A DNA stretch of 34,243 bases from NCBI GenBank assembly GCA_017461225.1, contig JAFTYV010000004.1:1-34243 (forward strand). The letters are read 5' to 3'. Every line of letters begins with the position of its first letter. Within the stretch, counting starts at the first letter, position 1. This DNA comes from Candidatus Methanomethylophilaceae archaeon. GTDB lineage: Archaea; Thermoplasmatota; Thermoplasmata; Methanomassiliicoccales; Methanomethylophilaceae. A program made the translations under genes and the position numbers. The notes under the pieces were generated by a model, which saw only the letters and a list, made by a program, of their open reading frames with translations, made no database searches and was not told the origin of the DNA. Positions 1 to 34,243 of this stretch are shown in pieces.

Positions 1-32
1 CGACGAGTCCGAGTGAGCGAGGCGACGGGGCG

Positions 33-1220
33 TCAGTCCCGTCTCCCGTTCCCCAGCTCCACGACCTCGGGCCCCTTCCCGAGATCCACGCGGCACGCCA
101 CGCCGGACGGATCGGATCCGTCCAGGCCTTCGAGCACGCACAGGTTGGCCACGGCGTTCAGGTTGCCGAGGTCTGCCGCCCTCGTCCACAGCTCGCGTGC
201 CCTCTCCACATCCCTTCTCACACCCGCACCCATCGCGTACATCACGCCGAGGTTCGACATGGCGGTGCTGTCGCCCATGCCCACGGCGCGGGTGTACAGC
301 TCCACGGCGCGGTGCTCGTCCTTCCTGACCCCCATCCCGTTGGAGTAGATCAGGCCCAGGTTGACCAGTGCCTTCGGGGACCCGTTGTCCGCCGCCTCCC
401 TGAGGTACCTTATGGCCATCCCCATGTCGCGTCCCGTGCCCAGTCCGTACATGTACGCCGCACCCAGGTCCTGGAGGGCGTCGGTGCATCCGAGCTCCAC
501 GGCGCGGACGAGCATCTCGAAGGACTTCCCCATGTCCTTCTCCATGTGCGGCGTGCCGGCGGCGTAGAGCCTGCTGAGGGAGTGGCACGCGTCGGCGTCA
601 CCCTGTGCGGCTGCCCTCCTGAGCATCATCTCCGCCATGAACATGTTGCGCTCCACACCCGTGCCGTTGGCGTACACCGAGCAGAGCGCCATCGACGCCT
701 GCCTGTCGCCGTTGTCGGATGCCGCGTTCAGGAGGGACATCCCGAGGTCCCTGTCGCGTATGGTCTCGTCGTCCGAGAAGTAGCGTAGGTTCCCGATGAA
801 GTACCTGGAGTCCTCGCAGCCGTTCTCGAGCGACCTCTCCAGCCACATCAGCGCCGCGTGGTCGTCGCGCATGACGCCGTCCCCGTTGTGGAGGTCGATC
901 CCGGCGTACATCTGCGCCTCTGCCACACCGCCCTCCGCAGCGCGCAGGATCCACATGTGGGAGCCGACGGGGTCGGTCTCGAACGTACCGTCGCGGAGCG
1001 TGATGCCCAGGACGTGGCAGGCCTTGGGGTAACCCGCCTCGGCCGCCCTGCGGATGAGCACCTCGGCCTTCGCGGGGTTGCGGGCGATGCCGTTGCCGGT
1101 GAGGTACAGGAGCCCCAGGAGCAGCACGTCGGAGGGGTCGTCCCCGTCCCTCACCTTCTTCTTGAGTTTGTGGATGTCGACACCCACGTTCTCATCGATC
1201 ACCGCTATCCTGGAGAACAT
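33..1220 (-). CDS. Sel1-repeat (TPR-like) protein
   Basis: A 395-residue protein made almost entirely of Sel1 repeats, about nine units of roughly 36 residues with the pattern A..LG..Y..G.GV..D...A......AA..G. Sel1 repeats form a helical solenoid used as a protein-protein scaffold; no catalytic domain or signal peptide is seen, so a cytosolic adaptor role is inferred. The start MFSRIAV is chosen because a box A (CTTTTATCC on the minus strand, 1242-1250) lies about 26 bp upstream, as in a leaderless transcript; a start 17 codons earlier is possible but would lie upstream of the predicted transcript. The tail after the last repeat (about 30 residues) is not repeat-like. A second, shorter Sel1 gene lies upstream in the same direction. 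Partner unknown. Confidence 0.85.
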   Translation of the reverse strand: MFSRIAVIDENVGVDIHKLKKKVRDGDDPSDVLLLGLLYLTGNGIARNPAKAEVLIRRAAEAGYPKACHVLGITLRDGTFETDPVGSHMWILRAAEGGVAEAQMYAGIDLHNGDGVMRDDHAALMWLERSLENGCEDSRYFIGNLRYFSDDETIRDRDLGMSLLNAASDNGDRQASMALCSVYANGTGVERNMFMAEMMLRRAAAQGDADACHSLSRLYAAGTPHMEKDMGKSFEMLVRAVELGCTDALQDLGAAYMYGLGTGRDMGMAIRYLREAADNGSPKALVNLGLIYSNGMGVRKDEHRAVELYTRAVGMGDSTAMSNLGVMYAMGAGVRRDVERARELWTRAADLGNLNAVANLCVLEGLDGSDPSGVACRVDLGKGPEVVELGNGRRD

Positions 1221-1241
1221 GATGAATGAATCGGAGCGGTG

Positions 1242-1250
1242 GGATAAAAG
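1242..1250 (-). promoter_or_regulatory. box A (TATA) of the Sel1 gene
   Basis: The minus strand reads CTTTTATCC, centred about 26 bp before the ATG at 1220. This spacing is that of archaeal leaderless promoters and fixes the start. Confidence 0.55.
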
Positions 1251-1277
1251 CGGTTTGACGAACATGTGCACGGGTCA

Positions 1278-1299
1278 CCGCCCCCGGACCCGGGGGCGG
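1278..1299 (-). terminator. GC hairpin after the second Sel1 gene
   Basis: Perfect 9-bp inverted repeat (CCGCCCCCG / CGGGGGCGG, 4-nt loop) immediately downstream of the Sel1 gene that stops at 1308. No clear U-tract follows, so a termination role is only likely. Confidence 0.4.
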
Positions 1300-1307
1300 A
1301 TCGCCGT

Positions 1308-1901
1308 TCACTGCTCCTCGGGCTCGGTCCAGCCCTTGGTGCCGTTGGACCTCTCCCTCGCCTCGAGGATGGTGAGGTTCTCCAGCGCCCTCTGGTCGCC
1401 GGCGCCCATGCCCTTGAGGTAGTACTCCCTGGCCTTGAACGGGTCCCTGTCGACGCAGGATCCCTCGTCGTAGATCGCACCGATGGCGTTGTAGGACTGG
1501 AACTGCCCCTTGTCGGCCGCCCTGAGGAAGAAGTCCAGGGCCCTGTCCACGTTCCTCTCGACGATGTCGCCCTTGAGGTACATCATGCCGATGGCGTACT
1601 CCGCGTCGCGGTCGCCCGCGTCGGCGGCGGTGTCGAAGAGCTCGAGCGCCCTGTCCTCGTCCTTGGTGACGCCCCATCCGTGGTAGTACATCTCCGCGAG
1701 GTAGTACATGGAGCGGATGTTGTCCTGGTCCGCGGCCTTGCGGAAGTAGCGGTAGGCCTTGGAGTAGTCGGGCCTGGCCCTGCCCAGGAGGTGGTAGGAT
1801 CCGACCCTCATCTGTGCGTCGGCGTCCCCCTTGTCGGCGAGCTTGGTCGCCTCCCTGAGCTCGTCCTCGTTGAGTGCGTAGTTGTTGCTGTCGTCTGCCA
1901 T
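1308..1901 (-). CDS. short Sel1-repeat protein
   Basis: A 197-residue protein with four Sel1 repeats from about residue 25 to 175 and an acidic C-terminus. It belongs to the same repeat family as the upstream-reading 395-residue protein at 33-1220 and could be its partner or an older paralogue. The start MADDSNN is chosen because a TATA-like TTTCATAAAC on the minus strand lies about 25 bp upstream. A much longer upstream extension is open but would run antisense through the hydrolase gene at 1984 and is not coding-like. No enzymatic motif; a scaffold role is inferred from the family. Confidence 0.82.
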   Translation of the reverse strand: MADDSNNYALNEDELREATKLADKGDADAQMRVGSYHLLGRARPDYSKAYRYFRKAADQDNIRSMYYLAEMYYHGWGVTKDEDRALELFDTAADAGDRDAEYAIGMMYLKGDIVERNVDRALDFFLRAADKGQFQSYNAIGAIYDEGSCVDRDPFKAREYYLKGMGAGDQRALENLTILEARERSNGTKGWTEPEEQ

Positions 1902-1983
1902 GGGTATCGGACCGTGCTGTCCGTTTATGAAACAATCGCCGGTCGGTGCATGTGTTAAGAGCACGTACCGCGATGCATCGCCC

Positions 1984-3327
1984 ATGAAGCAGTCTAACAT
2001 CGGATTGGCGGCCGTCGCTACGGTCGCGATCGCGGTCGTGCTCCTGTTCTCCTGGTCGGTCCAGGACGAGCCCCCGTCGGCGGAGGGTTTCGTCACCTGT
2101 CTCGATTCCGGGGACTACGAGGGCGCGTACCGCATGCTCAGCGGACCCGCCCGCGAGGCCATCGGATCCCCCGAGGCGCTCGGGGCGGACTACACGGCCA
2201 CGGTCTCCGCGTTGGAGGCGGCCCTCGGACCGTATGCCGGACTCACGGACGTGACGGGGACGGTCCCGTACCAGGGCGGTGACATGGACTACGTCGTCGC
2301 CGCGTTCGCGTACTCCGGAGTGATGATGGCCGTGGCGACGGACGGCGACGGGATGGTGCAGGGTCTCACGACCATCGCATGCGACCTCCCGTCGGAGGCC
2401 GACGTCCCGGAGGATGTCACCGAGGTCCCCGTGGAGGTGGTGACCGGTGACAGGATGCCGCTCCGCGGGATGCTCTCGTACGGCGACGTGTCCGACCGCA
2501 GGGTCGCTGTGGTCCTGGTCCCCGGGTCCGGGTCCCACGGCATGAACTGCGCCATCGGCGGCAACCAGATCTTCCAGCAGATCGCATGGGGACTCAACTC
2601 CCACGGTGTGGACGTCCTCAGGTACGACCAGAGGACCTACACCGACCCGTTCGGCGTGGACCTCGGTACGGCACCGTTCGACATCGGTTACGAGGTCGTC
2701 GACGATGCGATCTCCGCGGGGAGGCTCCTCAGGGACATGGGCTACGAGCGCGTGTACCTCGTCGGCCACAGCCAGGGTGCGATGATGGCACCCTCGATCA
2801 TGGCGGAGTCGGACGGCGTCTTCGACGGGCTCGTCTCCATGGCGGGGTCCCCCAGGGACATCTCCCAGATCCAGTACGACCAGAACATGGACCTCATCTC
2901 ACAGGTCCCGCCGGGACCCGAGAGGGACATCATGCAGCAGATGGTGGACGCGGAGTACGCGAAGTACCTCGGCATACGCGACATCCCGGAGTCGGAGATC
3001 CACTCCGTGCAGGTGTTCGGACTCCCCGCGTACTACGTCCTGTCCATGATGGACAGGGACAATGCTGGCGCCGCACTGGCGTCCGACCTCCCCATGCTGT
3101 TCATCTAGGGCACCGCCGACTTCCAGGTGGACCCCGAGGACGACTACGGGGCGTGGACGGACCTCCTCGACGGGAAGGGGAACGTGTCATTCCAGCTGTA
3201 CCTCGGACTGAACCACATGTTCTGCATCTCCGGGGGACCGGGTGCGGGCACCACGGCGGAGTACTACGGCGAGATGACCGTGAACCCCACCGTGATAGAC
3301 GACATCGCCGGGTTCGTCCTGGGTTGA
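1984..3327 (+). CDS. secreted or membrane-anchored alpha/beta hydrolase with in-frame UAG (probable pyrrolysine)
   Basis: Reading through one TAG gives a 447-residue protein. Residues 5-22 are a hydrophobic signal or anchor; residues about 29-120 resemble the DUF3887-type N-terminal domain found on some alpha/beta hydrolases; the rest is a serine hydrolase with nucleophile elbow GHSQG (Ser263). Codon 375 is TAG, inside LFI-X-GTADFQVD, where homologues normally carry Gln or a similar residue. The likely acid (Asp379 in GTAD) and base (His411 in LNHMF) both lie after it, so a protein ending at UAG would have only one triad residue. The reading frame stays open and conserved for 72 codons after TAG, to a TGA. 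Amber decoding as pyrrolysine is known in Methanomassiliicoccales; the alternative is a recent CAG-to-TAG nonsense mutation or a sequencing error. Substrate unknown, probably an ester outside the membrane. Confidence 0.82.
3106..3108 (+). other. in-frame amber codon (candidate pyrrolysine)
   Basis: TAG at codon 375 of the hydrolase. It is the only in-frame TAG I found in a conserved coding region, while all intact genes in the window end in TGA. Confidence 0.65.
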
Positions 3328-3360
3328 ACACCTCCAAAACACCGGCCGCGGGTGTGCACG

Positions 3361-3369
3361 TTTTATCCC
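3361..3369 (+). promoter_or_regulatory. box A of the asparagine-synthase-like gene
   Basis: TTTTATCCC centred about 26 bp before the ATG at 3390, directly after the hydrolase stop; implies a leaderless transcript. Confidence 0.55.
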
Positions 3370-3389
3370 GCGGCCCGTTACCCCTTCCC

Positions 3390-4352
3390 ATGTCCTTCAG
3401 ATACGGGGAGTTGGAGAGCGCCATCGTCGATTCGGTCAGGAACGCCGTGGAGGGTCGCGACGTCGCCGTCGCGTTCTCGGGCGGACTCGACTCCGGCCTG
3501 GTCTCCGCCATAGCACGCGAGTACGCCGAGTCGGTGACGCTGTACACCTGCGGCACCGCCAACGCCTTCGACGTGGTGATGGCCAGGGACCTGTCCGCCA
3601 GACTGGGGCTCCCGTGGAACCACGTGCAGATATCCAAGTCCAACACCGAGGCCCGCATAGCGGAGCTGATAACGGCCACAGGGGTCTCCGATCCGTTCAC
3701 GATCTCGTACGAGCTGCAGCTGTTCTGCGTGTGCAGGGAGGCGGGGGAGGACGTGGTCGTCACCGGACAGGGTGCCGACGAGTTCTTCATGGGATGCGCC
3801 AAGTACGTGGGCGCGTCCGACGGCGACTACGAGGTCCTCAGGAACGCCGGTGTCGAGAGGCTCCTGAACGTGTCCGTCCCGTGCGAGAGGGCGATAGCCG
3901 CCCACTTCCGCAAGGAGCTGATGTACCCGTACCTGGACAGGAGGGTCCTGGACAGGGTGTCCGAGGTGCCCCCGGAGGAGCTCCGTCCGGCGGACATGGA
4001 CTCACGTAAGGCGGTGCTCAAGGAGGTGGCCGTCCACCTCGGCCACCCGTACCTGGCCGAGAGGAAGAAGAAGTCGTCGCAGTACGGTTCCGGCACCACC
4101 GACATCATACGCGCACTGGCGAAGGAGAGGGGCATGATGTACAACGAGTACATCTCGTCCGTCTACGACGGTGCGCTGCAGGGTATGCCCTCCCGCGAGA
4201 GGGGGGCCGTGGTGAACGCCCGCATCGACCCCATCGTGAAGCTGGAGGCCGAGGGGATACTCCAGAAAGCCGGTGTTGCCCCGTCCGAGGCCATCGAGGC
4301 GATGTACCGCAGGATCGTCTCGGACGGGGGTCCCGGTTTCCTCGGGCTGTGA
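3390..4352 (+). CDS. asparagine-synthase-family ATP pyrophosphatase (no glutaminase domain)
   Basis: A 320-residue protein with the PP-loop SGGLDS (residues 30-35) that binds ATP, and TGQGADEFFMG in mid-protein, matching the SGxGxDE motif of asparagine synthetase C-terminal domains. The family adenylates a carboxylate and then transfers nitrogen. The N-terminal Ntn glutaminase domain of AsnB is absent, so it would use ammonia, or a separate amidotransferase, or act on another carboxylate. This short stand-alone form occurs in archaea. The start is supported by the box A 26 bp upstream. It converges on the permease gene with only 8 bp between the stop codons. Real substrate uncertain. Confidence 0.82.
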   Translation: MSFRYGELESAIVDSVRNAVEGRDVAVAFSGGLDSGLVSAIAREYAESVTLYTCGTANAFDVVMARDLSARLGLPWNHVQISKSNTEARIAELITATGVSDPFTISYELQLFCVCREAGEDVVVTGQGADEFFMGCAKYVGASDGDYEVLRNAGVERLLNVSVPCERAIAAHFRKELMYPYLDRRVLDRVSEVPPEELRPADMDSRKAVLKEVAVHLGHPYLAERKKKSSQYGSGTTDIIRALAKERGMMYNEYISSVYDGALQGMPSRERGAVVNARIDPIVKLEAEGILQKAGVAPSEAIEAMYRRIVSDGGPGFLGL

Positions 4353-4371
4353 TCCGGTTCTCACAGCCCGA
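4342..4371. terminator. bidirectional hairpin spanning both convergent stop codons
   Basis: An 11-bp perfect inverted repeat (TCGGGCTGTGA / TCACAGCCCGA, 8-nt loop) in which each arm is the last three codons and stop of one convergent gene. Both proteins therefore end in -GL. Probably a shared terminator or mRNA-end stabiliser. Confidence 0.55.
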
Positions 4372-5668
4372 AGGCCATGGCGATGAAGTACGCCAGGGAC
4401 ACCAGGGCGACGAGGTAGAGCACCGGGCTCACCTCGCGGTGCCTTCCGGCACCGATCATGCACACGCTGTACAGGATCAGTCCGAACGCTATGCCGTCCG
4501 TGATCGAGTAGGTCAGCAGCATTATCAGGATGGTGGACAGGACCGCCGCGGTCTGGGGGAAGTCGTCCCACTCGACGTGCCTGAGCTCGGATATCATGGC
4601 GACACCCACGAGGAACATCGCGGCGACGGTGCACCTGTAGTCGATGATCTGGAACACGGGGCCGAGGAAGAGCGCGAGGGCGAACAGGGCGGCCACGAAG
4701 ACCGCGGTCAGACCGGTCCTGGAACCGGCCTCCACACCGACGGTGGACTCCGCGAACGCGGATGCGGGTGTGCACCCGACGATACCGCTGATGGATGCCG
4801 TGGCGGCATCCGCTGTCAGCGCCCTGCCGGCGGATATGTCGTCGAAACCGGCCCTCTGGCCGACGGCCAGGAGCGTCCCGGAGCTGTCGAAGAACTCCAC
4901 GAACACGAACGAGATGATGATCATCACGAACTCGGCGGAGAGCATGTCGGAGGAGAACCCGTCCAGGAACGCGCCGAAGTCGGGCACGGCGGGGGAGGAT
5001 ACCACGGATTCGGGAAGTGCGATGCAGCCTATGACCACACCGATGACCGCGGTGACGGCCATGCCGATGAAGATCGCCCCGGGGACCTTGCGCGCGTACA
5101 GTAGGAAGGTCAGGCAGAGGCAGAACAGGGCGAGGAGAACACCGGGGTCGGACATGTCGCCGAGTGCCACGAGGGTGCTGGGGTTGGAGACGACGATCCC
5201 GGCGTTCGCCAGACCTATGAACGTTATGAAGCACCCGATCCCGGCGGCTATCCCGAAGCGGAGGGGACGGGGTATCGCGTCTATGACTATGCGCCTGATC
5301 CCGGACACGGACAGGACGAAGAAGACCAGTCCGGACAGGAACACCGCGGCGAGGGCGGCCTGCCAGGTGTAGCCCATGACCACGACGACGTTGTACACGA
5401 AGAACGCGTTGATACCCATCGCCGGGGCCATGGCCACCGGGTAGTTGGCGTAGATTCCCATCAGGATGCATCCGAAGATCGAGATGAGGATGGTGGCGGT
5501 GAACGCGGCGTCGCGGTCCATGCCGGCATCGGTCATCATCAGCGGGTTCACCACCAGGATGTACGACAACGACAGGAAGATCAGCAGGGCGCCCTTGGCC
5601 TCCGTGCCGATGGTGGAGCCGCGTTCCGTCACATGGAAGAAGCGGTCTATGCTGTCAGCTATGCTCAT
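4361..5668 (-). CDS. AzgA/PbuG-type purine permease (NCS2-related)
   Basis: A 435-residue integral membrane protein with about 12-14 hydrophobic segments, starting MSIADSIDRFFHVTERGSTIGTE. The RFF...RGST..TE...G pattern, NPLMM, YANYPVAMAPAMGINAFF near residue 80 and FVEFFDSSGTL in the middle are typical of the AzgA branch that imports hypoxanthine, guanine or adenine by proton symport. It probably salvages purine bases. Length matches the family. A minus-strand box A (GGTTAAAAG, 5691-5699) lies about 27 bp upstream of the ATG. It stands alone, divergent from the tRNA gene. Confidence 0.9.
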   Translation of the reverse strand: MSIADSIDRFFHVTERGSTIGTEAKGALLIFLSLSYILVVNPLMMTDAGMDRDAAFTATILISIFGCILMGIYANYPVAMAPAMGINAFFVYNVVVVMGYTWQAALAAVFLSGLVFFVLSVSGIRRIVIDAIPRPLRFGIAAGIGCFITFIGLANAGIVVSNPSTLVALGDMSDPGVLLALFCLCLTFLLYARKVPGAIFIGMAVTAVIGVVIGCIALPESVVSSPAVPDFGAFLDGFSSDMLSAEFVMIIISFVFVEFFDSSGTLLAVGQRAGFDDISAGRALTADAATASISGIVGCTPASAFAESTVGVEAGSRTGLTAVFVAALFALALFLGPVFQIIDYRCTVAAMFLVGVAMISELRHVEWDDFPQTAAVLSTILIMLLTYSITDGIAFGLILYSVCMIGAGRHREVSPVLYLVALVSLAYFIAMAFGL

Positions 5669-5690
5669 GGGGTGAGGATGGCCGTGTCCC

Positions 5691-5699
5691 CTTTTAACC
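5691..5699 (-). promoter_or_regulatory. box A of the purine permease gene
   Basis: The minus strand reads GGTTAAAAG centred about 27 bp before the start codon at 5668. Confidence 0.5.
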
Positions 5700-5720
5700 G
5701 GATGCCTTCGGAGTCATGGA

Positions 5721-5733
5721 AAATATTATATAC
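5721..5733 (+). promoter_or_regulatory. box A of tRNA-Glu
   Basis: AAATATTATATAC centred about 30 bp before the mature 5' end; an A+T-rich island in GC-rich DNA, typical of archaeal stable-RNA promoters. Confidence 0.6.
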
Positions 5734-5756
5734 TTGGGAACTATCCCAGTGTTGTT

Positions 5757-5829
5757 GCTCCTGTAGTGTAGCGGCCAATCATGAAGCCCTCTCGAGGCTT
5801 CGACTCGGGTTCAAATCCCGACGGGAGCA
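5757..5829 (+). tRNA. tRNA-Glu (anticodon CUC)
   Basis: A 73-nt cloverleaf can be drawn: acceptor GCTCCTG / CGGGAGC (one T-G pair) with discriminator A, anticodon stem AAGCC / GGCTT enclosing the loop CTCTCGA (anticodon CTC), and T-arm TCGGG-TTCAAAT-CCCGA. No intron is visible and CCA is not encoded. A T-rich run follows (5838-5855), a likely terminator. It marks the left edge of an accessory gene stretch; tRNA 3' ends are common integration sites, but I found no second copy of the tRNA 3' end downstream. Confidence 0.93.
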
Positions 5830-5900
5830 CTATTCTCATCTCTTCTTTGATTTTATTGAGACGTTTGACCACGATGATCGTTGTTTGTTCGATCAGGGTC

Positions 5901-5908
5901 TTATATAT
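5901..5908 (+). promoter_or_regulatory. box A of the MNT/HEPN operon
   Basis: TTATATAT centred about 26 bp before the ATG at 5930, supporting that start for the nucleotidyltransferase gene. Confidence 0.6.
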
Positions 5909-5929
5909 CCACAAAAATATGGTGACACG

Positions 5930-6244
5930 ATGTTCAGGTACGATCTTGTAGATGAGACAATAGATCTCATCGTATCCAGGTTCCATCCGGATATGATCAT
6001 AGTCTTCGGTTCCGTAGCACGTGGTTCTGCCACTGACAAAAGCGATCTGGATATACTTGTCGTCATGGATTCGGATCTGAAACCCACTAGACGTGCCAGG
6101 GAGATCTATTCCGCCACTTCGGACATCGACCTCCCAATGGACATCATCGTCTTGACGCCGCAGGAATTCCTGGAGAACAAGGACGATCCGTACTCATTCG
6201 CCAGTGAGATCGTCAGGACCGGAGCAATCGCCTATGAAGCCTGA
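5930..6244 (+). CDS. MNT-domain nucleotidyltransferase (antitoxin-type)
   Basis: A 104-residue minimal nucleotidyltransferase with the GSx10DxD signature: Gly27-Ser28 in FGSVARGS, then Asp39 and Asp41 in SDLDILV. Such small MNT proteins pair with HEPN proteins in toxin-antitoxin modules, where the MNT partner neutralises the HEPN RNase, in studied cases by adding AMP to it. Here the HEPN gene follows and overlaps by 11 nt, so the two are translationally coupled. Codon use is less GC-rich than in the core genes, suggesting acquisition. Antitoxin activity is inferred from family and context. Confidence 0.85.
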   Translation: MFRYDLVDETIDLIVSRFHPDMIIVFGSVARGSATDKSDLDILVVMDSDLKPTRRAREIYSATSDIDLPMDIIVLTPQEFLENKDDPYSFASEIVRTGAIAYEA

Positions 6245-6767
6245 TTCCCATAGGTCCCGGGTGGTCGAGTACATAGATGCAGCCGAGGAGGACATCAGAT
6301 CGGCACATGCACTTCTGACAATGAGCATCGGTGCTCACCACAATGTGTGCATGCTTTCCGCAAGAGCTTCCGAGAAGATTCTGAAGGCCAGATTAATCTT
6401 CGAGGGCAAGGATGTCGATTGGGTTCACGATCAACGCAAACTCGTACGTGAACTCGGGGATTTCGAAGGTCGTCAGAGGGCCATGGAGATCGCCGAGGCA
6501 CTGTCCCCGTACGCGGTCCAGGCCAACTACCCCTCTGTCATAAGGTCCGGTCTGGATGAGGACGATGCTCTTGAAGCCTACGAGATGGCTTCCGAGATGT
6601 TTTCTATGTTGCATCCGTCAGGTGTTTCCCCCGTACACGCTATCGATACAGGAGACGGCGATATCCAAGGGTGCGGGGATAAGCGCCACGATCGCCGACA
6701 GCTACATCGAGGGGTTGACGGAGGCCCTGCTGTTCCATCACGTGGAGAGGTACGACATCGTCGGTAA
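6234..6767 (+). CDS. HEPN-domain protein with a displaced 3' end
   Basis: The HEPN domain spans residues 1 to about 128 (starts MKPDSHRSRVVEYID; includes ASEKILKARLIFEGKDV and YAVQANYPSV, like the ARYP motif of PF05168 HEPN proteins). The canonical RNase motif Rx4HxY is not evident, unlike the HEPN protein at 11468. After the helix ending SMLHPS (about 6620) the frame runs on for about 49 codons with no HEPN character, antiparallel in sense to nothing known but overlapping another frame that encodes a truncated DUF4143 ATPase. The natural 3' end therefore seems to have been replaced by recombination, giving a foreign tail up to TAA at 6767. The start overlaps the MNT gene. Function of the tailed protein uncertain. 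Confidence 0.7.
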   Translation: MKPDSHRSRVVEYIDAAEEDIRSAHALLTMSIGAHHNVCMLSARASEKILKARLIFEGKDVDWVHDQRKLVRELGDFEGRQRAMEIAEALSPYAVQANYPSVIRSGLDEDDALEAYEMASEMFSMLHPSGVSPVHAIDTGDGDIQGCGDKRHDRRQLHRGVDGGPAVPSRGEVRHRR

Positions 6768-7149
6768 GAGGCTCATGGACACCAACGGGAAGTACTACGC
6801 CACGGACCTGGGCATGAGGAACGTCGCATTGGGCGGTGCCATGGGCACGGACATCAGCAGACCGGTCGAGAACGTGGTGTTCATAGAGTTGCTGAGACGC
6901 GGTTACACGGTCAGGGTCGGATCGTTCAGGGACACGGAGGTGGACTTCACCGCCACCAGGGACGGTGTGACCGAGTACTTCCAGGTGACCCTGACCATGA
7001 CGTCGCCGGAGACCAGGGAGAGGGAGTTCAGGCCGCTGAACGGCATACGCGACAACTGGAGGAAGACCATCCTGACCCTGGACCGCCTGGGACTGGGATC
7101 GGAGGAGGGCGTGGATGTGGTCAACCTGTACGACTGGTTGCTGAATTGA
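6617..7149 (+). pseudogene. 3' remnant of an AAA+/DUF4143 ATPase gene
   Basis: About 175 codons encode the C-terminal DUF4143 region: a winged-helix-like segment (ISATIADSYIEGLTEALLF), YYATDLGMRNV, and the nuclease-like C-terminal fold (VGSFRDTEVDFTATRDGVTEYFQV). The Walker-motif ATPase half is absent; the fragment begins where the HEPN domain ends, in another frame. The usual E-x-K of the C-terminal fold reads Q-V-T. A complete relative sits at 31605-32984. I infer a recombination scar; translation from an internal ATG cannot be ruled out. Confidence 0.7.
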
Positions 7150-7248
7150 AACCACGTTGCAATCCGATGGACAACGATGTACTATGGCATGTTCGGAGAC
7201 CGATGCCGATGGGCGACCGAGGTGTTGATCGCCTGTTCCCGATTCCGA

Positions 7249-7815
7249 TCAGATCAGACAGACCATCCTGTACAGTCCGTCGACCGGTTCCGTGCTGATC
7301 CTGAAGAAACCCTCCCTCTCGTAGAACTTGAGAAGAGGTTCCTTGCAGTCTATGCGGATGGTGCGGCATCCGAACATCTCGAAACCGGGACGTATCAGGT
7401 TGATGGCCACCCTGATGAGTTCGTGACCCATGCGCTCCTCCACGCGGTCGTCCTTTGCGAGCTGACCGATGAGGTACGCATCGGTCATGTTGTCATGGAG
7501 ATCCATCCTCTTGCGGATGGTCTTGGACAACGGGGTGTCCTCGCAGACCGTGAGGTGGGTTATCGCCAGGGGGATGTACGCCACTATCGTGTCGTGTTCA
7601 TCATCCGAATCTACGATGAGATACGTCCTGGCCCTGCCCTTCTTCTCGTAGAATATCGCACGGTCGTGGAGGAACGTCCCCAGATCGCTGTCCCTGGAAC
7701 ACCTGAATGTTCGGAGGAACTCCTGTACCTTCGACTCCCCTCCGATTCGATGAGGGGAGACAACCTCACGATGGTCCCCAAAGGCGGATGCCCCTTCTGA
7801 TGAGTTCGTCACCAC
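7249..7815 (-). CDS. GNAT-family acetyltransferase, probable toxin of a type II TA pair
   Basis: A 188-residue protein with GNAT features: an early strand-turn segment ending TYLIVD, a central acyl-CoA-binding region, and the C-terminal YEREGF motif (KFYEREGFF) common to TacT/AtaT-like toxins, which acetylate aminoacyl-tRNA and block translation. The upstream minus-strand gene is a 60-residue antitoxin-like protein; the two reading frames overlap by about 50 nt, more than the few bases usual for such pairs. The first 20 residues of the chosen start are not family-like, so a later non-ATG start is possible. Toxicity is inferred from pairing and family. Confidence 0.72.
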   Translation of the reverse strand: MVTNSSEGASAFGDHREVVSPHRIGGESKVQEFLRTFRCSRDSDLGTFLHDRAIFYEKKGRARTYLIVDSDDEHDTIVAYIPLAITHLTVCEDTPLSKTIRKRMDLHDNMTDAYLIGQLAKDDRVEERMGHELIRVAINLIRPGFEMFGCRTIRIDCKEPLLKFYEREGFFRISTEPVDGLYRMVCLI

Positions 7816-7948
7816 GGCGGAGTTCCTCGGTCAGGTCGGTGAACCCGAGTGTACCCCTTGCATCCGCTGCATCCATGGCCCTGATGAAGTTCTCGGCCGC
7901 CTGATCGGAATCGATGATCAACGCCCTATCGAATGATACTGTAGCCAT
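7766..7948 (-). CDS. small antitoxin-like protein preceding the GNAT gene
   Basis: A 60-residue protein starting MATVSFDRALIIDSDQAAENF and ending RRGDELIRRGIRLWGPS. The N-terminal strand followed by the D..AA..F helix and the C-terminal E.L.RG..L.RR segment resemble small antitoxins paired with GNAT toxins. The ATG at 7948 is preferred over a GTG six bases upstream because GAGGTG lies 5 nt before it, a good match to the archaeal anti-SD. It is first in the pair, so it would be made before the toxin and probably autorepresses the operon. Confidence 0.62.
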   Translation of the reverse strand: MATVSFDRALIIDSDQAAENFIRAMDAADARGTLGFTDLTEELRRGDELIRRGIRLWGPS

Positions 7949-8524
7949 CGGCACACCTCGTCATACCCATCATCCACCCTGTATTAAATCAGGGCGGTGG
8001 AAGGTTGCATGGCGGTGCCACGAGGGAATCACCTGGTGATGACGGGGATACGATGGTATGATGTTCAACAATGCTGTGCCGTATGCGGCCTGCCGCCTCC
8101 GGAGGAACCGTGCACGGTCCGACGGGAACACGGATCGGAGATCGATGATGGTTCCGTGCACCGGACATCGTATGCACCATCCGATGTGTCCCCAGCTCAC
8201 AACTGGACCATGGGTCACGGACGAGCTAGACATGAACCGGGAAACCATCTGCAGGATGACCCCATCCGATCGTGATGCATACGGTTTCATGGGATCATCG
8301 AGGTCTGGAAGACCCGGTTCCGCCAAGGGCACGTGGATGGGGATCGGATCCCCGGTCCTGTGGGTGCATGGTACATGGTTCACAGTCGGATCCGATCGGA
8401 ACCGCCGGTCTGACACCAGGTCCATCTCCGGACCATGGTCCGGAAGTGAGCTGGGACGGCAGCGACATCGGCCGGTACATCCATGTCATCGGCCTCCTGT
8501 GCCGCGGCGACGTCGACGACATCC
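7949..8524. other. gene-free stretch (about 575 bp)
   Basis: Open frames exist on both strands but none has the strong G/C third-position bias of neighbouring genes, a promoter-start pairing or recognisable motifs. It holds many CGGATC and CCATGG-like words and one long palindrome (8427-8444). Probably decayed accessory DNA. Confidence 0.5.
8427..8444. repeat. 18-bp perfect palindrome
   Basis: TCCGGACCATGGTCCGGA is self-complementary over 18 bases with no loop. It stands in DNA with no gene; a dimeric protein site or chance are both possible. Confidence 0.4.
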
Positions 8525-9115
8525 TCAGGAACGGTCCGGTAGCTCCACGACCACGTCCAGCGGATCGCCGGATTCCAACTTGACCGTGAACACCAACCTG
8601 CCCCCATCCCCGTACACGAGACCGGACGGTTCCATCGAGATCATGACGGTGTAGTCCCCCGGAACGCGGCTGTCGTCATCGCGACCTATGACGACCTGTG
8701 TGTACCCCGTGATCTTCGCGACGGTGCTGAAATCCACACCGGGCAATGTGCCCCAGATGTCGTCGGACCAGATGGGGCCGTAATCGGTCATGATGTCGGT
8801 CACGCCGAACTCCCCTGGGATCCTGACGAGCAGCAACTCGTTGTACCACGTGGGATGCACCTCGTCGTAATGGAGGTCCAACGTGAGGAATCCCGACAGC
8901 CCCAGGTCGTTCTCGTACAGCACGATCCTGCCCTCCACGTAGGCGCCGTCCGACGTCTCATGACGGAACGTCTCCGTCACCGGTACCCCGTGGATGTCGG
9001 GGCCGGATCCATCGTCCGGATCGTCGGGGGAGCCGTCCGACACCAGGAGGAACGCCGCGACCGATGCGACGATCAGGGCCGTGAACAGCAGCACGACCCT
9101 CTCCGACGCCCTCAT
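8525..9115 (-). CDS. secreted/anchored protein, paralogue of its upstream neighbour
   Basis: A 196-residue protein with an N-terminal hydrophobic helix (residues about 7-25) and a hydrophilic beta-rich body. It aligns along most of its length with the upstream gene product: TETF-x5-(G)AYV-x-G-x-IVLYE, the LHYDE/FHYEE segment, IP-EF--TD-MTDY, and a C-terminal beta region. Start codon and upstream stop overlap as ATGA, so the two are one operon made by tandem duplication. No known family recognised; an extracellular, single-domain protein is inferred. Confidence 0.72.
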   Translation of the reverse strand: MRASERVVLLFTALIVASVAAFLLVSDGSPDDPDDGSGPDIHGVPVTETFRHETSDGAYVEGRIVLYENDLGLSGFLTLDLHYDEVHPTWYNELLLVRIPGEFGVTDIMTDYGPIWSDDIWGTLPGVDFSTVAKITGYTQVVIGRDDDSRVPGDYTVMISMEPSGLVYGDGGRLVFTVKLESGDPLDVVVELPDRS

Positions 9116-9678
9116 GATCGCTCCCCGTCCAGTGGCAGTTCGATGACAGGTCTCACGATGTTGTCCGAGTGGAGACCGATCATGAACTCAAGCACCCCGT
9201 CACTCTCGTCGATGTCCCCGAACTCCTCGAATTCCACGACAACACAGTACCCTCCGGGATGGAAACCAGCAAAGGACCAAGACGACCCGATGTACACGGC
9301 ATGGAAGTAACCCGGTACCCTGTCGGCGACGATCTTCCCAGGTTCGTCGTAGTCCGTCATTACGTCTGTGATTAGGAACTCGTCCGGGATGCACACGGTC
9401 AGACCGTAGTCGTCCATCTCGGGGGTCAGCTCCTCGTAGTGGAAGTACGCGGAGAGCACACCCGACATCCCATCGGGTTCCTCGTACAGCACGATCTCAC
9501 CGTCCACGTACGCCCCCTCGGGCGTGTCGATGTGGAACGTCTCCGTCGCCGTGACATGCCATACATCCGGCCATGGGTAGTCGTACGGGTCGAACTCCTC
9601 GCCCCTGTTCCCCTGTACCCAGAGGACGGATGCGGTGACGATGATCGCCACGACAGCAATCACCCCGATGGATTTCAT
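9112..9678 (-). CDS. secreted/anchored protein, first of a tandem paralogous pair
   Basis: A 188-residue protein with signal/anchor helix at residues about 3-21, then an acidic beta-rich domain shared with the downstream gene (see TETF, GAYVDGEIVLYE, IPDEFLITDVMTDY). It contains two Cys in the mature part. AAGGAAG lies 5 nt upstream of the ATG, an SD-like sequence, and a weak A+T box lies about 35 bp upstream. Function unknown. The protein at 20259-21140 has a similar layout and may be a distant relative. Confidence 0.72.
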   Translation of the reverse strand: MKSIGVIAVVAIIVTASVLWVQGNRGEEFDPYDYPWPDVWHVTATETFHIDTPEGAYVDGEIVLYEEPDGMSGVLSAYFHYEELTPEMDDYGLTVCIPDEFLITDVMTDYDEPGKIVADRVPGYFHAVYIGSSWSFAGFHPGGYCVVVEFEEFGDIDESDGVLEFMIGLHSDNIVRPVIELPLDGERS

Positions 9679-10179
9679 CGTTCTTCCTTTGATGGTGAAA
9701 ACCAGATCCCTTATGTCATCAACTCCTCTGGATGTTGGATGTAACCTCAGATAACGGCGATGACCGCCGATAACAGGAGCATTTGTCTGTGGTTCATTTC
9801 GATGTACGTCCTTCCGAACCCGTCACGATTCGGATCAGATGCCAGTCAAACAGGTGGTTCTTCACAACCAAGGTGAGGAGAAATGATACGGTATTTCAAC
9901 GGATGGGGTTGTTAGATGCAATGGATGGAAGTACCATGTCGTGTTGCGGTTTCAGCCAATCCCGACCATGTTCCCGACTCCGTTTCACGACAGATGCCGT
10001 GCGGAGCGGACCGTACCGCATCTCGGAACACGCCAGTGGATGCACGGGGTCGGCACCTGTGGGGCGTTGATCACGGGGCTGGTGCACGATCCTCATCGCG
10101 ACCATGGGTACGGTGATATCCGCGGACATGCATCCCGTGACGAGCCCATGATCATCGTTGACAGAGAGGTCGGTTTGGT
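9679..10179. other. gene-free stretch (about 500 bp)
   Basis: No frame with coding bias. It holds the promoter of the secreted pair at its left end and, at its right end, leads into the orphan gene at 10180. A small hairpin (CGGCG-ATGA-CCGCCG, about 9753-9768) is visible; I see nothing else. Confidence 0.45.
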
Positions 10180-11124
10180 ATGATATTGACGGATGTGCCC
10201 CTGGAGGACCATGTGCGCGTACTCCCGCCGCTCAAGTCCCCAGCCCCGTTGTTCGAGTACAGGCCGAATTCCGGGATACTCCTCGGTATGGACGCGTTCG
10301 ATCCGCAGGAGTACACCGACAGGCTCGTCGACGGCTGCATGGGGTGGACGAGGTTCGACCGCAGATTGGCCGGATCCGTGCAGGGCATCCTGTCACCCGA
10401 CAGGCGCAGGACCTCCGCCCGTGTGGACAGGGTCCTCGGGACGGATGTCGGGATGTGGAACGCGTACATCCCGACGGTCGGACACGGACACGGGACCGAT
10501 CCCGAGACGCTCATGTACGTCTACAGGTACCTGGGCGGTTACGGCGGGACCATCGTCCTCTGCAACCAGAGGCACATGCCCCTCCTCGACGACGAGGTTT
10601 CGGTAGCCCGCATCGACATCTCCAGGAGGGGTCCCGGGGACACGCCGGTGAAGAACGCCGACAACATCCTCGGGGATGGGGCGTACATATTCACACGCTC
10701 GGATCCCACGACGGTCCACAACACGCGGATCCTCGACCGCATGGGCACGGACCCGGTGCATCCGGACAGGTGGTTCCTCCACATCCCCATGGATGGGATC
10801 GATCTCGGGGGGTTGATGGATGCATGCGGGGACTCGGTACGTTTCGTGAGCGTCTACGGCAGGGAGACCATGGTCGGGACCTCCCGTCACGGGAACACCC
10901 CGCACGAGCCGTTGGAGGTGGTCGACCTCCGGATCGACGATCCCGGAACTCCTCTGTGGGAGAGGTCGTCACGTTGTTGTGGTACCAGCGGGTTCTCCGG
11001 ATGCAGGGTCGTCGGGTACCTCCTGTACATGGGGTGTTCGGACTGCCGCCTGCGTACCATGGGGATGGCCGGGGCGGGCACCTCTCCGGGGACGTTCGGT
11101 CTGGCGGCGATCGTGGACATGTGA
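10180..11124 (+). CDS. orphan protein with Cys-rich C-terminus
   Basis: A 314-residue, soluble-looking protein of no family I recognise. Coding bias is good. Near the C-terminus five Cys lie close together in RCCGTSGFSGC...GCSDC, a possible metal or Fe-S site. No signal peptide or membrane helix. No clear SD or box A precedes the ATG, so the start is uncertain; ATG at 10288 is an alternative. Part of its 3' half is repeated, with a 195-bp deletion, at 12201-12372, so the gene has been duplicated locally. An MntA/HepT pair lies between the gene and the remnant. Confidence 0.6.
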   Translation: MILTDVPLEDHVRVLPPLKSPAPLFEYRPNSGILLGMDAFDPQEYTDRLVDGCMGWTRFDRRLAGSVQGILSPDRRRTSARVDRVLGTDVGMWNAYIPTVGHGHGTDPETLMYVYRYLGGYGGTIVLCNQRHMPLLDDEVSVARIDISRRGPGDTPVKNADNILGDGAYIFTRSDPTTVHNTRILDRMGTDPVHPDRWFLHIPMDGIDLGGLMDACGDSVRFVSVYGRETMVGTSRHGNTPHEPLEVVDLRIDDPGTPLWERSSRCCGTSGFSGCRVVGYLLYMGCSDCRLRTMGMAGAGTSPGTFGLAAIVDM

Positions 11125-11142
11125 TGTCCGCCTCGACCTCTG

Positions 11143-11150
11143 TTTATATA
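11143..11150 (+). promoter_or_regulatory. box A of the mntA-hepT operon
   Basis: TTTATATA, centred 26 bp before the ATG at 11173 and 20 bp before the alternative ATG at 11167, so it favours the later start. Confidence 0.6.
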
Positions 11151-11172
11151 GCGCGAACGCCATCCCATGATC

Positions 11173-11478
11173 ATGGGTGAAGTGAGGGAGTACACGTTCG
11201 AGGAGCTCTGTCTGATAGTCGGAGCAGTAGCTGCCCGTCATGGGATGATCCGCGTGTACCTCTTCGGTTCTAGGGCCCGTGGCGACAACTGCCCGAACAG
11301 CGACTACGACTTCTGTATCCTGACGCCAGATGACTATGGTCTCTTCGAGGTCGGAGGTTTCTATGTGGACCTCAGGGATGCCCTCGGTGCGGAGATCGAC
11401 GTTGTCTGCGAGGAATCCCTCACGGACGACTTCAGCAGAGAGGTCCTCAGGGACAGGAGACTGCTCTATGAAGCATGA
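11173..11478 (+). CDS. mntA: MntA-type nucleotidyltransferase antitoxin
   Basis: A 101-residue minimal nucleotidyltransferase with intact GSx10DxD signature (Gly32-Ser33 in FGSRARGD, Asp44 and Asp46 in SDYDF). In studied MntA-HepT systems MntA transfers AMP groups to a Tyr of the HepT RNase and so silences it. The downstream gene is a canonical HepT overlapping by 11 nt. A start two codons earlier (11167) is possible; the box A spacing favours 11173. Less GC-rich than the core genes, consistent with acquisition. Antitoxin role inferred but well supported by the pair. Confidence 0.87.
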   Translation: MGEVREYTFEELCLIVGAVAARHGMIRVYLFGSRARGDNCPNSDYDFCILTPDDYGLFEVGGFYVDLRDALGAEIDVVCEESLTDDFSREVLRDRRLLYEA

Positions 11479-11830
11479 TCTTGAGAACATCGAGGCTATC
11501 CTGGAGTACTGTGACGGAATCCTGGCCACCAGGGATCTGTACGGTGACGATACTGAGGACTTCATGGAAAGCCTACAATACCAGTGGAGCACAGCGTTCG
11601 GTATCCTGCAGATAGGCGAGGCTGTGAAGAGACTGTCCTCGCAACTCTTAGAGAGATACCTGGACGTACCATGGTCCGAAATAGCAGGAATGCGCGACCG
11701 TGCTGCGCACCAGTACCACAATAACGACCTTGTCAAACAGTGGAACACCATCCAGAAGGATATTCCCGTACTCAAGGAGAGATGTCTGAAGATCAAACAG
11801 GATCTCGAATCCGAATGGGAAAGCGACTGA
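11468..11830 (+). CDS. hepT: HepT-type HEPN RNase toxin
   Basis: A 120-residue, all-helical HEPN (DUF86) protein with the catalytic Rx4HxY motif intact: Arg76, His81 and Tyr83 in MRDRAAHQY. The motif forms the RNase site across a dimer, and the Tyr is the residue modified by MntA in studied systems. Length and the segment QIGEAVKRLS are typical. It overlaps mntA by 11 nt with start ATGAAGCATGA, giving coupled translation. Probable defence or stability module in an otherwise decayed stretch. Confidence 0.88.
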   Translation: MKHDLENIEAILEYCDGILATRDLYGDDTEDFMESLQYQWSTAFGILQIGEAVKRLSSQLLERYLDVPWSEIAGMRDRAAHQYHNNDLVKQWNTIQKDIPVLKERCLKIKQDLESEWESD

Positions 11831-12200
11831 TACGCATCACCTCCTCCGTCCCCCCTTCTGAATGCTTCGCACTGCCTCCGGAGGAATTTCCCATCGGGTT
11901 CGTCGAGGGGAACGTCCATGATCAGGTCGCCGCTGTCCGGGAGCCTGAAACCGAAGGTCGGCAACATGGTCCGACAAGGGGTGCGGCTCTCTGAACGTAC
12001 ATTAAAAGGACACAGATGTACCCTCAATGGTCGCTTAGACCCAGATCCGAAACATCGATATCCGAAGCACCGGTAGCGGACCGTCTGACATGACCGTGTT
12101 CGCCATCCCCGTCGACCAGCCCAGACCATGGGGCACCCTCGGGTTCCCTCTCATCGTTTTGTTACGATGTTCAGGACATCGGCAAGCGATGCATCGGGGG

Positions 12201-12372
12201 ACCCAGGGCATCCGGACAGTTGGTTCCTCCACATCCCCACGGACGGGATCGATCTCGGGGGGCTGATGGATGCATGTGGGGACTCGGTCCGTTCCGTGAG
12301 CGTTTAAGGCAGGGGGCAATGGCCGGGGCGGGCACCTCTCCGGGGACGTTCGGTCTGGCGGCGATCGTGGAT
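12201..12372 (+). pseudogene. internally deleted remnant of the orphan gene at 10180
   Basis: Positions 12201-12314 match 10751-10864 with few substitutions, and 12315-12372 match about 11060-11118; the intervening 195 bp of the parent are missing. A TAA in the parental frame arises at 12303-12307, so it is not translatable as the parent. It documents a local duplication followed by decay, with mntA-hepT between the two copies. Confidence 0.8.
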
Positions 12373-12410
12373 GCGCGAGGCCCACTCCGATCCAGGGCGG
12401 GGGTGGTCTC

Positions 12411-12419
12411 CATATACCA
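12411..12419 (+). promoter_or_regulatory. box A of rrf2
   Basis: CCATATACC centred about 24 bp before the ATG at 12439, within 40 bp of the pseudogene remnant. Confidence 0.5.
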
Positions 12420-12438
12420 CCGTCGCGATTCCCCATCG

Positions 12439-12879
12439 ATGAAGGTCTCCACCCGTGGAAGGTATGCGGTGCGCATGATGTTGGATGTGGCCATCCACGA
12501 CAGGGAGGGTCCCGTGAGCTTCAGGAGCGTATCGTCCCGTCAGGGGATATCCGTGAAGTACATGGAGCAGATCGTCCCGCTGCTCGTGGGTGTAGGGTTC
12601 CTAAAGGGGGTCCGTGGCGCCCAGGGGGGATACGTGCTGGTCGGTGAACCCTCGGATTACACCGTGGGCATGATCCTTCGTGCCACGGAGGGGTCCATAA
12701 GCCCCGCACCGTGTCTCGACGGGGACTGCTCCTGCGGGCTGACCGGCCCGTGTCCGACCAGATCGCTATGGGACCGCCTCGACGCCGCCGTCAGGGAGAT
12801 CGTGGACAACACGACCCTGCAGGACCTCATAGACGAGTACGACAGGGCCGGAGTCCAGGTCATAGAAACGATTGAATGA
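12439..12879 (+). CDS. Rrf2-family (IscR/CymR-like) transcription regulator
   Basis: A 146-residue regulator with the Rrf2 signature: N-terminal MKVSTRGRYAVRMMLDVA, winged helix with ISVKYMEQIVPLLVGVGFLKGVRGAQGGY, then a Cys cluster at residues 92, 97, 99 and 105 (close to Cys92/98/104 that hold the [2Fe-2S] cluster in IscR), so it probably senses Fe-S or sulfur status. It converges on cysK of the metY-iscSU-cysK operon. Rrf2 proteins such as IscR and CymR regulate exactly these pathways. Candidate operators are the related dyads at 16902-16917 and 18600-18615; that link is inferred. Confidence 0.9.
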   Translation: MKVSTRGRYAVRMMLDVAIHDREGPVSFRSVSSRQGISVKYMEQIVPLLVGVGFLKGVRGAQGGYVLVGEPSDYTVGMILRATEGSISPAPCLDGDCSCGLTGPCPTRSLWDRLDAAVREIVDNTTLQDLIDEYDRAGVQVIETIE

Positions 12880-12881
12880 TC

Positions 12882-12912
12882 GCACCGGGGGGAGGCCACC
12901 CCGGTGCTTTTT
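12882..12912. terminator. terminator between rrf2 and cysK
   Basis: Perfect 9-bp stem GCACCGGGG / CCCCGGTGC with 8-nt loop followed by TTTTT on the plus strand, just after the rrf2 stop. It may also serve cysK, which ends 9 bp further on from the other side. Confidence 0.75.
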
Positions 12913-12920
12913 ACGACCGC

Positions 12921-13862
12921 TCACCCGGTCGTGTTGAACATCGCGGACGAGAGGTACCTCTCCCCCGTGTCCGCGAGGAGGGCCACGATGGTCTTGCCCT
13001 CGTTCTCGGGCCTCTTGGCGAGCTGGATGGCGGTCCACAGGGCGGCACCGGAGGATATGCCCACCAGGACACCCTCCTTGCGTGCGATCTCGCGTCCCGT
13101 CTCGAACGCATCCTCGTCCCTCACCCTGACGATCTCGTCGTAGACGTCCGTGTCGAGGACGTCCGGGACGAACCCGGCCCCTATGCCCTGGATCTTATGG
13201 GGTCCCGGTCTGCCCTCGGAGAGCACCGGTGAGCTGTCCGGCTCCACCGCAACGACCCTGATGTCCGGGTTCCTGGACTTCAGGTAGCTCCCGACACCGG
13301 TGATGGTGCCGCCTGTCCCGACGCCCGCCACGAACACGTCCACGGTCCCGTCGGTGTCATCCCAGATCTCCGGGCCAGTGGTCTCGTGATGCACACGCGG
13401 GTTCACCTCGTTTGAGAACTGCCTCGGCTGGAAGCTTCCGGGCGTCTCCGCGGCGATCCTCTCGGCCGCCTCTATCGCGCCCTTCATGCCCTTGGATCCC
13501 TCGGTGAGGACCAGTTCCGCACCGTACGCCTTCAGGATGTTCCTGCGTTCGACGCTCATCGTCTCGGGCATGGTCAGTATGATCCTGTAGCCCTTTGCGG
13601 CCGCCACGGATGCGAGTCCGATGCCGGTGTTCCCCGATGTGGGCTCCACGATCACCGATCCCGGTTTCAGGAGTCCGCGTTCCTCCGCATCGTCCACCAT
13701 GGCCTTGGCTATCCTGTCCTTCACGCTTCCCGCGGGGTTGAACAGCTCCAGTTTCACCAGGACCCTGGCCTTCAACCCGTTCTCCTCCTCGATCCTCTTC
13801 AGCTCCAACAGGGGTGTGTGCCCCACCAGTTCTGTCACGTTTCCATATGTCCTCATCTTCAT
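12921..13862 (-). CDS. cysK: cysteine synthase A (O-acetylserine sulfhydrylase)
   Basis: A 313-residue fold-type II PLP enzyme making cysteine from O-acetylserine and sulfide. Family features are clear: [22 protein letters not shown] with PLP lysine Lys48, [11 protein letters not shown] for the substrate carboxylate, and [10 protein letters not shown] for the PLP phosphate. It is the last gene of metY-iscS-iscU-cysK and overlaps iscU by 4 nt. Some archaeal homologues accept O-phosphoserine or also act as cystathionine synthases, so substrate is not certain from sequence. Confidence 0.93.
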
Positions 13863-14299
13863 TCCTCCTCGTCGTGTACGTCCTTCTTCGGTCTCCTAAG
13901 ACCCTCTATCGTTATTCCGTTCTTCTCCGCATAGTCCCACAGTGCCGCATGCACGGCCTCCTCGGCCAGCAGGGAGCAGTGGACCTTGACCTGTGGGAGC
14001 CCGTCGAGGGCCTCCATCACGGCCTTGTTTGTGACCTTCAGCGCTTCCTGGATGGTCTTCCCTTTCACCATCTCGGTCGCCATGCTGCTGGTCGCCACCG
14101 CCGCCCCGCATCCGAATGTCTTGAACTTGCAGTCCCTTATGACCTGGGTCTCGTGGTCGATGTCCAGGTATATCCTCATGATGTCCCCGCACTTCGCGTT
14201 CCCCACGGTCCCGACCCCGTCGGCGCCTTCTATCTCGCCTACGTTGCGCGGGTTCGTGAAGTGGTCCATCACCTTCTCGCTGTACACTCCGTCGTACAT
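13859..14299 (-). CDS. iscU: IscU/NifU-type Fe-S scaffold
   Basis: A 146-residue scaffold with the three cluster Cys at 37 (NAKCGD), 64 (FGCGAA) and 108 (HCSLLA), and Asp39 after the first. It receives sulfur from the cysteine desulfurase encoded just upstream and builds [2Fe-2S]/[4Fe-4S] clusters. The N-terminal [21 protein letters not shown] is diagnostic. The C-terminal 20 residues are charged and extend beyond the core. It overlaps cysK by 4 nt and follows iscS by 4 nt. Confidence 0.94.
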
Positions 14300-14303
14300 T
14301 CGA

Positions 14304-15500
14304 TCATCCTCTGGTCTCTTCTCCGTTCTTGATATGGTCCTCGTAGAGGGGCGACATCGCCCTCAGCCTGCCGACGACCTCCTTCAACACGTCCACCGTG
14401 CGGTCGATCTCCCCCAACGTGTTCCGAGGGGACACCGTGAACCTGAGCGACCCGTGCGCGGTCGCATGGTCCAGACCGATGGCCAGCAGCACATGGGACG
14501 GGTCCAGCGACCCCGATGCGCAGGCGGATCCGGTGGACACGCAGATCCCGTTCATGGCCATGGACATCAGCAGTGCCTCGCCCTCGACGAACGCGAAGCT
14601 AATGTTCGCGTTCCCCGGGAGCCTGGACGACGGGTGTCCGTTCAGCCTGGTGTACGGGATCTCGCTGAGGATCCTCGATACGAGGTGGTCCCTCAGCGTC
14701 CTCTCGTGCTCCGAGTCCGCCGCCATGCCCGCTCCGGCCAGTTCCGCGGCCCTCCCGAAACCCACCACGCCGGGTACGTTCGTCGTACCTCCGCGGATGC
14801 CGCGCTCCTGCTCCCCGCCGTGTATGAGCGGGTCGAGGTGCACGCCCTTCCTCACGTAGAGGAACCCGACACCCTTGGGTCCGCCGAGCTTGTGCGCGCT
14901 GGCGCTCAGGAGGTCGATGTTGTCCCTCGTGACGTCCAGGTCGACCTGTCCGTACGCCTGGACGGCATCCGTGTGGAACAGCACGCCGTGGTCGCGGGCG
15001 ATCCCGCCTATCTCGCGGATGGGCTGGATCGTCCCGATCTCGTTGTTGGCGGCCATCACCGAGACGACCGCGGTGTCGGGCCGTATGCTGGCCTCGACCA
15101 CGGCCGGGTCGACGAGTCCGTCCCGGTCCACGGGGAGGTACGTCACCTCGACCCCCATGGACTTCAGGTGGGAGCATGTGTTCAGGATGGCGTGGTGCTC
15201 GATGGAGGACACGATCACGTGCCTCCCGCGCGGATGCGGTCCCAGGACGGCCGATTTCAGCGCCCAGTTGTCGGACTCCGACCCTCCGGACGTGAAGTAG
15301 ATCTCCGACGGATCCGCTCCGATGAGGGATGCGACGGATTCCCTGGCGTGTGCGACCGCATCCCTGGGCGTCCTGCCCATGGGGTGTATGCTCGCCGGGT
15401 TCCCGTACTCCCCCGTGAGGTAGGGCAGCATCGCATCCAGGACCTCTCCGCGGAGGGGGGTCGTGGACGCGTTGTCGAGGTAGATCGTGTCAGGTGCCAT
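14304..15500 (-). CDS. iscS: cysteine desulfurase (IscS/NifS)
   Basis: A 398-residue PLP enzyme that takes sulfur from cysteine for Fe-S assembly. Seen: YLDNASTTP at the N-terminus, SSIEHHAI, HTDAVQAYGQ, PLP lysine Lys204 in SASAHKLGGPKG, and the catalytic Cys in STGSACASGSLDPS. The start at 15500 is chosen over an ATG seven codons upstream because GGAGG lies 8 nt before it. Lies 27 bp after metY and 4 bp before iscU in one operon. Confidence 0.94.
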   Translation of the reverse strand: MAPDTIYLDNASTTPLRGEVLDAMLPYLTGEYGNPASIHPMGRTPRDAVAHARESVASLIGADPSEIYFTSGGSESDNWALKSAVLGPHPRGRHVIVSSIEHHAILNTCSHLKSMGVEVTYLPVDRDGLVDPAVVEASIRPDTAVVSVMAANNEIGTIQPIREIGGIARDHGVLFHTDAVQAYGQVDLDVTRDNIDLLSASAHKLGGPKGVGFLYVRKGVHLDPLIHGGEQERGIRGGTTNVPGVVGFGRAAELAGAGMAADSEHERTLRDHLVSRILSEIPYTRLNGHPSSRLPGNANISFAFVEGEALLMSMAMNGICVSTGSACASGSLDPSHVLLAIGLDHATAHGSLRFTVSPRNTLGEIDRTVDVLKEVVGRLRAMSPLYEDHIKNGEETRG

Positions 15501-15527
15501 CTCAGCGCCTCCGCCGGTCACGGCGTC

Positions 15528-16841
15528 TCAGATCCTCCCGAACGCCTGTTCCAGGTCGGCTATGATGTCGTCTATGTGCTCCGTCCCCACCGAGAGCCTC
15601 ACCGTGGACCCCGTGATCCCCTGTTCCTCGAGCTCATCGTCGGTGAGCTGCGAGTGGGTGGTGCTGCGGGGGTGGATCACGAGGGACTTCACGTCCGCGA
15701 CGTTCGCCAGGAGGGAGAACAGCTTCAGGCCGTCGATGAACCTCTTCGTGGTCTCTTCGTCCGCGTCCAGTTCGAACGTGAATATGGATCCCGCCCCGTC
15801 CGGGAAGTACCTCTCGTACGTCGCGTGGCTGGGGTGGTCCTCCAGCGAGGGGTGGCTGACGCTCCTGACCTTCGGATGGTCCTTGAGGTAGTCGACCACC
15901 GCCAGCGCGTTGCTCACGTGCCTCTCCAGACGGAGGGACAGCGTCTCCAGACCCTGGAGCAGCACGAACGCGGACACCGGCGAGATGCACGCACCGGTAT
16001 CGCGGAGCAGCACCGCCCTGATCCTGGTCACGAAGGCCGTGTTCCCAAGGGCATCGTAGAACGATATCCCGTGGTAGCTGGCGTCCGGTTCCGAGAGGCC
16101 GGGGAACTTCCCGTTGCCCCAGTCGAAGCCGTCGCCCTCCACGATGACCCCTCCGAGGACGGTCCCGTGGCCGCCGATGAACTTCGTGGCGGACTCCACC
16201 ACGATGTCGGCCCCGTGCTCCAGCGGCCTCAGCAGGTACGGACTGGCGAACGTGTTGTCGACGATGAGGGGTATCCCGTGCCTGTGCGCGATCTCGGAGA
16301 GCCCTTCGAGGTCCGCCACATCGGAGTTGGGGTTCCCGAGGGTCTCGACGAAGAGCGCCCTGGTGTTCCCGTCGATGGCCGACTCCACCTCCGCGGGGTC
16401 GTCGGGATCCACGAACGTCGTGTCCACGCCGTACGAGCGCAGTGTGTGCTCGAACAGGTTGTACGTGCCGCCGTAGATCTTCTTCGAGGAGACGATGTTG
16501 TCCCCCGCTCTCGTGATGTTCAGCACGGAGTACGTTATGGCCGCCGCACCCGATGCCACGGCCAGGGCAGCGGTACCCCCCTCCAGTGCCGCGATGCGTT
16601 TCTCCAGGACGTCCTGGGTGGAGTTCGTGAGGCGTCCGTAGATGTTCCCCGGATCCCTGAGCCCGAACCTGTCCGCCGCATGCTGGGAGTCCCTGAACAC
16701 GTAGGATGTGGTCAGGTATATCGGGACCGCCCGTGAATCGGTGGCGGGATCTGGTTCCTCCTGGCCCACATGGAGCTGCAGTGTCTCGAACCTCCTCCCG
16801 TCCACGTTGTTCGGTCCCCTTGGAATGTTGTTGTGTGTCAT
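15528..16841 (-). CDS. metY: O-acetylhomoserine sulfhydrylase
   Basis: A 437-residue Cys/Met-metabolism PLP enzyme; makes homocysteine from O-acetylhomoserine and sulfide. Seen: FETLQLHVGQEEPDPATDSRAVPIYLTTSY at the N-terminus, NIYGRLTNST, and PLP lysine Lys220 in VESATKFIGGHGT. The length and the GHGT..GG segment favour MetY over cystathionine lyases/synthases. First gene of a sulfur/Fe-S operon, with GGAG 9 nt before the ATG, TTTAAATAAAT box A at 16884-16894 and a dyad just upstream of it. Confidence 0.92.
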   Translation of the reverse strand: MTHNNIPRGPNNVDGRRFETLQLHVGQEEPDPATDSRAVPIYLTTSYVFRDSQHAADRFGLRDPGNIYGRLTNSTQDVLEKRIAALEGGTAALAVASGAAAITYSVLNITRAGDNIVSSKKIYGGTYNLFEHTLRSYGVDTTFVDPDDPAEVESAIDGNTRALFVETLGNPNSDVADLEGLSEIAHRHGIPLIVDNTFASPYLLRPLEHGADIVVESATKFIGGHGTVLGGVIVEGDGFDWGNGKFPGLSEPDASYHGISFYDALGNTAFVTRIRAVLLRDTGACISPVSAFVLLQGLETLSLRLERHVSNALAVVDYLKDHPKVRSVSHPSLEDHPSHATYERYFPDGAGSIFTFELDADEETTKRFIDGLKLFSLLANVADVKSLVIHPRSTTHSQLTDDELEEQGITGSTVRLSVGTEHIDDIIADLEQAFGRI

Positions 16842-16883
16842 GTTGATCGACTCCGTCTTTCGACAGACTCTAAACCATCGTTG

Positions 16884-16894
16884 ATTTATTTAAA
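16884..16894 (-). promoter_or_regulatory. box A of metY-iscSU-cysK
   Basis: The minus strand reads TTTAAATAAAT, about 48 bp before the start, giving a leader of roughly 20 nt. Confidence 0.55.
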
Positions 16895-16901
16895 CCTATC
16901 A

Positions 16902-16917
16902 TTTACTAGGAATTAAC
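16902..16917 (-). promoter_or_regulatory. candidate operator upstream of metY
   Basis: The minus strand reads GTTAATTCCTAGTAAA, 14/16 identical to the dyad GTTAATTCCTATTAAC near pdxS (18600-18615). It lies directly upstream of the metY box A. The AATTCC/GGAATT core is reminiscent, from memory, of boxes bound by Rrf2-type CymR; the adjacent Rrf2 protein is the obvious candidate. Confidence 0.5.
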
Positions 16918-16975
16918 TGGGGTAAATGAAAGGTCCGGGATATGGGCAATTGGAAGATGGAGAAGGTTGTGGAGG

Positions 16976-16998
16976 GGGTCGGCCCGGGTCCGGGCCGT
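16976..16998 (-). terminator. GC hairpin after pdxT
   Basis: Stem of CGGCCCGG / CCGGGCCG type around 16980-16997, 35 bp after the pdxT stop on the minus strand, inside a GC-rich stretch. No U-tract is visible. Confidence 0.35.
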
Positions 16999-17029
16999 CG
17001 CCCCCTCGTGGTGGTCCGCCGATGGGCGG

Positions 17030-17620
17030 TCAGTTCCCGGCGGCGGTGCGCCGGCCGGACACCATGTCCAGGAAGTACCGGTGGACCCTGGTGTCCCCGG
17101 TGAGTTCGGGGTGGAACGAGGTGACGAGCTGGTTCCCGTACCTGGCCGCGACCGTATGCCCCCCGTGTTCCGTCAGGACGTGGACACCGTCACCCACCGA
17201 TTCGATGACGGGCGCCCTGATGAACTCCAACGGTACCCCGTCGAGGGGACCGAAGGACCCGGTGGCGGAGAAGCTGCCGAGCTGTCTGCCGTACGCGTTC
17301 CTCCTGACGGCGATGGGCATGGTCGCCAGGTGGGCGACGTGCCCGTCATCGATGCGTTCCGCCAGGAGGATCATCCCCGCACAGGTCCCGAATACGGGGA
17401 GCCCGTCGCGGATCATCGAGCGCAGCGCATCCCCCATGCCGAGGTCGGTGATGAGCTTGCCCTGGACGGTGCTCTCCCCGCCCGGGAGGACCAGCCCGTC
17501 CATCGGCCTCCCCAGGTCGCGGGCGTTCCTGATCTCGAAGCAGTCGGAACCCAGGGAGCGGAGCACGTCCGCGTGTTCGCGGAATGCCCCCTGGACGGCC
17601 AGGATGCCGATTGTCGCCAT
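17030..17620 (-). CDS. pdxT: PLP synthase glutaminase subunit PdxT
   Basis: A 196-residue class I glutamine amidotransferase that hydrolyses glutamine and feeds ammonia to PdxS. Seen: [23 protein letters not shown], nucleophile Cys in GTCAGMILLA, and the His/Glu pair in SFHPELTGD. Its ATG overlaps the pdxS stop by one base (TGATG), so translation is coupled. Length is typical. Confidence 0.95.
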   Translation of the reverse strand: MATIGILAVQGAFREHADVLRSLGSDCFEIRNARDLGRPMDGLVLPGGESTVQGKLITDLGMGDALRSMIRDGLPVFGTCAGMILLAERIDDGHVAHLATMPIAVRRNAYGRQLGSFSATGSFGPLDGVPLEFIRAPVIESVGDGVHVLTEHGGHTVAARYGNQLVTSFHPELTGDTRVHRYFLDMVSGRRTAAGN

Positions 17621-18513
17621 CACTGACCGCGCTCCGCCATCCTTATGTTCCCGATGCTCTCGATCTCGTCCCTGTTGATCCCCACCATGGCCTCCCCGAG
17701 GCCCGTGGAGACCTCGGCCAGGATCGATGCGTCGTCGTAGTTGGACACGGCCGTGACTATGGCCTCGGCCCTCCTCGCCGGGTCGCCGGATTTGAATATC
17801 CCCGATCCCACGAACACCCCGTCGGCACCGAGCTGCATCATGAGCGCGGCATCGGCGGGTGTGGCGATCCCCCCGGCGGCGAAGTTGACCACCGGCAGCC
17901 TGCCGTTCTCGTGGACGTACACAGCCAGGTCGAGGGGCACGCGGAGGTCCTTCGCGTACTCGTAGACCTCGTCGTCGCGCACGGAGCGGAGTCCCGAGAT
18001 CCCGGCGTTCAGGGCCCTCATGTGGGAGACCGCCTGGATCACGTCCCCCGTGCCGGGTTCCCCCTTGGTCCTGATCATGGACGCGCCCTCGGCCACCCTC
18101 CTCAGCGCCTCCCCCAGGTCCCTGGCACCGCAGACGAACGGGACGTCGAAGGCGGTCTTGTCGATGTGGTGCACATCGTCCGCGGGGGACAGGACCTCGG
18201 ACTCGTCTATGTAGTCGATGTCGATGGCCTGGAGGATCTGCGCCTCCACGAAGTGGCCTATCCTGCACTTGGCCATCACCGGGATGGACACCGCGTCCTG
18301 TATGCCCCTGATCATCCCGGGGTCGGACATCCTGGAGACCCCTCCGGCCGCCCTGATGTCCGCCGGGATCCTCTCCAGCGCCATGACGGCGCATGCACCC
18401 GCATCCTCCGCGATGCCTGCCTGCTCCGGGGTGGTCACATCCATTATGACCCCTCCCTTCAGCATCTGCGCCAGTTCCTTGTTCAATCCGTACCTTCTGT
18501 TGGATTCCATCAT
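17620..18513 (-). CDS. pdxS: PLP synthase subunit PdxS
   Basis: A 297-residue TIM-barrel that makes pyridoxal phosphate from ribose 5-phosphate, glyceraldehyde 3-phosphate and ammonia. The two catalytic lysines are in [10 protein letters not shown] and [42 protein letters not shown] is the diagnostic phosphate-binding region. The first of two adjacent ATGs is chosen because GGAAGTGA lies 6 nt before it. PLP made here is the cofactor of the neighbouring metY, iscS, cysK and trpB products. A dyad lies 87 bp upstream. Confidence 0.96.
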
Positions 18514-18599
18514 CGGTGTTCACTTCCGATACGGACCCCTCCCCATACCGGTCTCCCGGATGCGCGGGGTCCTGTCGTATCCAGGCGGTGCTCATATTT

Positions 18600-18615
18600 G
18601 TTAATTCCTATTAAC
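18600..18615. promoter_or_regulatory. candidate operator upstream of pdxST
   Basis: GTTAATTCCTATTAAC, an inverted repeat with arms GTTAAT / ATTAAC, in an A+T island (18593-18635) that also supplies box A-like sequences for pdxS. Matches the metY dyad at 14 of 16 positions. Confidence 0.5.
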
Positions 18616-18713
18616 TACTATTAATAAGGTTTTACCTCCGCACGGGGCAGATGGGTGTTTGTCCGTGGGAACGGGGCGGAGGCCCACCCGTCCCCACGGT
18701 CGGGACGGGTCCC

Positions 18714-20032
18714 TCAGAGTGCGGACGACTGCATGGTGCCGTCCAGGAACTGTCCGTACCCGTGCAGGTCGATCAGTCCGTGGCCCGAGAGGCAGAACAC
18801 TATGGTCCTCCCCTCGCCGGTGGCCCTGCATTCCAGTGCCCTGTCTATGGCGGCCTTCACCGCATGGCAGGACTCGGGGGCCGGCACGATGCCCTCCGCC
18901 TTGGCGAACATCACCCCTGCCTCGAAGGTCTGCAGCTGGTCGTACGACACGGCGCTCAGCATCCCGCTGTCGTACGCCGCGGACACCAGGGGCGACATCC
19001 CGTGGTACCTGAGTCCGCCGGCGTGTATGCCCTTCGGGATGAACCCGCTGCCGAGGGTGTACATCATCAGCAGGGGAGTCATCCCAGCCGTGTCCCCGTG
19101 GTCGTATCTGAACTCCCCCTCGGTGAGGGAGGGTGCCGCCTCCGGTTCCACGGCGACGATCTCGCAGTCGCTCCTGCCGCGCATCTTCTCGTACATCATG
19201 GGGAACGTGAATCCGGCGAAGTTCGACCCTCCGCCCACGCAGGCTATCATGCAGTCCGGTTCGATCTCCCCGATCCTCATCTGTTCGAGCGTCTCGAGTC
19301 CGATCACGGTCTGGTGCAGCATGACGTGGTTCAGCACGCTCCCCAGCGCGTAGCACGTGTGATCGTCGCCGACGGCCATCTCGCATGCCTCCGATATCGC
19401 TATGCCCAGCGAACCGGTGGTGTCGGGATGCTCGGACAGGACCTTGCGTCCGAACGACGTGACGTTGCTCGGCGAGGCGTGAACGGTCGCACCGTACATG
19501 TTCATCAGGGTCTTCCTGAACGGCTTCTGGTCGTAGCTCCCCCTGACCATGAACACCGTAGTGTCGATGTCGAACAGGTTGGAGACCATGGACAGGGCCG
19601 TCCCCCACTGTCCCGCCCCCGTCTCGGTGGTGAGGGTGTGGATGCCCTCCTCCGCGTTGTAGTACGCCTGGGCGAGTGCCGTGTTCCCCTTGTGGCTTCC
19701 CAACGGGCTCATGTCCTCCCTCTTGAAGTATATCCTCGCAGGGGTCTTCAGCATCCTCTCGAGGTGGTACGCCCTCTGCAGGGGGCGGGCCTGTTGAGGG
19801 ACACCAGGTTGTCCCTGACCTCGTCGGGGATGTCTATGAACCTCTCCCTGGACCCTTCCTGCCTGATGATCTCGTCGCAGAAGATCGGTCTGAAGTCCTC
19901 GGGTCTCGCGGGCTCCCCCGTGGACGGGTTCAACGGCGGGGCCAGTCCCGGAAGGTCCGCTGCAAGGTTGTACCACCTGCGGGGCATCTCCTCGGCATCC
20001 AATGTTATCCTAGCATCCTTGGGTGTTGCCAT
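18714..20032 (-). CDS. trpB: TrpB2-type tryptophan synthase beta chain, frameshifted
   Basis: Two frames together encode one TrpB2 protein of about 440 residues. The first (from ATG at 20032: MATPKDARITLDAEEMPRRW...) has the N-terminal extension of TrpB2; at about residue 80 the frame fails in LVSLNRPAP, and the continuation (LQRAYHLERMLKTPARIYFKRED) is one base off. The break is in a C5 run on the minus strand (19781-19785), which one more C would repair. All later motifs are intact: PLP lysine in GSHKGNT, TETGAGQWG, and CVGGGSNFAG. TrpB joins indole and serine. Either a sequencing or assembly deletion in a homopolymer, or a very recent inactivation. No trpA is nearby. It starts about 29 bp after a TATA-like ATAAAATT. 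Confidence 0.85.
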
Positions 20033-20258
20033 GAGGGTGGTATCGAGGTCTTGTATTAGAATTTTATGTATAATTTTGTGTAGTAATGTATTTTTTTATA
20101 CATTGATGAATTAAAAAGTTGATAATTTGTTGATGAATATGCATGGTTGTTGACCGGAAACGGATCGAGCCTCCCGATGATGAAAGTCCGTGGACGCTTG
20201 GAACCGTCCCCGGTGTGTCCCGGATGAGGTCCGGCCCCCGGGAGGGCCGGACCGGTGT
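20033..20258. other. A+T island with trpB promoter, and terminator of the next gene
   Basis: 20040-20150 is strikingly A+T-rich, with several TATA-like words on the minus strand for trpB; 20150-20258 is GC-rich and ends in a strong hairpin. No gene seen. Confidence 0.5.
20228..20253 (-). terminator. hairpin after the secreted protein gene
   Basis: Perfect 10-bp stem GGTCCGGCCC / GGGCCGGACC with a 6-nt loop, starting 5 bp past the stop of the gene ending at 20259. Confidence 0.55.
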
Positions 20259-21140
20259 TCAGGATGCCCTCCGGAGGCTCTCCCCGACCCACCCGATGAT
20301 GTAGTCGATGAGATCCTGGCCCATCAGGTCGGTGGACGTCACGCCCTTCCCGACCTCGGACGACACGAGAACGACCGTGTACGCGGAACCGCCGTATGCA
20401 ATGGTCCCGAGGGCCCCGTCGAGCCTGGACACGTCGCCCTTCAGGATGACCAGCCCCTCGGACGACATCGTCTCCTGCAGTTCCCGTACCGACTCGTAGG
20501 TCAGGCCATCGATGTACCCGTCGGTGATGTCGACGGTCGTCACACCGAACCCCGTGACGGACACACCCTCGGCGATCCTGTCGAGACCGTACGTGTCCTC
20601 CCATGGGTACACGGACGGGGTCAGCTGGACCCTGTAGGTGTCCGAGACCGACGGCGAGTGGGTCACCGTGAATGAAATAACATCCGAGGACGGATCCGAC
20701 ACGGTGGATTCGACCACGAGGGTCCCGCGGCCGCCCATGGCGTCACCGGCGTCCGGTGCCTCGCCGACGACGATCCTCGTGTAGCCGTCCCTTCCGTCCG
20801 CATCCCCCACGACGACCGTGCCGTGTCCCCCGCGGTAGCTGCTGTGCCAATCCCCGAGAACCACCTCGTCCCCCAGGAGGACGGACATCCCGTCCCTATC
20901 CCCCTCCGCCACATGCATGTCCGCGACGAGTCTGATGCCCAGTTCGCCGTCACGGTCGGTCACGGTGAACGTTCCCGACATGCCGGATCCCGTGTCGGGA
21001 TCGACGGATGTGAAATCCCTGGTGTTCACGATGGTCTCCGTACCGGTCCCATCCCCGTCCGTGTCGAGGACGATGATGGCGGCCATCGCCGCGATGATGG
21101 CGATGATGACCAGTGCCATGGCCGATGTCTTGATGTCCAT
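20259..21140 (-). CDS. membrane-anchored extracellular protein, unknown function
   Basis: A 293-residue protein with an N-terminal anchor (about residues 5-26, rich in Ile/Ala/Met), an acidic Asp/Gly/Thr-rich beta domain (to about 170) and a C-terminal alpha/beta segment that could hold a second domain. ATG at 21140 is chosen because AGGTGG lies 6 nt before it; the upstream TTG extension has no such support. Layout recalls the secreted pair at 8525-9678. Not assigned to a family. Confidence 0.68.
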   Translation of the reverse strand: MDIKTSAMALVIIAIIAAMAAIIVLDTDGDGTGTETIVNTRDFTSVDPDTGSGMSGTFTVTDRDGELGIRLVADMHVAEGDRDGMSVLLGDEVVLGDWHSSYRGGHGTVVVGDADGRDGYTRIVVGEAPDAGDAMGGRGTLVVESTVSDPSSDVISFTVTHSPSVSDTYRVQLTPSVYPWEDTYGLDRIAEGVSVTGFGVTTVDITDGYIDGLTYESVRELQETMSSEGLVILKGDVSRLDGALGTIAYGGSAYTVVLVSSEVGKGVTSTDLMGQDLIDYIIGWVGESLRRAS

Positions 21141-21198
21141 TTGGTCCACCTGCACGTCCAATCGTCGGGGCCGTTTTTCAACATGTTGTTTCTGATGG

Positions 21199-22903
21199 GA
21201 TTATTATTCTGTGACTTAAATAAAATATATTTAATGATTGATAAAATTTTATATATAATATTGAAGATAAACAACAGGTAACAGAACATGACCGGGAACA
21301 GGGCGGAAAGGTACGTCTACGGTTACAGGACGTCTGCGGACGGGAGGCGCGTCAGGGAGTACAGGGGCAGGGTCGATCCGGAAACGGGGGAGCTCGGGGT
21401 CCCGCGGCGCAGGGTCCCCCGGCCGTCCGGGCCGGGATACATCTCGTCACGCGACCTGGGGAACGTCCTGATCCTGTACGAGGCGGCCCGCGGGCTCGGA
21501 CTCCCCGAGGACCTGGGGGAGGTGTTCGGGAAGGATGCCCCTTGGATCCTCGCCCTGTCCATGGTGCAGGCGATCGGCACGGAGCCCGTGTCCGGTTCCA
21601 TGCACAGTCTCTCCCGCACGTGCATAGCCGACGTCCTGGACCTGCGTTTCCCCTCCGACGGCCGCATCCCCATCGGGTGCACCGCCACCGTCTCCGATCT
21701 CGGGAGGTTCTTCGACCTCCGTTCCGCAAGGTGCCCGGGGAGGTACCTGGTCGGCGTACACGTGGGATCGTCCGGCGGACCGACGATGCGTCCCGCGGTG
21801 ATGGGCGAGGGGATCCTCAGGACGGAGGGCGGCTCCAACGTGCTGGTGTCCCTGACACCCGAGGGTGTGCCCGTGTCCATGCTGGCGATGTCCGGTTCAC
21901 CCCGCGACGTGGAGACGATGTGCCGTTTCGTGTCCGGTGCCCGCGGGGCCGGGGAGGTGACGCTCATCCTCCAGAGCGCGTTCACGGATGCGGGGTCGCT
22001 GACCAGGTTCCTCCGTCTGGGTGTCGACACCGTGGCGACGTCCACCCTGCTCCCGCCGCCGGTCGCGAGGATAGCGGAACGCATCGGCGACAGGTCTCTG
22101 TGCACCGAGGGGAGGACCGTGGACGGTCACCGCTGCCTTTACACCCGGGGCCGCATCGGCGTTATGGACGGGGGCACCCGTGTCACGTACCTGGACGGAT
22201 CCGATCCGCGTCTCCGGGACTGCACCCACGTCCTGGACGTGTACCCCACCCTGGACACGGTCGTGAACCGCAGGGGCCGCTCCGCCCTAGACACCAGGGT
22301 GTCGGAGGTCCGTTCGGAGCTGGAGGGGCTCGTCTCGGACGATCCCGACGGGGACTTCCGCATGGTAGCCAGGGATGCCGTGCCGTACCTCCGCCACACC
22401 GTCCGTCCGGACGGGACCATGCACGTGTCCGCCCGGCATGATGTCCTGGACCCGATGAGGAGGAGGGTCGGGATGTACGTCACCATCACCACCGGGTCGG
22501 ACTGGGACCGTGCCGTCGGCCTGCTGTCGATGGCGGACGACACGCTGTCCGACCTCGGTCCGCCGCTGGACGTCCTGGACGACGGGGATCCGTCGAAGGG
22601 TTCTGACGGACACAGGTTCGACAGACTGCTGCGTCTGGTGTCGGCGATGATGCTGGCACGGGTCCGCGGTGTGCTGCGTTCGTCCGGGATCCCGTTGGAT
22701 CCCAGGGTGGCCCTATCGATGGCGTCCGGACTGCGTCTGGTGACCATAGGGGACGAGGAGGCGGTGACGGATCCGGACGGTGCGGCGGAGATGGTGCTCA
22801 GGGCGTTCGGGATAGAACTATGATGTGTTAGTTGTTCCAATGAAGATATATCTATTTTCCTATAATTTAAAATAATATGAAATAAGAACACGGAACAATA
22901 ATC
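21199..22903 (+). mobile_element. possible relic or domesticated IS element
   Basis: The transposase-like ORF is bracketed by an imperfect 15-bp inverted repeat: GATTATTATTCTGTG at 21199-21213 and the complement of GATTATTGTTCCGTG at 22889-22903 (13 of 15 identical). I see no target-site duplication. Both flanks are A+T-rich, so such a repeat could arise by chance; the boundary is tentative. Confidence 0.3.
21288..22823 (+). CDS. IS4/IS1634-like transposase-related protein lacking catalytic acids
   Basis: An intact 511-residue ORF. The N-terminus RYVYGYRTSADGRRVREYRGRVDPETGEL is like the start of many archaeal IS4/IS1634 transposases, and the ILYEAARGLGLPEDLGEVF.....ILALSMV segment fits the next conserved block. 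In the RNase-H-like core the first Asp block reads YLVGVHVGSSG and the second reads LILQSAFTDAGSL where DxGF is usual, and no Glu is evident in the third, so it is probably unable to transpose. Yet the frame is uninterrupted and codon bias equals that of neighbours, which suggests selection for another, perhaps DNA-binding, role. Box A TTTTATATATAAT at about 21246-21258. Family placement is by pattern and moderately sure. Confidence 0.5.
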   Translation: MTGNRAERYVYGYRTSADGRRVREYRGRVDPETGELGVPRRRVPRPSGPGYISSRDLGNVLILYEAARGLGLPEDLGEVFGKDAPWILALSMVQAIGTEPVSGSMHSLSRTCIADVLDLRFPSDGRIPIGCTATVSDLGRFFDLRSARCPGRYLVGVHVGSSGGPTMRPAVMGEGILRTEGGSNVLVSLTPEGVPVSMLAMSGSPRDVETMCRFVSGARGAGEVTLILQSAFTDAGSLTRFLRLGVDTVATSTLLPPPVARIAERIGDRSLCTEGRTVDGHRCLYTRGRIGVMDGGTRVTYLDGSDPRLRDCTHVLDVYPTLDTVVNRRGRSALDTRVSEVRSELEGLVSDDPDGDFRMVARDAVPYLRHTVRPDGTMHVSARHDVLDPMRRRVGMYVTITTGSDWDRAVGLLSMADDTLSDLGPPLDVLDDGDPSKGSDGHRFDRLLRLVSAMMLARVRGVLRSSGIPLDPRVALSMASGLRLVTIGDEEAVTDPDGAAEMVLRAFGIEL

Positions 22904-22950
22904 TTCGTATGCAACAATCGTTTATCAACACCGGAGTCGGTTACGGAACC

Positions 22951-24135
22951 ATGACAACTATTGAAAGGAAGGGTGGGCGTCTGATGTGTGCGCTCATCCT
23001 GTCCGTGATGCTGGTGGCGGTATCAGTGACAGTCCCCTGCGACACCGTGTATGCTGCATCCGGTGACGATTCGGAGGTCGTGACGGACCGTATGATCCTG
23101 GTCATCATATCCCTGTTCGCCTCGGTCCTGTTCCTCGCGGCCTCCATCCTGTTCTATCGGAAGAACACGGCGGGAACCACGGGGTCCGCATCCGGGGGAT
23201 TCCGCGAGGGCGTCATGGACGACACCTACGGCGCACATCTGGAGGGGTCGGAACTGGTCCTCTGCACGGCACTCGGCGGCAGCCGTCACGCCGTCCGCAC
23301 CATGGACGGGGGTTCCGTGGAGGGGATCCTCCCCGGGACGTACCGGTTGGTGTACCAGGCCACGGACCTCCGTGGCAGGACCGTGGGTGACACGGTGGTG
23401 ACCGAGGACGCGGTGTCCCGCGAGCTCGCACTCGCAGTGTGCCGTCTCGATGTCCCTGCGGGGGCACTCACCGTGTACACCCCGTCGAGGGACGACGCAC
23501 ATGCACTCGTGTCGGAGGCCATGGACGGAGGGGAACCGGTCGAATACGGGTCCTCCACAGGTCTGCTCGGTGTCGACATGTGCTGTATGCGCGTCCACCA
23601 TGGCGAGGTGGTCCCCGGACGCATGTGTCTCTTCGGACCGTTCCAGGATCCAGATGACGCGCGCAGGGGCATGGACCGTATGTTCGGGTTCCATCCACTC
23701 GAGGGCTCCTGGACCCTCCGTCTCGCAGTGGACCTCGGGGGCACCGACTGGACCATCATGTGTCCGGACGGTGTCGCGGGCATCCGCGAGGGGGATTTCC
23801 ACATCCTGGCGGACGTGGACTTCGCGAAGCTGGGCATCGGTGATGACCGCCGTGCCACGGTGGTGTCGTCGGAACCCGTGTCCCGTGACATCGCACTCAG
23901 GATATGCTCCGACAGGGGCCGGTTAGGGATGCTGTCCGTGTACACGCCTCTGCGTGGGGATGCCCTGCAGCTGGCCTCCGAGGCGTCGGACCGCAGACCC
24001 GTGGAGGTGACGGTCGCCGGGAGGCTCCCGAGGGGCACATCGGCCTGCTTCACCGTCCATGGCGGGAAGTGGTCCCCCAGGGTGTTCCACGGACCTCTGG
24101 ACCTGTCCGAAGCGGACGGCGGTACCGATGGGTGA
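22951..24135 (+). CDS. two-TM protein with duplicated extracytoplasmic domain
   Basis: 394 residues. Two hydrophobic helices (about 13-34 and 46-68) precede a large hydrophilic part made of two similar units: one containing VTEDAVSRELALAVC...GALTVYTPSRDDAHALVSEA, the other VSSEPVSRDIALRIC...GMLSVYTPLRGDALQLASEA, each preceded by a beta segment and followed by a V.HG....GR.. FGP(F/L) segment. So a domain was duplicated inside the gene. The start is set by CGTTTATCAAC (22918-22928) 26 bp upstream. The next gene overlaps by 8 nt. No family recognised. Confidence 0.68.
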   Translation: MTTIERKGGRLMCALILSVMLVAVSVTVPCDTVYAASGDDSEVVTDRMILVIISLFASVLFLAASILFYRKNTAGTTGSASGGFREGVMDDTYGAHLEGSELVLCTALGGSRHAVRTMDGGSVEGILPGTYRLVYQATDLRGRTVGDTVVTEDAVSRELALAVCRLDVPAGALTVYTPSRDDAHALVSEAMDGGEPVEYGSSTGLLGVDMCCMRVHHGEVVPGRMCLFGPFQDPDDARRGMDRMFGFHPLEGSWTLRLAVDLGGTDWTIMCPDGVAGIREGDFHILADVDFAKLGIGDDRRATVVSSEPVSRDIALRICSDRGRLGMLSVYTPLRGDALQLASEASDRRPVEVTVAGRLPRGTSACFTVHGGKWSPRVFHGPLDLSEADGGTDG

Positions 24136-25291
24136 CACCGTCTGGACGGTGCAGTGGGACTGCCCCCGGAACCGTGCGGTGCTGCTCGCCGTCTGCGTGT
24201 CATCCGTGGTCCTGACGTTCGCCTGCGTGGCGGGGTTGGCGATGGGGTCCACCCTCCTGATGCTGGCATCGGGTGCCGCGATCGGGATCCTGTTGACCGC
24301 TACCGCCCTGCAATCCAGGTTCAGGGTGTCTGGTCACGGTCCAACGGAGGGTTGCGGGACCGCCCGGTTCCGTTGCGTCCCCGCCGACGGGTACGGGAAC
24401 ATGTACGTCGAGGCCGGATCGGACCGTGGCACCGTGAGGGGTTCCGCGGTCTTCTGGTCCGACACCTACAGGGGACAGTGCGATTCCATGGTTGTCCTCG
24501 GTGTTGCCACGGTCCTGTTCGCACCCCTGGTGCTCTGGGATCCGGTGTCGGACGCCGTACCGGTGGCGGTTTCGGTGGTGTCCGGTGTCCTCGTGATCGG
24601 GATGTCGGTGAACACGCTGCGCATCCTCGGTAGGGTCCCGGACATGTCCGATGCGGATCCCGTGGACGTCGTGTATCTGGACAGGGGCCATTACGCCCGT
24701 TTCGTGTGGGACGATGTCCCTGCGGAGGGCATCGACGGGGTGTGGTTGGTCGACGGCAGGTCCCGCAGGGAGGCCCTGGTCATGGTGGTGGCTGTGACCC
24801 TCCTGACGGTGTCCGCCCTGTTGCAGCACACCATGGGCGATCATGTGGCCGCATCGCTCACCGTGTCGTCGACGGGAGTCCTGTCCGTCCTGTGGATGCT
24901 GTCCATGTCCCTCCGTCTCCACGGTACCGGCGACGGGTCCCGGGGCCGGGTCCGCACGGTCCGCATGAGGTCGCACGGGATGTGGACCTCCATCACCGCC
25001 GTGGACGGGGCGGATCAGCTGTCCGTGACCGCATGCGGCGGAACGGCGTTCATCAGGTGGAGGCTCGTGTACCTGGTCATGGGGGCCATGATCCTGTCCA
25101 ACGTGTTCATCTCCCTGGTCGGGGAGTCCCCGGGCATGTCGACGGGGATGGCCCTGGTGTTCCTCCCCGTCTTCCTGTACACCGTCGTGTCGTATCGCAC
25201 CGGCGGTCCGTCCGATGCGGACGGGGACACGGTGGATGTGTGCGTCACGGACCAGGGAAACGGTCGTCTCCGCATGGTCCGTGTGCGCTGA
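24128..25291 (+). CDS. eight-TM protein, repeated two-helix plus soluble-domain units
   Basis: 387 residues with about eight membrane helices in four hairpin pairs (about 17-60, 119-160, 213-259 and 312-357), each followed by a 45-60-residue hydrophilic, beta-like segment. The repeated architecture suggests four copies of a two-helix unit. It is co-transcribed with the preceding duplicated-domain membrane protein (8-nt overlap) and probably works with it in the membrane. No transporter or enzyme motif recognised. A hairpin terminator follows. Confidence 0.68.
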   Translation: MGDTVWTVQWDCPRNRAVLLAVCVSSVVLTFACVAGLAMGSTLLMLASGAAIGILLTATALQSRFRVSGHGPTEGCGTARFRCVPADGYGNMYVEAGSDRGTVRGSAVFWSDTYRGQCDSMVVLGVATVLFAPLVLWDPVSDAVPVAVSVVSGVLVIGMSVNTLRILGRVPDMSDADPVDVVYLDRGHYARFVWDDVPAEGIDGVWLVDGRSRREALVMVVAVTLLTVSALLQHTMGDHVAASLTVSSTGVLSVLWMLSMSLRLHGTGDGSRGRVRTVRMRSHGMWTSITAVDGADQLSVTACGGTAFIRWRLVYLVMGAMILSNVFISLVGESPGMSTGMALVFLPVFLYTVVSYRTGGPSDADGDTVDVCVTDQGNGRLRMVRVR

Positions 25292-25296
25292 AAACA

Positions 25297-25313
25297 GCGG
25301 GGCTATACCCCGC
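25297..25313. terminator. terminator between convergent genes
   Basis: GCGGGG-CTATA-CCCCGC hairpin 6 bp past the stop at 25291 and 14 bp from the stop of the DUF169 gene; probably serves both strands. Confidence 0.6.
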
Positions 25314-25326
25314 CTTTGTAGAAGGA

Positions 25327-26067
25327 TCACCACTTCCCTTCGGAGGCGGCGGACAGGTTGTCAAGGTACCTCTGCTGCGAGAGGAAGGATGCACCGATGT
25401 CGGAGACCATCCTCCTGTACAGGGAGTACGGCACCGCGTAGCTGAGGATGTCCGGGGGGACGAACCTGCGCGCGTACATGTCGGTCATGCCGATGACGCC
25501 GCGGGGATCGTCGGAACCCGCCTCCCCCATGGGGATGGCGTAGATCTGCTGGCAGGCGAGTCCGAAGGGTGCAGTGGACGCCGGTCCCTCCGATGTGCGG
25601 GAGAAGGCCGCGAGCTGCATGAGCGCGGAGAGCTCCACGGGGTTCACCAGGAACACCACGACCTCCACGGGTATGCCCTCGGCCTCCGCCGAGTCCAGGT
25701 CCTGGAACACGATGGCGTCCTCCCCGTCGCCCATGTCGGGGACGCACTCCATCTGCCTCATGGCGCACTCCGGGTCGCGGAAGTACCTCTTGCCGGGTCT
25801 GCCCTCCTCCGGTGGACGGTCGGACATGTTCACAGCGGTCTTGCCGCGGTCGGGGATCCCGCCGAAACCGAGTCCCCCGACTGCACCGTGGCAGCGTATG
25901 GAACCCGCATCCGCGGCGTACTTCCCGCCGTTGCGGGCGCATCCCGTCAGGAGCAGGGGTATGACGCACTTCCCCTCGGGGACGACCGCGTCCTCCGGGA
26001 CGGATGGCGAGCGGTAGACCGCCACCGGCCTGCAGCCGAGACCGAGTGCCTCGGAGAGGGGGTTCAT
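25327..26067 (-). CDS. DUF169-family protein (COG2043)
   Basis: 246 residues. Family signals are the N-terminal LGLGCRPVAVYR and the Cys-containing motif SIRCHGAVGGLGFGG near residue 59, with further Cys at 12, 34 and 43 (CVIPLLLTGC). DUF169 proteins have no established biochemical role; the conserved Cys suggest a metal or Fe-S site. It overlaps the upstream cbiK-like gene as ATGA, so both are translated together, and they are divergent from the nitrogenase-like genes under a shared operator type. I infer a part in metal or tetrapyrrole handling. Confidence 0.8.
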   Translation of the reverse strand: MNPLSEALGLGCRPVAVYRSPSVPEDAVVPEGKCVIPLLLTGCARNGGKYAADAGSIRCHGAVGGLGFGGIPDRGKTAVNMSDRPPEEGRPGKRYFRDPECAMRQMECVPDMGDGEDAIVFQDLDSAEAEGIPVEVVVFLVNPVELSALMQLAAFSRTSEGPASTAPFGLACQQIYAIPMGEAGSDDPRGVIGMTDMYARRFVPPDILSYAVPYSLYRRMVSDIGASFLSQQRYLDNLSAASEGKW

Positions 26068-26885
26068 TCGGGACCACCCAGTTCCGCTATCGCCCTGTCC
26101 GCATGGACCCCGAAGAGGTCCTCGAACGCAGGGAACTCGCCGAGTCCCTTGACGATGCAGTGGACCCTGTACCCCCTGGACTCCATGTAGGAGCGGAGGG
26201 AGTCCTCCTCGTCGCCGGCCATGTCGTTGTTGGCATGGTCCCCGGCCACGAGCATGAAGGGCAGGAGGACCACGTCGGAGAACCCGAGCCCCTCCATGAT
26301 GTCCGCCGTGTCCTCGAACGTGGGGAACCCCTCGACGGTGGTCATGAAGACGTTGCGGTGCCCGGCAGCCATCAGCTTGAGCTGCAGCTGGCAGTACGCG
26401 GCGTTGGCATGGTGCTCCGTGCCGTGCCCCATCATCACGACGGCCGCACCCTCGCCCGCGACCTCGGCGGCGGCGGGGATTATGTCCGCCTCGATGGCGG
26501 ACACGGCGTCGTCGTAGTCGGAATCCTCCGTGAGTAGCGGGGTCCCCAGGGAGATGTGGGCGAAGCGGTCCCTGTACTCCCCGACCGCATCCTCGACCAG
26601 CTCGTACTCGATGCCGTTCATTATGTAGGTGGGCTGCACGACCACCGTGTCGAAACCCTCGTCGGCCAGTCTCGCCAGTGCGTCGGTGATGAAGTCGATC
26701 TCCATCCCGTCGCGTTCGCGGAGCTTCCTTATGATCATCCTGCTGGTGAACGCTCTCCTGCACTCCCAGTCGGGGTGGTTGGCGGCGATCCTGGACTCGA
26801 TCACGTCGATGGTCCTGGCGCGGTTCTCGTTGAAGCTCGTTCCGAAGCTGGTCACGAGTATGGCTCTCCTACGGGGGTCTGTCAT
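26064..26885 (-). CDS. cbiK: CbiK-type sirohydrochlorin (cobalto)chelatase
   Basis: 273 residues, like class II anaerobic cobaltochelatase CbiK, which inserts Co2+ into sirohydrochlorin. Seen: ILVTSFGTSF (residues 9-18), FTSRMIIRKL, the metal-binding His154 in MGHGTEHHANAAY and His217 in MLVAGDHANNDMAGD. CbiK is mainly a bacterial form; methanogens more often use the short CbiX/CfbA. This one may serve cobalamin, or a metal-tetrapyrrole processed by the divergent nitrogenase-like proteins. The start MTDPRRR lies 4 bp from an operator that contains its TATA box. Cytosolic. Metal specificity cannot be read from sequence. Confidence 0.9.
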   Translation of the reverse strand: MTDPRRRAILVTSFGTSFNENRARTIDVIESRIAANHPDWECRRAFTSRMIIRKLRERDGMEIDFITDALARLADEGFDTVVVQPTYIMNGIEYELVEDAVGEYRDRFAHISLGTPLLTEDSDYDDAVSAIEADIIPAAAEVAGEGAAVVMMGHGTEHHANAAYCQLQLKLMAAGHRNVFMTTVEGFPTFEDTADIMEGLGFSDVVLLPFMLVAGDHANNDMAGDEEDSLRSYMESRGYRVHCIVKGLGEFPAFEDLFGVHADRAIAELGGPE

Positions 26886-26888
26886 GTG

Positions 26889-26909
26889 TATTGGATGTAT
26901 AATCCAATA
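26889..26909 (-). promoter_or_regulatory. operator/promoter of cbiK-DUF169
   Basis: Perfect dyad TATTGGAT-GTATA-ATCCAATA with the TATA-like spacer at its centre, about 14 bp from the ATG at 26885. Same design as at 27159 and 30625. The position is close to the start, so the TATA used for leaderless initiation may be the neighbouring AATATATT (26905-26912). Confidence 0.75.
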
Positions 26910-27083
26910 TATTAAGTGGTCCGATGCCGGCAATGGACAAGAAGACCCGGCACCGGGGATAAGGCGTTTACATCCGTCCCCGTCACGGGTTGTGAGATTG
27001 GTTCGATGTGCTCAGCCGATACGGGTGCGGTTGGATACCTAGGTCAGGGACGGAAACACACCCGTGATGAATGGATTTTGATA

Positions 27084-27100
27084 TTGGATATATAATACAA
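27084..27100. promoter_or_regulatory. additional operator-like dyad
   Basis: TTGGATATATAATACAA: one mismatch from a perfect TTGGAT-N5-ATCCAA dyad, TATA-like centre, in mid-intergenic position with no gene start at the right distance on either strand. Could be an auxiliary site or drive a small RNA. Confidence 0.5.
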
Positions 27101-27158
27101 CCCTTAGATGGACGATTGTGTCCGCATCCGTCAACCGGCATGATGGTGTGGGAGATAA

Positions 27159-27175
27159 TTGGATTATATATCCAA
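27159..27175 (+). promoter_or_regulatory. operator/promoter of the nitrogenase-like operon
   Basis: Perfect dyad TTGGAT-TATAT-ATCCAA. Its centre is the box A, 27-28 bp before ATG 27195, so a bound protein would block TBP directly; the arrangement implies repression. Confidence 0.8.
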
Positions 27176-27194
27176 CTACATACAGCTCCCCATC

Positions 27195-29285
27195 ATGTTC
27201 AAGATATCGGTCTACGGGAAGGGGGGCATCGGCAAATCGACTGTCTCCGCGAACCTTTCCCACGCGCTGTCCGCGGGGGGAGCCAGGGTTCTGCATGTCG
27301 GATGCGATCCCAAGCACGATTCCACGCGTCTCCTCACGGACGGTGTGCCGGTCGCGACCTTCGCGGAATCCGGTCCGGACGCGCTGGTGGACACGGGCTG
27401 CGGTGTGTCCTGTGTGGAGTGCGGCGGGGCACCCGTCGGCACGGGATGTGCCGGCAGGGGCATGGCGATGCTGTTCGAGAGCATCTCCGACGTGGATGCC
27501 GACTACAGGGTGTGCGACGTCCTCGGGGACGTGGTCTGCGGCGGCTTCTCCATCCCCCTGAGGGAGGACAACGTCGACGCCGTCGTCCTGGTGACATCCG
27601 GGGAGTTCATGTCGCTCTACGCCTGCAACAACATCCTCCGCGGGATCAGTAACCTCAACGGGAGGGACTGTGTCCTCGGCATAGTCATGAACCGCCGCGG
27701 GGACATCGGAGAGGAGCTGAGGGTCCGCAGGTTCGCGGAGGCCGTGGGACTCCCGGTCGTGTGCGACATACCCCGCAGCGACAGGTTCCGCGAGGCGGAG
27801 GCCAGGGGCTCCACGCTGGTCTCCCTTTTCCCCGATTCGGAGGAGGCCGCCGCCATCGGCGACCTGGTACGTGCGGTGACGTCCGACCCCGTGCTGCACC
27901 CCGCCTCCCCGCTGTCCGATGATGCCATGACCGACCTTGCCGCCGGGAGGCCGGTGCGCGATGGGTGCCGCGACGTCTCCCGGAGCCGCGGATGCAGCTT
28001 CGAGATGTACGACCACGACCGCGGGATGACCTACTCCGGCTCCTATGTGATGCCGTCCTGCACGTCGCACGGTGCGGTGGAGGCCGGTCTGAGGGTGCCC
28101 GATGCGGCGGTGGTCCTGCACGGTCCCCGCAACTGCGCATACCTCATGGAGTACGCGTTCCGCCGCAGGATGCTGCAGGAGCACGGCCAGAGACCGGGGC
28201 CGCTGCCGTCCTGCAACCTGTACAGCACCGGCATCGATGGCGGGACCCTGTTCCGCGGGGATGCGGAAGCGGTCTCCGAAGCGGTGTCACGTGCGGTCTC
28301 CGACGGTTTCCGCACGGTGTTCCTGGTCCACAGCTGTGCGACCGAGATAGCCGCGACGGACCTCGCGGGGATCGCCGCATCGCTCTCCGATGAGCTCGGT
28401 GCCGACGTGGTCGCGATCGAGCCGGACGCCAACTTCCTGGGCAGCAGGTTCGGGGGGCTGTCCGGTATGATGGACAGATTGGTCTCCTACATGGACCCGG
28501 ACGTCCCCGTCGAGCCTGGCACCGTCAACCTGGTGTCGCGCTGGTTCCACGGGTTCGGGAGGGAGAGGAACAGGAGGGAGCTGGACCTGATCCTGGGTTC
28601 GATGGGGATGAGGCTCAACACGATGTTCCTGGACCACTGCACCATCCCGGAGATATCCCGTTTCTGCGCGGGGGAGGTGGACGTGCAGGTCGGGGCTTCC
28701 CGCATCAACGGGCAGGTCTGCGACACGATCTCCGAGCGCACCGGGAGGCCGCGGGCACTGGTCCTCGATCCTCCCGTGGGCCTGTCCCAGTCCCTGGCAT
28801 GGGTGGACGCGGTGTGCGGACGCACCGGCCGCGACCCCGCCTCCGCACGGGAACTGCTCCGGAGGAGGTACCTCGACGGCATCTCGCCTCTGAGGGAACG
28901 CGTGCGGGGCAGGAGGGCGATGGTCTACTGCTACTCCCACACGGACGTGCAGTGGCAGCTGGAGGTCCTGCGCGACCTGGGTGTCGAGGTGGTGAAGGTG
29001 GTGTTCGTCAAGGGAAACGTCGTGGACGCCGCGGAGGCGGTTCCGGCATACGATGGATTGGATGTGGAATGGGACGGATCGTACTGCGGCTTCCTGGAGG
29101 ACTACAGGCGGTTGGGACCGGACATAGTGGTGGCGAACGACCACAACAGAATCGCCCGTTCCGGGGCGAGGTGGTGCTCGATGAACCCCACGGTGTTCGG
29201 TATCGGCGGCGCCGTGGAGTGGGCCCGCAGGCTCTGCGACAGCATGGACCTCCCCACGGGACTCGGATGGAAGGTGGGACTGTGA
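27195..29285 (+). CDS. nitrogenase-like fusion: NifH-like reductase joined to NifD-like catalytic subunit
   Basis: 696 residues. Residues 1 to about 240 are a NifH/BchL/CfbC-type iron protein: P-loop GKGGIGKST (8-16), GCDPKHDST (36-44), and the two [4Fe-4S] ligands Cys85 (GTGCAGRG) and Cys115 (VVCGGF). Residues about 270-696 are a NifD-like subunit with the three cluster Cys at 289 (MPSCTSHG), 314 (LHGPRNCAY) and 381 (VHSCATEIAATD). Electron donor and acceptor are therefore in one chain, which is unusual because the donor normally docks and leaves. The next gene is NifK-like. There is no NifE/N/B nearby and no reason to expect N2 fixation. Nearest functional analogies are CfbCD (F430) and chlorophyllide reductases acting on tetrapyrroles; CbiK next door supports such a substrate. 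The ATG at 27195 is set by the operator-TATA 27 bp upstream. Confidence 0.88.
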   Translation: MFKISVYGKGGIGKSTVSANLSHALSAGGARVLHVGCDPKHDSTRLLTDGVPVATFAESGPDALVDTGCGVSCVECGGAPVGTGCAGRGMAMLFESISDVDADYRVCDVLGDVVCGGFSIPLREDNVDAVVLVTSGEFMSLYACNNILRGISNLNGRDCVLGIVMNRRGDIGEELRVRRFAEAVGLPVVCDIPRSDRFREAEARGSTLVSLFPDSEEAAAIGDLVRAVTSDPVLHPASPLSDDAMTDLAAGRPVRDGCRDVSRSRGCSFEMYDHDRGMTYSGSYVMPSCTSHGAVEAGLRVPDAAVVLHGPRNCAYLMEYAFRRRMLQEHGQRPGPLPSCNLYSTGIDGGTLFRGDAEAVSEAVSRAVSDGFRTVFLVHSCATEIAATDLAGIAASLSDELGADVVAIEPDANFLGSRFGGLSGMMDRLVSYMDPDVPVEPGTVNLVSRWFHGFGRERNRRELDLILGSMGMRLNTMFLDHCTIPEISRFCAGEVDVQVGASRINGQVCDTISERTGRPRALVLDPPVGLSQSLAWVDAVCGRTGRDPASARELLRRRYLDGISPLRERVRGRRAMVYCYSHTDVQWQLEVLRDLGVEVVKVVFVKGNVVDAAEAVPAYDGLDVEWDGSYCGFLEDYRRLGPDIVVANDHNRIARSGARWCSMNPTVFGIGGAVEWARRLCDSMDLPTGLGWKVGL

Positions 29286-30565
29286 GGATCCAACCCGACG
29301 GCATACTCGGTGCGATGGTCGCATCGGAGGGTTTCAGGGGGAACACGACCCTGGTCAACGGGGCGGGCGGATGCAGGTCCCGTGCACAGATCGTCCTGAG
29401 GGACCTCGTGCCGGAGTACAGGGAGGAGGACCCCCGCTGCTGCGGCTCGCCGTTCTTCAGCAGGCAGTCCCGTCTGCCGTGCACGTATCTGGGCTCGGAC
29501 GACATAGTGTTCGGCACCGGGTGCAAGGTCTCGGAGGGCCTGGACGCGGTGAGGTCGGTGAAGGGAGGGAGGACGGTCCTGGTCGACACGCTGGGGGCCT
29601 CCCTGCTGTGCACGGACTACTCCCGCATCCCGTCCGAGGGCACCGTGATCTGCGATGCTGACCTGGCGTCCATGTCGTTCCACGAGGGGTTCGACCTGAT
29701 GACGGAATCGGTCCTGTGCTCCATGGACATCGACGGTCCCGGTACGGACGGACCGTCCGTGAACATCCTCGGCTACAACCTGTCCGATCTGGGATGGGTG
29801 CAGGGGCGGGAGGAGCTGACCCGTCTGCTCTTGGCCATGGGCGTCCGTGTGAACGCGTTCGTCGGATGCGACTGCACGGACGGGGAGGTCGCGACGTCCG
29901 GATCGTCGGACCTCAACGTCGTCGTGCACCCGGAGTACGCCATCGGGACGTCCCGGTTCTACTCGGACACGTTCGGGACGCCCGCACTCGTCCCGTCGAT
30001 GGGGGCCCCGGTCGGCTACGCCGCCACGAGGTCCCTGCTGACGGAGGTGGCGGACCGTCTGGGCGTGGACCCCGCCCCCGCCCTGGGGATGGTGTCCGCC
30101 GACGAGTCCCTCGTGCTGTCCCGTCTGATGAACTGCAACAAGGTCGTCGACTCACTGCGTGCCAAGGGCTTCGCCCTGGAGGGGGACTCCTCCACCGTGT
30201 ACCCCCTGATGGTGTGGATGCACACCGTGTTCAGGATGGTCCCACGTTCCGTGGTCCTGCACGACGGGGCGTACCTCGCGGAAGTCGTCGGGTTCCTCGA
30301 CGGGATAGGTGCGGGGGATGCGATGGGCTCCGGTGACACGGGGGATTGCGAGGTGGTGTTCACAGACGGGGTGACGGCTGGTCACGGGGTGCTCATGGAT
30401 CCCGCCCGCTCCCATGTCGCCATCGGGATGCCGTACCCCGGTGTCGTGGACCTGATGCGCAGGTGCATGGTGGCGACGTCCGGATGCAGGTACATCCTGG
30501 ACACCATGCTGAACGGCATCGGGAGGTTCGGTTGCGGACAGCCCAGCAACGTCGACATGAGGTGA
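29282..30565 (+). CDS. NifK-like partner subunit
   Basis: 427 residues, starting at GTG that overlaps the upstream TGA (GTGA), so it is translationally coupled. Nitrogenase component 1 pattern: VNGAGGC (Cys31) for the GPxGC block, SDDIVFGTGCKVSEGLDAV (73-90) for the VFGG..NL.EGL motif of NifK, then LVDTLGASLLC (Cys110) for the TC..EVIG block. A Cys-rich insert (RCCG, 53-54; Cys67) is not in NifK. Only about 30 residues precede the first Cys, so the N-terminal arm and the first P-cluster Cys of NifK are missing; Cys81 or the insert might replace it. It probably forms a heterotetramer with the H-D fusion. Confidence 0.85.
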   Translation: MRIQPDGILGAMVASEGFRGNTTLVNGAGGCRSRAQIVLRDLVPEYREEDPRCCGSPFFSRQSRLPCTYLGSDDIVFGTGCKVSEGLDAVRSVKGGRTVLVDTLGASLLCTDYSRIPSEGTVICDADLASMSFHEGFDLMTESVLCSMDIDGPGTDGPSVNILGYNLSDLGWVQGREELTRLLLAMGVRVNAFVGCDCTDGEVATSGSSDLNVVVHPEYAIGTSRFYSDTFGTPALVPSMGAPVGYAATRSLLTEVADRLGVDPAPALGMVSADESLVLSRLMNCNKVVDSLRAKGFALEGDSSTVYPLMVWMHTVFRMVPRSVVLHDGAYLAEVVGFLDGIGAGDAMGSGDTGDCEVVFTDGVTAGHGVLMDPARSHVAIGMPYPGVVDLMRRCMVATSGCRYILDTMLNGIGRFGCGQPSNVDMR

Positions 30566-30624
30566 TCCCCGCTGCGACGGGGACGTCACGGCGCTCCGGA
30601 ACCATCCAACGGAAGTGATATATA

Positions 30625-30641
30625 TTGGCTATATCATCCAA
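30625..30641 (+). promoter_or_regulatory. operator-like dyad before the structured RNA region
   Basis: TTGGCTATATCATCCAA: same 17-bp form as the operators of the nitrogenase-like and cbiK operons, with one arm mismatch, TATA-like centre, 35 bp before the first stem of the candidate RNA. No protein gene begins downstream. Confidence 0.6.
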
Positions 30642-30659
30642 CCAATAGAGGTGCGAAGC

Positions 30660-30830
30660 GTCGAACGCATCTCTTTCCTCCACATTACGGGCCCCAGGGC
30701 CCGGTTGCAAGTCCTCGTGTCCGCGCGTGAAGAGATGCGGTCTGCGGGCCAAAGGGGACCTCGGGGGTGCATAACCGGGAGCCTCTGTTCTTTCCGGTAC
30801 CCACGGCATGCACCCCCGTGCCCTCGATAC
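30660..30830 (+). ncRNA. candidate structured small RNA of the nitrogenase-like regulon
   Basis: Starts where a transcript from the operator-promoter at 30625-30641 would begin. Two strong foldings: a 10-bp perfect stem CGCATCTCTT (30666-30675) / AAGAGATGCG (30730-30739) enclosing a GGGCC-CCAG-GGCCC hairpin (30689-30702), and an 11-bp perfect stem CGGGGGTGCAT (30762-30772) / ATGCACCCCCG (30808-30818) enclosing ACCGG / CCGGT. No frame is coding-like. I do not recognise tRNA, SRP, RNase P or a known riboswitch. The 3' end is undefined. Confidence 0.5.
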
Positions 30831-30881
30831 TCCATGTTTGTGACGGTAAAATGTATCCAGTCTGTGTCGATTCCAGGTAAC

Positions 30882-30989
30882 GATATATAGGAGTGGCACA
30901 TCGCCGTGTGTGTCGGACACTCAGATGCCTGACATCACAAACCTCTCCCGTCGATCCGGAGATAAATGGCGGGGGAGGACCCCCGTTTT
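30882..30989 (+). other. possible mini transcription unit (box A to terminator)
   Basis: GATATATA (30882-30889) is a good box A; a hairpin CGGGGG-AGGA-CCCCCG (30970-30985) with TTTT follows about 80 bp downstream on the same strand. Between them is no convincing ORF. It may be an independent small RNA or the end of the upstream RNA. Confidence 0.35.
30970..30989 (+). terminator. plus-strand terminator
   Basis: 6-bp stem CGGGGG / CCCCCG, 4-nt loop, then TTTT on the plus strand. It does not suit the minus-strand flavoredoxin gene, whose side lacks a U-tract, so it points to a plus-strand transcript ending here. Confidence 0.6.
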
Positions 30990-30999
30990 GAAATGTGTC

Positions 31000-31557
31000 T
31001 CAGAGAAGTTCCTTCCCGTCGGAGAACGCCTTCCCGACCTTCCCGCCGATGACGTGGTAGTTGCGGTTGACCGGGTCGTACGTGATCGGTCTGAGCTTGC
31101 AGGGGTCGACCTTCCCGTCGGTGAGCACGGACTCGTCCGCCTTTATCCCGACTATGTCGCCTATGAGCATCTCCGACTCCGTGTCGTAGCTGACGACCCT
31201 GCACTCCAGCGTCATGCGGAGCTCGTCGATGACGGGGGCGTCCACGAGGTCCGAGGGGGTCTGGTGGAGGCCCGACCTCGCGAACTTGTCGGGGACGTCG
31301 TTCCCGGACACGATGCCCACGTAGTCGCATGCGACGACGTTGTCCGCATCGGCGATCCCGACGGTGAAGGCACCGCGCTCGACCAGGTTGGCGGCCGTCC
31401 TGTGGCCCTTGTCGATGCACACCATGATGCGCTTCTCGTTCGCTATGCCGCCCCATGCGGCGTTCATGGCGTTGGGCGTCCCGTCGGCGTTGTACGTTCC
31501 GATGATGAAGACGGGTTCCGGGTAGACAGTGGATGCGGGTTTGAGACTGACCTTCAT
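31000..31557 (-). CDS. flavoredoxin / flavin reductase-like FMN protein
   Basis: 185 residues of the flavin-reductase-like (DIM6/NTAB, flavoredoxin) fold. Seen: MKVSLKPASTVYPEPVFIIGTYNADGTPNAMNAAWGG, the FMN-binding N-terminal pattern, followed by RTAANL and GAFTVGI. Flavoredoxins carry electrons between flavin and Fe-S proteins in anaerobes. ATG 31557 is chosen because GGTTATAT (31581-31588, read on the minus strand) lies 27 bp upstream; longer upstream frames run into the next gene's end. It could donate electrons to neighbouring reductases, but nothing proves this. Confidence 0.9.
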   Translation of the reverse strand: MKVSLKPASTVYPEPVFIIGTYNADGTPNAMNAAWGGIANEKRIMVCIDKGHRTAANLVERGAFTVGIADADNVVACDYVGIVSGNDVPDKFARSGLHQTPSDLVDAPVIDELRMTLECRVVSYDTESEMLIGDIVGIKADESVLTDGKVDPCKLRPITYDPVNRNYHVIGGKVGKAFSDGKELL

Positions 31558-31604
31558 GTCCACGGGGATGGTGTCGCCGGATATAACCGTGGCCACGGCC
31601 GCGG

Positions 31605-32984
31605 TCAGAACTCCGGCCCCTCCCACTTGCGTTCCAACAGGTTCATGAACGCGGCTGCGAACAACGGGTAGTGTTCCACTCCGTTCTCGTCAACCCCTAT
31701 GTTCCCATCCTCGAAGATCATCCTGCGGTCCACCTTGAACACGCTCCCGACCTTGTTCAGGGATGGTGATGTGCGTGTCTTCCCGGATTTCACCTCCACC
31801 ACCGTGCATTCCCCGAGGAGATCCAACACGAAATCGAGTTCCATCTGGTTCGTGCCGCTGGATTTGCGGTAGAAACGTGGTCTGTAACCGCACTTGGTGA
31901 TGCATTCGGCGACCACGTTCTCCATCAGTGCTCCCATGTTGAACCTCATGTCGCCGTCGAAGATGGCCATGGCGGCACTGCGCCCCATCATCCTGACCAG
32001 GATGCCCGTGTCCGACATGTAGACCTTGAACGAATCATCGATGCGTTTGAACGGCAGTTCCGGGGACTCCAATCCGTAGCAGAAGTTCCCGTACCCTGCA
32101 CCCTCGATCCACAACAGGTTCCCGGAGTACTTCATCGATGAGGCGCGGGACCCGGTGTCGGTCTCGAGACGGGAGTACTGGAACTTCTTGTTGTTGGACG
32201 ACAGTTGTTCCGGAATCGATTCGAAGCATCTGAACGTCTTCCTGGCGTTGATCGGATCGTTGTAGCGGTTGATGTCGTCGGCTATGCTCCCTATGATGGC
32301 ATCCAGGGCATCACCGGATGAACTGTACTTGCCCTCCTCGACGAAACGTCTGACGGATTCGGGCATCCCGCCGACGATCATGTGGTCCCTGAAATGCCGT
32401 CCGATGATGTCGAGTTCGATGGGGTCCAGGGCTGTGCGGGATGAGATGCATTCCTTGATGCGTTCCAATTCGTTCCTGGGGAACCCTATGGCCCACAGGT
32501 ACTCCTCGAAATCCATGGGTCTCATCGTCAGCACCTTCTCATAACCCATCGGGATCAGGGGCGGAGGTTCCTCCCCGTCATCGTCCCCCCTCCTCTTCCT
32601 CCTGTTCGACACACCCATGAGGGATCCGGACGAGATCACATCGTAACGTCCGTCCTCTGCGAAACTCTTCAGGGATGTGCGTGCGTTCCGGCAATCCTGG
32701 ATCTCGTCGAGGAATATGAGGGTGGATCCGGGTACGATGTCGTCCCGTTCCAACAGCATGGACAGTTTCCTGATTATGGTGTCCACGGACAGGTCCTCTT
32801 TGAACGCCTCCTTCATCCTCGGCTGCTTTGCGAAGTCGATGTGGACCAGATGTTCGTAGTGGTCCGTTGCGAACCGTTTCACGATGTAGGTCTTGCCCAC
32901 CTGCCTCTGGCCCTGGATGGTCAGACATTTCCCCTTCTTGTCTTCCTTCCAGGACAGTAGTTCCGAGGTGATCTTCCGATCCAT
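31605..32984 (-). CDS. AAA+ ATPase with DUF4143 domain
   Basis: 459 residues: AAA_14 ATPase with Walker A GQRQVGKT (about 25-32) and Walker B LIFLDEIQD (about 90-98); DUF4143 in the C-terminal half, ending in a PD-(D/E)xK-like core (MELDFVLDL...VVEVKSGK). Such ATPases are numerous in archaea and human-associated anaerobes; their function is not known and some act beside toxin or defence genes. An insert at about 125-140 (SNRRKRRGDDDGEEPPP) is highly charged. Minus-strand box A (TTATAAAT, 33006-33015) lies about 27 bp upstream; two dyads sit beyond it. A truncated relative lies at 6617-7149. Confidence 0.9.
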   Translation of the reverse strand: MDRKITSELLSWKEDKKGKCLTIQGQRQVGKTYIVKRFATDHYEHLVHIDFAKQPRMKEAFKEDLSVDTIIRKLSMLLERDDIVPGSTLIFLDEIQDCRNARTSLKSFAEDGRYDVISSGSLMGVSNRRKRRGDDDGEEPPPLIPMGYEKVLTMRPMDFEEYLWAIGFPRNELERIKECISSRTALDPIELDIIGRHFRDHMIVGGMPESVRRFVEEGKYSSSGDALDAIIGSIADDINRYNDPINARKTFRCFESIPEQLSSNNKKFQYSRLETDTGSRASSMKYSGNLLWIEGAGYGNFCYGLESPELPFKRIDDSFKVYMSDTGILVRMMGRSAAMAIFDGDMRFNMGALMENVVAECITKCGYRPRFYRKSSGTNQMELDFVLDLLGECTVVEVKSGKTRTSPSLNKVGSVFKVDRRMIFEDGNIGVDENGVEHYPLFAAAFMNLLERKWEGPEF

Positions 32985-33004
32985 ACCGTTGCATCGTTTC
33001 CGGA

Positions 33005-33016
33005 TTATTTATAAAT
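33005..33016 (-). promoter_or_regulatory. box A of the DUF4143 ATPase gene
   Basis: The minus strand reads CATTTATAAATA, about 27 bp before the start at 32984. Confidence 0.55.
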
Positions 33017-33029
33017 GATTCTTAAAGAC

Positions 33030-33094
33030 ATGAATTCCACGGCCGTATAATTCATGTTGATATGAATTCCACGGTTGCAAAATTCAGTTGTCAT
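33030..33094. repeat. two adjacent 32-33-bp repeats, each with a TGAATT-N12-AATTCA dyad
   Basis: Unit 1 33030-33061, unit 2 33062-33094; they share ATGAATTCCACGG and 21 of the first 25 bases. Each holds the same dyad, at 33031-33054 and 33063-33086, 32 bp apart (three helical turns), directly upstream of the ATPase box A. This looks like a two-site operator for a dimeric regulator. Confidence 0.65.
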
Positions 33095-33175
33095 GTATTC
33101 TGCAGACCGTGTCGACAAGTGGGTGTATGCCGGAGATCCGGCGGTATGGAGAAGGATATGGGGTCGGGGTTTGAT

Positions 33176-33197
33176 GCGGCCGGGTCACCCCGGCCGC
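33176..33197 (-). terminator. GC hairpin after dapB
   Basis: 9-bp stem GCGGCCGGG / CCCGGCCGC with a 4-nt loop, 10 bp past the dapB stop. No U-tract follows. Confidence 0.5.
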
Positions 33198-33207
33198 TGT
33201 AGGGGGA

Positions 33208-34002
33208 TCAGCTGAGGACGTCCGCCATCTCGTAGACGACGCCCTTCTTCTGGGAGACGACCCAGCCGGCGGCCATGACGGCACCTGCGACGAAGATCTC
33301 CCTGGAGTGCGCCTGGTGGCGGATCTCGATGCGCTCGGAGTTCCCGATGTACATGACGGTGTGGTCACCGACGATGTCACCGCCCCTGATGGCGTGGATG
33401 CCGATCTCGTTGGCGCGGGGACAGACGCCGTCGCGTCCGGAGACGATGTCCCTTCCGCCGAGCTCCTTGCTGATGATCTCGGCAGCGGTGACCGCGGTTC
33501 CGCTGGGGGCGTCCTTCTTCTGGTTGTGGTGCGCCTCGATGATCTCGACGTCGTATCCGGGTCCGAGGTACCTGGTGGCGTCCCTGATGAGCTTGAAGAA
33601 CACGCCCACTCCGATGGAGTAGTTGGAGGAGATGACCGCCGCGACGTTGTTCCTGATGACCGCCTCGGTGATGGAGGTCTTCTGCTCCGCGGTGAGTCCG
33701 GTGGTTCCGATGATGAGGTTGACGCCGGCGCCCGCCGCGATGGGTGCGTTGACCGCGGTCGCGGGTGCGACGGTGAAGTCGATGAGCACATCGGTCTTGG
33801 AGGACTTCAGGACCTCCGCGAGGTCCTTGGAGTCGGAGACGGGGACGTCGAGCCTGCCGACGCCGATGACCTCTCCGATGTCCTTCCCGACGTTGACGAG
33901 GTCGAACGCCGCGGAGATCTCGAGGCCCTCGGTGGCGAGGACACGGCGGATGATGAGGGAACCCATCCTTCCGCATGCGCCCACGAGTGCGACCCTGGTC
34001 AA
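33208..34002 (-). CDS. dapB: 4-hydroxy-tetrahydrodipicolinate reductase
   Basis: 264 residues. NAD(P)-binding VALVGACGRMGSL at the N-terminus, DFTVAPAT and GTTGL in the middle, and the catalytic EAHHNQKKDAPSGTA. It reduces hydroxy-tetrahydrodipicolinate in the lysine/diaminopimelate route. The start is TTG at 34002: the family N-terminus TRVALVGACGRMG begins right there, and a full GGAGGTG lies 5 nt upstream, whereas in-frame ATGs further upstream would add a long tail unlike the family. Box A GGTTATATA on the minus strand (34081-34089) gives a leader of about 55 nt, one of few leadered messages in this window. Confidence 0.93.
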   Translation of the reverse strand: MTRVALVGACGRMGSLIIRRVLATEGLEISAAFDLVNVGKDIGEVIGVGRLDVPVSDSKDLAEVLKSSKTDVLIDFTVAPATAVNAPIAAGAGVNLIIGTTGLTAEQKTSITEAVIRNNVAAVISSNYSIGVGVFFKLIRDATRYLGPGYDVEIIEAHHNQKKDAPSGTAVTAAEIISKELGGRDIVSGRDGVCPRANEIGIHAIRGGDIVGDHTVMYIGNSERIEIRHQAHSREIFVAGAVMAAGWVVSQKKGVVYEMADVLS

Positions 34003-34078
34003 AGGGACACCTCCATGGTTGTTGCTGTATTGAAGTTGAATGAGGGCATCATTGCTATCGGTGCCCAATCGGAGCCTC

Positions 34079-34089
34079 GGTATATAACC
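34079..34089 (-). promoter_or_regulatory. box A of dapB
   Basis: The minus strand reads GGTTATATACC, itself palindromic at the ends, about 80 bp before the TTG start. Confidence 0.55.
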
Positions 34090-34190
34090 CCGTCCACGGG
34101 GCGTAGTGTGTTTCCTTATTCCTGACTCCATGTGAAAATCTGCATAGTCTTTCAAATAACCTGTGGATCCCATGCGAGGGTTTTTCTTTT

Positions 34191-34229
34191 GAATATATAT
34201 CAACCAGCAAAGCTGGTTGATTATAATTC
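34191..34229. repeat. 39-nt inverted repeat at the right edge
   Basis: Arms of 18 nt around an AAA loop; the inner nine pairs (TCAACCAGC / GCTGGTTGA) are perfect and 14 of 18 pair overall. The flanks are A+T-rich, with a T-rich run just before (34181-34190). It is a terminator or operator of a gene beyond the window; nothing else is visible. Confidence 0.5.
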
Positions 34230-34243
34230 AAAGTCGAACGACC

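Follow-up and report, generated by a model that had tools for sequence, protein, structure and literature searches.

The reading frame at 1984-3327 raises a simple question: is the TAG inside it a stop codon, or is it read as pyrrolysine (Pyl) in a full-length enzyme? The frame lies on the plus strand of a stretch of 34,243 nucleotides from a Candidatus Methanomethylophilaceae archaeon (the window), which belongs to a 1.52-Mb draft genome of a gut-type methanogen, 97% complete, in 64 contigs. Translation gives 374 residues up to a TAG at 3106-3108, followed by 72 codons and a TGA at 3325-3327. The preliminary description had placed the TAG at codon 375 of a frame open for 72 more codons, with the catalytic Ser263 before it and Asp379 and His411 after it. 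Both statements were borne out by the translation, and the three catalytic residues are invariant in all 17 sequences of our alignment. The features of the gene are as follows.

1984-3327, plus strand: EstD-like alpha/beta-hydrolase gene, 447 residues when TAG is read, ending with TGA
2770-2772, plus strand: codon of Ser263, the nucleophile of the GHSQG motif (translation, alignment)
3106-3108, plus strand: in-frame TAG, codon 375 (translation), which is CAG (Gln) in 16/16 homologues of the order
3109-3324, plus strand: C-terminal segment of 72 codons, whose conservation equals or exceeds that of the rest of the protein (alignment, AlphaFold2 model)
3118-3120, plus strand: codon of the catalytic Asp379, 3' of the TAG (translation, alignments)
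3214-3216, plus strand: codon of the catalytic His411, 3' of the TAG (translation, alignments)

Elsewhere in the window, inspection by eye found a 708-residue frame (27159-29285, plus strand) in which a NifH-like part is joined to a nitrogenase-component-like part; a second nitrogenase-component-like gene follows and reaches 30565. The fusion is unusual and is perhaps of a putative type for cofactor F430 biosynthesis.

The esterase and the segment behind the TAG

With the TAG read, the protein exceeds the Pfam cut-offs of Hydrolase_4 (PF12146) and Abhydrolase_6 (PF12697). These matches, the modelled fold and the invariant Ser-Asp-His triad assign it to the alpha/beta-hydrolase superfamily, with a predicted esterase activity. 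Its residues 12-445 match the NCBIfam profile of EstD (NF041096) with an E-value of 2.5e-54 and 185 bits. Since this score is below the equivalog cut-off of 600, the protein is named EstD-like only. It resembles EstD of Thermotoga maritima (Levisson et al. 2007, as cited in PMC5171882) in the whole-length profile match and in the retained triad residues, and it differs in the score, which stays far under the cut-off. A phmmer search with the esterase found no relative in the PDB, and the structural neighbours of its model there include cinnamoyl and feruloyl esterases. The hydrolase is predicted to be secreted from a single feature, its hydrophobic N-terminus.

In the AlphaFold2 model (pLDDT 86, pTM 0.83), residue 375 sits in the strand formed by residues 371-376. 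The segment after the TAG completes this strand and supplies the one that follows, together with the final helices of the fold. A product of 374 residues would thus lack all of these elements, as well as Asp379 and His411 of the catalytic triad.

A search of 147 genomes of the order (E 1e-10) finds homologues in 16 of them. The 16 homologous sequences come from 15 other genomes and from one paralogue in the same genome, and all their frames are open. The 72 codons after the TAG align over the full length with every one of them and end at the same C-terminus. Between the esterase and its nearest homologue, identity is 76% after the TAG versus 53% before it; the corresponding GC3 values are 0.92 and 0.91. 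The segment therefore shows no decay.

All 16 homologues carry CAG (Gln) at site 375, and TAG was found there in one genome only among the homologues compared. No relative turned up when GTDB contigs were scanned with a single protein. An alignment-based scan of GTDB contigs yielded 80 wider homologues, of which 75 can be aligned. Among these, site 375 is Gln in 45, Asn in 20, Tyr in 4, His in 3, and Asp, Trp or Gly in one each, while Ser263, Gly376, Asp379, Gln381 and His411 are near-invariant. This variation indicates that the site is not catalytic and that large residues occur there. The preliminary description was thus correct that the site is often Gln, one base from TAG. Its suggestion of a near-neutral replacement is plausible; the site varies, to Tyr and Trp among others, only in distant homologues, and close relatives keep Gln without exception. 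Given this invariance in the nearest 16 homologues, a bulky replacement at 375 might harm the enzyme.

The pyrrolysine system and the use of TAG

A check for pyl genes found a complete set. pylS, pylB, pylC and pylD score over the curated cut-offs (TIGR02367, TIGR03910, TIGR03909 and TIGR03911) and are clustered on one contig, C45. An intact pylT of 70 nt lies in this cluster (L011:14768-14699), with a CTA anticodon (CUA in the RNA). It was recognised by eye, folds as a cloverleaf and is present in a single copy according to a pattern search; ARAGORN and Rfam did not report this tRNA-Pyl. Two mtmB genes, on contigs C5 and C45, each contain one in-frame TAG. There is one copy of the release factor aRF1, canonical and with the NIKS and YxCxxxF motifs kept, so that UAG may still be subject to termination in competition with reading.

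Stop codons were counted in a sample of 627 kb, 41% of the genome, for confident gene calls (score over 100). Short TAG-ended ORFs are mostly antisense or spurious and were excluded. The 346 confident calls end with TGA in 316 cases, TAA in 22 and TAG in 8. Six of these eight are in-frame sense codons, one belongs to a spurious call with no Pfam match, and one ends pylB. A true TAG stop is therefore found in about one of 340 confident genes of the sample (about 0.3%), in pylB only. Samples from two further species of the genus likewise contain few TAG stops, at 2 of 99 and 0 of 101 confident genes.

In six genes, the frame is uninterrupted only with TAG as a sense codon: the two mtmB genes, the esterase and the following three.

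L057:16156-18024, on contig C4: GatE, subunit E of Glu-tRNA(Gln) amidotransferase, with TAG at codon 565
L043:10889-13351, on contig C1: UvrA-like protein with an in-frame TAG, profile match of 659 bits over residues 126-814
L057:48-1652, on contig C4: IS1634-family transposase with an in-frame TAG in its DDE domain, profile match of 198 bits over residues 57-511

The GatE profile NF003107 spans the TAG (783 bits, residues 4-620), and the GatB_Yqey domain crosses it as well. In 29/29 other GatE sequences from the genus, the site is GAG or GAA (Glu). Archaea make Gln-tRNA by a route that includes GatE, and the gene is presumably essential; in a living cell its TAG must therefore be read, provided that the assembly is correct. 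In the UvrA-like protein, the TAG stands where 21/21 relatives have TGG (Trp), and the same gene in two other species of the genus carries TAG at different positions. An apparent TGA inside the frames of UvrA-like relatives was rejected, as the flagged TGAs are terminal stops.

As read-through controls we used 15 genes ended by TGA or TAA behind which the frame goes on in a coding-like manner. In none of the 12 controls with Pfam matches, which are separate neighbouring genes, does a domain span the stop; the other three of the 15 have no Pfam match. Taken together, the scarcity of TAG as a stop, the genes with in-frame TAG and the unbridged controls indicate that TAG very probably serves as a sense codon throughout this genome and is read as pyrrolysine. 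The other in-frame TAG genes, one of them essential by expectation, support the earlier suggestion that UAG encodes pyrrolysine here. The ancestral codons at the TAG sites differ (Gln CAG, Glu GAG, Trp TGG), and each is one base from TAG. Three different ancestral amino acids point to sporadic, tolerated mutations. In an archaeal 'Pyl code', reportedly described in a 2025 Science study, every TAG codon stands for pyrrolysine.

The one true TAG stop deserves a separate remark. pylB (L011:12786-13841, minus strand, equivalent to G000:C45:24785-25840) ends with TAG, and the start of pylC lies close behind. The TAG stop of pylB is shared by eight genomes of the genus, this one and seven others (L063-L066, L075, L078 and L079). 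These seven have the pylB genes most similar to the one here, and TGA ends all other pylB genes of the genus with a readable stop. It is possible that read-through at high pyrrolysine lengthens PylB and lowers the start-up of pylC, a putative feedback switch.

Reading of codon 375 and the alternatives

The presence of a complete pyrrolysine system in a genome that hardly uses TAG as a stop makes it likely that codon 375 is read with tRNA-Pyl. A C-to-T change would have turned the ancestral CAG of the EstD-like esterase into TAG. The ribosome would then insert pyrrolysine and produce the full-length enzyme of 447 residues, with the new residue adjoining the loop of the catalytic Asp. UAG would be decoded by tRNA-Pyl wherever it is present, without a special signal, and GatE, the UvrA-like protein and the transposase would have gained their TAGs independently and in parallel. 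RNA folding 3' of the esterase TAG shows nothing unusual (z = -0.03), and we know of no special RNA structure that is required for the reading of UAG. We infer that tRNA-Pyl is the reader, that the full-length protein is made and that it retains enzyme activity. The TAG is thus most likely a tolerated, near-neutral replacement of Gln by pyrrolysine through a general sense codon, with no dedicated catalytic use. A gain of function at 375, in which a reactive imine beside the catalytic acid alters the substrate choice or makes activity dependent on the Pyl supply, seems highly improbable.

If a nonsense mutation had occurred recently, translation would end at residue 374 and the esterase would be a young pseudogene. 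The TAG at an invariant Gln in one genome only would fit such an event, as would a normal-looking aRF1 and an esterase that appears dispensable from its rarity in the order. However, the genome has the pyl system, TAG is otherwise almost absent as a stop, and the essential GatE has a like pattern, where truncation would cut the end of the GatB_Yqey domain. The intact segment after the TAG also argues against it, though a very recent event would still be compatible. We consider this explanation unlikely. A sequencing or assembly error, with CAG as the true codon, is somewhat less likely still. The genome is a metagenome-type draft in many contigs, and a single base separates TAG from the CAG of all relatives. 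In the sample, however, four separate genes other than methyltransferase genes have an in-frame TAG, and the controls have no clear in-frame TGA or TAA lesion. Errors would not favour TAG. Neither a base-call error nor a recent nonsense mutation accounts well for the TAG pattern across the genome. There is hardly any likelihood that a suppressor or near-cognate tRNA inserts a standard amino acid in place of pyrrolysine. The ancestral residue is Gln and the CAG-reading tRNA-Gln is near-cognate to UAG, which would suit such an insertion; yet a dedicated UAG-reading tRNA-Pyl and its synthetase are present, the ancestral residues at the TAG sites vary between Gln, Glu and Trp, and in the sampled 41% of the genome no CTA-anticodon tRNA was found besides pylT.

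The preferred reading, a tolerated replacement by pyrrolysine, has precedents. In 'Ca. Methanomethylophilus alvus', Borrel et al. (2014) predicted 16 proteins with Pyl in addition to the methyltransferases (PMC4153887, Table 7). The expectation of the preliminary description that pyrrolysine is used outside methylamine methyltransferases is therefore supported here, but such use is not new in the order, and the esterase adds to a kind of Pyl protein already predicted. A comparison with that list shows that the order is shared, that the parts on either side of the TAG match one and the same homologue in a single frame, which is the criterion of Borrel et al. (2014), and that homologues without TAG carry an ordinary residue at the site. 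TAG stops are rare in both genomes, 1.6% in M. alvus (PMC4153887) and about 0.3% in our sample. None of the 16 proteins is described as such an esterase or hydrolase, as GatE or as UvrA. Beyond the list, the ancestral codons were established here site by site, and the affected genes include GatE, which is presumably essential. The same authors argued that an in-frame TAG in a background of few TAG stops is a stable mutation and proposed a dependence on the Pyl cassette (PMC4153887).

Pyrrolysine in the tRNA-His guanylyltransferase of Methanosarcina was attributed to neutral evolution (Heinemann et al. 2009, as cited in PMC4153887). According to that citation, this too is a Pyl protein outside the methylamine methyltransferases; its pyrrolysine has experimental support, while that of the esterase is predicted from the genome. 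The methylamine methyltransferases MtmB, MtbB and MttB share the in-frame TAG, in this very genome in both mtmB genes, but their pyrrolysine is conserved and catalytic, whereas the TAG of the esterase replaces a conserved Gln.

These results support the view that TAG is a general sense codon in gut Methanomassiliicoccales, where ordinary genes including GatE have an unbroken frame only if TAG is a sense codon. Such enzymes will be truncated by gene callers for which TAG means stop. The in-frame TAG in GatE would make the pyrrolysine system essential for the formation of Gln-tRNA, a direct addiction of the cell to its expanded code.
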